Source of the DNA: Massilibacillus massiliensis
Lineage (GTDB): Bacteria; Bacillota; Negativicutes; FLKF01
Length of the DNA: 64,000 bases
Direction of reading: 5' to 3'
Assembly: GCF_900086705.1 (NCBI RefSeq)
Contig: NZ_LT575483.1
Coordinates: forward strand, 1,003,709 to 1,067,708
Position numbers and translations under genes: made by a program
Shown here: one piece after another, positions 1 through 64,000 of the stretch
How the letters are laid out: each line of letters opens with the position of its first letter
Numbering within the stretch: the stretch's first letter is position 1
The notes under the pieces: model-generated
What the model was told of the DNA's origin: nothing
What the model saw: only the letters and a program-made list of their open reading frames with translations
Database searches by the model: none

Positions 1-1
1 G

Positions 2-274
2 GTTCGACGTACACTCGCTTTTTATAATGGTTGCGAATACTGCATGGCTAAAGGGAAGCCTTCAAAAAATATACTGGATCCAAAGACACAATTGGCTATT
101 CATTTTGCAACTCTATCAAACCAGACAGCACATATTGATAACGAAGAACTCATTAAACTTAAAGAAGTGTTCACAGACAACGAAATTTCAGAACTGTTGG
201 CACTTATATGTTTTATAACCGCTTGCCAACGATTTGGCGCCTTACTGGGATTAGAACCAAGCTGCCAAATTTGA
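2..274 (+). CDS. AhpD-like / carboxymuconolactone decarboxylase-family protein, 3' part only
   Basis: The frame is open from the window edge, so the start lies upstream. The visible 90 residues contain GCEYCMAKG, the CxxC redox motif of the AhpD/CMD fold, followed by a helical stretch typical of the family. Family members are alkylhydroperoxidase-like disulfide reductases or decarboxylases. Which reaction applies here cannot be told from the fragment. The internal ATG at 44 would cut off the CxxC motif and is not the start. Confidence 0.75.
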   Translation, partial: VRRTLAFYNGCEYCMAKGKPSKNILDPKTQLAIHFATLSNQTAHIDNEELIKLKEVFTDNEISELLALICFITACQRFGALLGLEPSCQI

Positions 275-285
275 CACAGATTATA

Positions 286-435
286 GACAAAAGAACCGTC
301 AGACTGTGTGAAAACTCATTCTAATGTTCAAATAAGATATTTATAAATTAATAATGTGAAATTTACATTAACTTAAAATTTTGAACTTAAATTTGGCGTC
401 TTTAACGTTTTCATACAGTCTGCCGTACTTTCATC
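286..435. repeat. Large imperfect inverted repeat in the 275-578 gap
   Basis: An arm at 286-315 containing CAGACTGTGTGAAAAC pairs with 407-435 (GTTTTCATACAGTCTG), 15 of 16 bases in the core, across about 90 bases of AT-rich spacer. The same arm sequence recurs at 31191-31222, so this is a dispersed element and not a simple terminator. I see no gene in the rest of 275-578. Confidence 0.6.
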
Positions 436-578
436 CTATGATACATATTGGAAAGACGGTTCCTACCTCCCCTATCAGCGCATCACATTAAACCTATAAA
501 TGTCTTTCGGTCATTGTTATAACCAGCAAAAAAATCCAGATAGCAAACCTTTAAAATACTTAAAAACTGTATCTACCT

Positions 579-1571
579 CTAAATTAGAAATGACCTTCTA
601 ACCTCACTGGGACTGACATGGTACATTTTTTTGAACGCCAGCGCAAATTTACTGGCACTCTCGTATCCAACAATCACTGCAATATTGCTGATACTTCTGT
701 CATCATCAGACAACAGTCTAAGCGCATACTTTAACTTCTGCTGCCTGATATAGCCGGCAATCGTAATTCCGTACCATAACTTAAAGCACTGCCGCAGTTT
801 CGTTGCGCCCATCTCGGCAATAGCAGAAAGTGCTTCCATCGACGGCGGATGCAAAATATCTTTGTCGAGTTCAGCCTTAACTTTCCAAATATACTTTTTA
901 TTTTGGTAGGTTAAATGCTTTTGATTATGGCTTTTTTGCAAATAGCTTCCCCAAAAATTTGGAACCCGTGTATTGCGCAAGATCAGTCCTATTAGTTCAC
1001 CCATTTTACTTTCATAATACATGAATGGCAGCGGAGCGATCGCATTACGAATTGCATACGTCAACTGTTCAAAAACCATGACAATATCTGGCGTATTATA
1101 TTGGACTGGATCCCAACCGGCAGCTTCGATCAAGGTAAATGGTGATTCCAATGGATGTGCCTGCAAATAACGTTGCAAGCAGTCGTCAAATACTAACATT
1201 CCCGTGTACCGTACAGATTGTGAAGTCCCATAGATCATTTTAAACGGCTTATCCTGGCAGATAAGCAAATGAATTCCCTGCGTCAGCGTACGCGCCTTTT
1301 TCCCTTTCTCAATTACGGTGATCTCTCCGTAAGCCACCGACAATATCCACAATGCGGAATGTTCCATGCTATATTCTCTGATCACCGTTTCCTTTAGGGT
1401 AAAATAAGCATTCGTAAAGAATAAACCCGGCGACGGATGAATATCTACCAGCCAACTATTGCCGTTTTCAGGCGGAAACGAATAAACCACACCATTACCA
1501 AAATTCTTTGTACTGCAGCCGAACTGCTTTGCTAAACCGGCATTGCCCGTCAAATACTCTCCCGTTTGCAC
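579..1571 (-). CDS. AraC-family transcriptional regulator (copy 1)
   Basis: 330 residues. The C-terminal third carries the double helix-turn-helix of AraC/XylS regulators (about residues 225-328; GYESASKFALAFKKMYHVSPSEVR is split here as GYESASKFALAFKKMY plus HVSPSEVR). The N-terminal part is a ligand-sensing region of unknown fold, shared with the next gene (motifs NAGLAKQ, ENGNSWLVDIHPSPG). The start is GTG at 1571 with AAAGGAG seven bases upstream. It lies 42 bp downstream of its paralogue and near two TonB-dependent receptors. By analogy with PchR and YbtA, regulation of siderophore uptake is likely, but that is inference. Confidence 0.88.
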   Translation of the reverse strand: MQTGEYLTGNAGLAKQFGCSTKNFGNGVVYSFPPENGNSWLVDIHPSPGLFFTNAYFTLKETVIREYSMEHSALWILSVAYGEITVIEKGKKARTLTQGIHLLICQDKPFKMIYGTSQSVRYTGMLVFDDCLQRYLQAHPLESPFTLIEAAGWDPVQYNTPDIVMVFEQLTYAIRNAIAPLPFMYYESKMGELIGLILRNTRVPNFWGSYLQKSHNQKHLTYQNKKYIWKVKAELDKDILHPPSMEALSAIAEMGATKLRQCFKLWYGITIAGYIRQQKLKYALRLLSDDDRSISNIAVIVGYESASKFALAFKKMYHVSPSEVRRSFLI

Positions 1572-1620
1572 AGTCCATCTCCTTTCTCATCTCTTTCACA
1601 ACCGACAGTGTGTTCTGCTA

Positions 1621-2616
1621 TCATATTTGAAACGATTTGCGGACTTCACTGGGCGTAACCTGATAAACTTTTTTAAATGCGGCACTAAACTTACTGGCAC
1701 TCTCATATCCCACGACTGCGGCAATATTACTTATACTCATTTCGTCATGAGACAATAAACGTAAGGCATACTGCAACTTCCCCTGCCGAATATAGTCAGC
1801 AATTGTAATTCCGTACCACTGCCTAAAATAGCGACGCAATCTGCTTTCTCCCATGCCGGCAACTACCGTCAACTGTTCTAACGTAGGCGGCCTCAAAATA
1901 TCCTCGTCCAATACGTTTTTAACCCGCCAGATATATTTTCGGTTTTGATAGGTCATGTGACTTTGATTACGACTTCTTTCCAAATAGGTTTTCCAATAGG
2001 TTTCATTTTGACTTATACGCAAAATAAACGCCAATATTTCTCCCATTTTGCACTCGTAATAGAATAACGGCAGTGCCGTATCAAATGCACTGCGTATCGC
2101 ATATTTAACCTGTTCAAAAGCCATTACCATGTCCGGTGTGTTGTACATCGATGTCTTCCCTCCCTTTAAACAGGATAAAACGATCGATTGCTCCTCCGAA
2201 TGCGCCTGAAAATACTGTTCTCGGCAATCATTGCTTAGCAGCATACTTGTCCACCATAATGGCTGGCTTGCTCCATATATAATTTCAAACGGCTTCCCCC
2301 GATTGATCAACACGTTAATTCCCGATGCCAACCGCCACGGTTTCTTCCCTTGTTCTACAATACTGACTTCACCACTCGCCAGCGACCATATCCATATACC
2401 AGGCTGCGCCATCTCATATTTCCGGGTAATTTTATCCGTAAGAGTAACATACGCATCGGTAAAAGCCAAACCAGGCTTAGGGCACATATCAATTAACCAA
2501 CTGTCTCCATTTTCTGTCGGCAGGCGATAACGTACACCATTGCCATATATTGCATCACTGCATCGCAATTGCTTCGCCAGTCCGGCACTGCCGGTACTAT
2601 ATTCCTCTGTCCCCAC
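1621..2616 (-). CDS. AraC-family transcriptional regulator (copy 2)
   Basis: About 331 residues, clearly paralogous over its whole length to the gene at 579-1571. An upstream ATG at 2676 would add 20 residues without homology. The GTG at 2616 is preceded by AGGAGG with a seven-base gap and aligns with the paralogue's start, so it is preferred. The C-terminal AraC helix-turn-helix is intact (GYESASKFSAAFKKVYQ). It is read divergently from the receptor gene at 2974, as expected for a regulator controlling that promoter. Two similar regulators next to two similar receptors suggest duplication of a regulator-receptor pair. Confidence 0.88.
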   Translation of the reverse strand: MGTEEYSTGSAGLAKQLRCSDAIYGNGVRYRLPTENGDSWLIDMCPKPGLAFTDAYVTLTDKITRKYEMAQPGIWIWSLASGEVSIVEQGKKPWRLASGINVLINRGKPFEIIYGASQPLWWTSMLLSNDCREQYFQAHSEEQSIVLSCLKGGKTSMYNTPDMVMAFEQVKYAIRSAFDTALPLFYYECKMGEILAFILRISQNETYWKTYLERSRNQSHMTYQNRKYIWRVKNVLDEDILRPPTLEQLTVVAGMGESRLRRYFRQWYGITIADYIRQGKLQYALRLLSHDEMSISNIAAVVGYESASKFSAAFKKVYQVTPSEVRKSFQI

Positions 2617-2708
2617 TGCCTTTCCTCCTGTCCGGTATACAACAATAACTACTCTGTTAATCATAGCACGTACCAAGGTCTGAATAAAGCTGGCCTATTC
2701 TTATTTAA

Positions 2709-2739
2709 TGTCCCAAATTGTCCTTATAGCATCCATTTT
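2709..2739. promoter_or_regulatory. Candidate activator site upstream of first receptor
   Basis: TGTCCCAAATTG, then 13 bases, then CATTTT. The same 12-mer with the same 13-base gap to CATTTT occurs at 5219-5249 upstream of the second receptor. It has a bipartite form suited to an AraC-type dimer. The binding protein is inferred. Confidence 0.45.
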
Positions 2740-2772
2740 CGTCAACTTTTCTGCCTTTTTCGCCTTATCAAA

Positions 2773-2787
2773 CGAGAATTGTTCTCA
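2773..2787. promoter_or_regulatory. Inverted repeat, Fur-like, in the regulator/receptor intergenic region
   Basis: CGAGAATTGTTCTCA is a 7-1-7 inverted repeat close to the Firmicute Fur pattern TGATAATNATTATCA. A near copy is at 5285-5299. It lies about 35 bp upstream of the receptor -35 box, so it may instead serve an AraC regulator or the divergent regulator promoter. Confidence 0.45.
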
Positions 2788-2821
2788 TCCCTCAGTTTTT
2801 TTTGCTCTCATTTTACGCGTG

Positions 2822-2851
2822 TTGACTACGCAAAAATTGCCTTGATATAAT
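2822..2851 (+). promoter_or_regulatory. Sigma-70-type promoter of the first receptor
   Basis: TTGACT, 18-base spacer, TATAAT. The second receptor has the identical pair of hexamers with the same spacing at 5354-5383. Confidence 0.6.
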
Positions 2852-2973
2852 GAGTGACGTTAGTTAGTGAATTCATTAAATCCACGCCGGCAACCGCATT
2901 GCAATGCGATCAATTTTGTTATTATTTTATGATTCTCATATGAGCTGCAAAAAAAACTTAAGGGGATGATTAC

Positions 2974-5151
2974 ATCAAAAAGCCGACTTATATACAAAAA
3001 AATTTTCTCTATGCCATGATCGGCAGCAGCCTGTTGTTACCGGTACAAGCAATGGCGGCATCGACCGAACAAGACACCACCGATGATCTGCCTGCCGCCC
3101 ATGAATCAGAAGCACCGGAAAATACGTTTAACTTTGACGTAATGGAAATCATCGGTGAAAGGACTGCGATTTCAAGAGATAAAAACATCAATGCACATGG
3201 CGGTACGGTTGCAACCAAAACCGATACCTCCATTGGCGAAGCCGCTCGTTCCATCAGCATCATTACCAAAGAACAATTAGAGACTCGCAGCGCACTGGAT
3301 TTGAAAGAGGCACTCGACTATACGCCAGGTGTTACGATGAGCAATGGTGGTGTATGGACAAGCCCCACAATCCGAGGTTTCACTGGCGGATTGACCACAA
3401 CAGATGGCTTGCGGGTTCCAACCGAATTTTCGGCATCCAATATCGATTTATACGGATTTGATCAGATCGAGGTATTACGCGGCCCAGCCTCACTGCTCTA
3501 TGGTGCAGGCGGCCCCGGCGGCATGATCAACCGGGTAACCAAAAGACCAACCACGGAACCCTTCCATGAAGTTCAGCTGCAAGCAGGCAACAATAATGAA
3601 TTCAGCGGTGCTTTTGATATCAGCGGACCGACCGATGACAACGGCAAACTATTTTTCCGCCTGACAGGCCGCTCCTACAAAGAAGACCTAAACACAGACA
3701 TGTCTTCCTTGAAACGTCACTATATTGCACCTGCCTTGACCTGGCGACCTAATACCGATACCGCCCTAACGCTATTAACCAGTTATCAGAAGGAATCTGT
3801 TAAAGGAGATTCCCTTGCCTTCCGCAGAGTATTTCTCCCAAATAATATCCTCTATGGACATCCCGGTACTTTACTGGAGGGAGATCCAAATTATGATGGG
3901 TACAATAAAACCCAGTCCCAATTGGGCTATATCCTAGAGCACCGTTTCGACGATACTTGGTCAGTAACACAAACAGCCCGCCATTATCGTTCTTCTATGG
4001 ATTACAGATCATTGAGTATTGATAGTTTAGAACCTGATGGATATACCGCCAATCGTTCCACCCGTTATGACACTGATAAGGCCAGCGGCAATACGATTGA
4101 CACGCATTTTCAAGCAAAATGGGCTGACGGAGGAATCGAGCATACCTCTCTGATTGGCTTTGATTTTCACCAAGATGAACAAAATTACCGTTATCGCCGA
4201 GGAGATGGACCAACGCTTGATCTGCGGACACTCAATTACGGGCAGTCTATCACGGATCCCGACTTTGTCATCATGCGCGATACCATCAATAAACGCCGCG
4301 GTTTATATGTCCAGGACCAACTTAAATTTGGCCAGCGCTGGACAGTAACGGCCGGAGGGCGCAAAGATTGGTATAAACAGAATGAAACAAATCTCATGAA
4401 TGGCGAAAAAACCCTCTTCAAGCAAAATGCCGTTACCGGACGTATCGGTGTAGCCTATGATGCAGGCGGCGGAGTTCAGCCTTATCTTAGCTATGACCGC
4501 TCTTTTGAACCGCAATCCGGTCGCGACCGATTTGGCAATTCATTTGATCCCCTGACCGGTCAGCAGTATGAACTTGGTATACAATTCATCCCCGAAAACA
4601 AGAATGCCCGCTATTCTGCTGCTATTTTCAATCTGCGCCAGCAGAACGCACTGACAACCGACCCACTCAATACGTCTAACGAGAGTTATCAAGTGCAAAC
4701 AGGTGAAATCGCCGCCCGGGGTCTGGAACTCGAAGCCAATCTTGCTGCAGTTAGGGGCATGAACATCACTGCTTCTTATACCTTGTTGGATAAGAAAATT
4801 ACCAAAGACACCGACCCTACGCTGATTGGACGACAGACTGCCAATATTCCTCGGCACAGCGCGGCTTTATGGTTTGACACCGCTGCTCCGCAAGAGAAGA
4901 AAGACGGCTGGGGCTTTGGCGCAGGACTGCGTTATATTGGTTCGCGCTATGATTATTCAAATACTACTAAGCTGGGCGGACTCGTATTGGCTGATGCCTT
5001 GATCCGCTATGATAGCAACAACTGGCGATATGCACTGAATATCCGCAATCTATTTGACCGTGAGTATATCTCCAGTTATTGGGCTTCAAGCGGTTATTAC
5101 GGCATCGACGAAGGCCGTACAATTAGACTAACCGCAACCTATAATTGGTAA
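2974..5151 (+). CDS. TonB-dependent outer-membrane receptor (siderophore class), copy 1
   Basis: About 725 residues from the proposed start. Layout: signal peptide ([14 protein letters not shown]), TonB box around FDVMEIIGE, plug domain with [20 protein letters not shown] and [16 protein letters not shown], then a 22-strand-type barrel ending in TATYNW with the aromatic last residue of outer-membrane barrels. The family imports ferric siderophores using TonB energy. The first ATG in frame (3016) would remove the positively charged start of the signal peptide. Alignment with the paralogue at 5478 places initiation at ATC 2974, eight bases after AAGGGG. The ATG at 2966 is out of frame and gives only a 17-residue reading. 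Either ATC is used or the start has mutated. Confidence 0.88.
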
Positions 5152-5162
5152 ACTAAAAAACA

Positions 5163-5202
5163 AAAGACTGAAATCATGCAGATGTATGATTTCAGTCTTT
5201 TT
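5163..5202 (+). terminator. Rho-independent terminator after first receptor
   Basis: A 15-base perfect stem (AAAGACTGAAATCAT and its complement) around an 8-base loop, followed by a T-run. It starts 12 bases after the stop codon. Confidence 0.9.
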
Positions 5203-5218
5203 ATTTTAGAAAGCCACC

Positions 5219-5249
5219 TGTCCCAAATTGACATAGTACTGCACATTTT
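5219..5249. promoter_or_regulatory. Candidate activator site upstream of second receptor
   Basis: TGTCCCAAATTG-N13-CATTTT, the same layout as at 2709-2739. The distance to the following GAGA/TCTC inverted repeat is 66 bases here and 64 there. Confidence 0.45.
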
Positions 5250-5284
5250 AAACGGCGATAGCAAGACAATAAGAGCCTTCCAAG

Positions 5285-5299
5285 TGAGATTGTTTCTCA
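5285..5299. promoter_or_regulatory. Inverted repeat, Fur-like, upstream of second receptor
   Basis: TGAGATTGTTTCTCA, near copy of 2773-2787. No divergent gene exists here, which favours a role at the receptor promoter itself. Confidence 0.4.
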
Positions 5300-5353
5300 A
5301 TTCGCGATTAAGCACCTTTTTAGCGAACCTGTATTCCAGTGCCTTTTGCCTCG

Positions 5354-5383
5354 TTGACTGCCCGGAAACTCCTTTGTTATAAT
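5354..5383 (+). promoter_or_regulatory. Sigma-70-type promoter of the second receptor
   Basis: TTGACT, 18-base spacer, TATAAT, about 95 bases before the start codon. Confidence 0.6.
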
Positions 5384-5477
5384 TGGCGCAAGCGAGCTTA
5401 GAACAGGCGCCTTCTACGCTCATTATCTTTCTCCACATGAAGTTACTTCATCATTTAACAAGAAGAGGATTGATCAT

Positions 5478-7664
5478 ATGAAAAAATTTATTCCAGCCAA
5501 AAGAAGGTTGCTCTGTGGATTAATTGGCAGCACGCTCTTGTGGCCTGTACCGGCCACAATACAAGCCGAGGCACTATCAGAAGTACCGGAACAAACAAGC
5601 AGTGATACACGAACTGTCGAAGATACCTATCCTGAATTTACATTTGATGCTTTCGAAGTAACAGGAGAACGAATGCCGAAAGAAGGCTATGTCGCCAAAC
5701 GCAACAACATTGGTACCAAGACAGATACACCGCTCAGTGAAACCGCTCAATCGATTAGCGTTATCACCCGGGAACAAATGGACAACCGCGGTGTTACTGA
5801 TTTTACGGAAGCTTTGGCATATACGCCCGGCATCACTTCAGCAGTTTACAGCGGCGAAAGTAATACTTATAGCATGAACATTCGCGGTTTTGCCTACGAC
5901 GGAGCCTATAACAACGGCTCGGGTCGCTTAGGAAGCTACTATGGCAGCAATTTTGACATGTACAGCTTGGAACGAGTGGAAGTATTGCGTGGTCCGGCTT
6001 CTATACTCTACGGAGCCGGCAGCCCGGGTGGCATCATCAACAATGTTTCTAAGCGACCAACCAAAGAACCATTGCGAGAACTTCATCTTCAATCCGGCAG
6101 CAACAAGCAATTCAACGGCGCACTGGATCTCAGTGGCCCGGCCAGCGATGACGGCAAATTGCTGTTTCGCCTCACGGCCCTCAAATCGGATGAAGACCTG
6201 TACATAGATTCTAGTACAAAAAAACATTCCTTCATTGCACCTGCACTGACTTGGCAGCCAACTGAAGATACCAGTCTCACTGTTTTATCCTATTTTCAAC
6301 AAGATGACAGCCGGGGCGCGACTGAAGAACATTACAAACGAGTCTATTTACCGGGAAGTTCATTTTATGGTTCAGGTATTTCCAGTAAAACTTATTTCGG
6401 TGATCGAAGTTTTGATCGTTCCAAAACCAATCAAAGCCAAATCGGTTACATTTTAGAACATAAGCTCAATGATATTTGGACTGCGACGCAGACCGTCAAC
6501 CATTTTCATACTTCCATGACACAACAAGGTGTTTCAGCCAATTCCTTGGATGCGATCAACCAGATCATTACACGCTCCACCAAAGCTACCGGGCGATATG
6601 GCAACTCAGATTCCATTGATACAAACTTTCAGGCTAAATGGTCAAACGGTGCTGTCAATCATACCACACTCATTGGCTTTGATTATCAAAAAGGCAGTTA
6701 CAATTGGCGCTGGGGCGGTGGTTCAGCTCCCGATCTTAATTTAACTGCCATCAATTACGGGCAGTCTATTCCAACACCTGCTTATTCTTATATTACGGAG
6801 GGCACGACAAAACAAAACGGCTATTATCTCCAGGATCAACTCAAATTTGGCGAAAGATGGACCGCGATCTTAGGCGGACGTTATGACCGCTATGACAATA
6901 CGTTTAGAAATCTCTCCAACGGCACAACCACAATAACTGATCAGAACGCCTTTAGCGGACGGGCCGGTATTGTCTACGACGCGGGCAATGGCATTAAACC
7001 TTATATTAGCTACAGCGAGTCTTTCCAAGGGCAGAGCGGTTCTGATCGTCATGGTAATGCTTTCGATCCAACCACCGGCAAGCAATATGAGCTGGGTGTA
7101 CAGATTGAGCCCCAAAATAGCAATGCTCGTTTTACAGCAGCACTATTTGATCTGAGAAAGCAAAATGTAATGAACACCGATCCAGCTGATACAATGTTTC
7201 AAATACAAACAGGTGAAATCACTTCAAGAGGACTTGAACTCGAAGCTAACATGCAGGCATTTAAAAATATAAACCTTACCTTAGCCTATACTTTACTGAA
7301 CAATAAGGTTTCAAAGGACATGGATACAGCAATCGTCGGTCGCAGAACCCAAGATGTGCCGCGTCATAGCGCCTCACTATGGCTGGATACGGTTAAACCC
7401 GGTGAAACCGTACAAGGCTGGAGCTTCGGTACGGGACTGCGCTATATCGGCTCCCGTTATAATTACTACAATACACGAAAATTTGACAGCGTGATTTTGA
7501 CTGACGCCATGGTGCGATATGACAGTGGTGCTTGGCGTTATGCACTTAACGTGACAAATCTGTTCGACAAGCACTATGTAGTTACCACTCAGGATTATTG
7601 GGCACATTATGACTCAGTAGATACAGGCCGTAAAATCCGCCTCACTGCCACATATAATTGGTAG
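5478..7664 (+). CDS. TonB-dependent outer-membrane receptor (siderophore class), copy 2
   Basis: 728 residues, paralogous to the receptor at 2974-5151 throughout. MKKF start, hydrophobic signal segment ending near TIQAEA, TonB-box region FDAFEVTGE, plug motifs [14 protein letters not shown] and [16 protein letters not shown], and a barrel ending TATYNW. The ATG at 5478 has AGAGGA eight bases upstream. It is separated from copy 1 by a terminator and has its own promoter, so it is independently transcribed. Substrate is likely a ferric siderophore. Differences between the two receptors fall mostly in barrel loops, suggesting different ligands, but that is inference. Confidence 0.93.
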
Positions 7665-7802
7665 CAAATACTCCAATTTGATATAGTTGTACTCCTAAAT
7701 AACACCCTGATTGGCAATGAAACGTCCGCCAAATCAGACATATCCCAGTTTAGTCGTTGCAGGATTCACTAGTCACCTCAGTTGATAGACAATTTCAATC
7801 CG

Positions 7803-7832
7803 TTGACATAATAAATCCACGCTTGCTATAAT
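7803..7832 (+). promoter_or_regulatory. Promoter of the siderophore ABC operon
   Basis: Consensus TTGACA, 18-base spacer, TATAAT. The start of transcription would fall near 7839, just ahead of the Fur box. Confidence 0.65.
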
Positions 7833-7851
7833 AATCCGGTAAACGCCAATA

Positions 7852-7866
7852 TGATAATGATTATCT
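7852..7866. promoter_or_regulatory. Fur box
   Basis: TGATAATGATTATCT matches 14 of 15 positions of the Firmicute Fur pattern TGATAATNATTATCA. It sits about 13 bases after the predicted transcription start of the ABC operon, a position from which iron-loaded Fur would block transcription. Confidence 0.8.
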
Positions 7867-8002
7867 TTATCGATATTATGCATTCTATTAGGTAACCCTA
7901 TAGGATTTATTGAATTAGGATACGATGGCAGCTGCGACAAGCTGCCTCTTTTTTCGTCGACTTAAAACCATTACACGATTCATTTACAAAGGAGATTTTA
8001 AT

Positions 8003-8968
8003 TTGAAGTCTATCATTTTCTGCAAAAACTTACTGTTTTCATGCTTACTCGTTTTTATCTTGACCGCTGTTGCCGGTTGTACCTCTTCCGTTCAAGCGCC
8101 AAGCACTTCGACAAATTCAGAAAATCTTTCTGCAACTCGCATTGTCCATACCGTGATGGGTGATGTAACAGTTCCGACGAATCCGCAAAGAATCGTTGTG
8201 AATTGGTACGTTGGTGATGTTTTTACCCTTGGTTTTACACCAGCAGCGCTCGCGGGATGGTCACAGGAAACCATGCCTTTCTATGAAAAATTTGACGGCA
8301 TACCTGTAATTGAAAACTGGGAAACAGAAGCGATTCTCGCACATAATCCCGATTTAATCATTACGTACAATGAAGAGGATTATGCCAAGCTATCAAAAAT
8401 TGCGCCTGTAATTGTCGTACCGGAAACTGGTATGTCATCGGTTGAACGACTCATGTTTCTTGGCAATGCCACAGGACGCAAAGCCGAAGCCGAAGCCGCC
8501 ATTACTGCCTTTGAAAAAAAACGTGACGAAGCAAAAAAGCTACTTGCCTCAGACGGGTTCGCCAATAAGACTTTCAGTATTTTTCAAGACTGGGGCAGCG
8601 GCTCTTACGGTATCTATTACGAAACCGAATCACGCGGCGGTACCTTGCTGTATCAGCATCTGGGTTTGAAAGAGCCGGAAAAACTCCGTCATTTAGTAGA
8701 AATAAGCAAAAAAACACGTGATACCCTGTCCTATGAAGTAGTCGCAGATTATGCAGGCGATTACGTACTGTGGTTTCTTATGGATAATGTCAAGTCTGAA
8801 TTTGCCGAAACCGATGTTTGGCGAAATATCCCGGCTGTACGTGACGGACATCTGATCGAAATTCCCGCTCACTACAGTGGGTTGTTCTTTTACTCTGACG
8901 TTGCCAGTATGACCGCACAGCTTGATTATATCGTTAATAAACTGCGTGCCACCGCCGACAAGCAATAA
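8003..8968 (+). CDS. Siderophore ABC transporter substrate-binding lipoprotein
   Basis: 321 residues. The start is taken as TTG 8003, eight bases after AAAGGAG. An upstream ATG at 7925 has no ribosome site and would bury the signal peptide. The N-terminus has a lysine, a hydrophobic stretch and lipobox TAVAGC, so it is a lipoprotein. The rest is a FecB/FepB-type periplasmic-binding fold (GDVTVPTNPQRIVV; NPDLIITYNEEDYAKLSKIAPVIV). It captures ferric siderophore in the periplasm and passes it to the permeases at 8989 and 10014. Confidence 0.92.
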   Translation: MKSIIFCKNLLFSCLLVFILTAVAGCTSSVQAPSTSTNSENLSATRIVHTVMGDVTVPTNPQRIVVNWYVGDVFTLGFTPAALAGWSQETMPFYEKFDGIPVIENWETEAILAHNPDLIITYNEEDYAKLSKIAPVIVVPETGMSSVERLMFLGNATGRKAEAEAAITAFEKKRDEAKKLLASDGFANKTFSIFQDWGSGSYGIYYETESRGGTLLYQHLGLKEPEKLRHLVEISKKTRDTLSYEVVADYAGDYVLWFLMDNVKSEFAETDVWRNIPAVRDGHLIEIPAHYSGLFFYSDVASMTAQLDYIVNKLRATADKQ

Positions 8969-8988
8969 TTCTCTGAAAGGAATCTGTT

Positions 8989-10017
8989 ATGCCAACTACG
9001 AAACTGCACTTGAAGCAAAAAAATATATTAAAATTCACCGTTTATATGCTGTTGGGAACCGTTTTATTGCTGTTTGCGGTGGCTGCCTCTATTTCTTTTG
9101 GCGCCGCTGATTTGCAGCTGCAATCGGCCTGGAGCGCCCTCTTCAACTTTGACTCGACTTCAACCGAACATCAAATCATCCGTACCCTACGCTTTCCCCG
9201 CACTTTAGCGGATATCATCGTAGGCTCCAGCCTGGCAGTCTGCGGTGCACTCATGCAAGGTACAACCCGTAATCCACTTGCCGACTCTGGTTTGATGGGC
9301 ATCAGCAGTGGTGCTACTTTTGCTGTGGCAATCTGCATGGCCTTTCTGCCGGAACGCACCTATGGATTAACGATGCTCTTTGCCTGTCTAGGTGCAGCTG
9401 TTACAACCGCAATGACCTATTTTATTGCTTCTCTCGGCAAACGTGGCATGACACCGCAAAGACTGGTTCTCGCCGGCATTTCAATTTCAATGCTGTTTGG
9501 TGCATTTAGTTCTTATATTGCCATTACCTATAAAATCGGCTTATCACTCGCCTACTGGTCAGCCGGTGGTACTGCCGGAGCACAATGGAATGAACTGCTG
9601 CTGGCAACACCACTATTCCTTGGCGGTTTGTTAACAGCCATTGCCATCTCTCCATCAGTAACCGTGCTGAGCCTCGGCGAAGAAATCGCTACCGGACTGG
9701 GCATGCGCATCCGACTTGTCAAAGCTTTGTCCACACTTATTGTACTCGTATTGACTGGTCTTTCCGTCATCATCGTCGGTCCGGTGGGCTTCGTCGGCTT
9801 GATCGTCCCACACCTGACACGTCATTTCGTCGGCGTAGATTATCGCTACATAATTCCGGCGGCGGCACTTTACGGCCCCCTGTTGACGGTAGCAGCCGAC
9901 TTGATTGGGCGCATGATGAATAGACCTTTTGAAACTCCTATGGGCATCATTTTTGCCGTAATCGGCGTTCCCTGCTTTCTCTACCTTGCACGTAACCAGC
10001 GGAGGGAGTTCGAATGA
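8989..10017 (+). CDS. FecCD-family siderophore ABC permease, subunit 1
   Basis: 342 residues, about 9-10 membrane helices. Shows FecCD landmarks: RTLRFPRTLADIIVGSSLAVCGALMQG near the start (quoted in part: LAVCGALMQGTTRNPLADSG), GPVGFVGLIVPHLTRHFVG and the C-terminal IFAVIGVPCFLYL. It pairs with the next permease to form the channel. It follows the binding protein by 20 bp with AAAGGAA, and its end overlaps the next start by four bases (ATGA). Confidence 0.95.
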   Translation: MPTTKLHLKQKNILKFTVYMLLGTVLLLFAVAASISFGAADLQLQSAWSALFNFDSTSTEHQIIRTLRFPRTLADIIVGSSLAVCGALMQGTTRNPLADSGLMGISSGATFAVAICMAFLPERTYGLTMLFACLGAAVTTAMTYFIASLGKRGMTPQRLVLAGISISMLFGAFSSYIAITYKIGLSLAYWSAGGTAGAQWNELLLATPLFLGGLLTAIAISPSVTVLSLGEEIATGLGMRIRLVKALSTLIVLVLTGLSVIIVGPVGFVGLIVPHLTRHFVGVDYRYIIPAAALYGPLLTVAADLIGRMMNRPFETPMGIIFAVIGVPCFLYLARNQRREFE

Positions 10018-11027
10018 AAAATCAACGCTTTAACATACGAAAAGGGATTTTCGTCCTCGCTATCATGAGTTTGCTGATTCTACTCATTACGATCATCAGC
10101 ATCAATTCCGGCAAAATAAATCTTCCACCCATAGAAGTACTAAACGTCTTGCTGGGAAAAGGCACAGCAAAGCAAAACCTGATTGTATTCGATATTCGTC
10201 TGCCGCGCATTGTTTTAGGCGTACTTGTCGGCATTGGCATGGGCGCTGCGGGGTGTATTATGCAAAGCCTGCTGCGCAACGATATGGCAAGCCCCGGAAC
10301 ATTAGGCATCAGTTCCGGTTCCGGTTTATTCGTCCTATTATTTGTTGTACTCTTTTCGCCCCAAGGTGCTTCAACTGCAGTTCTTTTACCATTGCTGGCC
10401 TTTGTCGGGGGAATGAGCGCTGCCGGCTTGATCTTCCTGCTTTCTTACCGCTCAGGCAAAGATGTTTCTCCAACAAGCTTGATCTTAACAGGTGTTGCTC
10501 TGGGCAGCGGTTACGGTGCTCTCACGACCTTATTAACGCTTAATCTAAATGAAAAGCAGTTGGACTTTGTCCTGCGCTGGGGTGCCGGCAGCTTATGGGG
10601 CGACGAATGGGGTTACTTAGCAATCCTACTCCCTTGGACGCTGTTATTATCGGTTTATGTATTTTACAAATCTCGTATACTAAACGTCCTGTATCTAGGC
10701 AGTCAAACCGCTGTCGGACTTGGCGTGTCCGTAAAAAAAGAATTCTTGCAACTGGCTACAGCTGCAGTAGCATTATCTTCCGGCAGCGTAGCACTCGGCG
10801 GTAACTTTTTCTTTGTCGGAATGATTTCGCCACATTTAGCACGCAAACTGGTGGGACCAAATCACAAATTGATGCTGCCTGCTTCTGCGCTCACCGGGGC
10901 AGTGATCGTCCTCTTATCAGACACCATAACAAGAATCATCAGCTTCGGCGCTGATATTCCAACCGGCATCATCATTACCATTCTCAGCACTCCCTATTTC
11001 CTCTACCTTTTAGCGAAAGCAAATTAA
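10014..11027 (+). CDS. FecCD-family siderophore ABC permease, subunit 2
   Basis: 337 residues with the same fold as its neighbour (RLPRIVLGVLVGIGMGAAG, GGNFFFVGMISPHLARKLVG, C-terminal ITILSTPYFLYLL). Starts inside the stop of the upstream permease (ATGA), which indicates translational coupling and heterodimer assembly. Confidence 0.95.
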   Translation: MKNQRFNIRKGIFVLAIMSLLILLITIISINSGKINLPPIEVLNVLLGKGTAKQNLIVFDIRLPRIVLGVLVGIGMGAAGCIMQSLLRNDMASPGTLGISSGSGLFVLLFVVLFSPQGASTAVLLPLLAFVGGMSAAGLIFLLSYRSGKDVSPTSLILTGVALGSGYGALTTLLTLNLNEKQLDFVLRWGAGSLWGDEWGYLAILLPWTLLLSVYVFYKSRILNVLYLGSQTAVGLGVSVKKEFLQLATAAVALSSGSVALGGNFFFVGMISPHLARKLVGPNHKLMLPASALTGAVIVLLSDTITRIISFGADIPTGIIITILSTPYFLYLLAKAN

Positions 11028-11037
11028 GGAGATCATC

Positions 11038-11835
11038 ATGAACAGTATTACTACCGAAAACCTAGCCATCGCCTACGACGAGACGTTAATTGTCGATAAA
11101 TTGCATATGCAGATTCCTCAGGGCAAGATTACTTCCATCATTGGCTCTAATGGCTGTGGCAAATCGACAATTTTAAAGGCGATAGGGCGTATTTTAAAAC
11201 CAGCTACCGGACAGATCTGCTTAAACGGCAAAGATATTAAAACGCTCTCTACTCTAGAAATCGCCAAAAAGATGGCAATTTTACCGCAAACGCCACTGGC
11301 TCCCAGCGGCTTAACCGTCCGTGAGTTGGTAGACTACGGCCGATTTCCCCATCAACGCGGTTTTGGCAAACTAACGGCTGAGGACAAAAAGATTGTAACC
11401 TGGGCTCTGACAGTTACAAAGCTGCAAGACTTGGAATACCGAGAGGTAGATTCCCTCTCCGGCGGCCAGCGTCAGCGGGTTTGGATTGCGATGGCACTAG
11501 CCCAGCAAGCAGATCTTATTTTATTGGATGAACCGACCACTTATCTGGATTTATCGCATCAATTGGAAGTGCTGCAACTACTGTATGAGCTGAACCATAA
11601 ACAAAATTGCACGATTGCAATGGTGCTACATGATTTAAATCTTGCCGCCCGTTTTTCTGACTATATCATTGCAATTCGCAACGGCGCCATTATTAAACAC
11701 GGCACAGCCAAAGAAGTATTGACTCCTGAAGTACTGCGGCAAGCCTTCCATATTGACGCGGAAATTGGCACAGACCCGCGTACCGGCAGACCGGTATGTA
11801 TTACCTATGATTTACTGAAAGAAGGTGAACTATGA
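11038..11835 (+). CDS. Siderophore ABC transporter ATPase (FecE/FepC type)
   Basis: 265 residues. Walker A GSNGCGKST, Q-loop region AILPQTPLAPSGLTV, signature LSGGQRQRVWIAMALAQ, Walker B ADLILLDEPTTYLDL and switch histidine MVLHDLNLA are all present, so it should be active. It energises the FecCD pair. RBS AAGGAGATC precedes the ATG. It overlaps the next gene by four bases. Confidence 0.96.
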   Translation: MNSITTENLAIAYDETLIVDKLHMQIPQGKITSIIGSNGCGKSTILKAIGRILKPATGQICLNGKDIKTLSTLEIAKKMAILPQTPLAPSGLTVRELVDYGRFPHQRGFGKLTAEDKKIVTWALTVTKLQDLEYREVDSLSGGQRQRVWIAMALAQQADLILLDEPTTYLDLSHQLEVLQLLYELNHKQNCTIAMVLHDLNLAARFSDYIIAIRNGAIIKHGTAKEVLTPEVLRQAFHIDAEIGTDPRTGRPVCITYDLLKEGEL

Positions 11836-13556
11836 ACATTATACTAAGAGTCCTCCGAGGCGCTATGCAATATTGGCAATCTATTTTTATCGGCGTACTG
11901 GCTGTCCTTGTCTCTACTGCTGCCAGTTTATATGCACCTTGGGCCATGCAAAAGCTGACCGAACTCATTACAAGTCAGGACCCCGATCTTGCTGCAAAGT
12001 CACTGCACATGGGATTAATCCTCCTCGCCACCTATATCCTGCGCGGCGTATGCTCTTTTATCAAAGGTTACTTTACGCACCTCGGTGCCTATTGTTACGT
12101 GGCGGATTTAAGACTTGCCTTATACGACAAATTGCAAAACTTGTCTCTTAGATACTTCGCTGATAAGCAAAGCGGGCAAATTGTCAGCCGCATTGCCAGA
12201 GACACGGTCAGTGCAGAACGCCTGATTGCACATGTTCTCCCTGATTTAATTGTCAACGCCCTGACACTCCTTGCTGTAGGTATCATGCTCTTTACCATCA
12301 ATGTAAAGCTCGCCGTAATCAGCCTCTTGACCATTCCGTTCATTATTTTTGCCAATGTACTATATTCTAAAGCGGCTTTGCCGCGCTGGCGAAAAAATTC
12401 AGAAATTATGGGTATCATGAACGGTGCTTTGCAGGATAATGTATCTGGCATGAAAGAAATTCAAGTTTTCAACCAACACGACTATGAGAAGACACGAATG
12501 AGCAACATCATTCAGAAAGAAGCCAAAACGATTCTCGCCGCCGTTAAAACCGATGAATTTGTGATTCCACTCATCGGTTTCTTCAGTTCTCTCGGTATGG
12601 TTGGGGTAATGGTATACGGAGGTTATCTAACCTCGATCGGGGAGATGACCGTTGCGGAAATTGTCGGGTTTACACTTTATTTAGGATTATTTTATGTTCC
12701 TATTAATAATCTCTCCGGCATTAATGAAAATCTTAATAATGCACTTGCCGGATGCGAGCGGGTATTTGAAGTACTCGACGAGGTTTCTGAGGTGCAAGAA
12801 GCACCACATGCCAAAGTACTGCAAGACGTGAAAGGTGCAGTGAAATTTGACAATCTAACCTTTCACTATACGCCGGGAATTCCGGTATTACATAACATCA
12901 CGCTAACAATCGAACCAGGACAGACAGTAGCACTGGTAGGGACTACCGGCGTTGGCAAAACCACGATCAGCAGTCTCCTAAATCGTTTTTATGACCCCGT
13001 CGCGGGCTCTATTCTCATTGATGGTGTCGATATCCGAGAGGTAACGCTGCGCAGCTTGCGCGACAGCATCAGCATGGTATTGCAGGACACCTTCCTGTTT
13101 AACGGTACAGTATACGAAAACATTGTCTACGGCTGCAAAGAAGCTACTCATGAACAAGTACTCGCAGCTGCGAAAGCCGCTAATGCTCATGCGTTTATCA
13201 TGGATCTGGAAAACGGCTATGACACACGCATCGGCGAAAGAGGCACTCGACTTTCAGGTGGGCAAAAACAACGAATCTCCATCGCCCGCGCTGTGCTTCG
13301 CAATACACCTATTTTACTCCTAGATGAAGCTACCTCTTCATTAGATATGCAAACGGAAAAAGAAATTCAAACTGCACTCGACGAAATATCGAAACAAAGA
13401 ACAACGCTGATTATCGCCCATCGATTATCCACCATTCGTCATGCCGATGTGATCGTAGTTCTGGACAATAATGGAATAGCAGAACAAGGCACACATGATG
13501 ACTTACTCCACCTCGGTGGCATATACGCCAAACTCCATGCATCGCAAGCCTCTTAA
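11832..13556 (+). CDS. ABC exporter-type protein (TMD-NBD fusion) in the siderophore operon
   Basis: 574 residues. The N-terminal type IV ABC membrane domain has six helices (about 1-310), and the nucleotide-binding domain follows: Walker A GTTGVGKTT, signature LSGGQKQRISIARAVL, Walker B ILLLDEATSSLD, H-loop IAHRLST. Half-transporters of this kind work as dimers. Its start overlaps the importer ATPase stop (ATGA), so it is the last gene of the iron operon. Possible roles are siderophore export, or import across the inner membrane as in YbtP/YbtQ or IrtA/IrtB. Sequence alone does not decide. Confidence 0.92.
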   Translation: MNIILRVLRGAMQYWQSIFIGVLAVLVSTAASLYAPWAMQKLTELITSQDPDLAAKSLHMGLILLATYILRGVCSFIKGYFTHLGAYCYVADLRLALYDKLQNLSLRYFADKQSGQIVSRIARDTVSAERLIAHVLPDLIVNALTLLAVGIMLFTINVKLAVISLLTIPFIIFANVLYSKAALPRWRKNSEIMGIMNGALQDNVSGMKEIQVFNQHDYEKTRMSNIIQKEAKTILAAVKTDEFVIPLIGFFSSLGMVGVMVYGGYLTSIGEMTVAEIVGFTLYLGLFYVPINNLSGINENLNNALAGCERVFEVLDEVSEVQEAPHAKVLQDVKGAVKFDNLTFHYTPGIPVLHNITLTIEPGQTVALVGTTGVGKTTISSLLNRFYDPVAGSILIDGVDIREVTLRSLRDSISMVLQDTFLFNGTVYENIVYGCKEATHEQVLAAAKAANAHAFIMDLENGYDTRIGERGTRLSGGQKQRISIARAVLRNTPILLLDEATSSLDMQTEKEIQTALDEISKQRTTLIIAHRLSTIRHADVIVVLDNNGIAEQGTHDDLLHLGGIYAKLHASQAS

Positions 13557-13559
13557 CAG

Positions 13560-13604
13560 ACAAAAGTGACGGTTATTGTAAAAACAATAACCGTCACTTT
13601 TGTC
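13560..13604. terminator. Bidirectional terminator closing the iron operon
   Basis: 19-base perfect stem (13560-13578 with 13585-13603) around a 6-base loop. A-rich and T-rich ends on both strands fit convergent use by the leftward gene ending at 13662. Confidence 0.9.
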
Positions 13605-13661
13605 TACTTCTGCGGTCTTGACCGATCTTGAAAACTTGGACGTTTTTAAACAAACGATATT

Positions 13662-14948
13662 TTACTTCTCCACATATCTCGTCAACTTACCACTACCAAT
13701 TTTTTTGATAAGCTCTTTTTCCAACATTTCCTTGAGCATATGAATTGCGTGTGTTGTTCCAATCCCAAGGGCATTTTCAACATCACTACGCGTGATTTCT
13801 CTCTGACTTTCAAACAATCCAATTATCGGTAAATATTTTTCATCTTCTACACTTACTTTTTGGGCATGTAGGTTAGGTAAAATCACCCTAAATGCACCTT
13901 CCACATTTTCAAACTTGGGTTGCACCGTAAAACCTTTATAGCAACTCATAATCTTGCTAATACCTGTGCCGTATGCTTCAATCAATTTCATTCTGTAAAA
14001 TAAGCTTGCAAGCTTTTCATTTCTAGGCTGAGACGCTCCCAACATCGCTGCCTCTAAAGATAATCCGGGTACTAGTCCACCTAAGGAAATTATCTCTAAA
14101 CGGTCAGCATATAGATTTATGAAGGTACTGCCACTAAAGGAATATTCTCGATGAACAATGGCATTCAGCAATGCTTCACGAACAGCATCTTCTGGATAAT
14201 CCCGTTCATCTGTACGCAGCAAATCATGAAAGGAGGCTTTTGTAGCATTATAAAAATCAATGGTTTTATAGGCGTCTGTGAGCTGCGCAAATAGGGAACC
14301 AGTAAATTCTTTTCTATCCTTAAACACTAACTTATCTGTGCCTTGGAAAATTGCAAATTTGATTGCGTGTTTGCATTGATCTGAAACAAGCAACCCCAAA
14401 TTGGTATAAATATCATCAGCAGAAAGAATGCCTAAGTTCTTCATCTGTACTTCAGTAAATTCTAAACCCCTTTTTTGCAACTCCTCTTCTAATCTATCAA
14501 AAGTCAACTCCTGAACTAGAGAACGATTTGTCTCAAATGCATCACCATCTGTTATTTTTATCATCATACGGATAGCATCTTCAGATGCGGGGGCAGAGGT
14601 TGTTCCACTTCTAACATATACACCTGCTGGCTTAAGACCTTTATCTGACAGATAATAAGGCTTTTTCGTACCTTGGCTAACCGTCAGTTTAATAAGAAAC
14701 TTCTTATCTTCTTGTAATAACGCAATATGAGTAAACATCGAAACATCCGGTCTGATACTATCTCTTAGAGAGTTAGAAATTTGTTGCATTACAATGTCAG
14801 CATGCTCAACACCCATGATTTCTCCGTTATCCCGGACTCCGATATAGATTGTCCCACCATTTGTATTTGCAAAGGCAACAATTTCTTTCTTTAAATCAGA
14901 AGTATAAATCTCTTTTAACTCAACTGTTTCGCTTTCATACAGCTCCAT
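13662..14948 (-). CDS. AlbA_2 (Schlafen-like) and RecG-type C-terminal domain protein
   Basis: 428 residues from ATG 14948, which has AGAAGGAG upstream. An in-frame ATG at 15017 lacks a ribosome site. The N-terminal AlbA_2 domain (about 1-120; ESETVELKEIYTSDLKKEIV, NTNGGTIYIGVRDNGEIMG) belongs to the Schlafen/AlbA family of nucleic-acid-associated domains. The middle has the HATPase_c_4-like block EDAVREALLNAIVHREYS. A winged helix ends the protein. Often annotated as an ATP-binding or transcriptional regulator, sometimes in defence contexts. Actual role unknown. Confidence 0.8.
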   Translation of the reverse strand: MELYESETVELKEIYTSDLKKEIVAFANTNGGTIYIGVRDNGEIMGVEHADIVMQQISNSLRDSIRPDVSMFTHIALLQEDKKFLIKLTVSQGTKKPYYLSDKGLKPAGVYVRSGTTSAPASEDAIRMMIKITDGDAFETNRSLVQELTFDRLEEELQKRGLEFTEVQMKNLGILSADDIYTNLGLLVSDQCKHAIKFAIFQGTDKLVFKDRKEFTGSLFAQLTDAYKTIDFYNATKASFHDLLRTDERDYPEDAVREALLNAIVHREYSFSGSTFINLYADRLEIISLGGLVPGLSLEAAMLGASQPRNEKLASLFYRMKLIEAYGTGISKIMSCYKGFTVQPKFENVEGAFRVILPNLHAQKVSVEDEKYLPIIGLFESQREITRSDVENALGIGTTHAIHMLKEMLEKELIKKIGSGKLTRYVEK

Positions 14949-15039
14949 AGTATCACTCCTTCTGTCGGGTTCTATCATTTCTAGCACAATACTAACACAA
15001 CAAGTGATAGAAAGCAATAAAAATCATCTGACAGATTAC

Positions 15040-15084
15040 GACAAAGAAACAGTGTTTCCATCCTACTCTATAGTTGAAAGACAG
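15040..15084. repeat. Left half of a dispersed hairpin repeat, split by the IS
   Basis: GACAAAG...GAAAGACAG. Joining it to 16310 across the IS restores a hairpin element resembling 37384-37446. CAG at 15082-15084 is the target duplication. Confidence 0.65.
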
Positions 15085-15161
15085 TGGATAGGCTACAATT
15101 AATTGGACAGTTATTATAAGGGCATGTAAAATAAAATAATAAAACAAAAGGAGCTAGGCCC

Positions 15162-15452
15162 ATGACTGTTGAAAAACGCCCTCGTCGTAGCTATACGGAC
15201 GAATTCAAAAAACAAGTTGTACAATTATATAATAACGGAAAACGTAAGTGTGACATTATTCGTGAATATGATATCGCATCGTCCTTGCTTGACAAATGGA
15301 TTCAGCAAGCTAACAATAGTGGCTCTTTCAAGGAGAAAGATAATCTTACAACTGAACAGATAGAACTGATTGAGCTTCGCAAACGGAACAAATATCTTGA
15401 AATGGAGAATGATATTTTAAAGCAAGCAGCGCTGATCTTAGGACGAAAGTAA
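15162..15452 (+). CDS. IS3-family transposase OrfA
   Basis: 96 residues. N-terminal helix-turn-helix (RRSYTDEFKKQVVQLYNNGK, IIREYDIASSLLDKWI) followed by a leucine-zipper-like helix (LRKRNKYLEMENDILKQA). This is the standard DNA-binding OrfA that acts with OrfB. RBS AAAAGGAG. The stop lies two bases before the ORFB start region. A programmed frameshift could fuse the two, though the clear A-rich slippery site near 15440 is not obvious. Confidence 0.93.
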   Translation: MTVEKRPRRSYTDEFKKQVVQLYNNGKRKCDIIREYDIASSLLDKWIQQANNSGSFKEKDNLTTEQIELIELRKRNKYLEMENDILKQAALILGRK

Positions 15453-15454
15453 AT

Positions 15455-16288
15455 GTGATTAAAGCCAATATCCACAAATACTCTGTATCAGCAATGTGTA
15501 AAGTCCTACAAATTCCAAGAAGCACCTATTATTATGAGGCAAAAGCAAATCCAGATGAATCTAAGCTGGTGGCAAATATTGTTGATATATTTAAAGCAAG
15601 CCGAAATAATTATGGAACCCGAAAAATAAAATCAGATTTAAAAGATAGAAATATCATTGCTTCACGCCGCCGCATCGGCAGAATCATGAGGCAGGAAGGA
15701 CTGATTTCAAGTTATACGACTGCCCAGTTCCGTCCTCAAAAGGATACTTGTAATGAATCAAAAACCAAAAATGTTGTTGACCGCCAGTTCAGTGAACAAC
15801 CATATAGAAATGCTATTGTAAGCGATTTAACATATGTCAGAGTCGGCATGAGCTGGAACTACATTTGTGTGCTTATTGACCTCTTTAATAGAGAAATAAT
15901 TGGTTACAGTGCCGGACGTAATAAAACAGCAGACCTTGTAAAACAGGCATTTCAGACTGTAAGGGGAAATCTGAAAGATATCCAGATATTTCACACGGAC
16001 CGTGGCAACGAATTTAAAAATCGGACCATTGAAGAAATCTTGGAAGCATTTGAAATTCAGCGTTCTCTCAGTCATAAAGGGTGTCCTTATGATAATGCAG
16101 TGGCAGAAGCAACATTTAAAATAATCAAAACAGAATTTATCAGGAACCAGACTTTTCACAGCTTAAACCATCTGCAGATTGAGTTAGCTGATTATGTAAA
16201 TTGGTTCAACAATCATAGGATTCATTCTTCACTAGGATATCTAACACCGGTGAAGTATAGAATAAATACCCTTAAAAAAGTTGTCTAA
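15455..16288 (+). CDS. IS3-family transposase OrfB (DDE integrase)
   Basis: 277 residues with an IS150/IS3-type HTH_21 region (RNNYGTRKIKSDL) and rve catalytic core. The DDE residues are visible in VSDLTYV, FHTDRGNEFKN and DNAVAEATFKIIKTE. The C-terminal NWFNNHRIHSSLGYLTPVKY is the family signature. The start is GTG-like at 15455. Confidence 0.94.
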   Translation: MIKANIHKYSVSAMCKVLQIPRSTYYYEAKANPDESKLVANIVDIFKASRNNYGTRKIKSDLKDRNIIASRRRIGRIMRQEGLISSYTTAQFRPQKDTCNESKTKNVVDRQFSEQPYRNAIVSDLTYVRVGMSWNYICVLIDLFNREIIGYSAGRNKTADLVKQAFQTVRGNLKDIQIFHTDRGNEFKNRTIEEILEAFEIQRSLSHKGCPYDNAVAEATFKIIKTEFIRNQTFHSLNHLQIELADYVNWFNNHRIHSSLGYLTPVKYRINTLKKVV

Positions 16289-16306
16289 AAAACTGTTGAC
16301 AGTCCA

Positions 16307-16328
16307 CAGTTCCACCGTCCCTTCGTCA
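16307..16328. repeat. Right half of the dispersed hairpin repeat split by the IS
   Basis: CAGTTCCACCGTCCC followed by TTCGTCAC. It completes the element begun at 15040. Confidence 0.65.
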
Positions 16329-16437
16329 CACTTACTCTTTGGTTAGTATATATCTTAAAAGTGCATACTTACTTATTCTTTTGTAATAATGTATAATTTA
16401 TAAAACAGATTTTTAAAATATTTACAGGAGGTGAAAA

Positions 16438-16553
16438 ATGAAGGCATTTTAGCCATTCTTCAAAATAAAGTATTAGAAGAGGCTGCTTCACGTGGTGTAA
16501 AAACGTAGCTTATCAATTTTTATGATTTAAACTACAAGTGTGTTTTTTTATAA
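16438..16553 (+). pseudogene. Flavodoxin / NADPH-dependent FMN-reductase remnant
   Basis: A strong AGGAGGTG site precedes ATG 16438, but that frame stops after four codons. Shifted by one frame the DNA reads ILAIL, QNKVLEEAASRGVKT, stop, LINFYDLNYKC, which matches the first 50 residues of NADPH-dependent FMN reductases (MKxLAIxGSP...LEEA..GAxTELINLYDLNxKGC) with the FMN-binding GSPR loop deleted. It therefore carries a frameshift, a deletion and a nonsense codon. The upstream AGTAT...ATACT arms at 16345-16369 resemble an HxlR-type operator. Confidence 0.65.
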
Positions 16554-16592
16554 CTTAATAAAGATAATCGAAAAGATGGGAGGGAATAAATT

Positions 16593-16886
16593 ATGAAGTA
16601 TTACTTAGTTAGATATTTACACACAGATTTAATTGGGTGGGAAAAGCATGTAAACGCCCATATAGAATATTTAGAGCAGCTCGTCGAACATAAAAAACTT
16701 ATCGTATCCGGCCCCATCAAAGACAGTAAAAATGGAGAAAAAGAAGCATTGCTCATCTTCTATGTTGAAGATCTTAATGAATTACAAAATTTAATACAAA
16801 AAGATCCATTTTGGTATGAAGGTTTAGTAGCTAATTACAATATGAATGAATGGGATCCAATGTTCGGTTCCCTCGGCAAATCATAA
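16593..16886 (+). CDS. YCII-domain (YciI-like) protein
   Basis: 97 residues. Starts MKYYLVRYLHTD and has the conserved histidine/aspartate region of YCII proteins (NAHIEYLEQLVEHKKLIVSG, then FWYEGLVANYNMNEWDPMFG). This ferredoxin-like dimeric fold is often linked with dehydrogenase or dioxygenase genes, function mostly unknown. GGGAGG RBS. It forms a small unit with the downstream nitroreductase and the upstream flavodoxin remnant. Confidence 0.85.
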   Translation: MKYYLVRYLHTDLIGWEKHVNAHIEYLEQLVEHKKLIVSGPIKDSKNGEKEALLIFYVEDLNELQNLIQKDPFWYEGLVANYNMNEWDPMFGSLGKS

Positions 16887-16941
16887 TAAAATTTAAAATT
16901 CCCAAGTAATTTTGATTCAACATTATTCTAGGAGGTTTAAA

Positions 16942-17472
16942 ATGAGTTTTTTAGAATTAGCACAAAAGCGCTTTTCTGTTCGAAAATTTAGCAATAAGAA
17001 AGTAGAGAAGGATACGTTAAATTTAATCCTTGAAGCAGGACGCATTGCCCCTACTGCTTGTAACTACCAACCGCAAAGAATCCTTATTCTTGATAACGAT
17101 GAAGATTTATCGAAGCTCAGCCTTTGCACACCATACAAGTTTAACCAACAGTTGGCTTTAATCGTCTGCTATGACAAAACTATAAGCTGGAAAAGAAGCT
17201 TTGATGGGAAAGATGAGGGCGAGATTGATGCAAGTATTGTCGCAACTCACATGATGCTGCAAGCTTCTGAATCGGGCATTGGATCTACATGGGTTGGTCA
17301 TTTTGATCCGGAAAAAATTAAAAATACTTTTGATATCCCGGAAAATATAATTCCGGTTGCAATTCTGTTAATGGGATATCCCGCTGACGATGCCGTTCCG
17401 AACAAATTGCATCATCAACGTTTCGACATTTCGCAGACCACTTTTTATGGATCTTTTGACAATAAGAAATAA
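16942..17472 (+). CDS. Nitroreductase-family FMN protein
   Basis: 176 residues from ATG 16942, which has AGGAGG seven bases upstream; an upstream in-frame ATG at 16912 has none. N-terminal LAQKRFSVRKFSNKKV and the GRIAPTACNYQPQR loop are typical FMN-binding features of nitroreductases. MLQASESGIGSTWVGHFD and ILLMGYPADDAVPN complete the family pattern. It reduces nitro compounds, quinones or flavins with NAD(P)H; true substrate unknown. Confidence 0.92.
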   Translation: MSFLELAQKRFSVRKFSNKKVEKDTLNLILEAGRIAPTACNYQPQRILILDNDEDLSKLSLCTPYKFNQQLALIVCYDKTISWKRSFDGKDEGEIDASIVATHMMLQASESGIGSTWVGHFDPEKIKNTFDIPENIIPVAILLMGYPADDAVPNKLHHQRFDISQTTFYGSFDNKK

Positions 17473-17488
17473 GACACACATAAATTTT

Positions 17489-17524
17489 AAAGGGCGCCGC
17501 TTCATTTTGAAGTTGGCGCCCTTT
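17489..17524 (+). terminator. Terminator after nitroreductase gene
   Basis: AAAGGGCGCC and GGCGCCCTTT stem around a 16-base loop that can pair further. It begins 16 bases after the stop. Confidence 0.85.
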
Positions 17525-17641
17525 ACTTATTCGCTTATTATTTCAAGGCTGACCGTCTATCGGCAGCATATTTTTTATATTTCATGATAATCAGGGTTCG
17601 CTATATTATTGTTAATAAAATTATAAAACAGACTACTTAAA

Positions 17642-18613
17642 TCACTCTTCCGCATGAAAAGCTAAAGCTGACAACAGTTTAGCCTCTGCCTCTTTAGTAA
17701 ACTGGATACCTTGGTTTGTTTGAAAAATCCAACCTTTATTTATACGATCATCCAGCCAATCAGTTATAAATTGAGGAGCATATCCTCCTGTGCTAAATTC
17801 ACCACTAAAGGCTAATATCATTTTATAATCTTTTAGGTACTGATCTCGACAAGTATTGGATTCTGATTTGGTATACAACCAAAATTGCAAATCATACATC
17901 AACATAGAAATTTCATCTGCATGTAGAGCAAAATACCCCTTCTCCTCCACCATTTTTCGGCATACAATTCGAATTTTCTCTTCTATATTTTCAACCTCTA
18001 CTACATTTTCGCAAAGTTTTGTCAACAACGGCGAAAATGCACTATATTTCACTTTCTCAAGTTCAACCTGTTTACGCTCTTCAGAGTCGTCATAGTCTTC
18101 CTCATTTACCAGACCGCGAATAAAAGTTTCAAAATTTTCAGCTAGGAAGGTAACCTTGTAATCACACTCCTGATCCACATGAACAACCTCTGGCTCTCCT
18201 TTTTTACCACACTTACGATAATCCAGCATTACCACATCATGTCCGGCAGATGGACAATCACAAATCACGACCCCAAAATCTGGATACCCCCATTCCTCAA
18301 TCATAAATGGACTGCCAAAATCACCACAAAGAGAGTACCTCTTTTCTCTTCCAATCCCCATAATCCCTGTAATCGCAACATGATCTTCTGCCCATGAAGT
18401 CGACACTGTCGTCGGAAAACAAGTGTTTAAAGGTATTCCTCCGTTATGAATCTTCATCATTTCGATATAGGAAGCTGGCAATTTGTATCCTAGCTCCGCT
18501 TCAATAGATTCTATGAGTTCGTCCGACGGTTTCTCACTTACATAATTTTTAACCGCATAATCTCGATCATCCCAAAAACTTGAGAAATCAAACTTGTCAA
18601 AATACTTTTTCAT
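17642..18613 (-). CDS. SMI1/KNR4 (SUKH-1) domain protein, probable immunity-type
   Basis: 323 residues. SUKH fold at about 20-175 (IESIEAELGYKLPASYIEMMKIHNGG split: LGYKLPASYIEMMKIHNGG; FGSPFMIEEWGYPDFGVVI; GHDVVMLDY). The C-terminal 140 residues are helical and of unknown fold. SUKH-1 proteins are commonly immunity proteins against contact-dependent or polymorphic nuclease toxins; no toxin gene is adjacent here. GAGGTGG RBS precedes the ATG. A broken second copy of its first 30 codons lies at 50005-50091. Confidence 0.85.
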   Translation of the reverse strand: MKKYFDKFDFSSFWDDRDYAVKNYVSEKPSDELIESIEAELGYKLPASYIEMMKIHNGGIPLNTCFPTTVSTSWAEDHVAITGIMGIGREKRYSLCGDFGSPFMIEEWGYPDFGVVICDCPSAGHDVVMLDYRKCGKKGEPEVVHVDQECDYKVTFLAENFETFIRGLVNEEDYDDSEERKQVELEKVKYSAFSPLLTKLCENVVEVENIEEKIRIVCRKMVEEKGYFALHADEISMLMYDLQFWLYTKSESNTCRDQYLKDYKMILAFSGEFSTGGYAPQFITDWLDDRINKGWIFQTNQGIQFTKEAEAKLLSALAFHAEE

Positions 18614-18945
18614 TATCGATCCACCTCAAATCAATTTATTCATAGACAAAGGTAGGGCTATTTGTCTTAAAATAAACGCCCATTCTCTTTATGTAAAAAA
18701 TAAAAGCTACCGCTAACATTCTACTTTCCCTTTCTTAATATAAAACGATGCAAAAATCTTCATTATAAAATCTAAAACGATCCGATCACGAGTTTTTACC
18801 AAAATCATATCGACATCATCTACAATAAGTATAATTTCATATTTTAGAACATTCTAAGTTTATTAAAATTCCCCTTTTATTTTTAACTCTTCTGGACAAA
18901 ATTAGAAATATAGTCCTATCGTAAACTACTAGATTTAAAAAGAAA
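18614..18945. other. Intergenic, no gene seen
   Basis: AT-rich, many stops in all frames. I see no hairpin or recognisable site before the repeat at 18946. Confidence 0.5.
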
Positions 18946-18989
18946 AATCGGCTGACACACACGATAATTTTCGCGATTATCAGCCGATT
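18946..18989. terminator. Long hairpin, first half of composite repeat A
   Basis: AATCGGCTGA pairs with TCAGCCGATT with inner pairing of the ATAAT/ATTAT segments, followed by a T-rich stretch. The same hairpin is at 23359-23402. Confidence 0.7.
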
Positions 18990-19006
18990 CTATTTTTGAA
19001 TAAATT

Positions 19007-19069
19007 ACACCAAAAGAACGGTGTTTTCACACTCATCTATATTCGAAAAAATTTTTTCCGCCCCCTGTG
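19007..19069. repeat. Degenerate dispersed hairpin repeat, second half of composite A
   Basis: ACACCAAAAGAACGGTG ... TTTTTTCCGCCCCCTGTG keeps the outline of the 37384-37446 element but with many changes. It is placed 17 bases after the 18946 hairpin, as in the copy at 23359-23480. Confidence 0.5.
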
Positions 19070-19206
19070 ATTTATTATTATTTTCAAGGAAAAGATAAAT
19101 AAAAAATGAACTTTGGATTACGGGGAATCTTTGTTAAACTATTGTTATGGCGGCTTGTTTTCTCTAACAAGCATTGACTTTATGATGAAAGAAAGTGAGC
19201 GATTTT

Positions 19207-19842
19207 ATGATATTCGGACCAAATCCTGATGCGATCTACCCCAATGAGCAAATAAAAAGCATTTGTTATATTAAAAATGTAATTACCCGCCCTAACATTC
19301 TCGTTGGATCCTATACCTATTATGATGATGAGAATGGTGCTGAAAATTTTGAAAAACATGTCACACATCACTATGAATTTTTGCAGGATCGACTAATTAT
19401 AGGAAAGTTCTGTGCTATTGCCAAAGGGATTGAATTTGTAATGAATGGTGCAAACCATAGAATGTGCAGTGTTACAACATATCCATTCAATATCATGGGA
19501 AATGGTTGGGAGAAAGCCACACCATCATTATCTGACTTGCCTTTTAAAGGCGATACGATAGTCGGAAATGATGTGTGGATTGGACAAAATGTCACCATTA
19601 TGCCAGGCGTACACATCGGCGATGGCTCTATAATTGCTGCAAATTCTGTGGTAGCCAAAGATATACCTGCATTTCATATTGCCGGAGGAAACCCTTGTAA
19701 AGTTATAAAAAAAAGATTTGATGATGACCTTATCGTACATCTATTAAATATAAAATGGTGGGACTGGCCTCCAGAAAAAATTTTTCAAAACCTTGAAGCT
19801 CTTTGTAGTGGAGACTTAAGCCTTATTAAAAATATTACGTAA
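19207..19842 (+). CDS. Vat/CatB-type xenobiotic acetyltransferase
   Basis: 211 residues from ATG 19207 (GTG 19195 also possible). Left-handed beta-helix hexapeptide acyltransferase: GPNPDAIYPNEQ start, VGSYTYYDDENG, NGANHRM (catalytic His), YPFNIMGNGW, GNDVWIGQNVTIMPGVHIGD, AGGNPCKVIKKRF, and C-terminal IKWWDWP. This is the pattern of streptogramin A (Vat) and CatB chloramphenicol acetyltransferases. It transfers acetyl from acetyl-CoA to a hydroxyl group. Whether it confers resistance here is not shown by sequence. Confidence 0.92.
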   Translation: MIFGPNPDAIYPNEQIKSICYIKNVITRPNILVGSYTYYDDENGAENFEKHVTHHYEFLQDRLIIGKFCAIAKGIEFVMNGANHRMCSVTTYPFNIMGNGWEKATPSLSDLPFKGDTIVGNDVWIGQNVTIMPGVHIGDGSIIAANSVVAKDIPAFHIAGGNPCKVIKKRFDDDLIVHLLNIKWWDWPPEKIFQNLEALCSGDLSLIKNIT

Positions 19843-20059
19843 ATTTTATTGCAAATCAGACGCTATCTTTCCGTCTTCGATGCTATTAGGAAAACTATCG
19901 TTTTTAATGCAACACTTTCTATTGATTCACCACTTATCAATTTTATAAGTATGAATTCCCACTCTTTAATGCTGTTCATTACTTTATTATGTCACTCTAC
20001 TTTATCTTTGCAATAAAGTTTTACCATCCCTTACTATGCATCACCAAGTACGTCGGACA
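19843..20059. other. Intergenic, no gene seen
   Basis: AT-rich spacer between the acetyltransferase and the first small-peptide locus. No open frame with a ribosome site was found. Confidence 0.5.
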
Positions 20060-20084
20060 AACCAAAAACACCCGTCAAGTTTAT

Positions 20085-20114
20085 TTGACGGGTGACAATT
20101 CTCGACGCTATAAT
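20085..20114 (+). promoter_or_regulatory. Sense promoter of small-peptide gene, copy 1
   Basis: TTGACG, 18-base spacer, TATAAT. The -35 hexamer is the 3' arm of the antisense terminator hairpin. A second hairpin (AACAGGCACGG / CCGTGCCTGTT, 20118-20145) lies in the leader just before the ribosome site. Confidence 0.6.
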
Positions 20115-20169
20115 AATAACAGGCACGGCGAGCACCGTGCCTGTTAACTGAATACAGGAGGTGATTTCC

Positions 20170-20262
20170 TTGAAGTTTCGTTTCTTCCTCGAACTAGATG
20201 GAACGGTACTTGTCAAGGTAGTAGCACTCATAGCTTTTACCTTAAAAGTGCTTTTCACCTAA
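20170..20262 (+). CDS. 30-residue hydrophobic peptide, copy 1 (type I toxin-like)
   Basis: Too short for ordinary gene calling. AGGAGGTGAT (20156-20165) leads to TTG 20170, MKFRFFLELDGT then VLVKVVALIAFTLKVLFT, stop TAA. The last 18 residues form a potential membrane helix with two lysines. Copies at 24884-24976 and 56365-56457 keep VLxKVVALxAFxLKVL, with mostly third-base changes between copies 1 and 2, which indicates that this frame is translated. Convergent antisense transcription and stable terminators suggest a type I toxin-antitoxin unit. I do not recognise the family. Confidence 0.65.
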   Translation: MKFRFFLELDGTVLVKVVALIAFTLKVLFT

Positions 20263-20273
20263 TGCATTCACCG

Positions 20274-20303
20274 AAACGGCCTGCTGATCACAGGGCGTTT
20301 TTG
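20274..20303 (+). terminator. Terminator of small-peptide mRNA, copy 1
   Basis: AAACGGCCTG / CAGGGCGTTT stem with a 7-base loop, then TTTTTGG. The same terminator, with compensatory differences in the stem, closes the other two copies. Confidence 0.75.
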
Positions 20304-20387
20304 GTTTATTTAATTATATGCTTATTATACTAGATTTTATACACAATGTAAAATAAAAATCGACTGGTAATTACAAATAGTCATCAC

Positions 20388-20705
20388 TCATTCTTTTATA
20401 TAAGAGCAACAATAGTCCGCGACTTCATCAACCGCCATTTTGAATTTACAATTTGCAGGAATCTCAAAGCTTTGTCCAGCTTCAAAGGATGTCCATGTTT
20501 CGCTGTCAGGAAATAATACATTGATCTTACCTGCTAACACTTCCATCTGTTCTTTGTCCGCTGTGCCAAATTCGTATTCTCCAGGTAAAATAATCCCCAG
20601 TGTTTTTCTTGTGCCATCTTCAAAATAAACAGTACGGCTTGTCACTTTCCCATCGAAATATACATTGGCCTTCTTCACAATCGTTACATTTTTCATTTTA
20701 TCCAT
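20388..20705 (-). CDS. ppnP: Pyrimidine/purine nucleoside phosphorylase PpnP (YaiE, DUF1255)
   Basis: 105 residues from ATG 20705, preceded by GGAGGT. Single cupin-like domain with [37 protein letters not shown] and [14 protein letters not shown], matching E. coli YaiE/PpnP over nearly its length (about 94 residues there). It splits purine and pyrimidine nucleosides by phosphorolysis to base and ribose 1-phosphate. Confidence 0.9.
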
Positions 20706-20781
20706 TTTTATTACCTCCAATAACTTTGTTTAATTTTCAATACTAACGTTGATCGCTTATCCAGATATTCCATCTGACGAT

Positions 20782-21195
20782 TTAAATTTTACTACCGTTT
20801 AATCTTTCAAGCCATTTCAATATACAACCACTCTTAAAGAAACTTAACAACGCGCCATCGCAAAAGCGCTCGGCCCTAACAGCCCCCATAATAAGTGCAA
20901 GTACACATTGTTCATTTAATTTTGAAACGTCCGTATTCTCCATAGATTCCACACCCCATTCAAGGCCGTTATCTTTGAGAATATCTTTGTAATGGGTAAG
21001 ATTCATATCTTTATTGTTTTCTTCAAAGATATGAACGTCATTGATGAAGTTATGTACCATTTCGGAATATCCCACAAAAGGCATCTGTATAGGATGATCC
21101 ACTGTGCCATCGTTTTCTTTATCAACAACCCATTCGCCAATGTGATCTGCTTGGATTAACGATATATATTTTGTCAAAATATCAAATTTACGCAT
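20782..21195 (-). CDS. DUF6508-like protein
   Basis: 137 residues, soluble, mostly helical. Contains YKDILKDNGLEWGVESMEN and ALIMGAVRAERFCDGALLSF followed by CILKWLERL, the pattern of DUF6508 proteins of unknown function. GGAGGA lies upstream of the ATG. It is 76 bp upstream of ppnP on the same strand, so they could be cotranscribed. Confidence 0.7.
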   Translation of the reverse strand: MRKFDILTKYISLIQADHIGEWVVDKENDGTVDHPIQMPFVGYSEMVHNFINDVHIFEENNKDMNLTHYKDILKDNGLEWGVESMENTDVSKLNEQCVLALIMGAVRAERFCDGALLSFFKSGCILKWLERLNGSKI

Positions 21196-21497
21196 CCTTG
21201 TCCTCCTCAGTATCTCATCATCGGAACTTAAACACTACATTCTCTCACAACATCTTCATATCCTGCTACAACTCTTTGTATTTTTTACAAAACAATAACC
21301 CAATTCGACAATAAAGACTGGTACGAAACTATTATTTAATCCCTGAAAAAGACAAACAGCAATACCGCCTTCCTATTTTATATTCCAAAGTCCCCTTATC
21401 CTGCGTTTGTTGCGACTTATAAATGTAAGTACTTTTCTTTATTAACAAATTCTGCTATAATATTAGTAATTTTTAAATAAAAAGGATGGATTCTATA
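21196..21497. other. Intergenic, weak repeat trace only
   Basis: 21351-21400 (GACAAACAG ... GTCCCCTTATC) looks like a badly decayed copy of the dispersed hairpin repeat. A TATAAT at about 21461 may serve the small membrane protein. Nothing else seen. Confidence 0.35.
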
Positions 21498-21668
21498 GTG
21501 GCAGTATCATCAATTTCTATGGTGGCATTGATCGGCGTATTATCATTATTTTCTATAGTCATATGCTTTTTGTGGCTAATATCCGCTCTCGTACTTCAAC
21601 ATTCTAAAAAGAAAGCAAGTATAGGTTTAGTTGTAAGTGTATTGCTATTTTCCTGGGCAATACACTAG
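21498..21668 (+). CDS. Small two-helix membrane protein, unknown
   Basis: 56 residues from GTG 21498 with AAAGGATGG upstream (ATG 21486 in the same frame is an alternative). Two hydrophobic segments (ISMVALIGVLSLFSIVICF and ASIGLVVSVLLFSWAI) flank a basic turn QHSKKK. No family recognised. It may be a real small membrane protein or a fragment. Confidence 0.4.
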   Translation: MAVSSISMVALIGVLSLFSIVICFLWLISALVLQHSKKKASIGLVVSVLLFSWAIH

Positions 21669-21707
21669 TCCGTGTACCAATCAAAAAATCTAAAAAGATA
21701 AGTTCAT

Positions 21708-21804
21708 GATAAGGGGACGATGGTACTTTCTATATTTCAAAGGCAGTATCACCGTGCCCTTGTCGTGTTTTATATTCGAAAGATAGCTTCACCGTCCCCT
21801 TACC
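21708..21804. repeat. Dispersed hairpin repeat, one full and one half copy
   Basis: 21708-21763 runs GATAAGGGGACGATGGTAC to ATCACCGTGCCCTTGTC. A second right arm, GAAAGATAGCTTCACCGTCC, follows at 21768-21804. Both fit the consensus of the 37384-37446 element. Confidence 0.6.
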
Positions 21805-21939
21805 ATGTGGTAAAATAATACGATGAAATGAATACGAAAAGCCGCTCTCGGTTAGGATAACGGTTTTAATTTAAAAGGATTTCGTTCATATTATAGAAAC
21901 AAGTATTGATTAAAAGCGATAAAATGGAGGTATTCATCT

Positions 21940-22407
21940 ATGGATTTCACATTGGAAACTCCTGCGAATATTGACGAATTGGTTAAGCAGGCAAGTGATA
22001 AAACAAATTGGCCTAATAGATTATCAGCAGTAGAGGAACTAAGTAAGTGGAAGTGTGAGGAATCCATTGCTATCATTACACAGTTAGCCACGAGTGATTT
22101 AGTTTTCAAAGTAAAAGAACGGGCTTTTGAAGTCGCCCAAGCTTTTGGAGTAGAAAAGAATGGCAAACCGATTTATTTAGATAAAAAGCCTAAAGTAAGT
22201 TCAATCAAGTTTATTAATAAAAAAATCTTTAAAGTGGCAAGCCATTTAAAGATAAATATTGATGATTTTAATATGGATGAATTCAAAGCAGCTTTTCAAA
22301 AAATGTATCCAGAAGAATATGATGTTTGCGAATATGAAAATCATAATAAATTTGATGCTTGGCTCAAAGATCTGGTTCAATCAAAGGTTAGAAGACGAAA
22401 CAGATAA
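21940..22407 (+). CDS. HEAT-repeat-like protein
   Basis: 155 residues. The first half has helical-repeat features (NRLSAVEELSKWKCEESIAI, LATSDLVFKVKERAFEVAQ) as in HEAT-repeat/PBS-lyase-type proteins. The second half is basic and ends KVRRRNR. GGAGGT lies nine bases before the ATG. Function unknown. Confidence 0.6.
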   Translation: MDFTLETPANIDELVKQASDKTNWPNRLSAVEELSKWKCEESIAIITQLATSDLVFKVKERAFEVAQAFGVEKNGKPIYLDKKPKVSSIKFINKKIFKVASHLKINIDDFNMDEFKAAFQKMYPEEYDVCEYENHNKFDAWLKDLVQSKVRRRNR

Positions 22408-22478
22408 CCAGGAAATTCTGCAATATTTCTATATAAAACAATCCCTACCTGGCAGCCAGATAGAGATTGTTTTATACA

Positions 22479-22862
22479 TTAGTCTATATATGCGACAGCA
22501 CTTATTTCAATTAATTGTGCCGGAAAAGCAAAATACGACACACCTACAAGAGTACCTGCTGGACGGTGCTTTCCTAAGTATTCCTTGAACAGTCTAATAA
22601 CAGAATCCGAATGCGCCCCAGCATCTGCCAGATAAATTTTTACATTAGCGAGGTTGGATCTCGTGACACCAAACTCCGCTAATACATGGTCAAGATTTTC
22701 AAGTGTTTGGCGAGTTTGCGCTTCAATGTCCCCTTCGCCAATAAATGTGCCCTCTGAATCGTGGGAAAATTGTCCAGAAATATAAATCGTGCCATTCACG
22801 CTGTAGGCTTGGGAAATACCATGATCCCAAAGATTATGATTATAAGTTTTAATAGTAGCCAT
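22479..22862 (-). CDS. RidA/YjgF-family protein
   Basis: 127 residues from ATG 22862, preceded by GGAGGAG; an upstream ATG at 22907 is not supported. YSVNGTIYISGQFSHDSEG, QTRQTLENLDHVLAEFGV and the strand VKIYLADAG are family landmarks, with the arginine of the active site near HRPAGTLVGV. RidA members hydrolyse reactive enamine/imine intermediates. It faces an HxlR regulator divergently, which suggests stress-responsive control. Confidence 0.88.
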   Translation of the reverse strand: MATIKTYNHNLWDHGISQAYSVNGTIYISGQFSHDSEGTFIGEGDIEAQTRQTLENLDHVLAEFGVTRSNLANVKIYLADAGAHSDSVIRLFKEYLGKHRPAGTLVGVSYFAFPAQLIEISAVAYID

Positions 22863-22925
22863 TTTCTCTCTCCTCCACTTTAAGGTAAATTTAGTATAAC
22901 AAGACAATAAATAAAAAAACAGTAC

Positions 22926-22944
22926 GCACTTGTATGATAGGTGC
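22926..22944. promoter_or_regulatory. Candidate HxlR operator
   Basis: GCACTTGTATGATAGGTGC, an imperfect palindrome (6 of 9 pairs) between ridA-like and hxlR-like genes. The spacing suits control of both promoters. Confidence 0.3.
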
Positions 22945-22967
22945 TATTAGAAAGGATAGTGTCAATT

Positions 22968-23309
22968 ATGGGAATGGCTGCATATAAGGGCCAAGTAAAA
23001 AATATTCAAGATACACCTTTTGGATACACTTTGTCATTGATTGGTGGCAAATGGAAAATGGTTATCATCTACCTTTTGGCAGAAAACCAGCCCGTCCGCT
23101 TTAATGAACTAAAAAGACAAATCGGCTCGATTACCTTTAAGATATTGAGTTCACAATTGAAAGAGCTAGAATCAGATGGTTTGGTAGAACGAAAAGAGTA
23201 TCCTCAGATTCCGCCCAAAGTTGAGTACCGTTTGACAGCCAAAGCAGAAACACTCTTGCCTGTTTTGGAAGGATTATGCGAATGGGGAGCGAAGAACCAA
23301 AATAAATAA
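22968..23309 (+). CDS. HxlR-family winged-helix regulator
   Basis: 113 residues from ATG 22968. TPFGYTLSLIGGKWKMVIIY, LKRQIGSITFKILSSQLKEL and YRLTAKAETLLPVLEGLCEW make this a typical HxlR/MarR-like regulator. Such proteins sense electrophiles or oxidants. Divergent from the RidA-like gene. No conserved N-terminal cysteine as in YodB is visible, so the signal is unclear. Confidence 0.9.
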   Translation: MGMAAYKGQVKNIQDTPFGYTLSLIGGKWKMVIIYLLAENQPVRFNELKRQIGSITFKILSSQLKELESDGLVERKEYPQIPPKVEYRLTAKAETLLPVLEGLCEWGAKNQNK

Positions 23310-23358
23310 TCCGCCCTGTCATATAGTCCCATTTTAAGCCATTGGCCTTATAATCAAA

Positions 23359-23402
23359 AATCGGCTGATAATCACGATTCGTTTCGCGATTATCAGCCGA
23401 TT
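23359..23402. terminator. Long hairpin, first half of composite repeat B
   Basis: AATCGGCTGATAATC pairs with GATTATCAGCCGATT, then TCATTTTTTTT. Near-identical to 18946-18989. It may terminate the hxlR-like gene, 49 bases upstream. Confidence 0.8.
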
Positions 23403-23420
23403 CATTTTTTTTAGAAATTA

Positions 23421-23480
23421 AGACAAAGGAATATTGTTTTTAATTCTCTATTTGAAACACACTTCCACCGCCCTTTTGAC
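23421..23480. repeat. Degenerate dispersed hairpin repeat, second half of composite B
   Basis: AGACAAAGGAATATTG ... CACTTCCACCGCCCTTTTGAC. Same order and spacing as at 18946-19069. Confidence 0.55.
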
Positions 23481-23488
23481 GTGAGCGC

Positions 23489-24628
23489 CTATCCCCATAT
23501 TTGTTCCGCAACTTCTTTAATAAAAGCAATTTTTCCCCATTGCTGCTCTTCAGTCAGAATATTGCCTTCTTCAGTAGAGGCAAAGCCGCACTGAGGGCTT
23601 AAGCATAAGGACTCCAACGGAATATACGCTGATGCTTCATGAATTCGAGCGATAATTTGTTCCTTATTTTCAATTTCGCCTGTTTTGGAAGAAACCAAGC
23701 CAAGAACCACCTTTTTCCCCTTAGAAACGGCTTTTAGCGGAGTAAAATCACCGGCACGATCCGTATCATATTCCAAGAAGAAACCATCAACATTGCATTT
23801 ACTGAATAATGGCTCCGCTACTGTTTTATATCCACCTGAAGAAAACCAGGTAGAACGGAAATTTCCACGGCAAACATGCATCGTTATCGTCATATCCGCT
23901 GGTTTTTTCTGTACTGCTAGATTGATCATGTCTACATATTTCTCTGCAATCCCATCTAAATCAATACCTTTTTCAGCATATGCCGATCTTTTTTCCATAT
24001 CGCAGAATTCTCCCCACGAGGTATCATCTAACTGCAGATAACGGCACCCTGCATCATAAAAAGCTTGAATGATCTTTTGATACGCTGCTGCAATATCAAA
24101 ATACAGCGCATCATTATTCTCATAACGCTTAATTGGTGTATATTGTTCCGCCCTAACGCAAGCAATCAAATGCAGCATAGATGGCGATGGAATTGTCATC
24201 TTGGCTACATGCTCCCCAGCAATCTCCTTTAAAAACTTAAAGTGTTCAATAAAAGGATGCGTCGTAAAATCTATCTTATCCACGATCTTTAAGGTTGCGG
24301 CCTTAGGCTGATGGCCTTTAAAATCCACGGACCAATGATCGGCTTTGATTTCTTCTACACCTTCTAAACTAGCTAAAAAATCAAGATGCCAATATCTGCG
24401 ACGAAATTCTCCGTCTGTAACGGCTTTTAATCCGACCTCTTTTTGTTTTTCAACCAGCTTTTTTATCTGCTCATCTTCCACTTTTATAAGCTCAGCTTCT
24501 GTAACTTCCCCTTTTAAAAACTTTTCTCTTGCTTCTTTAAGACCTTGCGGACGCAAAAAACTTCCAACAACATCATAACGAAAAGGCGCTTCATTTATTT
24601 TATCTGTATTTACAAAATTATGACTCAT
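23489..24628 (-). CDS. MetE-like cobalamin-independent methyltransferase (YxjG/YxjH type)
   Basis: 379 residues from ATG 24628 with AAGGAG upstream. This is the C-terminal catalytic barrel of MetE alone. VVGSFLRPQGLKEAREKF, TDGEFRRRYW, DAGCRYLQLDDTSW, MHVCRGN (zinc-ligand region), FFLEYDTDRAGDF and LCLSPQCGFAS match the YxjG/YxjH group. Likely methylates homocysteine or a related thiol. Full MetE is about twice as long, so the methyl donor may differ from 5-methyltetrahydrofolate polyglutamate. No S-box or other riboswitch was recognised upstream. Confidence 0.88.
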   Translation of the reverse strand: MSHNFVNTDKINEAPFRYDVVGSFLRPQGLKEAREKFLKGEVTEAELIKVEDEQIKKLVEKQKEVGLKAVTDGEFRRRYWHLDFLASLEGVEEIKADHWSVDFKGHQPKAATLKIVDKIDFTTHPFIEHFKFLKEIAGEHVAKMTIPSPSMLHLIACVRAEQYTPIKRYENNDALYFDIAAAYQKIIQAFYDAGCRYLQLDDTSWGEFCDMEKRSAYAEKGIDLDGIAEKYVDMINLAVQKKPADMTITMHVCRGNFRSTWFSSGGYKTVAEPLFSKCNVDGFFLEYDTDRAGDFTPLKAVSKGKKVVLGLVSSKTGEIENKEQIIARIHEASAYIPLESLCLSPQCGFASTEEGNILTEEQQWGKIAFIKEVAEQIWG

Positions 24629-24793
24629 TTTATAACTTCTCCTTGCTGTTTTGAATTTGATATTAGTATAGCATGAAAAAAAGTTATAGCGTAACACATA
24701 AATTTTATACTTAGATATAGTTTATTTATATATCGAAAAAGATAGGATGGCGGTTTTCTTCAACATGTGTAGTTAAGCGAACTGCAAAATTAT

Positions 24794-24822
24794 TTTACAA
24801 ACATGATTGAATCCGTTATAAT
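24794..24822 (+). promoter_or_regulatory. Antisense promoter of small-peptide locus, copy 2
   Basis: TTTACA, 17-base spacer, TATAAT. Identical hexamers and spacing in all three copies. Confidence 0.65.
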
Positions 24823-24845
24823 AAGCATATACTAAATAAACCAAA

Positions 24846-24870
24846 AACGCCCTGCGCTAACAGGACGTTT
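24846..24870 (-). terminator. Terminator of small-peptide mRNA, copy 2
   Basis: On the minus strand AAACGTCCTG / CAGGGCGTTT followed by TTTGG. Confidence 0.7.
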
Positions 24871-24883
24871 CGGTGAATCAGGA

Positions 24884-24976
24884 TCAGGTGAACAGCACTT
24901 TCAAGATAAAAGCTGTCAGTGCCACTACCTTGATAAGTACCGCGTCACTTAGTAAGAGTTCTATGCGGAGCTTCAA
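24884..24976 (-). CDS. 30-residue hydrophobic peptide, copy 2 (type I toxin-like)
   Basis: AGGAGGTGAT (24990-24981) then TTG 24976. Reads MKLRIELLLSDA then VLIKVVALTAFILKVLFT, stop TGA. Compared with copy 1, changes such as GTA/GTG, CTC/CTG, TTA/TTG and CTT/CTG are silent, which supports translation of this strand. The minus-strand sense promoter is TTGACG-18-TATAAT (25064-25035), its -35 again inside the antisense terminator, and the leader hairpin GCAAGCACGG / CCGTGCTTGC is at 25002-25027. Confidence 0.65.
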   Translation of the reverse strand: MKLRIELLLSDAVLIKVVALTAFILKVLFT

Positions 24977-25178
24977 GGATATCACCTCCTGTATTCAGTT
25001 TGCAAGCACGGTGTCAGCCGTGCTTGCTTTTATTATTATAGCTTTCATATTCGCTAGCCGTCAAACACAAGTTGACGGCTAATTTTTTTTGAGACAATGA
25101 TCCATGATGCAAAATACAATGCGTCCATCTCGTTGTTTTTTTGTTTTTAATATTTCTATAAATTAGCAGTTTGTCTTC

Positions 25179-26903
25179 TTATACGTTTGTCAACTCATCC
25201 TTAAATGCAGGTCTATTTGCATATTTTAAACGAAGCATCTGTTTGATTTTCGACGTTTCTTCTTTTCCACCTGCTTTTTTGAGATTTTGTATAATGCTAC
25301 ATACGCCTTGATAATCCCTTCTATTGCGCGCTCTGGCAGCCATTTGTTCAATATAGATCAAAAATATGGAACAGACTTCCTTTTTAAATTCAGGCAGAAG
25401 ATATTTATAATACCGTTCGACAACTGAAGGATTTTTTTGAACATACACAAGTAGTTTGTTCTTTTCACCTTCTACAATGAGGATTTGAGTATAGACGGTG
25501 CTATGGGTTTTCTTTTGTTCTTCCATTTTGGTGATTAGTTTAGGATATATATCGACCCATTCTTGACTATTGTAAGTTTTTTTCAAGTCTCTGTAATATT
25601 CAAAATTACCATCTAAAATAAAACCTATTGCCAAAGCACGTTGTTCATCCATTTTTCCCGAGCGTTTATAGGCTGTGTATCGATATTTTCTCCAATCATT
25701 CACAAGTCCCGATAATCCCTTGTCCAATTCTTCTCCGTCAAGGGCAAGTTTGATTACCTTATCATAATTCTTTTTCTGCATGGTTCGTTCTATAGCCATT
25801 TTTCTAAAGCTGGCAAAATGAAGGTTTTGTTCCACGAAATTGAGTGCCTGTTTCTCTCCTTCATTCTGTAATATCAGATTATATCTAATTTGAAATATTT
25901 TCTCATAAAAATATTTGGTGCTCCAGGAATCACCTTTTACATCGTTCAGCATTGATTGCAGGCAAGCTTCCAATTTATTTTGTAAAGAAGAACTATTCGC
26001 CAGTGCCGAGCAAGTTTCTAATAATTCAAATCTCCAATCATCCCAACCATCATATCGTTTATTGGCTGCTTCATGCAAAATTTTTTCAAAAAATTTTTCT
26101 TTTATGTCCGGGCTGAAATTTTCCTCATCAACCATTTCTTTTATAAGCGTAAGACTTTCCATAATTGTCGTCCCTACAATGCCATCAGAATCATCACAAT
26201 AGTCCAACTGATCCATCAGTTCATGAACTACACATAAGTTAAGATCTAAAGCATGCAGGAATTTCTTTTGTTGGACAGCAGTTTGCGCCTTCTTTAGTAC
26301 CATATCGGCACCTTGTATGGCTTCATACGTATCCCTATAAGAAATGAAACCATCCCAGTCAGCGTACTTATCGATAAAAGTACGAATCAATTCAAGTGAT
26401 TTTTTGATTTCATCATCATCATTTGTAGTATCAAGTTCCCATTCAATCCGTTGTTTTATCTCCATGTTTTCGCCTGCCGCATCTAGTAAAAATGCAATCA
26501 ATTCTTCCTTGGTTCTTCTGAAAAGAATATGTTCAATCCCATGATTTTTCTTTTTGGCGGAACCAGAAGCTTTGTCTTCCACTTCCGAATTACGCGTAGT
26601 TTTTAAAACATCGGTTTGTTTATGATCATCCATTGTTTTCATTTCCCTTAATGCAAAAAATGCTGCGACCTGATACTTGCAATACGCTCCCATGTCATAA
26701 GGACAATCGCATTGGGTACTGATGATATTTTTTTCGTCATCAAGTTCAACCTCAACGAAGTAAAGCTCTGTGCCTTCCACTTCCATTTCATAAAGATTTT
26801 TCTTTGTTTCTTTGATTGTATTGACGCAGTGATTTTCAAAATAATCCGATCCTCTTGTAATGATTTTAGCGTCGATATAGTATTCAAAATTGTCAAGATT
26901 CAT
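25179..26903 (-). CDS. SWIM zinc-finger-type protein
   Basis: 574 residues from ATG 26903 with GGAGGAG upstream. The N-terminal region (about 50-80) has CDCPYDMGAYCKYQVAAFF, which aligns with the SWIM motif CxCx(n)CxH, but tyrosine replaces the usual histidine. The rest is a long helical repeat region, probably scaffolding, rich in charged residues. SWIM proteins of this size are sometimes paired with SNF2 helicases, but none is adjacent. DNA or protein binding is inferred. Confidence 0.75.
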   Translation of the reverse strand: MNLDNFEYYIDAKIITRGSDYFENHCVNTIKETKKNLYEMEVEGTELYFVEVELDDEKNIISTQCDCPYDMGAYCKYQVAAFFALREMKTMDDHKQTDVLKTTRNSEVEDKASGSAKKKNHGIEHILFRRTKEELIAFLLDAAGENMEIKQRIEWELDTTNDDDEIKKSLELIRTFIDKYADWDGFISYRDTYEAIQGADMVLKKAQTAVQQKKFLHALDLNLCVVHELMDQLDYCDDSDGIVGTTIMESLTLIKEMVDEENFSPDIKEKFFEKILHEAANKRYDGWDDWRFELLETCSALANSSSLQNKLEACLQSMLNDVKGDSWSTKYFYEKIFQIRYNLILQNEGEKQALNFVEQNLHFASFRKMAIERTMQKKNYDKVIKLALDGEELDKGLSGLVNDWRKYRYTAYKRSGKMDEQRALAIGFILDGNFEYYRDLKKTYNSQEWVDIYPKLITKMEEQKKTHSTVYTQILIVEGEKNKLLVYVQKNPSVVERYYKYLLPEFKKEVCSIFLIYIEQMAARARNRRDYQGVCSIIQNLKKAGGKEETSKIKQMLRLKYANRPAFKDELTNV

Positions 26904-27063
26904 CAAAACTCCTCCTCCATTTGGCATTCTATAACAGATCTTTGCTCTGCGATAAGGTTTTTAGAATTAAATATTTTTGCGAAAAAAAAACCGCTTGTTG
27001 TTTACACCATCAGCTGCATTCAAAGCTACACAAGATAAAAAGAATTGTCACTTTGTCTACTAC

Positions 27064-27987
27064 TCAGCCCATTAACTGCTCCTGCATAATTGCAATAAAA
27101 GCTTGTGCCGCTTTTGACAAATAGCGATTTTTATTATAGGCGACAACCACTTTATTGGATGGCAATTGTGTATTCAGCAAAAAATAACAAGGCTTTTGCT
27201 GTAAAATGTGATATTTGGCCAGCGTGTCCGGAATAAGTGCAAGTGCGACCTCAGCCCCTACCAACGCATGCGCTGTAATGATGCTATGTGTTTCCAATAA
27301 AATATCCGGCTTGAAATTCGCCAATTCGCAAAGCTTAAAAAAATATCTGCGAAAAACCTGTCCTGTCTTCATCACAATAAACGGATCATCTTTAAACAAC
27401 GCTAAATCGATCCTCGGATAAGGATCTTCGCCTCGTTTTACACATGTTCGCACACTCAATGGATGGTTTCTCGGTACGCCTAAAAGTACCTCTTCCTTAA
27501 AAATTTCCCTGCATTCCATTTCCGGAAAAGTGGCCGGATTGATAATCAGCGAAAAGTCTGTAACCCCCTTAAGTGCGAATTCTTCCAATTGCGCAGTTGT
27601 CCCTTCTTCCAGAGTAATCGATATACGAGGATACCTTGCCTTAAATACAGGGAGAATTTTTGTTAATAAAAAATAACTACGATATTGAGAACTGCCGATA
27701 CGCAAATGTCCTTTTGTCATATTGGAAAGATCATCAAAATATTGACGCCGCTCTTTTTTTAACTGTGCAATCTGTCTTTCTGTCTCCAGATATACTTTTC
27801 CCTCATGCGTCAATTCTAATGGTTTCGTTGAACGATCAAAAATTTCAATTCCATATTTCTCTTCAATGCGTTTAATATACTGGCTCAGTGACGGCTGTGC
27901 AATGTACAGCTTCTGTGCTGCATTGACAAAACTCCCTTCTGTCAATATCGCTGTAATATACTCTAATTCCTTCGATCCCATCTTCAT
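27064..27987 (-). CDS. LysR-family regulator
   Basis: 307 residues from ATG 27987 with GAGAGG upstream. N-terminal winged helix (GSFVNAAQKLYIAQPSLSQYIKRIEEKYG) written here as FVNAAQKLYIAQPSLSQYI, then a periplasmic-binding-type effector domain (HLRIGSSQYRSYFLLTKILP onward). It is divergent from dcuC and the amidohydrolase, so it most likely controls that operon in response to a dicarboxylate or acyl-amino-acid ligand. Confidence 0.92.
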   Translation of the reverse strand: MKMGSKELEYITAILTEGSFVNAAQKLYIAQPSLSQYIKRIEEKYGIEIFDRSTKPLELTHEGKVYLETERQIAQLKKERRQYFDDLSNMTKGHLRIGSSQYRSYFLLTKILPVFKARYPRISITLEEGTTAQLEEFALKGVTDFSLIINPATFPEMECREIFKEEVLLGVPRNHPLSVRTCVKRGEDPYPRIDLALFKDDPFIVMKTGQVFRRYFFKLCELANFKPDILLETHSIITAHALVGAEVALALIPDTLAKYHILQQKPCYFLLNTQLPSNKVVVAYNKNRYLSKAAQAFIAIMQEQLMG

Positions 27988-28233
27988 TTTTCCTCTCTGA
28001 TCTATGTTATATATAGTTTTCATCCTATTTATTGATATCTTTAAAAGTATTTTAACTATTAGAAGCATCTCTATATAATGAAATTATACACCTGGTGTGG
28101 TTTATCATACAGCTTAAACAAGCGCGCGTACTATGTTTTTGTAAAAAAAAACACTGAACCATTTATTTTAATTATTCTAAATTTTAAAATAATTCATGTG
28201 TTTTATGACAAAACAATATTGGAGGAATTTTCT

Positions 28234-29487
28234 ATGATATGGCTTGGTATTGCGATTGTTGTCATTACCTTTTATTTTATCATCAAAAACTATGAAACAA
28301 GATTGGTCCTATTTATTTCCGGCGCGCTCATGGCATTGATCGGCGGAGATATCGTCAGCCCGATTAACGCTTTTATCAAAGAATTCACAAATGCAGGATT
28401 GGTTCCTACCATTTGTATCGTTATGGGGTTCAGCTACGTGATGGATCACACCGGCTGCAGCAAACATTTGGTCACCTTTATGACCAATTTACTCAGAAAA
28501 ACCCCGCTGATTATCATTCCTGGTACAGTTCTCGTTACCTTTTTTCTCAATATTGCCCTGCCAAGTGCAGCAGGTGTGGCCGCTGCAGTCGGTACGCTTC
28601 TGATTCCTACACTTTTATCCATGGGCGTTCACCCTGCTATGGCAGCAAGTGCAGTTTTTCTTGGTACCTGGGGAAGTGTTATGAGTCCTGGCCTCATGTT
28701 CAATCCGCAAGTCGCTGCAATGGCGGGTGTAGATGTGATGACTGTAATTTCAGCTTTTTCCAAACAAGTACTTTTCGCCGCCTTCATTGCAGCACTCATT
28801 CTGATGCTGATTTCCTATAAAAATAAAGAAGGTGTAGGCAGCCAGCTATTAAAAAATGCAGCTACGGATACACAAGCAATCAAAGTCAATTATCTCTATG
28901 CGCTGATGCCTACAATACCAATTATCATTTTAGTGCTGGGAAGCAAGCAGCTGCAGCTTATTCCTGAATTTACAGTCCCACAAGCAATGATCCTGGGAAC
29001 AGCCCTTGGTATGATTGTTACCCGCAAGAATTTTAATGAAACAATAAAAAAATTTTTTCGGGGGACGGGCGATGGATTCTGCGATGTTGTCGGTATTATC
29101 GCTGCTGCTGCAATGTTTATTCAGGGAATGCAAATCATTGGTCTGACGGGCGCACTTCTCGATGTGATGAAGAACTCACAGCAAATTGCTAAATTCTCGT
29201 CGGCCTTTGGCCCATTTATTATCGGTGCAATTTCCGGCACCGGTAACGCTGCCGCACTTGCTTTTAACGGTGCAGTTACACCGCATGCAGCAGATTTTGG
29301 CTATGGCATTATCGAAATGGGCTCCATGGTTCAAATCGGTGCAGGACTTGGACGCACAATGTCGCCGGTAGCACCTTCAGCCATTATTCTGGCAAAAATG
29401 GCTGGTATCAATCCAATTGAAATTGCCAAAAGGAATATGATTCCAACCATCGTAGCAACACTCATCGTTATGTTCACATTAATGTAA
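28234..29487 (+). CDS. dcuC: DcuC-family C4-dicarboxylate carrier
   Basis: 417 residues from ATG 28234, which has TGGAGGA upstream; an ATG at 28078 would add 52 unrelated residues. About 12 membrane helices. MIWLGIAIVVITFYFIIKNY, VMGFSYVMDHTGCSKHLV, FLNIALPSAAGVAAAVGTLL and LGRTMSPVAPSAIILAKMAG are DcuC/YhjE-like landmarks. It would exchange or export C4-dicarboxylates such as succinate and fumarate. Followed after 34 bp by an amidohydrolase, which suggests that the transported compound is a substrate or product of that enzyme. Confidence 0.9.
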   Translation: MIWLGIAIVVITFYFIIKNYETRLVLFISGALMALIGGDIVSPINAFIKEFTNAGLVPTICIVMGFSYVMDHTGCSKHLVTFMTNLLRKTPLIIIPGTVLVTFFLNIALPSAAGVAAAVGTLLIPTLLSMGVHPAMAASAVFLGTWGSVMSPGLMFNPQVAAMAGVDVMTVISAFSKQVLFAAFIAALILMLISYKNKEGVGSQLLKNAATDTQAIKVNYLYALMPTIPIIILVLGSKQLQLIPEFTVPQAMILGTALGMIVTRKNFNETIKKFFRGTGDGFCDVVGIIAAAAMFIQGMQIIGLTGALLDVMKNSQQIAKFSSAFGPFIIGAISGTGNAAALAFNGAVTPHAADFGYGIIEMGSMVQIGAGLGRTMSPVAPSAIILAKMAGINPIEIAKRNMIPTIVATLIVMFTLM

Positions 29488-29521
29488 GCCCAAACCTGCA
29501 GAAAGAAAGGAAGTATTTACT

Positions 29522-30934
29522 TTGCTATATGATCTTCTCTTAAAAAACGGTACTTTAGTCGACTATGTAAATGATACGGAAGAAACATGTGATCTCGCAA
29601 TAAAAGACGGCATTATCGTGGAAAAAGCGCCGGATATTGATCCGGCGAAAAGCCAGGAAGTTATAGATATAACGGGGAAAATAGCTATGCCAGGTATCGT
29701 GGATATGCATGTACACGCCTCCAGTTGGTTGGGAGGTAAATACTCCCATCGTATGATGGCATCTAAAGGCGTGACCACCGCCCTAGATATGTCCGGCCCG
29801 ATAGATTCTGTCCTTGATTTCTCTAAAAATTATGGCGCTGGCCTGAATATGGCATCCATAGAATATATCAGACCACAGCACACAGTAAAAGATCATAATC
29901 CCGGACGCAATGAAATTCAAGCACTTTTAGAAAGTGCTATGCACAAAGGCTCCTTAGGATTAAAAATCTTAGGAGGTCATTATCCGCTGACCTCAGAGGC
30001 TACCGCACTTGCAATTGAAATAGCCTGCGAGAATAAAGCTTATCTTGCAATTCATGCAGGAACCTTAAACGCTGGTTCAAATCTGGAAGGTTTTCTGGAA
30101 ATAGTTGAACTTTCAAACAAGCACCCATTTCATTTTGCTCATGCCAATAGTTATTGCCGTGGTGAAATAAAAGAATGCAATCAGGAAATTGATACTGTCA
30201 TTCAAAGCCTGCTTAAAAATCCGCAAATTCGTATGGAATCTTATTTGTCACCATTTAATGGAACCAGCGCAAAATGCGCTAAAGGCGAGCCGGAAAGTAT
30301 TGTAACCCGCAAAGCGCTGCAAAAAGGCGGTTTTGCAGCTACAGAAGCAGGACTGGAACAGGCGATATTAAACGGTTGGGCAAAAATCAATCAGGAAAAC
30401 GGTGGATATATTTCCCTGATTGATGGATCTGATGCCGTAAGTTATTGGCGCAATCATGAAACGAATACAACGGTAAGTTTCTCGGTAAACCCTTCTGACA
30501 GCAGAATCCGCTTTGCTACAGCAAAACGTCCATCAGGTGGCTTTGTCATTGATGCAATTGGCACAGACGGCGGAGGAATTCCTAGAAATGTAATTTTAGA
30601 GCATGGCCTTTCACTGGTTAAATTGCATGCCCTTACCTTAAAAGAATTTGTTTTAAAAAGCAGCTATGCACCAGCAAAAATTCTTGGTTTAAAGAACAAA
30701 GGGCATTTATCGCCTGGTGCAGACGCAGACATCACCGTTTTTGATTACGACCAGCAAGCCGCTGAAATAACAATTGTAAACGGAGCCGTGATCATGTATA
30801 AAGGTTACGTCTGCGGCCGCGGCACAAACATCATCACCACAGAGCAGGGTAAACATTATGTTGAACAATTTGGTCTTCCTGCCACCGTTGTCGATATCGC
30901 ATCCAGCGATCTCTATCAGTCGCGAACAGAATAA
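29522..30934 (+). CDS. Amidohydrolase, N-acyl-D-amino-acid deacylase / dihydroorotase-like
   Basis: 470 residues from TTG 29522 with AAAGGAAG upstream. Metal-dependent amidohydrolase barrel: first metal site DMHVHAS, likely carboxylated lysine in LGLKILGGHYPLT, further histidines AIHAGTLN and FHFAHANS, aspartate IDAIGTDGGGIP. Composite-domain strands LLLKNGTLVDY at the start and GADADITVFDYD at the end. With DcuC it may cleave an N-acyl or cyclic amide derivative that yields a dicarboxylate such as aspartate. The substrate is not determinable here. Confidence 0.83.
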   Translation: MLYDLLLKNGTLVDYVNDTEETCDLAIKDGIIVEKAPDIDPAKSQEVIDITGKIAMPGIVDMHVHASSWLGGKYSHRMMASKGVTTALDMSGPIDSVLDFSKNYGAGLNMASIEYIRPQHTVKDHNPGRNEIQALLESAMHKGSLGLKILGGHYPLTSEATALAIEIACENKAYLAIHAGTLNAGSNLEGFLEIVELSNKHPFHFAHANSYCRGEIKECNQEIDTVIQSLLKNPQIRMESYLSPFNGTSAKCAKGEPESIVTRKALQKGGFAATEAGLEQAILNGWAKINQENGGYISLIDGSDAVSYWRNHETNTTVSFSVNPSDSRIRFATAKRPSGGFVIDAIGTDGGGIPRNVILEHGLSLVKLHALTLKEFVLKSSYAPAKILGLKNKGHLSPGADADITVFDYDQQAAEITIVNGAVIMYKGYVCGRGTNIITTEQGKHYVEQFGLPATVVDIASSDLYQSRTE

Positions 30935-30940
30935 AAAAAG

Positions 30941-30990
30941 AAGGGGATGTGACAAAATGAGAAATCATTTTGTCACATCCTCTTTTTATA
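30941..30990 (+). terminator. Terminator of dcuC operon
   Basis: GATGTGACAAAATGA pairs with TCATTTTGTCACATC around GAAA, then CTCTTTTT. Confidence 0.9.
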
Positions 30991-30992
30991 GT

Positions 30993-31096
30993 TTGCCCGG
31001 TATGCGCAGTAACTTGGCGGTGAAAGTCCGCTATGAGCATGATAGTGGAAACCATTAGCTGAACAGCAAGGGTGTCCATCGTGAGGTGGAATCTGC
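30993..31096 (+). mobile_element. Group II intron 5' fragment (domain I)
   Basis: The run starts GCCCGGTATGCGCAGTAAC and continues through GGCGGTGAAAGTCCGCTATG, ATAGTGGAAACCATTAGC, AACAGCAAGGGTGTCCATCG and TGAGGTGGAATCTG. These blocks are the conserved 5' region of bacterial group II introns. The intron breaks off after GAATCTG, where a dispersed hairpin repeat begins. No reverse transcriptase gene follows, so it is a dead remnant. Confidence 0.7.
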
Positions 31097-31110
31097 AATA
31101 CAAGGGGAAT

Positions 31111-31171
31111 ACAAGGGGACGGTGGAACTGTCTTATTTATATTTAAAAGACATTACCACCGTCCCTTTTTT
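31111..31171. repeat. Dispersed hairpin repeat
   Basis: ACAAGGGGACGGTGGAACTG and CATTACCACCGTCCCTTTTT arms around an AT-rich loop. Close to 37384-37446. Confidence 0.7.
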
Positions 31172-31190
31172 CATATGTGTTTATTTATAC

Positions 31191-31222
31191 GACTTTTCAC
31201 ACAGTCTGACGTCCCTTTGTCA
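31191..31222. repeat. Single arm of the 286-435 repeat
   Basis: CTTTTCACACAGTCTGACGT followed by CCCTTTGTCAT. Matches the arm at 407-435. The partner arm is not seen nearby. Confidence 0.5.
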
Positions 31223-31314
31223 TAATACCTTTGTCATACATTTTTATTCCTCACAAAATGTTATCTTGAAAGCAAGCACACATTGCACTACCGAAGGGTC
31301 TATATCTGCAGTAG

Positions 31315-31334
31315 ATGTCTATTGCAATGGACAT
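31315..31334. promoter_or_regulatory. PRD-regulator operator, regulator promoter
   Basis: ATGTCTATTGCAATGGACAT, a near-perfect palindrome centred 40 bases before TATAAT (31365-31370). The promoter lacks a good -35 box, so it looks activator-dependent. Similar sites lie upstream of the PTS operon at 36362-36381 and 36388-36407. Confidence 0.6.
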
Positions 31335-31409
31335 TTCACAATAATTCTCAGTAAAAATGCATGCTATAATAAGAATTGCTTATAAATATTTTCAAGAAGA
31401 GGTTAGTAT

Positions 31410-32888
31410 ATGAAAACAACGCATCGCGAAGAATTTCTGATTCAATATCTTTTGAAGCAGTCTTCATTCGTTACGGTTGCGAGCCTGACAGAACAAATGG
31501 AAATATCCCCAAAAACAGTGTATCGCATGATAAAAAAATTAAATGACTGTCACCTAAATGGAAAATTAATTCAAACAGAAAAAGGCAAAGGCATTCGTCT
31601 CAATTATGATGCTTATTTAGAAAGTCGTTTTAATCGCAAAGATTCCACAGAAAAAACACGTTATAATTATTCTCCGATTGAACGTCATATGCACATATTA
31701 AAAGAATTATTATTTCACTCGCCTGCATCTATCCGAGAGTCCGAACTTTTTGACCGCTATTATTTAAGTCCTTCTGCCATCTATACCGATGAAGACATCC
31801 TTCAGCAACAGCTCCAGCAACTGGGGTTAAAACTGGAAAAGAAAGATAATCGTCTATCTGTCATCGGCTCAGAAAATCTGGTTCGTCGTGCTTTGATCAA
31901 GCTTTTGATGAAACTAGATATCTTGAATTTTGACGATTTGCAAAGCATTGCTGTTGACTTCAACAAGAATGATCTCCGTTTTGTTATAAGACAGCTCGAA
32001 TTTATAGAGGAGCGCATTGGCAGTATCATACCAGCTCCATACAACATCAATTTGTTGACACATCTTTATATCTTGATCTATCGTATACGAAAAGGAAGTT
32101 TCGATTACTGTGAACAAACTGATATGCCAAATGATAATACGCAGGATGCCTACTATCCGATCGCTCAACAAATCAAAGAAAGCATCGAAGGCTATCTATG
32201 TAAGAAATTACCCACATCAGAAACCGCTAACATCTATTGCTATTTATCTGGAGCTCGCATGGAACCTCAAATACCAGCCGCTTCACCTCACATCACGTCA
32301 GAAGTGCAACAGGTTACCAATTTTTATATTCAAGAATTTTCTCGTTTAGCAAAAACCCCCATGCAAGCTGGTATCATCCACAATGAGCTGGCCAGCCATA
32401 TCAAACCCATGCTGAATCGTTTAAAATCCGGCTTAATTGTCAAAAATGGGTTACTCGATAACATCCGACAGGAATACAACCATCTTTTTACGATTGTGCG
32501 TCAAGTATCAGATGCCGTACCCGTTAAATTTTCTTTACCGAAAATAGATGACGATGAAGCCGGATTTATTACACTTTATTTTGCCCGCTATATGGAACTG
32601 CATCCTCGTCAGGTACGCGTATTTATTGTTTGTACTACAGGCATGGGGACCTCCGAACTTCTGAAGGTTAAAATCCAACGCTTCTTTCCTGAAATCGATG
32701 TCATTGCGACCTTATCGGCTAAAACCGTAACAAAAGCATATTTGGAGGAGCAGAAAATCGACCTTGTTCTGACCACTATAAAAATAGAGGATGGCTGGTC
32801 AGTCCCCGTCGTATTGGTAAATACCCTGTTCATTGAAAAAGACAAAGAAAAGGTACGCCATATCCTTAAGGAGCTTACACAGTCATGA
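31410..32888 (+). CDS. PRD-domain transcriptional activator with PTS IIB-like domain (MtlR/LicR type)
   Basis: 492 residues. N-terminal helix-turn-helix (TVASLTEQMEISPKTVYRMI), Mga-like middle, PRD region near IDDDEAGFITLYFARYMEL with phosphorylatable histidines, and a C-terminal IIB-like domain with cysteine in FIVCTTGMGTSELLKVKI. The DNA-binding N-terminus makes it a promoter activator rather than a BglG antiterminator. PTS phosphorylation should switch it on when its sugar is present. It overlaps the IIA gene by four bases and faces the PTS operon ending at 33545. Confidence 0.88.
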   Translation: MKTTHREEFLIQYLLKQSSFVTVASLTEQMEISPKTVYRMIKKLNDCHLNGKLIQTEKGKGIRLNYDAYLESRFNRKDSTEKTRYNYSPIERHMHILKELLFHSPASIRESELFDRYYLSPSAIYTDEDILQQQLQQLGLKLEKKDNRLSVIGSENLVRRALIKLLMKLDILNFDDLQSIAVDFNKNDLRFVIRQLEFIEERIGSIIPAPYNINLLTHLYILIYRIRKGSFDYCEQTDMPNDNTQDAYYPIAQQIKESIEGYLCKKLPTSETANIYCYLSGARMEPQIPAASPHITSEVQQVTNFYIQEFSRLAKTPMQAGIIHNELASHIKPMLNRLKSGLIVKNGLLDNIRQEYNHLFTIVRQVSDAVPVKFSLPKIDDDEAGFITLYFARYMELHPRQVRVFIVCTTGMGTSELLKVKIQRFFPEIDVIATLSAKTVTKAYLEEQKIDLVLTTIKIEDGWSVPVVLVNTLFIEKDKEKVRHILKELTQS

Positions 32889-33325
32889 AAAAAACAAATA
32901 CTTCATTTATCTCCTTAGATATCCTGCATGAAGTCAGTGCCAAAGAAGATATTCTAAAACGTATCCTGCAAGCAATAAAAATAGACAGCATTGCGCAAAA
33001 CCTTCCAGAAATCCTAACTGCACTTATGGAAAGAGAATCACTTGGGGACACCTGCATTGCCCATGGAGTCATACTATCTCATGCAAAAACTGCTGCCTGT
33101 CAAAGCTTTTTTCTAGGTGCAGCGTATTTGCACACTCCCTTTATTTGGAATACTGATGAACCTCCGGTAAAAATCGTTCTGCTCATGCTGATTCCTCCCA
33201 CTACGGACAAAACAATTTCTCTGTCCATCCATTCCCTCATGCATGCTTTAGCAGATGATGAGATATTAAGTCAACTGACAAACATAGGCAAAGCCGCTCA
33301 AATCAAAGCTATCCTATCCTTATAA
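32885..33325 (+). CDS. PTS EIIA-type protein (fructose/mannitol class)
   Basis: 146 residues. RESLGDTCIAHGVILSHAKT carries the likely phosphorylated histidine region, and LLMLIPPTTDKTISLSIHSLMHAL matches the EIIA(Mtl/Fru) fold. The start overlaps the regulator stop (ATGA). Because the PTS operon has its own IIA gene (35794), this one may mainly phosphorylate the regulator. That is inference. Confidence 0.78.
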   Translation: MKKTNTSFISLDILHEVSAKEDILKRILQAIKIDSIAQNLPEILTALMERESLGDTCIAHGVILSHAKTAACQSFFLGAAYLHTPFIWNTDEPPVKIVLLMLIPPTTDKTISLSIHSLMHALADDEILSQLTNIGKAAQIKAILSL

Positions 33326-33366
33326 AAAACCGGTTGCTTATAGCCAAGGCAACCGGTTTTCTATAC
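33325..33366 (+). terminator. Terminator after regulator/IIA operon
   Basis: AAAACCGGTTGC / GCAACCGGTTTT stem, loop of 11 bases, T-rich tail. Confidence 0.88.
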
Positions 33367-33379
33367 AAACGATATTCAT

Positions 33380-33475
33380 GGAACTGTCGCACCAAGCGAA
33401 ATCACCACTATATGCTGTGATTCATTTGCCAGGTTTCCATGATATATATCAAAAATTTTTTTATGCGACAGCTCC
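33380..33475. other. Structured intergenic element
   Basis: GGAACTGTCGCA (33380-33391) pairs with TGCGACAGCTCC (33464-33475), 11 of 12. Inside are a second hairpin (ATCAC ... GTGAT, 33400-33420) and the palindrome TGATATATATCA (33440-33451). It lies between two terminators of convergent operons and has no obvious gene. Confidence 0.4.
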
Positions 33476-33485
33476 TGCCCAAATA

Positions 33486-33530
33486 AAAAAATCCTGTACC
33501 AGCTTTTTCAGCAAATGGCACAGGATTTTT
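33486..33530 (-). terminator. Terminator of the PTS/epimerase operon
   Basis: AAAAAATCCTGT pairs with ACAGGATTTTT, T-run on the minus strand, 15 bases after the epimerase stop. Confidence 0.8.
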
Positions 33531-33544
33531 CTATTAGGTTTGTA

Positions 33545-34237
33545 TCAAACAAATTTTTTTCCAGTAGCTTCTTCGAACTCATCAACCATTTTTTTCCATG
33601 AATCTTCAATCGTATCTGCCAGTCCAAAAAGACCGCTGCGACCAATGATATAGATATCCGGATTTGCGTCATGGATGACTTTCCAATGCGCCTTATTCGT
33701 AGATCCATCCATCTCGATGACATAGTGATAACCTTTATCCTCACGCAGCTTGCGCAGTTCTGTGATTTTATCAAGCATACTCACTAAAAATCTCTGTCCA
33801 GCAAATCCCGGATCGACCGTCATAATCGTTACTTTATCTAAAAGATCGAGATACGGAATAATTTGGCTTACAGGTGTCTCTGGATTGAGTACCACGCCTG
33901 CCTTGAGCCCTGCTGCTTGAATTTGATCGATCAGACGAAATGCTATCCCATTGATATTTTCAGCTGGTATACAGATGACCTCACATTTTACATCGATAAG
34001 CTGTTGGACCCAGAACGTAGGATCTGTCACCATCAAATGTGCTGACATCTCTTTATTTGTCAATTTACGCGTCTGTTCAACAAACCATGGCGACAAGCTA
34101 AGGTTTGGTACGAAGTGTCCATCCATGATATCAATATGGAAAGAATCTACGTGGTCATTCAAAAAAGTAATTTGTTCTTTAAACTGGTCCAGATCCATCG
34201 TCATCAGCGACGGAGAAATATTAATACGTTCATTCAT
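33545..34237 (-). CDS. alsE: D-allulose-6-phosphate 3-epimerase-like protein (AlsE/Rpe family)
   Basis: 230 residues, the length of E. coli AlsE. ISPSLMTMDLDQFKEQITFL, FHIDIMDGHFVPNLSLSPWF (metal site), VVLNPETPVSQIIPYL, MTVDPGFAGQRF and IEMDGSTN are ribulose-phosphate-epimerase-family motifs, closest by eye to AlsE. It would turn D-allulose 6-phosphate into fructose 6-phosphate. It is the last gene of a PTS operon, so it probably processes the incoming sugar phosphate. Confidence 0.82.
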   Translation of the reverse strand: MNERINISPSLMTMDLDQFKEQITFLNDHVDSFHIDIMDGHFVPNLSLSPWFVEQTRKLTNKEMSAHLMVTDPTFWVQQLIDVKCEVICIPAENINGIAFRLIDQIQAAGLKAGVVLNPETPVSQIIPYLDLLDKVTIMTVDPGFAGQRFLVSMLDKITELRKLREDKGYHYVIEMDGSTNKAHWKVIHDANPDIYIIGRSGLFGLADTIEDSWKKMVDEFEEATGKKFV

Positions 34238-34285
34238 CTATTCATATGTTCCTTTCTTCATATATATGACCTGTTTTTAAAAGGC

Positions 34286-35395
34286 TTACTGGATTTTGAT
34301 ATTATCTAAGCTGATATCCTCTTCATCATCTTCATCTGTTTCCTTGATTACTTCACGCGGTACATCCTTTTTAATAATGGCATACACAACACCGGTTACA
34401 AAGATATTTACTAAAAGTGCCATCAGACCATACAGTGGATGTGACATCGTCGGCAGCATCAAAAATCCACCAAATGGAACCGTTGCATCTGCGCCGTATA
34501 CCATCGTCACTGCACCACCGCAAGCACCACCAATTACAGCAGCTATAATCCCGCGAACAATATCATTCATGACAATCGGAATCGAGCCCTCTACGATATT
34601 TACAACACCCATTGGGACAGCTGACTTCAAAGTTTCAATTTCTTCATTGTTATAGATGTTTTTTCGGAAAAGTTTTGCCACAAAATACGCAAAGCCAAAG
34701 CCAATAGGTGTTGCAGTATTGACCAGTTGTAGTGCCGTAACTGGTTCATTAACCCCTTGTGCCTGCAAGGTCAAGACAAAAGCAAAGCAAGTCTTGTTAA
34801 TAGGTCCCCCAAAATCAAGAATACACAGACCACCGATAAGTGCACCGACAATCAAATTAGAAGAAGTACTCATGCTTCTGAGGAAAGATGTCAAGGCGTC
34901 GGTAAACGCACCGATTGGTGTACCAATAATATAAATCATGATCAGACCACTGCTCAGCGATGCCAAAAGCGGAACAATAAGTGTTGGCATCAAACCTCTT
35001 GCCCAGTTTGGCACTTTAATATTTTTAATAATTCCTAATGCAATATAACCAGAAAGATATCCCCCGATCATGCCACCTATAAAACCTGCACTGATCGCAT
35101 TTGCAGCAAGCCCTACGACAAACCCGGGAGCAATCCCTGGTTTACCAGCAATCGAACCAGCGATACCACACGCAATTACGACTGGTAAAAGTCCTAGTGC
35201 CTTTCCGCCCATCGTTGCCAATGACTGCCAAAAATCAAATTTTCCCGGTACGAGTGCATCCTGTGCCGTCCCACCAAGAGCCATACCTATCGCAATAATG
35301 AATCCTGCACCGCAGACAATTGGAATCAAGAAGGAGATCGCCGTCAGTAAATGGCCTTTTGGATTTGCTGCTTTCCAAATTTCTTTTATCGTCAT
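34286..35395 (-). CDS. PTS EIIC, fructose class
   Basis: 369 residues, about 9-10 membrane helices. LTAISFLIPIVCGAGFIIAI, GFIGGMIGGYLSGYIALGI, LDFGGPINKTCFAFVLTLQ and VPFGGFLMLPTMSHP are EIIC(Fru) features. The C-terminus is acidic (TDEDDEEDISLD). Forms the sugar channel and works with the IIB and IIA encoded upstream. RBS TAGGAGGT. Confidence 0.92.
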   Translation of the reverse strand: MTIKEIWKAANPKGHLLTAISFLIPIVCGAGFIIAIGMALGGTAQDALVPGKFDFWQSLATMGGKALGLLPVVIACGIAGSIAGKPGIAPGFVVGLAANAISAGFIGGMIGGYLSGYIALGIIKNIKVPNWARGLMPTLIVPLLASLSSGLIMIYIIGTPIGAFTDALTSFLRSMSTSSNLIVGALIGGLCILDFGGPINKTCFAFVLTLQAQGVNEPVTALQLVNTATPIGFGFAYFVAKLFRKNIYNNEEIETLKSAVPMGVVNIVEGSIPIVMNDIVRGIIAAVIGGACGGAVTMVYGADATVPFGGFLMLPTMSHPLYGLMALLVNIFVTGVVYAIIKKDVPREVIKETDEDDEEDISLDNIKIQ

Positions 35396-35448
35396 AAAAA
35401 TACCTCCTATTTTTACTTTTTACAATACGAGATTTTTAAACAAAAGAC

Positions 35449-35760
35449 TTATTTTTCTACTAATTCGTGCAATTTAGCAATTAACTTATTTGGAGATTTT
35501 ATCGCCGTCTGCGTCGGCACTTTTACGACTTTCTTACCACTAAACCGCTCTTCTCCGGCAACCTGAACATCAACAGCCAATAAGACAATATCAGCCTTGG
35601 CAATATCCTCTTCGGTTAATGGATTTTCAATTCCGATCGTTCCCTGTGTCTCGATTTTAACAGTATCTCCAGCCTTCTTAGCTGCAGCCTCAATTTTTTC
35701 CTGCGCAATATAGGTGTGTGCAATCCCTACGGTACAAGCCGAAATCCCTACAATATTCAT
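35449..35760 (-). CDS. PTS EIIB, fructose class
   Basis: 103 residues. The phosphorylated cysteine lies in GISACTVGIAHTYIAQEKIE. Ends with KLHELVEK. AAGGAGG before the ATG. Passes phosphate from IIA to the sugar bound by IIC. Confidence 0.93.
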   Translation of the reverse strand: MNIVGISACTVGIAHTYIAQEKIEAAAKKAGDTVKIETQGTIGIENPLTEEDIAKADIVLLAVDVQVAGEERFSGKKVVKVPTQTAIKSPNKLIAKLHELVEK

Positions 35761-35793
35761 AAAAAATCCTCCTTATATTTTGAGCCTTAAAAA

Positions 35794-36258
35794 TCAATTT
35801 TCAAATGCGTCCCGAACATCTTCTGCCGTATCTGCTTTAAGTAAAGCTTCGACAACCGTATCATTTCCAAGCTTACGGGCAAATAACGATAAGAGCTTAA
35901 GGTGATCCTTAACTGCCTCCTCTTCGACACCGACTGCAAAGAGCACAATGACGCGAACACCATGCTCATCCAAGGTCTCCCATGCAATTTCCTCATCCAA
36001 GATTCCAATCGCTACACCGATTTTTTTTACAGCCTTGCTTTTGCCATGAGGAATCGCTATATACCCACCAATCCCAGTCGAGCCGCCAGCCTCACGGATG
36101 TACACATCCTTCAAATATCCTTGCGTATCTTTGAGATACCCTTCAGCCATCAAAGCATCTGCCATTTGCTGCAAAGCTTCCTCTTTATTTTTTGCCTGTA
36201 AATGCGTATGAATTGTTTTTAAATCAATTACATCTAAAACACTAACCTGATTTGCCAT
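35794..36258 (-). CDS. PTS EIIA, fructose class
   Basis: 154 residues from ATG 36258, preceded by AGAGGA; an ATG at 36267 is too close to that site. Active histidine in GGYIAIPHGKSKAVK. First gene of the IIA-IIB-IIC-epimerase operon, under the tandem operators at 36362-36407. Confidence 0.92.
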   Translation of the reverse strand: MANQVSVLDVIDLKTIHTHLQAKNKEEALQQMADALMAEGYLKDTQGYLKDVYIREAGGSTGIGGYIAIPHGKSKAVKKIGVAIGILDEEIAWETLDEHGVRVIVLFAVGVEEEAVKDHLKLLSLFARKLGNDTVVEALLKADTAEDVRDAFEN

Positions 36259-36324
36259 TCTAACCATTCCTCTTTTATGCTTTTTTGACTCGTCTTAAAT
36301 TTACAAATTTATTTTCTATACCCG

Positions 36325-36330
36325 TATTAT
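36325..36330 (-). promoter_or_regulatory. PTS operon -10 box
   Basis: CATGCTATAAT context, identical to the regulator's promoter. No fitting -35, which suggests activation by the PRD regulator bound about 41 bases upstream. Confidence 0.5.
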
Positions 36331-36361
36331 AGCATGAAGATTTTATCGATTTTCCTCAGAT

Positions 36362-36381
36362 ATGACTAAAGCAATGGTCTT
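36362..36381. promoter_or_regulatory. PRD-regulator operator, PTS proximal site
   Basis: ATGACTAAAGCAATGGTCTT, same pattern as 31315-31334 with arms changed. Its centre is about 41 bases from the -10 box, as in the regulator promoter (40). Confidence 0.5.
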
Positions 36382-36387
36382 TTTATC

Positions 36388-36407
36388 ATGTCTATTGCTT
36401 TGGACAT
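36388..36407. promoter_or_regulatory. PRD-regulator operator, PTS distal site
   Basis: ATGTCTATTGCTTTGGACAT, 18 of 20 bases identical to 31315-31334. Centre-to-centre distance from the proximal site is 26 bases. Confidence 0.6.
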
Positions 36408-36501
36408 GATATCGTTGCTAAGGCCTCTTTTATGAACCAAAAATTTACAATCAGCTATAAAATTATTTAGTTTTCACTAACGAAAATCTGCCATAGTCAT
36501 A

Positions 36502-36551
36502 GATGAAAAAGGCCATTTCCCTCACTTTCCAGGGAAATGACCTTTTTCATC
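36502..36551. terminator. Bidirectional hairpin terminator
   Basis: GATGAAAAAGGCCATTTCCC pairs with GGGAAATGACCTTTTTCATC. A- and T-runs on both sides. No clear gene ends here on the plus strand. Confidence 0.75.
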
Positions 36552-36741
36552 TTCTTTATAGCAATGTATGAATTTTAAGTATAATGCTCCAGCAAATATG
36601 TTACTTCTGGTACACTGCATTTGACTACAGAAAAGTCTTGCAAAAAACATTTAGCGTATAACTTAAAACGAGTAATGAACATACTAGGGATTGAGGAATT
36701 ATTGAAAAGGTTAAAAGAAAAGCAACAAACAGTACTGAAAT

Positions 36742-37329
36742 TTACCATGAATAACTGAACGTTTCCAAAGTTCTAATAGGATTGAATGGTGATGTTACCA
36801 AAATAATTGGACGCAGGAGGCTATACCATTTAGATTCTCTAAAAGAATCATATCTTTTTAATGTTATTTCGATATCTTTATCTTCTAAAATTTGTATTTC
36901 AGTTATGTAATCATTTTTTCTAAATAATAAAGTTTTTGTTTTATCTTTATCAAATTTCTCTATAAAATTATAATCATTTCTTTCCATAGCTCTAATGCAA
37001 AAATCTTCTACTTTCTTTACCTCGACTTGATATTCAAAAACAAAATCTTTTATTTCTTCTACTTTATCATATTCATTAAAGCTTATATTCTTGGAATTAT
37101 AGACCTTCCCATAAGCTTTAAAATATCCTTTGAGGCTTTCAAATTCCTGGTTTAATTCTATCTTTTTCTGCAATATATTGTCTTTATTTATAATATAGTA
37201 CCCTGAAATACACATATTCAAAATAGCTCCCATAAATATAATTAATCCTATAATATAAACAATCCCCTTAGTTAAAATTTTCCCAACCTTAGAATTTATC
37301 ACGTTATCACTTGCTATGTCCTTGTTCAT
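36742..37329 (-). CDS. Membrane-anchored protein of unknown function
   Basis: 195 residues. One membrane segment near residues 20-45 (GIVYIIGLIIFMGAILNMC), then a charged soluble domain with many Asp/Lys/Tyr, ending RTLETFSYSW. No ribosome site is clear at ATG 37329. AT-rich codon use resembles the defence island to the right. No family recognised. Confidence 0.6.
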   Translation of the reverse strand: MNKDIASDNVINSKVGKILTKGIVYIIGLIIFMGAILNMCISGYYIINKDNILQKKIELNQEFESLKGYFKAYGKVYNSKNISFNEYDKVEEIKDFVFEYQVEVKKVEDFCIRAMERNDYNFIEKFDKDKTKTLLFRKNDYITEIQILEDKDIEITLKRYDSFRESKWYSLLRPIILVTSPFNPIRTLETFSYSW

Positions 37330-37383
37330 AAATTATTTATATAATACAATGATCCAACCTACAGACATTTGCAAAGCTTCAGA

Positions 37384-37446
37384 TACAAAGGGATGGTGGT
37401 ACTGTCTTTTTTATATTTGAAAGACAGTACCACCGTCCCTTTGTCA
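37384..37446. repeat. Dispersed hairpin repeat, best-preserved copy
   Basis: Arms of about 25 bases (ACAAAGGGATGGTGGTACTG... and ...CAGTACCACCGTCCCTTTGT) around an AT loop. It is the reference for the family in this window and may act as terminator of the DUF5677-like gene 16 bases away. Confidence 0.8.
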
Positions 37447-37461
37447 TGCCCTTAGCCACAT

Positions 37462-38316
37462 CTAATACTTTCCAGCTACAATTTTATTATTGATTTCTTC
37501 AATTTCATTAAGAAATGCAAAATTATCATTTAAGTCCTTTTCATATTGCTTCACATCCAGGTTATAAACTTTCATATATTCACTGACTCTTAAAGTGCCT
37601 AGACTTACCACATTTGAAATTATTCTCAGCAAATGGGCAAAATCAATTAATTCATCGTTTTTAACGGCACTGTTCATTAATGCTCCTGCCCTTTGCTGAA
37701 GGCATTCTCCATCATAATGAATCAAATGACTCGAAAATGAGTAAGTATACAATGTAGCAACTAGCACTTCATACTTATTATCTTTTTCAATTAACTTTTT
37801 TAAAATATTTTTGTAACTCCATTTTTGACTGATTTCTCTTACTCTATTTTTCGGATATTTTTCTTTTAATTTTTCTAATTCCTCTTCATTCAAAAGACTA
37901 CACTGAAATGGATGCTTATCTATCCCTTTTGATTTAAAGATATTAATGGCTTCGGCGGCCTTTTCATGATCACTTATCTTCTGCATTTCTGGAACTATAT
38001 TATAATACTCTTCAATTAAATTACTTTTTTCCCGCAGACAATCTTGTGTCATCAAAATATATTTTATAGTTCCTTCAAATAATGTTCGTAGCAAAATATC
38101 AGCTTCCCAAATCGCGGTATGGCTAGTAAGCATCAATATACTTTCTCCGGTTGAATATAACTGTGTAAAAAGCTCTGTTAATACAATTTGATTAAATTCA
38201 TTTATATTAGCTTCATTTTTGTAGAATGGTGCTATACCGAATGTTAAGTTTCTACATAACTCTAATGCTCTGCTGGAAAATATAAATGACTCATTTACAA
38301 TTTTATCACTCATCAT
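37462..38316 (-). CDS. DUF5677-like protein
   Basis: 284 residues, mostly helical. ADILLRTLFEGTIKYILMTQ and SSHLIHYDGECLQQR resemble DUF5677 proteins, which are of unknown role and often found in accessory regions. AAAGGATAA precedes ATG-ATG. Same strand as the defence operon but 380 bases beyond its last gene. Confidence 0.6.
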   Translation of the reverse strand: MMSDKIVNESFIFSSRALELCRNLTFGIAPFYKNEANINEFNQIVLTELFTQLYSTGESILMLTSHTAIWEADILLRTLFEGTIKYILMTQDCLREKSNLIEEYYNIVPEMQKISDHEKAAEAINIFKSKGIDKHPFQCSLLNEEELEKLKEKYPKNRVREISQKWSYKNILKKLIEKDNKYEVLVATLYTYSFSSHLIHYDGECLQQRAGALMNSAVKNDELIDFAHLLRIISNVVSLGTLRVSEYMKVYNLDVKQYEKDLNDNFAFLNEIEEINNKIVAGKY

Positions 38317-38328
38317 TTATCCTTTAAT

Positions 38329-38406
38329 CTAACGATTGTTTTCTATACTTTCTAATAAAACTGGTTTCCCTATGTGATGAAAAACTAATGTTAACTCTTC
38401 TTTCAT
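38329..38406 (-). pseudogene. Short N-terminal remnant, VOC-like
   Basis: 25 codons: MKEELTLVFHHIGKPVLLES... The FHHIGKPV start with AGGGAGAA upstream resembles the first strand of VOC (glyoxalase-type) proteins, but the frame stops at once. Probably a gene scrap left by rearrangement. A genuine leader peptide of the DUF5677-like gene is possible. Confidence 0.35.
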
Positions 38407-38695
38407 CGCATTTTCTCCCTAGAATATAATCTCAATTATACATCATAGCACTTTCTAGTTCCAAGTTTAAAGCACAAAATGTATAATTATCGCACTTAAT
38501 TTTATAATTTATAAGGTTTTTTCAATGATTTAGCTTCTATAATTGCTTTGAATAGGTACTAATTAAGAAAGAACTGCTATCTATCAATTTTAAGTAGAAA
38601 TCTCACATTAACCATATGTCAAACTAGCGGTTAAGCCATTTCAAATATCCGAAAAACTCTCTTAAATCAAATTAAAAAGATAAATCTCAACTATT
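38407..38695. other. AT-rich gap, no gene seen
   Basis: Between the remnant and the end of the ATPase gene. No hairpin strong enough to call. Confidence 0.5.
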
Positions 38696-40759
38696 TTATT
38701 CCGCAAAAAACTTCGCTATGGCGTTCTCCTCAATCTTATAATGTCTTTTTATATCTCTTTTGTAAGATATATAATTATATGTTTTGAGTTTATCCATAGC
38801 TTTTGTTATGGATAGGTGATGTTTATCTAATTCTAACCCAATCTCATATGCTGTTAATGTTTGATTATTATAATTATATAATAGCCTCAATATGTCAATA
38901 TATAAATCTGGTAAGCTGGTTTCTTTCCATGAATGTAATTTATCTTTAAATTTTTCTTCAAATTTATTTACCTTAACTATTGATCCAACACTTCCACATT
39001 CTAAACACTTTCCAAATTTCACACTCATTTTATATTCATTATCATCAACATATTTATAACCACACGTAGAACATATAGGTACTTCAATTTCACTTAAAAC
39101 ACTTGGAATAAAATTCGTAAAATTAAACTCGTCTTGGCGCCAATAGTCATAAGTCCTTCTAAACTCTGGACGACCATAATCAATATTGTTTTCCAAACAT
39201 AATCCATAATTTAATCCAAAATAAGATACCTTTCTACCAGGCTCTCTACTACTACCCTCATTAAATTTACTGACAATAAAATATAATTCTAATGTTTGAA
39301 GAATATTCTCTATGTCTTTTTCGATAAAGAAATGTGAAGTTGGGAACCAATATAGTGTAGATTTTTTATATTTTTCAATAGTCTCTGTAAAAATTTGTTT
39401 GCAATCCCTTTTCCCATAAATATCAATAATTTCTCTTTTTATTTTTTTAGCCTTGTCAATCAATTCGTCAGTTAAGTTTTTTTGCGCAATTTGATCTAAG
39501 ATGTCCTTATCATCATAAAATGATTGTTTAAATCTAGCGTCATTATAAAAATCTGTCAATATATTTTCCGTATAATATTTTTTTGCTGCATTATTAATAT
39601 TACTAATTGTTATAGCTTTACCTTGGTTTATTGAACTTAAATAACAGTATGTCAGTATATAGCCTAAACTTCTTGGAATTCCCACTGAAGCATAAAAAAG
39701 AGTTTTTATGTATGTATCTAATGTCTCTTTTTCTAGATCAAAAATATTCATTATATTTATTTGCCCTTCGGTGAATATTTCTAATCTTTTTTCAATTGTT
39801 CTTGAAATATATTGCTTTGCTGATTCTTCAACCTGTCCATAATTCTGAGCTGCCTGCTCAAAAACATCGTAAAAATCCAAAGAATGCATAATAATTTTTG
39901 ACGAATCAATATTACCAAGATATATTCTATGTGGATATGCTGCTAGCTTAATTGTAAAAATCTCATTATATGAAGCCACAATTGGAGAAATTAGTGAATC
40001 AACTATCATTTTTTGATTATCATAGCTTAATTCACTAAAATCATCCAGAAATAAATAAACCTTATTAATTTTATGCTTACTTAATATTAATTTAATTTTT
40101 TTAAGGATATTGTTAATTGAAAAAACTCTTATTTCATTTAATTCATTTGTAGTAGTTGTTTGCAATTTATTAAGGTTATTAATTTTAAATGAAGCTTTAG
40201 GATTCCATTCTTCTAAAGAAGCTCCTATTTCAAGACTTTCTTCTGTTCCATAACTAGTACTGATTTGAAGGCTTTTTTGGAAGTCCACATCAATATATTC
40301 ACCATTTTTAATATCTTGAAAAAGTACATCAAGCTCATCATCTTTAAAAAATTTACATATATTTTCTTCCATAGAAAAAAGTACTTCTGAAAAAAAATTA
40401 TAATATGTTTTATATCTAGTCAAATCATTACTATTGTCTGCATTTGCTGTTTTAATTTCTTCATAGCACGATTGTAAATTTATATATATTGAAATCTTAC
40501 CTTTTTTTCCTCTTATAACATTTTCAGCCTGCAAAAAAATAGTTGACTTGCCGGTGCCTTTTCGTCCTTTTAATAAAATATGATTATCATCTAATACTTG
40601 TCTAAGTATATAATTATGATCATATAAATCAACGTATAGCTGCGGAATTAAATCATTGTTCTGATCATCTCTTATATCTGGTCTTCCGCTCTTTATCAAT
40701 GACTTAAAAGCCTTTTCTATTTTTTCACTTAATGCCAATAGCGACAAAGTATCTGCCAT
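38696..40759 (-). CDS. P-loop ATPase with Zn ribbon and winged helix, defence island
   Basis: 687 residues. Walker A LLKGRKGTGKST near residue 60-75, Walker B VYLFLDDFSEL near 240, so an AAA/STAND-like ATPase. Then a helical region, a four-cysteine ribbon (CSTCGYKY ... KCLECGS) at about 575-605 and a C-terminal winged helix (LTAYEIGLELDKHHLSITKA). AAGGGGAAAG before the ATG. It is 117 bp downstream of the methyltransferase, same strand, and may be an extra effector or regulator of that system. Family not named with certainty. Confidence 0.75.
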   Translation of the reverse strand: MADTLSLLALSEKIEKAFKSLIKSGRPDIRDDQNNDLIPQLYVDLYDHNYILRQVLDDNHILLKGRKGTGKSTIFLQAENVIRGKKGKISIYINLQSCYEEIKTANADNSNDLTRYKTYYNFFSEVLFSMEENICKFFKDDELDVLFQDIKNGEYIDVDFQKSLQISTSYGTEESLEIGASLEEWNPKASFKINNLNKLQTTTTNELNEIRVFSINNILKKIKLILSKHKINKVYLFLDDFSELSYDNQKMIVDSLISPIVASYNEIFTIKLAAYPHRIYLGNIDSSKIIMHSLDFYDVFEQAAQNYGQVEESAKQYISRTIEKRLEIFTEGQINIMNIFDLEKETLDTYIKTLFYASVGIPRSLGYILTYCYLSSINQGKAITISNINNAAKKYYTENILTDFYNDARFKQSFYDDKDILDQIAQKNLTDELIDKAKKIKREIIDIYGKRDCKQIFTETIEKYKKSTLYWFPTSHFFIEKDIENILQTLELYFIVSKFNEGSSREPGRKVSYFGLNYGLCLENNIDYGRPEFRRTYDYWRQDEFNFTNFIPSVLSEIEVPICSTCGYKYVDDNEYKMSVKFGKCLECGSVGSIVKVNKFEEKFKDKLHSWKETSLPDLYIDILRLLYNYNNQTLTAYEIGLELDKHHLSITKAMDKLKTYNYISYKRDIKRHYKIEENAIAKFFAE

Positions 40760-40876
40760 AATGACTTTCCCCTTACTTTTTATTTGAACTCTACATAAAT
40801 AGCTTCATTTTTTCGATTATAAAAAGATTGATATGTGACATATTGTAACTTCTAATTTCTTTTGAATGCCGTCCCA

Positions 40877-42535
40877 TTATTCATCATCGTGAGAATCTAA
40901 AATCTCTAATACTTTTTCAGCTATAGCTTCTCCTAAGATTGGCGGAACTGCATTGCCAACCTGCTGATATTGAGAATCCTTCGTTCCTTTAAAAACAAAT
41001 TTATCCGGAAAAGTCTGCAGTCTTGCAGCTTCACGAATACTCAATGCTCTGCTATGCTTGGGGTGTATCCACATGGATTTTCTAACATTAACCACAGTAC
41101 CACAAGGCTTATCGTACTCCAATTTCAAATAAATCGTGTTTTGCGTCCGCTCTCCATTAGTGTAAGTATTTTTTAATTCCTTAGGAAGGTCATGGAAATT
41201 TTCGCCTTCTGCCAACTTTTTAAATCTTTTTTTTGCTGTCTCCCGAGTATCCGTGTTAACATGATTATACAACAAACCAGAGTTCCGTAGCCTATACCCT
41301 AAACTATCTGCAGGCAAATCCATTTTTTGAATATGTATTGGTGCTACATTAACATCAACTGATGGAATTTCCTCTAAAATATCTTCAATAGCATCCTTCA
41401 CCGTTCTGAACTCATCCTCTTTGAAGATTCCTTTTGGCATATCTAATCTAGATGCAAGGCCTGATTCGCAGCCAATAATTACATAGCGCATTCTCTTTTG
41501 CGGAACACCAAATTCAGCTGCATTTAAAGTATCCGAAGTTATACTGTAATTATAAGGTTCAGATCCCAAAATTCCTTTTATATAATCAAGTACAGCATAA
41601 GAACGCACATTTGCTACAAATCCGTGGGATTTATCATAAGAATCTATAATAATTTTTCTGCTTATCAACTCCTGCCACTTGCTTATCATTCTTTGGACAA
41701 TAATAGAAGGCTTTAGAACTAATCTTAGCGCATCAACAGAAATCGATTCCATACCGTTAAGTACATTTTCAAAGAAAATCGCACAATTATAGTCAAACTG
41801 TAAAATTTGATTGCTCGGTTTACCATTTCTCGTTATTTGATTGCATTCAAATAGTAATTTTTTCTTATGCTTTTTAATACGCTCCACCAATTTATTATGC
41901 TGCGTATTTTTCTCTTCTTCCTTATCTGTTTTCTGAGCGGCAACTTTATAAATGCTGTTAAACAGCAAATATTTTTTTGTACTCCACTGAAACTGTGTTT
42001 TAAACTGATCATTTTTAATGATTGCGCCTAATTCTTGATTGTCCTTGGCATTTTTTAAAATCTCAAGCGTTATGTCTGCTGGAAGAAGTTCAATTTTATC
42101 TGGCATCATATCAATTTCTTTGCATTCCAGTGTCTCGTCTCCTTCTTCTAAATAAAAGCGATGTACGCTGGATTTCAGCATACTAACATTTTCCATAACA
42201 AATACTTGCGGTTTTAATTCAGTTATTACTCTTACAAATTCCTTTACCAATCGATTGTTCATACTAACAGCTGTGTTTTTTTGTCTATTAGCATTGGAAA
42301 AGCCTTGGCAAGGCGGTCCACCTATAACAACATCAATATCTCCGAATTCTGCTATGGAAGATGCTTTAACCTCGGCCACATCACTAAACATTCTTACATC
42401 TTCATGATTTAATTTATAAGTAGCCTGAGCGTTGATATTGTTTTCAGCAGCTACTACAATTTTAAATTTTTTGGTCTGAGCAAAGCCATAACTTAAACCA
42501 CCGGCCCCAGCAAATAGGTCTACTACTTTGTACAT
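40877..42535 (-). CDS. DNA cytosine-5 methyltransferase
   Basis: 552 residues from ATG 42535, which has AAGGAG eight bases upstream; ATG 42559 lacks a site. Motif I DLFAGAGGLSYGF, motif IV GGPPCQGFSNANR with catalytic Cys, motif VI VMENVSMLKS, motif VIII GVPQKRMRYVIIG, motif X YQQVGNAVPP. A long insert (about 120-300) and target-recognition region precede the C-terminal motifs. Modifies host DNA, presumably to mark self for the Z1/PD-(D/E)XK/AIPR partners encoded upstream. Six-base gap from the AIPR stop in its longest form. Confidence 0.93.
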   Translation of the reverse strand: MYKVVDLFAGAGGLSYGFAQTKKFKIVVAAENNINAQATYKLNHEDVRMFSDVAEVKASSIAEFGDIDVVIGGPPCQGFSNANRQKNTAVSMNNRLVKEFVRVITELKPQVFVMENVSMLKSSVHRFYLEEGDETLECKEIDMMPDKIELLPADITLEILKNAKDNQELGAIIKNDQFKTQFQWSTKKYLLFNSIYKVAAQKTDKEEEKNTQHNKLVERIKKHKKKLLFECNQITRNGKPSNQILQFDYNCAIFFENVLNGMESISVDALRLVLKPSIIVQRMISKWQELISRKIIIDSYDKSHGFVANVRSYAVLDYIKGILGSEPYNYSITSDTLNAAEFGVPQKRMRYVIIGCESGLASRLDMPKGIFKEDEFRTVKDAIEDILEEIPSVDVNVAPIHIQKMDLPADSLGYRLRNSGLLYNHVNTDTRETAKKRFKKLAEGENFHDLPKELKNTYTNGERTQNTIYLKLEYDKPCGTVVNVRKSMWIHPKHSRALSIREAARLQTFPDKFVFKGTKDSQYQQVGNAVPPILGEAIAEKVLEILDSHDDE

Positions 42536-42565
42536 TTTTTGTTTCTCCTTAGTCAACATTAGGAA

Positions 42566-44317
42566 TTATAATTTCTCCTTTTTGAAGCGAAGCTGTAAAA
42601 GTTCCCAGCAATCTTCTTTTTTACACCACTGCCCAATATTAATTCCTGGTGTAGTTGGATTCATAAAATGATCCCAAACCACATACATAACTTTTTCAAT
42701 AATTTGGGCCAATATTGGAGGTATTGATTGTGTTGACCAAATATAATCGACATCAACTTTTTCTGAAAAATATTTTCCAATTAGAGCTACCGTATAGTAA
42801 TTTTGCTGTGCTTTAAATCCTCCAAATTTATGTTCGGCAATTATTCTATCACACTCATTAAACAAAATAACTTTGCTAATCATGTCCTTATACACTTCTT
42901 CACTCGGTGGCGGGATCTCACCTTTCTTTACCATTTCAGAAAATATAATAAAATTAGTTTCTAATCCTTTACTGACTATATAAGGGTAACCTCGCCACGC
43001 CATGATACACTTAGCCGCTACAGTCTTTGATATACAACGTGATTTCGGATTGTGTTCTTTAAACTGTTTTTTCAGAGACAAAGTAAGCTGACGATTCACC
43101 TCAACTAAATATTGACCTCTTGCCCTTTCATAGAACCATCGGTCTAATGATTTTCCCTTTTCAGCAGGTACATATATATTTCTTGATAGTTGCTCCATTC
43201 GGATATGATATTCATCATTAGCACTGAAATCTGACATATTAATCTTATTTTGGCTGTTGGCATATTTTGATATATTTGCAATAATTTCGTTGGTCTTTTC
43301 CCTATTCTTAATGACAGTCAATTTAATCTGAACACTTACCTTGCTCAAATCGGTTTTGCTTTGAAAAGCATTATAAATTGAAGCGGTAGTTTGACCGCCA
43401 TTGACAATTTGCCAACCGTTTAAAACTGTGATGACTACCAATTCATTTGTGGATTTTTCTTCATCTATTTCAATACTCTCTGCAATAGTGGATATACCGT
43501 TATTATATGCCATAAACATGTGTGGTTCTGATGAAAGCGTACCTCTTATCCCCTTATTGATCTTTCCTGTTGCCTGTAAAAAAGAACGGACATTCCGTTC
43601 AATTAACTTTTGCCCTTCATCTTTGTAAATTTTCGCCAAAATTTCGCCCGATATCACTCCAATATAACAATCATAATCAGAGTTTGTATCTTCCACTTTT
43701 ATCAAATGCATTGGATTCGAATATTTGCTTTTCAGCCTTATCACAACTTGTACTGCTTGAACATTCTGAAATAAGCATTGGTAGAGGCGCTCAATATCCC
43801 AAACATCAAATTTAATTGTTGTTTTTCCAATAACTATATCCTTTGGTACATACAAAATCGTCTCATTATTTGTTATGAGAATAATATTCACCACTTCTGT
43901 TTCTCTGGAATACTGCTTTATGTATTCATATGCCTTATAACCTTGACCAGATTCTTCAGCTTCTTCAAAATATTTTGTTTTACAAAATCTATAAAATTTC
44001 GATGCTTGTTTCAATGTCTTTTCAATATCCGTCTTCCCCAGCTTTTCAACTTGAGGCTTTTGATTAAAATTGCATACCAACAACGTCAGTGAGCGGAAAT
44101 ATTCACTGTAGGCATAACCATCCAATCTCATTTTTTCTGTGGTTTTTTTAAAATTTACTATCTCGCAGTCAGCTAGGTTTGTAACTCCTGCCTCCTGTAA
44201 ATAAGATACAAATACATTTTTAAATGCGATGAGAGTACCAACAGAGTTGTCTTTGCTGTAACTGATGGTTTCATCCAGTAATTCAGAATAAAATTCTAAT
44301 ATTTTGTCAGACAACAT
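42566..44317 (-). CDS. AIPR-family protein
   Basis: 583 residues. Central FMAYNNGISTIAESIEID, VLNGWQIVNGGQTTASIYNA and SKYANSQNKINMSDFSANDE are signature AIPR (abortive infection phage resistance) blocks. Overlaps the preceding PD-(D/E)XK gene by 11 bases with AAGGAG inside it. Member of the MORC-Z1-AIPR defence operon; AIPR domains are thought to act with R-M components, biochemical role unsettled. Confidence 0.9.
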   Translation of the reverse strand: MLSDKILEFYSELLDETISYSKDNSVGTLIAFKNVFVSYLQEAGVTNLADCEIVNFKKTTEKMRLDGYAYSEYFRSLTLLVCNFNQKPQVEKLGKTDIEKTLKQASKFYRFCKTKYFEEAEESGQGYKAYEYIKQYSRETEVVNIILITNNETILYVPKDIVIGKTTIKFDVWDIERLYQCLFQNVQAVQVVIRLKSKYSNPMHLIKVEDTNSDYDCYIGVISGEILAKIYKDEGQKLIERNVRSFLQATGKINKGIRGTLSSEPHMFMAYNNGISTIAESIEIDEEKSTNELVVITVLNGWQIVNGGQTTASIYNAFQSKTDLSKVSVQIKLTVIKNREKTNEIIANISKYANSQNKINMSDFSANDEYHIRMEQLSRNIYVPAEKGKSLDRWFYERARGQYLVEVNRQLTLSLKKQFKEHNPKSRCISKTVAAKCIMAWRGYPYIVSKGLETNFIIFSEMVKKGEIPPPSEEVYKDMISKVILFNECDRIIAEHKFGGFKAQQNYYTVALIGKYFSEKVDVDYIWSTQSIPPILAQIIEKVMYVVWDHFMNPTTPGINIGQWCKKEDCWELLQLRFKKEKL

Positions 44318-45323
44318 CCGTATTTTCTCCTTTCAAAATAACCTGTATCCCATCTGAAACTAAGAATTTTTGACACATATCAATATTCACGATATAAGAA
44401 ACATTGCTAACACCTGTATCAAGTTCCGACTTTTCAATTTTTGGAAAATCAGAATCGACTATATACATGCAGTTTTCTCGTATAAAATAGCCAGTTTGAT
44501 ATAGCTCTTCATAAGCTTTTAAATAGCCATATTTCTCAAGCTTCTGTTCAAACTGCTGGAAACACTGACTATCAGAAATGAGAGTAGCCTCAATGTCATG
44601 AACTGCATCAGATAATGTAAAGCCGTCACTTTCACTTCTTCTTAAAGCAAAAACCTGCAGATACAAACTATTCAAAACATCTTTAGTGTCAAGCTGATAT
44701 TCACTGCTGATATTTACTTTATAAGGAGATTTCTGCGCTGTCGTCTTTACTTCAACTGCATTGCCTTTGATATAAAAATCATGGGTTTCTTCATTACAAC
44801 CCGCCCAATAGGTTATCGCCTCATGTCCGCACATTTCTAGCAACTGTTTTAAAAATATAAGTTCCCCTAATAGTCCTTGTTCACGCTCTTGTGACAGCTG
44901 AAAGTCTTTTTCTAGCAAGAAAAAGTTTCTCCATTTAGTTAAGACCGCAGAGAAACACGGAAGTACTTCTTGCGAATCCTCCAGTTTTTCAAGTACCATC
45001 CTAATATCCTCTGAGATTATCTGAAAAATATTGCCTTCACTCTGATATGATTGTTTAAGGAGAACATATTCGGTGACATCATCTCCATACTCAGGAAGCC
45101 TTGCAACCCCAATCTCAACACCCTTCCAATGAGGAAATGTATTTTTCTTTGGTAATTCATCTGTCTGAATATATAGTTCAAGTAAATAATTACTCTTATC
45201 TACAGCAAAAATAATAACTATGCCATTACTCATTTTCAGACGGCGCGCCAATCTACTTTTTCCTTGACCAGCATCTTTTGCCGCCTCTAAAAGTGTTTCA
45301 TAAACCTCACTCGTATAACTCAT
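44307..45323 (-). CDS. PD-(D/E)XK motif protein (DUF4420 type)
   Basis: 338 residues from ATG 45323 with GAGGG upstream. GLLGELIFLKQLLEMCG, then ETHDFYIKGNAVEVKTTAQK shows D...ExK of a PD-(D/E)XK nuclease core. Overlaps the Z1 stop by 17 bases. Most likely the restriction nuclease of the operon. Confidence 0.88.
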   Translation of the reverse strand: MSYTSEVYETLLEAAKDAGQGKSRLARRLKMSNGIVIIFAVDKSNYLLELYIQTDELPKKNTFPHWKGVEIGVARLPEYGDDVTEYVLLKQSYQSEGNIFQIISEDIRMVLEKLEDSQEVLPCFSAVLTKWRNFFLLEKDFQLSQEREQGLLGELIFLKQLLEMCGHEAITYWAGCNEETHDFYIKGNAVEVKTTAQKSPYKVNISSEYQLDTKDVLNSLYLQVFALRRSESDGFTLSDAVHDIEATLISDSQCFQQFEQKLEKYGYLKAYEELYQTGYFIRENCMYIVDSDFPKIEKSELDTGVSNVSYIVNIDMCQKFLVSDGIQVILKGENTDVV

Positions 45324-48120
45324 AGTTTTCCCTCTCAATGGCAATATCCGTCACTCTATATGACTGCAATGTGCCAAACCCTTTTCTATGAGGAAATACA
45401 ACAGCAAATCCGAAAGGCGTTTTATGATCACCTTTATTTTTTGTCAGTATTCCAGCCTTTCCAATTGGATAGAGTATCAAAAGGCCGCATTCTCTAGGTC
45501 GTGTTGATTTCCTGATAAATTCTGCTAGAGTTTTTTCATCACCGTTAGTGTTGCGTTTTTTTATTTCGTCCACATAATCTAACTGTTTCTTATCATAATC
45601 AAAATATTCATGCCCAGCAGAAGTCATAGTATGAATAGAACAAAAATTTTCGCTCTCATTAAGTCCTTTTTCTCGCTCAATTCCTGATCCAATCCCTTTA
45701 ATCCCTGCAATAGAGAACTTTTCACCGTTGCCAACATTGATTAGACACACGGTCCAATTTGTTAGTCCCCCACACTTATTCTGATTGCGTATGTAGTCGG
45801 CCATATATTGACTGTTGGCTCTTGTTGCATTTTCAGAGGTCTCATAATCTTCCAAAAAATTGGTAATATCAAATCCTGCAACATTTGTCCAGAAGAAGTG
45901 TTCACCTGCAGCATCACGATTTTTCTGGCTCCAATACTTCTTCTTGTCCATTGGTTTTCCAATTGCTTTAAGCAACATCTCAGCAGCTACAAAATTACGG
46001 TCATACTGTTCCGGGTTGACATCAAACGATCTTGTCTGACTGAGATGGTTGCTGAAATCCTTCTGCCTCTCTTTTCCAGTCCTTACTTTATTTCTGCTTG
46101 AAATAAGCAAGTCTGGATGAGTTGCAACTCTAAGCCCAAAAGACATCGGTGTTTGATCCATATCATTCATAAAATCAAACTGATGGACAAGTTCTTCCGT
46201 AGCCATACTAATATGTAAAAAATATTTTTTTAGCATCGGTGTTGTATAAAGACGGCACAAGTCCAAATACCCCGGGCGATATCCAAACCACCGGCCCATC
46301 TGCATCAATGTATCGTATGTATTGGAGCTTCTTGTAAAATAGCTGACAGTAAGACCTTCAAGGGTAAGCCCTCTAGAAAGCTTGTCCCCTCCAATGGCGA
46401 TAACATTAAATGGTTTGCCTGCACGATCCTTATACATCAAAGAATCTATACTTTTGCCGTTAATACTATAAATCATAAACTCTTTATCAATGAAAAGACG
46501 TTTAATTTCTTTATATATTGCTGACCATTCAAGCAAAGAAACATTTTTCATATATTTAGGGAAGTCTGCTATCATACCGCTGGTTGTTTTCTTGTAATCA
46601 TATTCCCATATTACTTTCAAGCTCTTTTCTATATCAGCATCCCCATATAAAACAAGGTTCTCAATTCCTTCTTTAAAATACTCGCTGACTTTTCTCTTAA
46701 TTTTATTCTGTTGAGCAACAAACCTCACAATATGAATTAGCATTGTATTAGGCTTATTAATTTGGCCTCTTAGATTTCTTATGGCAGTTGAGATCACAAA
46801 ACTCTTAATTGCATTTTTGAGGTCTGATGGTATCTCGCCGACAGGATCATCTGCTTTTGTCCCTTTGCCCAAATAACTTTTACCGTCAATAATATCTCGG
46901 CATAACGGCATAGCCGGCGTTTCTTCCTCTCCCGTCAATCCGAAAAACTCTCTGGCTCCTATATATCCATCAGCTCTCGGGATTCTCAAAATAAAATCTT
47001 TAGGATATAGGTCACTGCCATATTTGCTGTCATTTATATGAGGGGGAATGAAAATATTGGCAAAAGGTGTTGCAGTGTACCCGACATAAGAGCGGCATTC
47101 AAACAGGCGAAGCATTTCTCTTATTAATCCATTTATCGTAGTAGGATTGTAATTATCCAATATATTACCTGCTACATCAAAACATTCATTGGTATTCAAA
47201 GATGCTTGATCTGCTTCATCGTCTATAATTAAAACAGGCAATTCAGAGGGAATATACTTCCCTCCAAGAGAGCTTGTCTCTGCAAAGGGGCTTTTTTGAA
47301 AATATGCGATCAGTTTTCTCAGTACCGTCGCATTCTTTTTAGTAACGATCGAATATGGAGGATGCATCGAAGTCCCTGCGACCTTGGCGTTAAAATCTCC
47401 TTTTTCATCTCTTGTCGTCAAAGATTGATATAAAGGTGAATCTACAATTTGATTGTTTTTTCCAATCCCAACACCTATTGCATTTTTTGCATGAATAAAA
47501 TTTCCTTGGGCTTCAAGACTGGTTTCATAGCCAAGCACTTCTTCATCTATTCGCGCTTGTGTCTGACTTCGCAAGTTGTTATGTATTCCACTTAAAACAA
47601 TTATTATTTTGTACCCTGCATCAATAGCTTTATTGACTAAGCCAATATAATGAGCTGTTTTGCCTGACTGAACATAACCAAAAACCAATCCCATACGTTC
47701 TTCTTTGTTATGGGCATAAGCATTGGAAATGACGTTCATGACATCATCCGTTGCTTCATCTATATCTCTTACAGCATTAATGCTCCAATTATCCTTTTTC
47801 AAAAGATAATCGTAATATCTCGTCCAGTATTCGGAATGAAAATCTGGCGATTTTTTAAGTTGTTTCCACCAATCAGAAAATTTCATTTCATCGCTGATTA
47901 TGGTGATAACAGGTTCTATCTCAGCAGAAATTTCTTCAAAGAGAAAATCCTTAAGATTGTGCTCACTTGAAATTATCGGAGAAAAATCAGAAACGACTTG
48001 TTCCACAATATCTATAATAGCTTGATTTGGGTGAGCAGACTTCAATTCCACACATCGGATATATGCTGCTACGTATAAATTTCTTTGACTTTCAGTTAAC
48101 TCGTGCGGTACTTTAATCAT
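45307..48120 (-). CDS. Z1-domain superfamily II helicase-like ATPase
   Basis: 937 residues from ATG 48120, eight bases inside the upstream gene, whose end supplies GAGGAG. Walker A FGYVQSGKTAHYIG, Walker B VLIIDDEADQAS, motif III SYVGYTATPFANIF, and late motifs DKLSRGLTLEGLTVSYF and LMQMGRWFGYRPGY are Z1 hallmarks. Translocase of the defence operon, expected to work with the GHKL ATPase and nuclease. Confidence 0.93.
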   Translation of the reverse strand: MIKVPHELTESQRNLYVAAYIRCVELKSAHPNQAIIDIVEQVVSDFSPIISSEHNLKDFLFEEISAEIEPVITIISDEMKFSDWWKQLKKSPDFHSEYWTRYYDYLLKKDNWSINAVRDIDEATDDVMNVISNAYAHNKEERMGLVFGYVQSGKTAHYIGLVNKAIDAGYKIIIVLSGIHNNLRSQTQARIDEEVLGYETSLEAQGNFIHAKNAIGVGIGKNNQIVDSPLYQSLTTRDEKGDFNAKVAGTSMHPPYSIVTKKNATVLRKLIAYFQKSPFAETSSLGGKYIPSELPVLIIDDEADQASLNTNECFDVAGNILDNYNPTTINGLIREMLRLFECRSYVGYTATPFANIFIPPHINDSKYGSDLYPKDFILRIPRADGYIGAREFFGLTGEEETPAMPLCRDIIDGKSYLGKGTKADDPVGEIPSDLKNAIKSFVISTAIRNLRGQINKPNTMLIHIVRFVAQQNKIKRKVSEYFKEGIENLVLYGDADIEKSLKVIWEYDYKKTTSGMIADFPKYMKNVSLLEWSAIYKEIKRLFIDKEFMIYSINGKSIDSLMYKDRAGKPFNVIAIGGDKLSRGLTLEGLTVSYFTRSSNTYDTLMQMGRWFGYRPGYLDLCRLYTTPMLKKYFLHISMATEELVHQFDFMNDMDQTPMSFGLRVATHPDLLISSRNKVRTGKERQKDFSNHLSQTRSFDVNPEQYDRNFVAAEMLLKAIGKPMDKKKYWSQKNRDAAGEHFFWTNVAGFDITNFLEDYETSENATRANSQYMADYIRNQNKCGGLTNWTVCLINVGNGEKFSIAGIKGIGSGIEREKGLNESENFCSIHTMTSAGHEYFDYDKKQLDYVDEIKKRNTNGDEKTLAEFIRKSTRPRECGLLILYPIGKAGILTKNKGDHKTPFGFAVVFPHRKGFGTLQSYRVTDIAIERENYELYE

Positions 48121-49612
48121 AGTCATTCTCCTCAAAAATTTTAAGAATATCAGTTCTTAGATATTTGAAATTTGCCATTCCTAAAATTATTGGTACTATT
48201 TCATCTTTTTCATAACTTTTATTAAAAAAACTTCTAATATATCCTTTTAGTTCTTCCAAGTCTATTTGTTTTTGCAGTTCATCTATATGAGCCATTCCCT
48301 CATTTCCAGAAGTATGCAAATAATCAACAACGCCAGACTGTAAAAACGGCGCATAGTTTTCTACTAATGCAAGAAAGGCTGATAAATCTTCCTGCCCTGT
48401 ATTATCAAGTTTCTTTTCTACTCCTGCTAATATCGGATGTTTCTTATTAACGTGAAAGGAATAAAGGCCATTCTTGTTTTTACGTTGCTCCCATACATAC
48501 CCTAGATTAGGAGAAATCACATTTTTAGAATATGATCCCCTCGAATTATATACTTTTGCTGATGTTTCTGTACATATATCAATTGTACGGTATAAAATAT
48601 CTCGAATATAAAGGGGTGGTGTTGCAGCGGATTTTTTAATGTCAATCTTCCAATCATAATCGCTCTCAGCATCTATATCCAGCTTTATACGGGCCAAGTT
48701 AAAAGCCGGTTCTTTTCTAATATGGCCAAACCAAGTTCCGAATACGAGTAGCCTTCGATTTCTGTAAACATAAACTCCTTGATGAGCTGTTAAACCATAT
48801 GGTCCCTCTGCATCCGCAAACTCTTTTTCTGTTTTAAACTTAGTTTTATGCGGCAGGGTGTACGGTTGAATAATAACTTCCTTACTATTTTCACAATAAA
48901 CTTCTTCGCCAAGTTCTTGTGTTGCACTGTTGCTCAAGCAGAAGGGATTCCATGCCACAACCGGAACATCATTTATAGTAATTTTCAGACTTTCATCTTC
49001 AATAAATCTATGAAAAACCAGCCCTAGATGTTTTAATACAACATCAATCAGGGCATAAAAATTATTCTTTGTTTTTGTGGCTTTAGAACCGTGCTCAGGT
49101 ATTATGTGATCTAAATCTTCAACAACAATTGCTGTACCATGATCCCAATCATCTAAGTAGTCCGCAAACTTCGTTTCCTCGCTTACAAGAAGTTTCCAAA
49201 GCCCAGACGCATCCTTTTCGATGAAAGATAAATCCCAACAAGCATTTGAATATTGATTATTTATTTTAGTCACAACATTCAACTGTTTTCCCATTGAAAA
49301 CGCGGCTGTTTTCATGCCCATTCCAAACCGCCCCAAATCATTTTTCGCTCTATAATCTTTTGGTGAAGAGGAGCCGATTTTCATGGATTTTATTAATTTT
49401 TCCTGATCCATTCCTATACCGTTATCGCAAATAATAATTTTTGATTCTCGTCCATTCCAAATGAAATTCACTTTTACCATATCTGCACCAGCTGTAATAC
49501 AATTGTCAACGATATCGGCAATCGCAGTTTCAGGCCTATAGCCGACAGAACGCAAAGAAGATAAAAGTAGATGCGCATCTGGAGCCAGTTCAACAAAAGA
49601 CATTTCTTGCAT
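48113..49612 (-). CDS. GHKL (MutL/MORC-like) ATPase
   Basis: 499 residues from ATG 49612 (GTG 49621 and ATG 49603 are alternatives). N-box IADIVDNCITAGAD, G1 ICDNGIGMD, G2 LGRFGMGMKTAAFSMG: a complete Bergerat fold. First gene of the operon. In MORC-Z1 restriction systems this protein is thought to act as an ATP-dependent clamp; that role is inferred from family context. Confidence 0.9.
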   Translation of the reverse strand: MQEMSFVELAPDAHLLLSSLRSVGYRPETAIADIVDNCITAGADMVKVNFIWNGRESKIIICDNGIGMDQEKLIKSMKIGSSSPKDYRAKNDLGRFGMGMKTAAFSMGKQLNVVTKINNQYSNACWDLSFIEKDASGLWKLLVSEETKFADYLDDWDHGTAIVVEDLDHIIPEHGSKATKTKNNFYALIDVVLKHLGLVFHRFIEDESLKITINDVPVVAWNPFCLSNSATQELGEEVYCENSKEVIIQPYTLPHKTKFKTEKEFADAEGPYGLTAHQGVYVYRNRRLLVFGTWFGHIRKEPAFNLARIKLDIDAESDYDWKIDIKKSAATPPLYIRDILYRTIDICTETSAKVYNSRGSYSKNVISPNLGYVWEQRKNKNGLYSFHVNKKHPILAGVEKKLDNTGQEDLSAFLALVENYAPFLQSGVVDYLHTSGNEGMAHIDELQKQIDLEELKGYIRSFFNKSYEKDEIVPIILGMANFKYLRTDILKIFEENDYD

Positions 49613-49676
49613 TACATTCACATCTCCTCAACTACCTACAAAGTAACGGCTCTCTTTGTCTCAAAATTTACACTCA

Positions 49677-49706
49677 ATTATATTACATTTATAAAATTCC
49701 CTACAA
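49677..49706 (-). promoter_or_regulatory. Candidate promoter of the defence operon
   Basis: On the minus strand TTGTAG, 18-base spacer, TATAAT, about 60 bases before the GHKL gene. Confidence 0.5.
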
Positions 49707-49755
49707 AGACAAAATCCCCTTCCAAAATAGTCTATTTTTCTCTAAATTACACCAA

Positions 49756-49790
49756 AGAAATCGCCTAGGAATGCATCCCAAGCGATTTTA
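49756..49790. terminator. Hairpin near the operon border
   Basis: AAATCGC / GCGATTT stem with further CCTAGG/CCC pairing in the loop. Could end the truncated gene at 49821-49952. Confidence 0.35.
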
Positions 49791-49820
49791 GCTCTAATTT
49801 ATGAAATTTTCCTACACCTC

Positions 49821-49952
49821 TTACTCCCTCTCAATCAATACCATACACTCCACGTGACTCATCACGCAAAATATATCTATATGTTTAGCAATATATCCAT
49901 ATTGGGGCAACACCACAATATCCTTAACAAGTGAAGCTGACTTGCAGGATAT
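49821..49952 (-). pseudogene. C-terminal scrap of an RlmD/TrmA-type RNA methyltransferase
   Basis: 43 codons: ISCKSASLVKDIVVLPQYGY then IAKHIDIFCVMSHVECMVLIERE and stop. This is the end of 23S rRNA uracil-5-methyltransferases (YVSCNPxTLARDL...VDMFPxTxHVECVxLLxR). A stop codon lies directly before it and no N-terminal part exists. A gene tail left at the island's edge. Confidence 0.7.
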
Positions 49953-50004
49953 TTACCGTTTAATTCTTTAAATAATAGCCCTTATTGTTTTACTTCTCCT
50001 CATC

Positions 50005-50091
50005 ATTCACCATCAAAATACTCCGCATCAATCGCATAATCTCTATCATCCCAAAAGTTTGAAAAATCAAACCCATCAAAATATTTTTCAT
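50005..50091 (-). pseudogene. N-terminal scrap of a SMI1/KNR4 (SUKH) gene
   Basis: After ATG 50091 a one-base loss in the A-run shifts the frame. The shifted frame reads KYFDGFDFSNFWDDRDYAID, nearly the N-terminus of the intact SUKH gene at 17642-18613 (KYFDKFDFSSFWDDRDYAVK), and stops 28 codons in. The upstream GGATnGATA context is also shared. Confidence 0.75.
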
Positions 50092-50192
50092 TATCTATCC
50101 CCTCCAAATCGATCTGCTCGCGAAATGTAGCGCCGCGAAATTTGCGGTTCTATAATTATTTTCATATTTAATTAATTGAAATAATTTGTTGT

Positions 50193-51149
50193 CTAAAAAT
50201 TCATTGTAAAACTATCTAATATTTTACCTTTTCTATAATACTCAAGTACAACTAATCTATTTGCTATATCTATTTCATAATATATTCCTATTAAATATCT
50301 ACATACATGCTCCGGCAATGTGCGTCCATCAAATGACCAAACATCGTCATAACTATCTTTTGTCAGTGCAATAAGACGATTTTTATCTTTCTTTTTTTCC
50401 TGCTCAGAAGCTGTGGATTTTTTCATTTCTAAAGCAAGTAAGTTATCTTGATTTATTTTTTCGCCTCTACTATGGATTATTAAATCGCAAGTCACAGATA
50501 CAACTACTAGTTCTTCATTTTTTTCAATAATTGTTTTTACTTTTCCGTCATTTCTATTATATTCAACATCAACATAATAATCATTGAAAGTTGTTTTAGC
50601 TATTGCCTCCTGAAAATATAGCATCATTCGTGCACATAAAGATCTTTCAGAAAGATTTAATAAAATTGACCCCATCTCATTCTGTAAAAATTTTTGATTT
50701 ACTTTCAAAAATAATTTTATCAATATTTCAAGTGGTTGTTCACTTATTCTATTTTTTCTTATTCGTTCAAAACCTTTTCTATTCACAAAAGTTCTACTTT
50801 TACTATAATAACTCCAATTAAAATCACTATTAACTTTATTAAAATCAAAAAAATCATTATAAAAATTTTTCATTGCTTCTAAAGTCGACAATCCATATCC
50901 TTTTGTATATTGATTATTTAATTTAATACTCAATTCTGTCAACATAGCTGTTTGATAAGATTGCTTTATTTTCATTTCATCAAGTCTAGACAACATCTTA
51001 CCAATCTCCCAATAATCTCTAAGCATTTTTTTAGAATTTGGAATTATTTTTATAATTTGATTATATAATTTATTTACAATATCATCTAATTCATTCACAT
51101 TATTACTCCTACTTATATCCAATCTTAATACATTTTTTATAAACATCAT
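50193..51149 (-). CDS. DUF1016-type N-terminal domain fused to a PD-(D/E)XK nuclease
   Basis: 318 residues. N-terminal part (about 20-150) resembles DUF1016_N: LRDYWEIGKMLSRLDE, LSIKLNNQYTKGYGLSTLEA, DFNWSYYSKS. The second half has CDLIIHSRGE and NLLALEMKKSTAS, the D and ExK of a PD-(D/E)XK fold. DUF1016 (YhcG) proteins are putative nucleases in phage-defence and mobile contexts. No ribosome site; the ATG overlaps the stop of a 43-residue ORF, so translation may be coupled. Confidence 0.75.
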   Translation of the reverse strand: MMFIKNVLRLDISRSNNVNELDDIVNKLYNQIIKIIPNSKKMLRDYWEIGKMLSRLDEMKIKQSYQTAMLTELSIKLNNQYTKGYGLSTLEAMKNFYNDFFDFNKVNSDFNWSYYSKSRTFVNRKGFERIRKNRISEQPLEILIKLFLKVNQKFLQNEMGSILLNLSERSLCARMMLYFQEAIAKTTFNDYYVDVEYNRNDGKVKTIIEKNEELVVVSVTCDLIIHSRGEKINQDNLLALEMKKSTASEQEKKKDKNRLIALTKDSYDDVWSFDGRTLPEHVCRYLIGIYYEIDIANRLVVLEYYRKGKILDSFTMNF

Positions 51150-51277
51150 ACTTTTTTAATCAAAATCGCAGTATTTTCATAACTATCTAAATTATTAATA
51201 TTCAGCCATGTTTCTTCTTCTTTTCTATCTCGATAAAATCTCAAAATACTGTCCTGTCCATCAAAAGATAATATCAT
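51146..51277 (-). CDS. 43-residue ORF coupled to the DUF1016-type gene
   Basis: MILSFDGQDSILRFYRDRKE and a tail ending AILIKKV. The TGA overlaps the next ATG (ATGATG). No good ribosome site. It may be a real small partner or the tail of a truncated gene. No family recognised. Confidence 0.35.
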   Translation of the reverse strand: MILSFDGQDSILRFYRDRKEEETWLNINNLDSYENTAILIKKV

Positions 51278-51317
51278 AACAATATTGTAATTATATTTCA
51301 AGTAAAAAAGGCTATTA

Positions 51318-51357
51318 TTGTTCATATTTAAGATAATAGCCTTTTTTATTTTATTTT
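51318..51357. terminator. Terminator between XRE regulator and DUF1016-type gene
   Basis: AAAAAAGGCTATTAT and ATAATAGCCTTTTTT stem around TGTTCATATTTAAG-like loop; usable on either strand. Confidence 0.75.
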
Positions 51358-51739
51358 ATTTTTTCTCATCCTTCACCGGAAAATACTCAGCAAATGCTTT
51401 ACGAAATTGAACTTTCCCCCACGTCCGAACTTCCGAATTAGGATCAGACATAACTCTATCAATAACATCATGCATTTCCTTTACTTCTGGATTTTCAGCA
51501 AATTGATTTTTATGTGTTACCTCTTCTCCCGTTAATATCCAATCAGCAGATACTTTATATTTTTTAATTAGCAATATCAATGTACTATACGATGGAAAAA
51601 ACTTTCCCTTTTCCATTTCGCTTAGATTTCCTTGTGATATCCCAATTGAAGCTGCAAAAACCGTCTGAGTTAAACCAAGTTTTGTTCTTACCATATTTAT
51701 TCTTTTCCCAATCATATCCATATTGTTGCTGTTTTCCAT
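51356..51739 (-). CDS. XRE-family helix-turn-helix regulator
   Basis: 127 residues from ATG 51739 with TAGGAGG upstream (ATG 51769 lacks one). HTH: INMVRTKLGLTQTVFAASIG and ISQGNLSEMEKGKFFPSYST. A C-terminal helical tail follows (EVKEMHDVIDRVMSDPNSEV), as in phage-type repressors. Divergent from speF; the palindrome at 51785-51801 may be its operator. Confidence 0.9.
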   Translation of the reverse strand: MENSNNMDMIGKRINMVRTKLGLTQTVFAASIGISQGNLSEMEKGKFFPSYSTLILLIKKYKVSADWILTGEEVTHKNQFAENPEVKEMHDVIDRVMSDPNSEVRTWGKVQFRKAFAEYFPVKDEKK

Positions 51740-51778
51740 TTCTGCCCTCCTAAAATATCTATTTTTCAATATTCACTC

Positions 51779-51807
51779 TTGTATTATCTGTATTACAGAT
51801 ATATAAT
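51779..51807 (+). promoter_or_regulatory. speF promoter with palindromic operator in the spacer
   Basis: TTGTAT (51779-51784), TATAAT (51802-51807). The 17-base spacer is exactly the perfect palindrome TATCTGTATTACAGATA (51785-51801). A protein bound there would compete directly with RNA polymerase. Confidence 0.6.
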
Positions 51808-51945
51808 TAAACTGTAAGCACCACAGTTAAACAATCATTTACACAATCCTGGCCGGCCGGTGGGAAAAAAGAACTAGAGAGCTTACCAAAAACTAAATAC
51901 TTTTCTTAACCCAGGAACCACTGAATTAAATTTAGGAGGAAGCAA

Positions 51946-54102
51946 ATGAAACATTTCAAAATTGCTTATGGACCTGAAGCCAAGAAGTATTTTTCCACAG
52001 AACGTGACCTGGTACAAGTTGGTGAAACGGATTATACTGATGTCGCGGCAGTGGTACTGACCAACGAAGAAGCTGATTATGCGCAGGAATTGCACGATAC
52101 GAAATTCGGCATTCCTTTGTTTATCGTCTTGGTAAACAACGCCCAGCTTGATGACAGACTCGTTGGCAAAGTCTATCACATCATGGACGACGTGCATTTC
52201 GATTTGCGTCTTTACAGTAGGCAAATCGAAGCGGCGGCTGTTCAATATGAGGAAAAAGCACTGCCGCCATTTTTTAAAGCATTAAGCGAATATGTTGAAA
52301 CCGGCAATGCAGCGTTTGACTGCCCGGGGCATCAAGGCGGACAATTTTTCCGCAAGCACCCTGCCGGACGTTATTTATATGAATTTTATGGGGAAAATAT
52401 TTTTCGTTCCGACATCTGCAACGCCGATGTAAAGTTAGGCGATTTGTTGATTCATGAAGGTTCTGCCTGTGATGCACAAAAGCATGCGGCAAAGGTTTAT
52501 AATGCCGACAAGACCTACTTCGTATTAAACGGAACCTCCGCGGCAAACAAAGTCGTGACGAATGCTTTACTTTCCCCCGGTGATTTAGTGTTGTTTGATC
52601 GAAACAATCATAAATCCATTCACCAAGGTGCTTTGGTACAAGCAGGTGCAACTCCTGTTTATCTTGAAACCGCCCGCAATCCATTTGGATTTATCGGCGG
52701 AATCGACAGTCATTGCTTTGATGAAGCCTATCTGCGTAATTTGATCGCGGAAACTGCACCAGATAAAGCGAAAGAAAAGCGTCCCTTCCGTTTGGCAGTC
52801 ATCCAGCTTGGCACTTACGACGGCACAATTTATAATGCACGTCAGGTCGTAGACAAAATCGGTCATTTATGCGACTACATTCTGTTTGACTCTGCCTGGG
52901 TTGGCTACGAGCAGTTCATCCCAATGATGAAAGACTGTTCACCGCTCTTATTGGAACTAACGGATCAAGATCCGGGCATCCTAGTCACGCAGTCGGTACA
53001 TAAGCAACAGGCAGGATTTTCACAGGCTTCACAAATTCACAAGAAGGACAGCCATATCAAAGGGCAAACCCGCTATTGCAATCATAAGCGGTTTAACAAC
53101 GCCTTTATGCTACATGCTTCCACCAGCCCATTTTATCCGCTGTTTGCAACACTGGATGTGAATGCAAAGATTCACGAAGGTGACGCAGGTCGCCGTTTAT
53201 GGCTGGACTGCGTGAAAATGGGGATCGAAGCACGGAAAGCACTGCTGAAAAGCTGTACGATGATTCGCCCGTTCCTTCCTGCGCAAGTCAACGGCACCAA
53301 ATGGCAGGACAACCCTACCGATGAAATGGCAAATGATCTGGCATTCTTTAACTTCCATCCGAATGAGAAATGGCACTCCTTCCCGGGCTATGCAGAGAAT
53401 CAATATTTTGTTGATCCCTGCAAGCTGATGCTGACTACACCGGGCATCAATACTGATACTGGCGAATACGAAGATTTTGGCATTCCTGCTACGATTTTAG
53501 CCAATTATTTAAGAGAAAACGGCATCATTCCGGAAAAGTGCGATTTAAACTCGATATTGTTTTTATTAACACCTGCGGAAACACCAGCGAAATTGCAAAA
53601 CTTAGTATCGCAAATTGCTCGCTTCGAACATGCAATTCAAAACGATACACCGTTGCGTGATGTATTGCCATCGGTTTATCAAAGCAATACCGCTCGCTAT
53701 GAAGGGTACACGATTCGAAGGTTATGCCAGGAAATGCATGACTTCTACAAGAAGCATGATGTAAAGCGTCTTCAACAGAATCTCTTCCGCAAGAAGACCT
53801 TCCCGAAATACGCTATAAGTCCGCAGGAAGCGCAGTGGAATCTGATTCGCAATAACGCCGAGCTCGTTCCATTGACAGATATCGTGGGCAGAATTGGACT
53901 GGAAGGCGCATTACCTTATCCACCGGGCATCATTTGTGTTGTGCCGGGAGAAATATGGAATGATACAGCCCAGCAATATTTCTTAACATTAGAGGAAGGA
54001 ATTAACCTATTCCCTGGTTTCTCTCCCGAAATTCAAGGTGTTTATCTACAGCAAGACGGCAGCCGCATTAGAAGCTATGGCTACGTGCTAAAGAAAGCGT
54101 GA
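51946..54102 (+). CDS. speF: Ornithine decarboxylase, inducible type
   Basis: 718 residues (E. coli SpeF 732). Group III PLP decarboxylase: N-terminal wing domain (about 1-105), PLP domain with FDCPGHQGGQFFRKHPAG, NGTSAANKVVTNALL and PLP lysine in QSVHKQQAGFSQASQIHKKD, C-terminal domain. The SVHKQQAGFSQ context is the ornithine-specific type rather than arginine (AdiA) or lysine (CadA). Makes putrescine from ornithine and consumes a proton. TAGGAGGAA RBS. The following potE supports the assignment. Confidence 0.92.
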   Translation: MKHFKIAYGPEAKKYFSTERDLVQVGETDYTDVAAVVLTNEEADYAQELHDTKFGIPLFIVLVNNAQLDDRLVGKVYHIMDDVHFDLRLYSRQIEAAAVQYEEKALPPFFKALSEYVETGNAAFDCPGHQGGQFFRKHPAGRYLYEFYGENIFRSDICNADVKLGDLLIHEGSACDAQKHAAKVYNADKTYFVLNGTSAANKVVTNALLSPGDLVLFDRNNHKSIHQGALVQAGATPVYLETARNPFGFIGGIDSHCFDEAYLRNLIAETAPDKAKEKRPFRLAVIQLGTYDGTIYNARQVVDKIGHLCDYILFDSAWVGYEQFIPMMKDCSPLLLELTDQDPGILVTQSVHKQQAGFSQASQIHKKDSHIKGQTRYCNHKRFNNAFMLHASTSPFYPLFATLDVNAKIHEGDAGRRLWLDCVKMGIEARKALLKSCTMIRPFLPAQVNGTKWQDNPTDEMANDLAFFNFHPNEKWHSFPGYAENQYFVDPCKLMLTTPGINTDTGEYEDFGIPATILANYLRENGIIPEKCDLNSILFLLTPAETPAKLQNLVSQIARFEHAIQNDTPLRDVLPSVYQSNTARYEGYTIRRLCQEMHDFYKKHDVKRLQQNLFRKKTFPKYAISPQEAQWNLIRNNAELVPLTDIVGRIGLEGALPYPPGIICVVPGEIWNDTAQQYFLTLEEGINLFPGFSPEIQGVYLQQDGSRIRSYGYVLKKA

Positions 54103-54137
54103 TAACACCAATTGAATGAGAAGGGAGAAAATGTAAT

Positions 54138-55460
54138 ATGTCTGAAAAGAACAATAAAATGAGCGTGATGCAGCTTACCTTTTTAACTGCCATCAACATG
54201 ATGGGCTCCGGTATCATTATGCTGCCGACGAAGTTAGCCGAGGTAGGAACGATTTCGATTATCTCTTGGCTGGTAACTGCAACAGGCTCGATGGCACTGG
54301 CCTATGCATTTGCAAAATGCGGCATGTTCAGCCGAAAATCCGGCGGCATGGGTGGTTATGCAGAGTACTCGTTTGGTAAGGCTGGTAATTTCATGGCCAA
54401 CTATACCTACGGAGTCTCGCTCATTATTGCGAATACTGCGATTGCCATTTCCGCCGTTGGCTATGGTTCAGAATTTTTCGGTGTAGAATTGACACCGATG
54501 GCAGTCAGCATATGGACGATCTTCACCTTATGGCTGGCGACCGTTCTAAATTTCGGCGGAGCGAGAATCACGGGAAAGATCAGTTCCTTTACGATTCTCG
54601 GTGTTATTATTCCCGTCGTTATCCTAAGTATCTTCGGCTGGTTTTGGTTTAGCGACGAGCTGTATGTAAGCTCATGGAATCCACATAACTATCCACAGTT
54701 TGAAGCAATCGGCATGTCCATTTCCATGACATTATGGGCATTCCTCGGTTTGGAATCTGCCTGCGCCAATACTGATGCCGTCGACAATCCGGAAAGAAAT
54801 ATTCCGATTGCCGTTTTAGGTGGTACGTTGGGAGCTGGTATCGTCTATATCATTTCAACTAATGTAATGGCCGGAATCGTTCCAAATGCTGACCTAGCAA
54901 ATTCTACAGCACCTTTCGGTCTGGCATTTGCAACTATGTTTGACGACAATATCGGAAAAATCGTTATGGGACTGATGATTTTATCCTGTTTTGGTTCTTT
55001 ACTCGGCTGGCAGTTTACCATTGCGCAGGTTTTCAAAAGTTCTGCCCAGGAAGGTTACTTCCCTCAAATTTTCAATAAAGTAACCAAAGCGAATGTACCA
55101 ATCGCGGCAATGCTGATCATAACTTCGACGCAAACCTTATTGGCACTCATGACAATGAGTCCATCGCTAAATAAGCAGTTCAACGTGTTGGTTGATCTTG
55201 CGGTTGTAACGAACATTATTCCTTACCTCCTGTCGATGGCAGCGTTAGCCGTCATTCAGGAAGAAGCAAGAATTCTTCCGCAAAAAGCCAAAGTCGTAAA
55301 CTTCGTGGCCTTCATCGGTTCAGCGTACAGTTTATATGCCCTCTACGCTTCCGGACTTACCGCCATGACTTACGGCGCGATTATCACCTTCGCCGGATGG
55401 ACACTCTACGGCTTTGTTTCCAAACGCTTTGATTTAAAGCATCCTAAAGTATCCAATTAA
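54138..55460 (+). CDS. potE: Ornithine/putrescine antiporter PotE
   Basis: 440 residues, about 12 membrane helices. NMMGSGIIMLPTKLAEVGTI, FAKCGMFSRKSGGMGGYAEY, LWAFLGLESACANTDAVDNP and STAPFGLAFATMF closely follow enterobacterial PotE. Exchanges external ornithine for internal putrescine, which with SpeF gives acid resistance and proton-motive force. RBS AAGGGAG, 35 bp after speF. Confidence 0.95.
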   Translation: MSEKNNKMSVMQLTFLTAINMMGSGIIMLPTKLAEVGTISIISWLVTATGSMALAYAFAKCGMFSRKSGGMGGYAEYSFGKAGNFMANYTYGVSLIIANTAIAISAVGYGSEFFGVELTPMAVSIWTIFTLWLATVLNFGGARITGKISSFTILGVIIPVVILSIFGWFWFSDELYVSSWNPHNYPQFEAIGMSISMTLWAFLGLESACANTDAVDNPERNIPIAVLGGTLGAGIVYIISTNVMAGIVPNADLANSTAPFGLAFATMFDDNIGKIVMGLMILSCFGSLLGWQFTIAQVFKSSAQEGYFPQIFNKVTKANVPIAAMLIITSTQTLLALMTMSPSLNKQFNVLVDLAVVTNIIPYLLSMAALAVIQEEARILPQKAKVVNFVAFIGSAYSLYALYASGLTAMTYGAIITFAGWTLYGFVSKRFDLKHPKVSN

Positions 55461-55522
55461 ATATAGCACTACAACATAGTTTGACGAAATCCTGTCTACA
55501 AATATAATATATAATACACTTT

Positions 55523-55574
55523 GCAAAAAGCATTCTCTTCTAACAGTATCACTGTTATGAGGATGCTTTTTGTT
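55523..55574 (+). terminator. Terminator of speF-potE
   Basis: CAAAAAGCAT...CTAACAGT / ACTGTTAT...ATGCTTTTTG stem, then TTTTTATTTT. Confidence 0.85.
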
Positions 55575-55709
55575 TTTATTTTACTGTAAAAATCCGTATG
55601 CTAACTAAGTATGGAAAATAGCTTTCGTCAATAAAAAACCTATACACAGTAATAGTATATCACAATGCATAGGCAAAACAAGATTGGTGATTTTAGAGCC
55701 TTAATTCAG

Positions 55710-56141
55710 CTATTGTAATATTTTTATAATATCGGAAGTTACGTCACTCCCACCAAGCCGAACAGTATTTTTGTAAAGAATCACCGTCAGATTCTTTTCC
55801 TGTGCAATTTTTTCCAATGCATCCTTCAGGTTTGCATCCATTTTACTTTCTAGACCTTGCTTAAATTTAAGAAACTCAGCATATGTCTCTTTTTGCTTTT
55901 GTTTAAATTCATCCGGATTAAGCTGTGTTTTTTCTAATTCAAGATTTTCCGTTAATTCTTTGCCTTTTTGATTTAATTCCTCTTGAAATCCCTTCATCAT
56001 CGGACTTTCTTTCATCACTCTAGTCATATCAATAACACCAATTTGCACATTTTGATTGACTGATTTAGGTGCAGATCCAGCGAATACCGTTCCCACTGAC
56101 AACAGCATTATGATAAAAAAACTCGTCAATATCTTCTTAAT
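55710..56141 (-). CDS. OmpH/Skp-family periplasmic chaperone
   Basis: About 143 residues. Signal peptide KKILTSFFIIMLLSVGTVFA, then IGVIDMTRVMKESP, a long coiled coil rich in Lys/Glu, and NLTVILYKNTVRLGGSDVTS: Skp/OmpH pattern. Helps outer-membrane proteins cross the periplasm, so it supports a diderm host. Start: AAGGAG at 56155-56150 is followed after eight bases by ATT 56141, which begins IKKIL. The GTG at 56150 overlaps the ribosome site and is unlikely. See the note on non-AUG starts. Confidence 0.85.
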   Translation of the reverse strand: MKKILTSFFIIMLLSVGTVFAGSAPKSVNQNVQIGVIDMTRVMKESPMMKGFQEELNQKGKELTENLELEKTQLNPDEFKQKQKETYAEFLKFKQGLESKMDANLKDALEKIAQEKNLTVILYKNTVRLGGSDVTSDIIKILQ

Positions 56142-56298
56142 AGTAAACACTCCTTCGACTTATCGTCAAATATTTTTACATAATCTATACGATTCCTCAT
56201 AGAAAAGAGAAGTCCTGCCAAATTGAACCCTATTCTATTATACCTTTATCGCAAAAAGACAGCTTATAAATTAAGCTGTCTTAATTAGTAAAATTTGT

Positions 56299-56304
56299 TA
56301 TAAT
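56299..56304 (+). promoter_or_regulatory. Sense -10 box of small-peptide gene, copy 3
   Basis: TATAAT. The -35 region falls in the 3' arm of the antisense terminator, as in copies 1 and 2, but the hexamer is poor (CTGTCT). A leader hairpin TTAAGGACGCAG / CTGCGTCCTTAA (56307-56337) follows. Confidence 0.5.
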
Positions 56305-56364
56305 AATTAAGGACGCAGTCAACGGCTGCGTCCTTAAAACTGAATACGAGGAGGTGTGTACCTT

Positions 56365-56457
56365 ATGAAGTTCCATTTTGATTTTGAGATCGAAGCGATG
56401 GTTCTTGTTAAGGTAGTAGCACTCATAGCTTTTACCTTAAAAGTGCTATCACCCTAG
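56365..56457 (+). CDS. 30-residue hydrophobic peptide, copy 3 (type I toxin-like)
   Basis: GAGGAGGTG (56348-56356) then ATG 56365. MKFHFDFEIEAM then VLVKVVALIAFTLKVLSP and TAG. 38 bases (56410-56447) are identical to 20215-20252 in copy 1. In this copy the opposite strand has an early stop in the frame that is open in copies 1 and 2, so the opposite-strand readings are not the conserved product. Confidence 0.65.
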   Translation: MKFHFDFEIEAMVLVKVVALIAFTLKVLSP

Positions 56458-56472
56458 CCTCATATTCAACCG

Positions 56473-56500
56473 AAACGCTCTGTATCCGCAGAGCGTTTTT
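56473..56500 (+). terminator. Terminator of small-peptide mRNA, copy 3
   Basis: AAACGCTCTG / CAGAGCGTTT stem, T-run. Confidence 0.8.
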
Positions 56501-56651
56501 GGTTTATTTAGTATATGACCATTATATGCTATTTTATTCATAATGTAAATAAGCGGCTATTGTTACGGGCTTATACCCTTTCTACACTTCCGCGTGCTAA
56601 AAACAAAAAGCCTACAAGCAACTACCTGCAAGCTTTATACCTATTAAATTC

Positions 56652-56735
56652 TGGTGCGGTTGATGGGATTTGAACCCACACGAGAGGTCTCACCACCGCC
56701 TGAAGATGGCGCGTCTGCCGTTCCGCCACAACCGC
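56652..56735 (-). tRNA. tRNA-Leu (CAG)
   Basis: Minus strand: acceptor GCGGTTG with CAACCGC, CCA encoded, long variable arm as in leucine tRNAs, anticodon stem CCATC/GGTGG with loop TTCAGGC giving anticodon CAG, T-loop GTTCAAATC. Confidence 0.93.
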
Positions 56736-56817
56736 ATTTATTTAGAATACGGAATTTATTATACCTCTAATTTTTCATTATGTAAATATCGTTTTTCCCT
56801 ATATCAGCCTCAACATG

Positions 56818-57573
56818 CTATTTATCATCATTTGTATGCAAGTTTTCAATACGATTCAGATCTAAGTTCACTTCCTGCAAAATCTTCAATGCGCCCGTGA
56901 TTTTACCAACATCCTGGGGTCTATGTGCATCACTATTGATGACAAACCGCACTGCAGAAAAGTTCTCAATCATTTTTAACTGAACTGCGTTAAGCCGTCG
57001 ATGAAAATTATTAATTTCTAATGCCGCCTTTTGTTTTATTGCTGCATCGGCAATCTTTACGATATCGATCGGTTGTTGATCTCCCGGATGCGTAATAATA
57101 TCAATAGAATAATTTTGCAAGGCCTGTACCATTGCCACTGTATTACGTGCAACGATTTCTTGATACAAAGATTCGTCCAACTTTGCTTTTATACTTTGCC
57201 GCCGAGATAATTTCTGACGAATTTTTTGCAAATTTTCGCTATAGACGATATCAAAATGAAACCCTGCCAGCAAGATATCACAGTCGTTTAAAACCCAATC
57301 TTCTACATCTAAGTTCCCCTTCTCATCGATAATATTGGCTTCCATTCCCAAAAGAATTTTAACTTTGCCACGATACTTGTCTTGCAAAATCTTTACGGTT
57401 TCACGCATGTGTTTATACACACTCGGCTGAATACCATAGGGAGCAGCTGGCCCGTGTTCAGTAATTGCAATGCAGGACAGGCCTTTTTCCAACGCACTAA
57501 TTACATTTTCCTCAATCGTCCCAACGCCATGGCTATACTTTGTATGGGTATGATAATCGGCAGTTAACTTCAT
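56818..57573 (-). CDS. PHP-domain phosphatase/phosphoesterase (YcdX/HisK-like)
   Basis: 251 residues from ATG 57573 with GAGGTG upstream. Metal-binding DYHTHTKYSHGVGT, ITEHGP, LAGFHFD, ITHPGD, NSDAHRPQDVG: a full PHP trinuclear site. Hydrolyses a phosphate ester; substrate unknown. Lies 36 bp after the STM4011-like gene on the same strand, so may belong to that operon. Confidence 0.88.
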   Translation of the reverse strand: MKLTADYHTHTKYSHGVGTIEENVISALEKGLSCIAITEHGPAAPYGIQPSVYKHMRETVKILQDKYRGKVKILLGMEANIIDEKGNLDVEDWVLNDCDILLAGFHFDIVYSENLQKIRQKLSRRQSIKAKLDESLYQEIVARNTVAMVQALQNYSIDIITHPGDQQPIDIVKIADAAIKQKAALEINNFHRRLNAVQLKMIENFSAVRFVINSDAHRPQDVGKITGALKILQEVNLDLNRIENLHTNDDK

Positions 57574-57609
57574 ACAACACCTCAAAATTCCGCATTGCTT
57601 CCAGTTCTA

Positions 57610-58461
57610 TTACGGCAATCTTCCCAATAAACTCGTCTGGTAGACTCGTTCTAATGCTAAATCAACAATATGACTATAGCCGATAAAACAACTACACACT
57701 CTCTTTTGGCATAGACTGCTCATATTAAGATCCGCAAGATCATCGATATAGAGATTGCCTAAACTTTTTTTATCCTGCCAGCACCGATGCACCATGCCAT
57801 CCCATTCAACAAAAAACACTGCTGTACCCGTCTTACACGCTCGATCTTTACATTTATAATTTTGCAAATTTGTTTTAAACAGCTTGTCATATTGCAGTAA
57901 ATAGGCAATATCCATATCACTATAATAGCCTGGCTTATCCTTATAGGCATTGATCCATAGGTAGGTCGATTGCTCAGAAGATTGCTGTAATAATTGATAC
58001 AGCTCAGCAATGGCAGCAAAATTTTCTTTCACCCCTACGATACCTACTGTAAAGCGTACCGGATACTGGCGCAGTTTTTCTATCTGCTGAACAAAAAGAC
58101 TGCTCGTTACTTGCCCTGGATGATACGTTGTCCATAAAATCAGTTTGTTTGATGCAACTTCATTTAGCCAGTCTAAACGACTGCTCAAATTAGTTTGTAT
58201 AACAAGCTCCTCAATATTAGGAAGTTTACTTAGCGTAATCATTGCTTGCCGATAATACTCGTGCACCAAAGCCTCTCCGCGCGGAGCAAAAAAAAGTCGA
58301 AAATGATTTGTGCTCTGCTTAAGATAGACAATAAACTTATGTAAATAAGCCATATCTTTTGCCAGCATATTTTCAGTAGCAGTGGTTTTTGCAAACGGGC
58401 AATAGCCACAGGTGTAGTTGCAGCTTTTTAGATAATTTCGGTAATAAAGGGTATAGCACAT
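57610..58461 (-). CDS. STM4011-family radical SAM protein
   Basis: 283 residues from ATG 58461 with AGAGGA upstream. Radical SAM cluster CNYTCGYCPFAK (CX3CX2C) near the start and a cysteine-rich C-terminal region CKDRACKTG, HRCWQ, CSCF that may hold a second cluster, as in SPASM/twitch proteins. Fifth gene of an STM4015-4014-4013-4012-4011 run. The reaction is unknown. Confidence 0.85.
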   Translation of the reverse strand: MCYTLYYRNYLKSCNYTCGYCPFAKTTATENMLAKDMAYLHKFIVYLKQSTNHFRLFFAPRGEALVHEYYRQAMITLSKLPNIEELVIQTNLSSRLDWLNEVASNKLILWTTYHPGQVTSSLFVQQIEKLRQYPVRFTVGIVGVKENFAAIAELYQLLQQSSEQSTYLWINAYKDKPGYYSDMDIAYLLQYDKLFKTNLQNYKCKDRACKTGTAVFFVEWDGMVHRCWQDKKSLGNLYIDDLADLNMSSLCQKRVCSCFIGYSHIVDLALERVYQTSLLGRLP

Positions 58462-58474
58462 CACAGCGTTCCTC

Positions 58475-59803
58475 TCACAATTCCTGATAGTCAGCAATTT
58501 TTTGCCGCACTGCAGCAGAAATAAATAAATTGCCAATGGTATCCGAATACATCAAACCTTTTTCCGTTGGATAGATACGATTCTCTTCACGCATTAGAAA
58601 GCTATGCTCCAATAAAAAACTCAACTCTTCATAAGTATCCAAAGGTGAATGTTGAAGTTGCTGTTGATACGCTTCTAAATCAAGACCGGTGACTTTTAAG
58701 ATTGATTTTATAATATACCTGCGTTTCAATTCATCATCATCCAACAAATAGCCATAACGCGCTACGTCAAATTCTGTTTCGTCAAGATAGCCATCGATAA
58801 TCTGATTTATATTTTTCTCTTCCACAGCATATTTGCGGGAATAATGAACATTGCCCCGATACGATCTGGCACCACATCCGATACCAATCATTTCATTTTC
58901 CTGACAGCCATACACGGGAAAAAGTTTCTTCTGCTTATCTTTGCGGATAAAGTTACGCATAGAAGTTTGCAAATAGTGATTGTCTTTTAGAAATTCTTTG
59001 CCAACTTCATATAATCTACACATCAGCTTTACATCTCGCTGCGCATTTGCGTATAAACTCGTTTTCTCCCGAATATAGAGCGGATATAAAAACACTTCTT
59101 CTGGTGCATAAGCAACGATTCTTTCAAGGGAAGCTTTAAAACTTTCTACGGTTTGCGTTGGGATTCCATAGATTAAATCCAAATTTCTAACCGGAATGTC
59201 TTCCGCAAATAAAAGTTCCAGCGCATTTTCAATCGCTGGAAGCGGTTCCTTCCGATCAATACAGTGCAATTCACTCGCGGCAAAACTTTGAATGCCCATA
59301 CTGATCCGATCTAGATGATACGCTTTCAACAGTTCTAATTTCCCCTTTGTAAGTGTCCGCGGCGACGTCTCTGTAGAAAAGAAGACGGTTGAAAAATCCA
59401 CAGCTAAATACTGTGAGATCGCAAGCAGCAATTTCTCCAATTCGGCTTCTCCCAAAATCGTAGGCGTTCCCCCGCCTAGTATGACACTGGAAAAGGGACT
59501 TTTTTTGTTTCTTTGCAATCCTAAAAAATCTTGAACTGCCTGTATTTCCCGTACCATTCGCTCTACATATTGCTTAATTTTGCGCTGATTAAAACAAGTC
59601 GTCGAAAGTAAGTTGCAATATCCGCATTTATTTAAACAGAATGGAATATGCAGATATAACGTAATCTCCTTTCTATCGGCGTTTCGCCAAAGCATTTTTA
59701 AATCTATCGGTTCTGTAAAATCACGATATGCTTTCTTATGCGGATATGAATACATATAGCTGACAAATGGATTTTTCAGTATCGTATCTAATAATTTGTT
59801 CAT
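58475..59803 (-). CDS. STM4012-family radical SAM protein (HemN-like)
   Basis: 442 residues. LHIPFCLNKCGYCNLLSTTC (cluster CX3CX2C), GGGTPTILGEAELEKLL, SMGIQSFAASELHCIDRKEP, NLDLIYGIPTQT: HemN/HemW-type barrel. C-terminal HemN-like winged region. Not a housekeeping HemN because of its gene neighbours. GAGGTG RBS. Confidence 0.88.
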   Translation of the reverse strand: MNKLLDTILKNPFVSYMYSYPHKKAYRDFTEPIDLKMLWRNADRKEITLYLHIPFCLNKCGYCNLLSTTCFNQRKIKQYVERMVREIQAVQDFLGLQRNKKSPFSSVILGGGTPTILGEAELEKLLLAISQYLAVDFSTVFFSTETSPRTLTKGKLELLKAYHLDRISMGIQSFAASELHCIDRKEPLPAIENALELLFAEDIPVRNLDLIYGIPTQTVESFKASLERIVAYAPEEVFLYPLYIREKTSLYANAQRDVKLMCRLYEVGKEFLKDNHYLQTSMRNFIRKDKQKKLFPVYGCQENEMIGIGCGARSYRGNVHYSRKYAVEEKNINQIIDGYLDETEFDVARYGYLLDDDELKRRYIIKSILKVTGLDLEAYQQQLQHSPLDTYEELSFLLEHSFLMREENRIYPTEKGLMYSDTIGNLFISAAVRQKIADYQEL

Positions 59804-59837
59804 CTTTTACACCTCATCTACCTGTGCTTCCTCGCGA

Positions 59838-60683
59838 TTAGAGGAAAAAATGTTTATACGGCACATTCCATACAACTTCATGCGATACAATATGCCCTTC
59901 GTACCCTTCTTCCCCATAACAAGTACCATGATCTGAGGTGGCAATGCAAAACGTCCGATTCCGCTTTTTCATACAATCAAACAATGGTGCCAGACACTGA
60001 TCTACATATTTCAACGCTTCACGTTGGCTTTCCACACAATCTAATTTAGAAGCAATTCTATTTTTATTGGAATGATGCTGGTTGTTTTTATATTTATCCA
60101 AATAGTAATAATTCGGTCCATGAATAGCAGAAATATTGATAAACAAAAAAACTCTTTGGGTATGATCGATTTCTTCCAAAAGTTTAATTGCCAGTCGAAC
60201 CTGCTCTTCTGCTGATTTAGGATTTGTTACGCCAAGTTTTGGATTCCAGTAACTTTCCTGAAACATATTAGGAAACACATCATAAATACCGCCAATTTTA
60301 CTAAAGAATACAACACCGCCGATACAAACGGTTTTATAGCCGACCTTTTCAAGCCCTTCCATAATATGCGCACCTTCAAAAAGATACGTATTGCTATTGC
60401 CATTATTTTGTCTAAGACCGGTCTTATTCGTCAGGAATAACCATTCCCGTTCATGCAGCGGCTGATAATGTATAGGTGTCGGCAAAAAACCGACAAAAAA
60501 GCTATGGTGCGCGGAATATGTATAATTACCTGTGGTATGGCGTTTATCCCATCCCCCATTTTGACACAGATTCGGCAAATTTCCCGCCAAATATTCCGCT
60601 TCCGCCGCATCATAACGCAATGTATCCAGTGATAGAAAAAGAATATCATCGTTGCCTACCACTTCATTCATATTTACCTTCAT
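59838..60683 (-). CDS. STM4013-family hydrolase (alkaline-phosphatase/sulfatase fold)
   Basis: 281 residues. LFLSLDTLRYDAAEAEYL gives the metal Asp and nucleophile Thr, NISAIHGPNYYY and TSDHGTCYGEEGYEGHIVSH the other metal ligands. Start overlaps the STM4014-like stop by ATGA. Likely a phosphoesterase or phosphotransferase acting in the same pathway. Confidence 0.86.
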   Translation of the reverse strand: MKVNMNEVVGNDDILFLSLDTLRYDAAEAEYLAGNLPNLCQNGGWDKRHTTGNYTYSAHHSFFVGFLPTPIHYQPLHEREWLFLTNKTGLRQNNGNSNTYLFEGAHIMEGLEKVGYKTVCIGGVVFFSKIGGIYDVFPNMFQESYWNPKLGVTNPKSAEEQVRLAIKLLEEIDHTQRVFLFINISAIHGPNYYYLDKYKNNQHHSNKNRIASKLDCVESQREALKYVDQCLAPLFDCMKKRNRTFCIATSDHGTCYGEEGYEGHIVSHEVVWNVPYKHFFL

Positions 60684-61828
60684 GGTCTGTTTCCTTTCAT
60701 GATTTCGATTGCCTTCATTATTTCCCGAGAATACACAGTTTCAGGCGTACCTAATAAATGATGAAATAGATCACCAAAAGGATTGACGTCAATGACATAT
60801 GGTTTATATCCTGGTGAACACACAATATCAATGCCTGCATACAAAGAATGAGGAAATACTTTCATCACATCAACTGCGGCGTTTGCAATAGCTGCCATCT
60901 GTTCTTTCGACAAAAAATCAGCAGCCGGCAGCCGTTTGTTGCCCAAATGCAGATTTGTAATCGGACTATTACTCAATCGCGTCAATAAATACTGTGCTGA
61001 TTGATCAATTACTAAAACACGTGTATCAAACCCTTTGCCTCGAAAACTGGCTTTGGGAATCCATTTTTCTATATGTGCACCATTTTGCAAAACCCAATCA
61101 ATCAAACTCGCAATCTTGGTTTTATCCGTAACGTAATTAACCTTCTGACTGCTGTAAAACAATTTTTTCCCTTGATGCGTCTCAACATTCAATGAAGTCC
61201 ACAAATCTTCTTGACCAAGCTTCGAATGATTCCTATAGGCAAGGATACCAGTCCCCCCAGAGCCATATCGCAGCTTGATAAAACAGCGCAGCACATTTTC
61301 GCCATTACATTCTTGAAGCGCCTGATAACTCGCAGGCGTTTCTATTTTAGGCGGCAAAGAAAAACGATACGCCGATCCTTGCACTGCTAAACAGTCATAA
61401 GTTTGCTGTTTATCCATCATTTGCAGCATTTCCTGCAGATGTTGCATACACAAGATCTGTTTCTGGGCATGCTCTGCAAGGATTATTTCAATACACCCCA
61501 ACAGCCTTTTCCAGCCGTCATACCATTGCTGAGGGGCAATCACCGGATAACGAGAGAAATCAATTGTCTCAATCTCACGCAGTGTTAAACCGCCGTCAAC
61601 CTTGCCGCGCTTTAATATTTCACGATAAAGTTCCATATCTTTTTCAGGCGGTTCCAATCGAAGAATCGTATTCTGCTTCAGCATTTGCCTGAGATCGCAT
61701 TTTCCACTTAAAAGTGCCTGCCAGGTAATTACCTGATATTCATGCAAATTCAGATCTTTTAAACAATCCACAAAACTACGGACCCGTCGCCCAACAGCGT
61801 CACCAATCACTAAGAAATTCATTGTCAT
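60680..61828 (-). CDS. STM4014-family ATP-grasp-like protein
   Basis: 382 residues from ATG 61828 (GGAG eight bases upstream). RCFIKLRYGSGGTGILAYRN and YVIDVNPFGDLFHHLLGTPE are ATP-grasp-type nucleotide and metal motifs. Such enzymes form amide or ester bonds, often to peptides. With two radical SAM enzymes this resembles a peptide-modifying pathway, but the substrate is unknown. Confidence 0.83.
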   Translation of the reverse strand: MTMNFLVIGDAVGRRVRSFVDCLKDLNLHEYQVITWQALLSGKCDLRQMLKQNTILRLEPPEKDMELYREILKRGKVDGGLTLREIETIDFSRYPVIAPQQWYDGWKRLLGCIEIILAEHAQKQILCMQHLQEMLQMMDKQQTYDCLAVQGSAYRFSLPPKIETPASYQALQECNGENVLRCFIKLRYGSGGTGILAYRNHSKLGQEDLWTSLNVETHQGKKLFYSSQKVNYVTDKTKIASLIDWVLQNGAHIEKWIPKASFRGKGFDTRVLVIDQSAQYLLTRLSNSPITNLHLGNKRLPAADFLSKEQMAAIANAAVDVMKVFPHSLYAGIDIVCSPGYKPYVIDVNPFGDLFHHLLGTPETVYSREIMKAIEIMKGNRP

Positions 61829-61834
61829 CAAAAC

Positions 61835-62686
61835 TTACTCCGTAAAATATGGATAACGGAATTCATCATCTTCATCTATATAAACATCCTCTTTACTGCA
61901 TAGAACTTCAATATCAAAGGCTTTTGCTTTTGCAGTAATTTTCGCCAATAATTCATCCGAAACATAATTATACGTCAAGTCTAAAGTTTTTAACTGACGC
62001 AATTGCTCCATCTTTTCTAAAATTATGCTTGCACCTGTATCGCTTAAAGTTCCCAAGGACATATCCAAAACCTCTAGTCCTGGCAAGATATCCGAAGCAA
62101 AAATTTTCTCACAGATCTCATCGGCTAATTCACTATTTTTTAAACCCAAATATTTTATCTTAGGGAAATTACTGCGTTTCATAAACGGCTCTAGTGTAGC
62201 AATACTGCCATCAAAACCATATTCATCGACCCCTAAATACAATTCTAAATGCTCCAAATTTGGAATTTTCGCAGCAACGACATCTTCCAGCACTTCTGCA
62301 GACAGTCCCCCCGAAATCATCGTTAACTTTTTTAAGGTATCACTTGATACATCTTTCAGGCGCAGACCCGAAGCGCCCTTTATGATCAATTCTTCTAACT
62401 GAAATTCATTGACCAATGCACCTGCATCTGTGTGAATAATCCAGGAAATTTCACATTCTTCACTATCCATATCACCTAAAAAAATCTTTTTTAAATTAGG
62501 GAACTTTGCTTTATTTTCGACTAGATAAGCAATAATATCCTCAGGTGACTGCTCATAGGACTCTGTCCAATTGCCAATAATCAATCCAGGTAAGGCATAC
62601 GAACCGTGTTCTTCAATATAAGCCGCTAATTTTTCCACCAATGTTTCTTCTTCGTCATAATCCACGTAAAATTTGATTTCTTCCAT
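61835..62686 (-). CDS. STM4015-family leucine-rich-repeat protein
   Basis: 283 residues. LRR units visible: LKKIFLGDMDSEE, LEELIIKGASGLRLKD, LEHLELYLGVDEYG, IKYLGLKNSELADEI, LEVLDMSLGTLSDTGA, LKTLDLTYNYVSDELL. Cytoplasmic, acidic. Possibly the docking platform of the STM4011-4015 system. Confidence 0.85.
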   Translation of the reverse strand: MEEIKFYVDYDEEETLVEKLAAYIEEHGSYALPGLIIGNWTESYEQSPEDIIAYLVENKAKFPNLKKIFLGDMDSEECEISWIIHTDAGALVNEFQLEELIIKGASGLRLKDVSSDTLKKLTMISGGLSAEVLEDVVAAKIPNLEHLELYLGVDEYGFDGSIATLEPFMKRSNFPKIKYLGLKNSELADEICEKIFASDILPGLEVLDMSLGTLSDTGASIILEKMEQLRQLKTLDLTYNYVSDELLAKITAKAKAFDIEVLCSKEDVYIDEDDEFRYPYFTE

Positions 62687-62702
62687 TCTTATCAGCCTCT
62701 TT

Positions 62703-64000
62703 TCATTTTTCTATTTTATTGTTCTTGTATGGAACGGCCTGCCAAATAGCGATGTCCGTATAGCCAAAAACAATTGAAAATACTGGTACTAACCAACACA
62801 AAATTGCATAAGGTGCATATTCATATGCACTAACACCTAGGATTCCACCTATATAAAATGCATGTACACTCCATGGAACCAAAGGTGCTGCCAACACTCC
62901 GCCATCTTCTAATGTACGTGATAAAACCCGAGCCGCTATCCCTCTTTCCTGGAAAACGGGCAGCAAAGCACGCCCTGGCAAAATAATACTGACCAGCTGG
63001 CTCCCTGTTCCCAAGAGCATGGCATAACTACTAAACAACGTCATGACGATCAGTCGCCCTGTTGTCTTTGCCAGCAGAATCATTGCATCTGTCAATACTG
63101 CTAAAATACGAATTTTCTCCAATACACCGCCAAAAGACACGGCAGCAATCAATAAGAAGATTGTACTCAAAACACTTTGTATCCCGCCGCGCGTTAACAA
63201 TAAATCCAATTCCTGAACTCCAGTTTTTGCAACATATCCATTTACCATAACATCTATCATCACGCTAAATTCCTGTTGCTCGAAAAAATAAGCAACACCA
63301 CCTGCAGCAAGGATACAAAAAAACAAAGTCAGTATGGGTGAACATCTGCGATACGCCAACCCTAATAAGAGTACAGGTGGAACCAATGCCCATGAAGATA
63401 ACGTATACTGCATTCGCAATGCCTCCAATATGTAAATGACGCCCGTATTGACTTCCACACGCTCCCCCTTGCCCATCAAACTATAGACTCCTGCGGTCAA
63501 GATCACCGCCGGCAATGTTGTCCACAGCATAGAACGAATATGTGTGAATAACTCCACTTCACAAATCGAAGCAGTAATATAAGTTGAGCTGGAAATAGGC
63601 GACATCTTATCACCAAAATATGCGCCAGAGACAATTGCCCCAACAACGAACGGTAACGGATAACCAAGTACCTGTCCTATACCAAGCAATGCGATTCCCA
63701 TTGTTCCCATCGTACCAAAAGAAGTTCCAGTCATTGTAGATGTAAGTATGCATAAAAAGAAAGCTGCCAACAAAAATAAGTTTGGCGAAAGTAAGGTAAG
63801 CCCCCAGTAGATTGTCATGGGAATTGTTCCCGATAAAATCCACATACTTATTAACATACCAATCTCGACAAGTAAAAAAATCGCCGGCATCACTCGCACA
63901 ATTGATTCAAGCATCGCTTGTTTTAGTTCCAGCCAAGTATACCCCCAGAATCTGCCCAATACGCAAGTCATCACGCTGGCTGTAATTAATGATAAGATAG
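62703..64000 (-). CDS. NhaC-family Na+/H+ antiporter, 5' end outside window
   Basis: At least 432 residues; the frame stays open to the window edge (ILSLITASVMTCVLGRF...), so the true start is beyond 64000. Membrane helices throughout; TSTMTGTSFGTMGTMGIALLG and SGAYFGDKMSPISSST are NhaC motifs. Only 16 bp separate it from the STM4015-like gene, so it may head the operon. Confidence 0.88.
   Translation of the reverse strand, partial: ILSLITASVMTCVLGRFWGYTWLELKQAMLESIVRVMPAIFLLVEIGMLISMWILSGTIPMTIYWGLTLLSPNLFLLAAFFLCILTSTMTGTSFGTMGTMGIALLGIGQVLGYPLPFVVGAIVSGAYFGDKMSPISSSTYITASICEVELFTHIRSMLWTTLPAVILTAGVYSLMGKGERVEVNTGVIYILEALRMQYTLSSWALVPPVLLLGLAYRRCSPILTLFFCILAAGGVAYFFEQQEFSVMIDVMVNGYVAKTGVQELDLLLTRGGIQSVLSTIFLLIAAVSFGGVLEKIRILAVLTDAMILLAKTTGRLIVMTLFSSYAMLLGTGSQLVSIILPGRALLPVFQERGIAARVLSRTLEDGGVLAAPLVPWSVHAFYIGGILGVSAYEYAPYAILCWLVPVFSIVFGYTDIAIWQAVPYKNNKIEK

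What the first reader, a model, noticed from the sequence alone, without database searches (positions are those of the whole stretch)
20060..20352. Three-copy small hydrophobic peptide with mirrored antisense transcription unit: candidate new type I toxin-antitoxin family
At 20060-20352, 24794-25090 and 56251-56549 the same module appears: a 30-residue peptide with VLxKVVALxAFxLKVL, strong RBS, terminator, and an antisense promoter TTTACA-17-TATAAT in all three. The antisense RNA (about 260 nt) would cover the whole mRNA. Codon changes between copies 1 and 2 are largely silent in the peptide frame. Neighbouring genes differ at each site, so it is not a leader of any one gene. Known type I toxins (TxpA, BsrG, Fst, Ldr) do not match by eye.
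Basis: partly seen in the sequence, partly recalled or inferred. Interest (0 to 1): 0.82.

Follow-up and report, generated by a model that had tools for sequence, protein, structure and literature searches.

The report
Multi-copy peptide–antisense RNA toxin modules
The genome carries 16 intact or near-intact copies of a tiny gene for a membrane-type peptide of about 30 residues, each with its own antisense RNA running back across the whole message, and relatives sit on chromosomes, prophages and a plasmid across the bacterial class Negativicutes: very probably an undescribed family of self-poisoning "type I toxin-antitoxin" genes in which one conserved RNA frame carries several unrelated peptides.

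Summary
The three window copies are part of 16 intact or near-intact copies (plus a truncated and a decayed one) in this 4.0 Mb genome: ten "A" peptides (KFRF…VLVKVVALIAFTLKVLFT) and six "B" peptides (QLEFGKLKL…FELCR) on the same RNA. Each RNA has a 5' hairpin with many compensatory changes, a Shine-Dalgarno predicted to pair with bases just after the stop codon, a terminator and, downstream, a promoter for an antisense RNA covering the whole message. Covariance models find the same chassis in about 36 of 381 Negativicutes genomes, in no genome from outside the class in a 399-genome phylum sample, in prophages, and on Sporomusa sphaeroides plasmid pSSP59. Peptides are under purifying selection yet fall into several apparently unrelated types (A, B/C/E, D, F). 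Pfam, NCBIfam and Rfam have no match. Best explanation: an undescribed type I toxin-antitoxin family working like AapA/IsoA (message held silent by a 5'–3' fold, antisense RNA as antitoxin) but unrelated in sequence and with a full-length antisense. Toxicity and transcripts were not tested.

The parts
20170..20262 (+). Copy 1 peptide ORF (TTG start), MKFRFFLELDGTVLVKVVALIAFTLKVLFT
   Evidence: helix 2-28 in AlphaFold2 model, mean pLDDT 84.8
20118..20304 (+). Copy 1 sense (candidate toxin) mRNA: 5' hairpin 20118-20145, Shine-Dalgarno region 20150-20164, 3' arm 20255-20270, terminator 20273-20304
   Evidence: sense promoter TTGACG(20085-20090)-18-TATAAT(20109-20114). RNA ends inferred, not mapped
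20062..20317 (-). Copy 1 antisense RNA (candidate antitoxin), about 255 nt; promoter -35 20347-20352, -10 20324-20329; terminator hairpin 20070-20093
   Evidence: ends inferred
24884..24976 (-). Copy 2 peptide ORF (TTG start), MKLRIELLLSDAVLIKVVALTAFILKVLFT
24841..25028 (-). Copy 2 sense mRNA: 5' hairpin 25002-25028, Shine-Dalgarno region 24982-24996, 3' arm 24874-24891, terminator 24841-24871
   Evidence: -10 at 25035-25040
24829..25095 (+). Copy 2 antisense RNA; promoter TTTACA 24794-24799, TATAAT 24817-24822; terminator hairpin 25055-25081
   Evidence: ends inferred
56365..56457 (+). Copy 3 peptide ORF (ATG start), MKFHFDFEIEAMVLVKVVALIAFTLKVLSP
56309..56502 (+). Copy 3 sense mRNA: 5' hairpin 56309-56335, Shine-Dalgarno region 56342-56356, 3' arm 56453-56468, terminator 56472-56502
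   Evidence: -10 at 56299-56304, -35 weak
56250..56514 (-). Copy 3 antisense RNA; promoter -35 56544-56549, -10 56521-56526; terminator hairpin 56258-56280
   Evidence: ends inferred

Best explanation
Each module is a type I toxin-antitoxin-like unit. A short sense RNA of about 185 nt encodes a hydrophobic helical peptide of about 30 residues, most simply read as a toxin acting on the cell's own inner membrane. The sense RNA starts with a stable hairpin and folds back so that its strong Shine-Dalgarno and the flanking GAAUA pair with bases just after the stop codon, which would keep the full-length message largely untranslated. A second RNA of about 260 nt, from its own promoter beyond the sense terminator, runs back across the entire message and stops upstream of the sense promoter; it would pair with the message, or with a processed, opened form of it, and block translation and promote decay. 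If antisense supply falls (loss of the plasmid or prophage, damage, shutdown of transcription) the surviving message would be processed and the peptide made. Shown at sequence level: peptide conservation, RNA fold with covariation, both promoters, terminators, copy number, spread. Inferred: transcription, sequestration in the cell, toxicity, repression, activation by 3' processing.
For: 16 intact or near-intact paralogues in one genome at dispersed intergenic sites, with ordinary, mutually different neighbours. Covarying RNA structure: in 37 aligned modules 31 of 36 pairs have compensatory changes, 91.6% of cells paired against 38-47% when the partner is slid, covariation score 0.514 against 0.166 shuffled (that alignment was fitted to model R1). 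On the MAFFT alignment of A copies: 41 doubly changed cells against 13 shuffled. Shine-Dalgarno pairing to the 3' arm: mean probability 0.75 against 0.42 with the 22 nt after the stop shuffled, higher in 47 of 54 modules, Wilcoxon p 7e-9 (related copies are not independent). Peptide frame: pN<pS in 34 of 36 A pairs, 134 of 136 C pairs, 36 of 36 D pairs. Antisense promoter score >=9.5 in 70% against 2.8% of controls; antisense terminator in 32 of 54 against 80 of 1080. Same chassis in other Negativicutes, next to phage genes and on plasmid pSSP59 next to an integrase gene. Co-decay: of the A copies, L003, which lost the canonical antisense promoter, also has a degraded sense promoter; L008, which lost it, has another candidate (TTGACT-17-TAAAAT) about 65 nt further out. 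Mechanistic precedent: AapA/IsoA (PMC6733600).
Against: No transcript, translation or toxicity data. The sense -35 is weak in many copies. In one group (L022, L028, L108, L110) neither promoter fits sigma-70 well. Shine-Dalgarno occlusion is partial in several A and B copies (predicted unpaired 0.2-0.5), and truncating the 3' end in silico does not always open it. Several C peptides are only mildly hydrophobic (GRAVY 0.2-0.4).
Confidence: 0.77

Rival explanations
1. Small regulatory or structural membrane peptide, not toxic, whose expression is tuned by an antisense RNA (for example modulating a membrane transporter or sensor).
For: Peptide conserved and helical; some type I-like loci have mild or no known phenotype (general knowledge).
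Against: Apparently unrelated peptide types on the same RNA chassis (A, B/C/E, D, F), many paralogues per genome, decayed copies, and location on a plasmid and prophages fit an addiction or stasis module better than a housekeeping regulator.
Confidence: 0.14
2. RNA-level device: a sense/antisense RNA pair whose structured RNA is the active product, with the ORF incidental.
For: RNA structure is more conserved across the whole set than any peptide.
Against: Third codon positions vary most, pN/pS is 0.36-0.58 in every type, and the ORF is 27-33 residues with a correctly spaced Shine-Dalgarno in nearly all modules.
Confidence: 0.04
3. Leader peptide / attenuator of downstream genes.
For: Short ORF followed by a terminator.
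Against: Neighbouring genes differ, often face away, and have unrelated functions; both RNAs have their own terminators.
Confidence: 0.02
4. Miniature mobile element (MITE-like repeat) without function.
For: Dispersed copies; hits of model R2 on the opposite strand show some symmetry.
Against: Other copies are 75-90% identical to copy 1, with compensatory changes and coding selection; the architecture persists across families of the class.
Confidence: 0.03

Closest known systems
AapA/IsoA type I toxin-antitoxin family of Epsilonproteobacteria (H. pylori, PMC6733600)
   Same: Peptide of about 30 residues; several chromosomal copies; cis-antisense RNA; full-length message kept silent by a 5'-3' long-distance interaction that hides the Shine-Dalgarno.
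   Different: No local alignment between the A peptide and AapA1 (AapA1 sequence recalled, agreeing with residue positions given in PMC8309996). The AapA3/IsoA3 duplex is 80 bp and involves the truncated mRNA (PMC6733600); here the predicted antisense covers the whole mRNA from beyond its terminator. Up to 16 copies and several apparently unrelated peptides on one RNA chassis.
Ibs/Sib of E. coli
   Same: Multi-copy short hydrophobic peptide with a cis-antisense RNA.
   Different: Ibs is 19 residues (PMC8309996). Membership was not tested by sequence because IbsC was below the tool's length limit.
Fst/Ldr, TxpA/RatA, BsrG/SR4
   Same: Type I toxins, short helical membrane peptides with antisense RNA.
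   Different: No Pfam or NCBIfam match, whereas Ldr and Fst controls are recognised. From general knowledge, in TxpA, BsrG and Fst the two RNAs overlap mainly at their 3' ends.

Membership tests
Type I toxin-antitoxin (general class) | Small hydrophobic, helical membrane-type peptide | tested here: met
   GRAVY 1.2-1.8 for A peptides, best 19-residue window 2.0-2.7; helix 2-28
Type I toxin-antitoxin (general class) | Antisense RNA from its own promoter overlapping the toxin mRNA | tested here: inconclusive
   Conserved promoter and terminator; no transcript data
Type I toxin-antitoxin (general class) | Peptide toxic when expressed without the RNA | not testable with these tools
   needs induction experiments
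Type I toxin-antitoxin (general class) | Antisense RNA represses the peptide | not testable with these tools
   needs experiments
AapA/IsoA | Peptide homology to AapA | tested here: not met
   BLASTP of the A peptide with AapA1 only, no alignment
AapA/IsoA | 5'-3' interaction sequestering the Shine-Dalgarno | tested here: met
   in silico only:
AapA/IsoA | Activation of the mRNA by 3' processing | not testable with these tools
   needs northern blots and in vitro translation
Fst/Ldr | Match to the Pfam Fst or Ldr model | tested here: not met
   0 families for 8 peptides at E up to 10; positive controls found
Other type I families in Rfam | Match to an Rfam RNA family | tested here: not met
   only tRNA in the window at gathering threshold; only sub-threshold matches for L001 and L025
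Ibs/Sib | Peptide homology to Ibs | not tested
   IbsC is below the 20-residue minimum of the tool

The most novel reading that the evidence does not exclude
A toxin-antitoxin platform confined to Negativicutes: one conserved RNA control chassis (5' hairpin, Shine-Dalgarno lock, terminator, mirrored full-length antisense) in which unrelated toxic peptides have been exchanged, carried on chromosomes, prophages and plasmids, with up to 16 potentially orthogonal copies in one cell.
Probability: 0.5. Interest if true: 0.78.

Novelty: new variant of a known kind. Interest (0 to 1): 0.66.

Why it matters
[quoted passage not shown] The ORFs are easily missed: the peptide on pSSP59 has no annotated feature. 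Because the RNA chassis is recognisable without the peptide, it offers a route to find type I toxins that peptide searches miss, a known difficulty of the field (PMC8309996, PMC12390103). A genome with 16 similar antisense-controlled modules makes cognate specificity between paralogues directly testable, and Sporomusa sphaeroides DSM 2875, with five chromosomal modules and one on a plasmid, is a named strain in which to test it.

Tried and rejected
The pattern scan of genome contigs gave two chance hits without module structure (L063 Tenacibaculum, L066). tblastn of the A peptide in plasmids and of a D peptide in phages found nothing. A peptides were not found in viral contigs. Matches L085/L111 (one place), L086, L087 and L088 lack an intact ORF and were not counted as modules. 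Antisense-coded peptide considered and rejected: no conserved antisense ORF in the copies inspected. Leader peptide, RNA-only and MITE readings considered and ranked low. A pairing of ACUGAAUA with the sequence after the terminator was considered and dropped, because the register with the 3' arm before the terminator is the one that covaries.

Full report
What was checked. A blastn search of the 4.0 Mb genome with copy 1 returned 18 matches, which resolve to 17 loci with the module. Ten encode an A peptide (consensus MKFRFxLEIEGTVLVKVVALIAFILKVLFT), six a B peptide (MQLEFGxLKLxISSKFILAxAxLIELCR), of which one is frameshifted, and one is truncated. The covariance model found a further decayed remnant at 2281977-2282142. 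One claim failed: between copies 1 and 2 there are 5 silent and 10 amino-acid-changing codon differences.

RNA architecture. All 16 copies can be aligned from the upstream side of the sense promoter to the antisense promoter downstream. Right after the sense -10 lies a hairpin of about 10 bp whose sequence differs between copies but whose pairing is kept: 8 of 10 pairs in the A copies have changes on both sides. The mRNAs fold at -59 to -79 kcal/mol. In the fold, GAAUACAGGAGGUGA pairs with UCACCUAAUGCAUUC around and just after the stop codon, so the Shine-Dalgarno is in a long-range stem. In other genomes the 3' arm is often CCUCC..UAUUC, a fuller complement. On 37 aligned modules, 31 of 36 pairs of the hairpin, long-range stem and terminator have compensatory changes, with a covariation score of 0.514 against 0.166 for shuffles and at most 0.091 for slid partners. 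That alignment was fitted to model R1, whose structure came from A copies, so the MAFFT result for the A copies is the safer figure. The pairing of the Shine-Dalgarno with the 3' arm has mean probability 0.75, against 0.42 when the 22 nt after the stop are shuffled, and is higher in 47 of 54 modules; related copies are not independent. In several A and B copies the Shine-Dalgarno is still unpaired with probability 0.2-0.5, so the lock is incomplete in silico.

The antisense side. Downstream of the terminator, 14 of the 16 own copies have TTTACA or TTTACT, 17 bases, TATAAT on the opposite strand (the scan missed L013 because its frameshifted stop moved the scanned window, but its TTTACA-17-TATAAT can be read). 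Over 54 modules the antisense promoter scores at least 9.5 of 12 in 70%, against 2.8% of control windows. A terminator for the antisense RNA lies upstream of the sense promoter in 32 of 54 modules, against 80 of 1080 control windows. In copies 1 and 2 the sense -35 lies within that terminator. The predicted antisense RNA is about 255-265 nt and covers the entire sense RNA. The antisense strand's longest ORFs show no common peptide. L003 lacks the canonical antisense promoter and its sense promoter is degraded too; L008 also lacks it but has TTGACT-17-TAAAAT about 65 nt further out.

The peptides. pN/pS is 0.58 (A), 0.43 (B), 0.52 (C), 0.36 (D) and 0.46 (E), with pN below pS in nearly every pair, and third codon positions vary most in the three types checked. 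RNA structure also restrains silent changes, so these ratios probably understate the constraint on the peptide. The A peptide is predicted as one helix, residues 2-28, mean pLDDT 84.8, and is hydrophobic with net charge 0 to +3.

Distribution. Model R1 found the chassis in 12 of 61 relatives and 29 of 381 class members; model R3, built from C and D modules, in 33 of 381. My count of the union, leaving out genomes whose only match lacked an ORF, is about 36 genomes, 19 genera and 13 families. It is a lower bound because only six candidates per genome were scored. In a 399-genome sample of the phylum only this genome matched. The pattern scan named Propionispira raffinosivorans, Sporomusa sp. 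KB1 and Anaerospora hongkongensis; look-ups put Propionispira and Anaerospora in Negativicutes, which confirms the class of the window's genome. Its species was not identified. Elsewhere the same RNA carries other peptides: C (MRFKTKWFSLTVSSGALWIIYQIIREVSR and kin, apparently related to B through LETKxFxLxVS), E (32 residues, also LETK-like), D (MWISPRVIVWLIIALTIIALKPDKITVWFR-like) and F (MLQLILEVLLWALKVAYALLTLANKHTPN). A, B/C/E, D and F show no evident relation by eye, although A could be a distant relative of C; recruitment of new peptides cannot be told from extreme divergence here.

Mobility. IMG/VR contigs carry modules. One is beside an integrase gene (L069), one beside an anti-repressor and a phage-type regulator (L070), and one among structural genes (L068). 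The F module lies on the 59,087-bp circular plasmid pSSP59 of Sporomusa sphaeroides DSM 2875, between an integrase gene and an ATP-binding-protein gene, with no annotated feature under it. That genome has five more modules on the chromosome. In the window's genome the neighbours examined are ordinary and differ from copy to copy: argininosuccinate lyase, NUDIX, RecD2, FabH-like, P-II, GDP-mannose dehydratase and others.

Known families. No Pfam or NCBIfam family matched eight representative peptides even at E 10, while Ldr and Fst were recognised as controls (the recalled Fst scored below its curated cut-off). Rfam had nothing but a tRNA in the window and only sub-threshold matches for two loci. 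The closest mechanism is AapA/IsoA of Helicobacter, where the full-length message is inert because a 5'-3' interaction hides the Shine-Dalgarno, 3' truncation activates it, and the antisense RNA acts on the truncated form in a module-specific way (PMC6733600). The A peptide does not align with AapA1. Papers joining type I toxin-antitoxin with Negativicutes or Sporomusa were absent or unrelated; the library lacks most subscription journals.

Mechanism proposed. The sense RNA is made and folds shut. The antisense RNA, made from a promoter closer to consensus, pairs with it and removes it. If antisense supply stops, remaining message is processed and the peptide inserts into the inner membrane. 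Anatomy, covariation, promoters and spread are shown at sequence level; transcription, processing, repression and toxicity are inferred from precedent. I put 0.77 on an antisense-controlled toxic peptide. It works like a type I system; it is not a member of any described family that I could test, and calling it a proven toxin-antitoxin would need the experiments listed.

Noticed in passing
L022, L023, L026, L028, L108, L110: In most of these copies the best sense promoter (and in several the antisense one) reads TTCTAA-17-TATATT/TATGAT/TAAAAT rather than the sigma-70 consensus; one alternative sigma factor may drive both strands.
   Followed up: no
L003 43-1128 (own genome near 3.487 Mb): A RES-domain gene (type II toxin family) lies beside an A-type copy; four module copies, one of them truncated, lie within about 13 kb there (3.478-3.491 Mb).
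   Followed up: no
L025 1501-1684 and 2663-2846 (Sporomusa sphaeroides DSM 2875): A C-type and a D-type module lie in tandem 1.16 kb apart.
   Followed up: partly
window 56655-56735 (-): A tRNA gene lies about 100 bases beyond copy 3's antisense promoter.
   Followed up: no
window 25179-26927 (-): A 582-residue ORF beside copy 2 has no Pfam family.
   Followed up: no
window 17645-18613 (-) and 20785-21195 (-): A SUKH (SMI1/KNR4) immunity-type protein and a DUF6508 protein lie close to copy 1.
   Followed up: no
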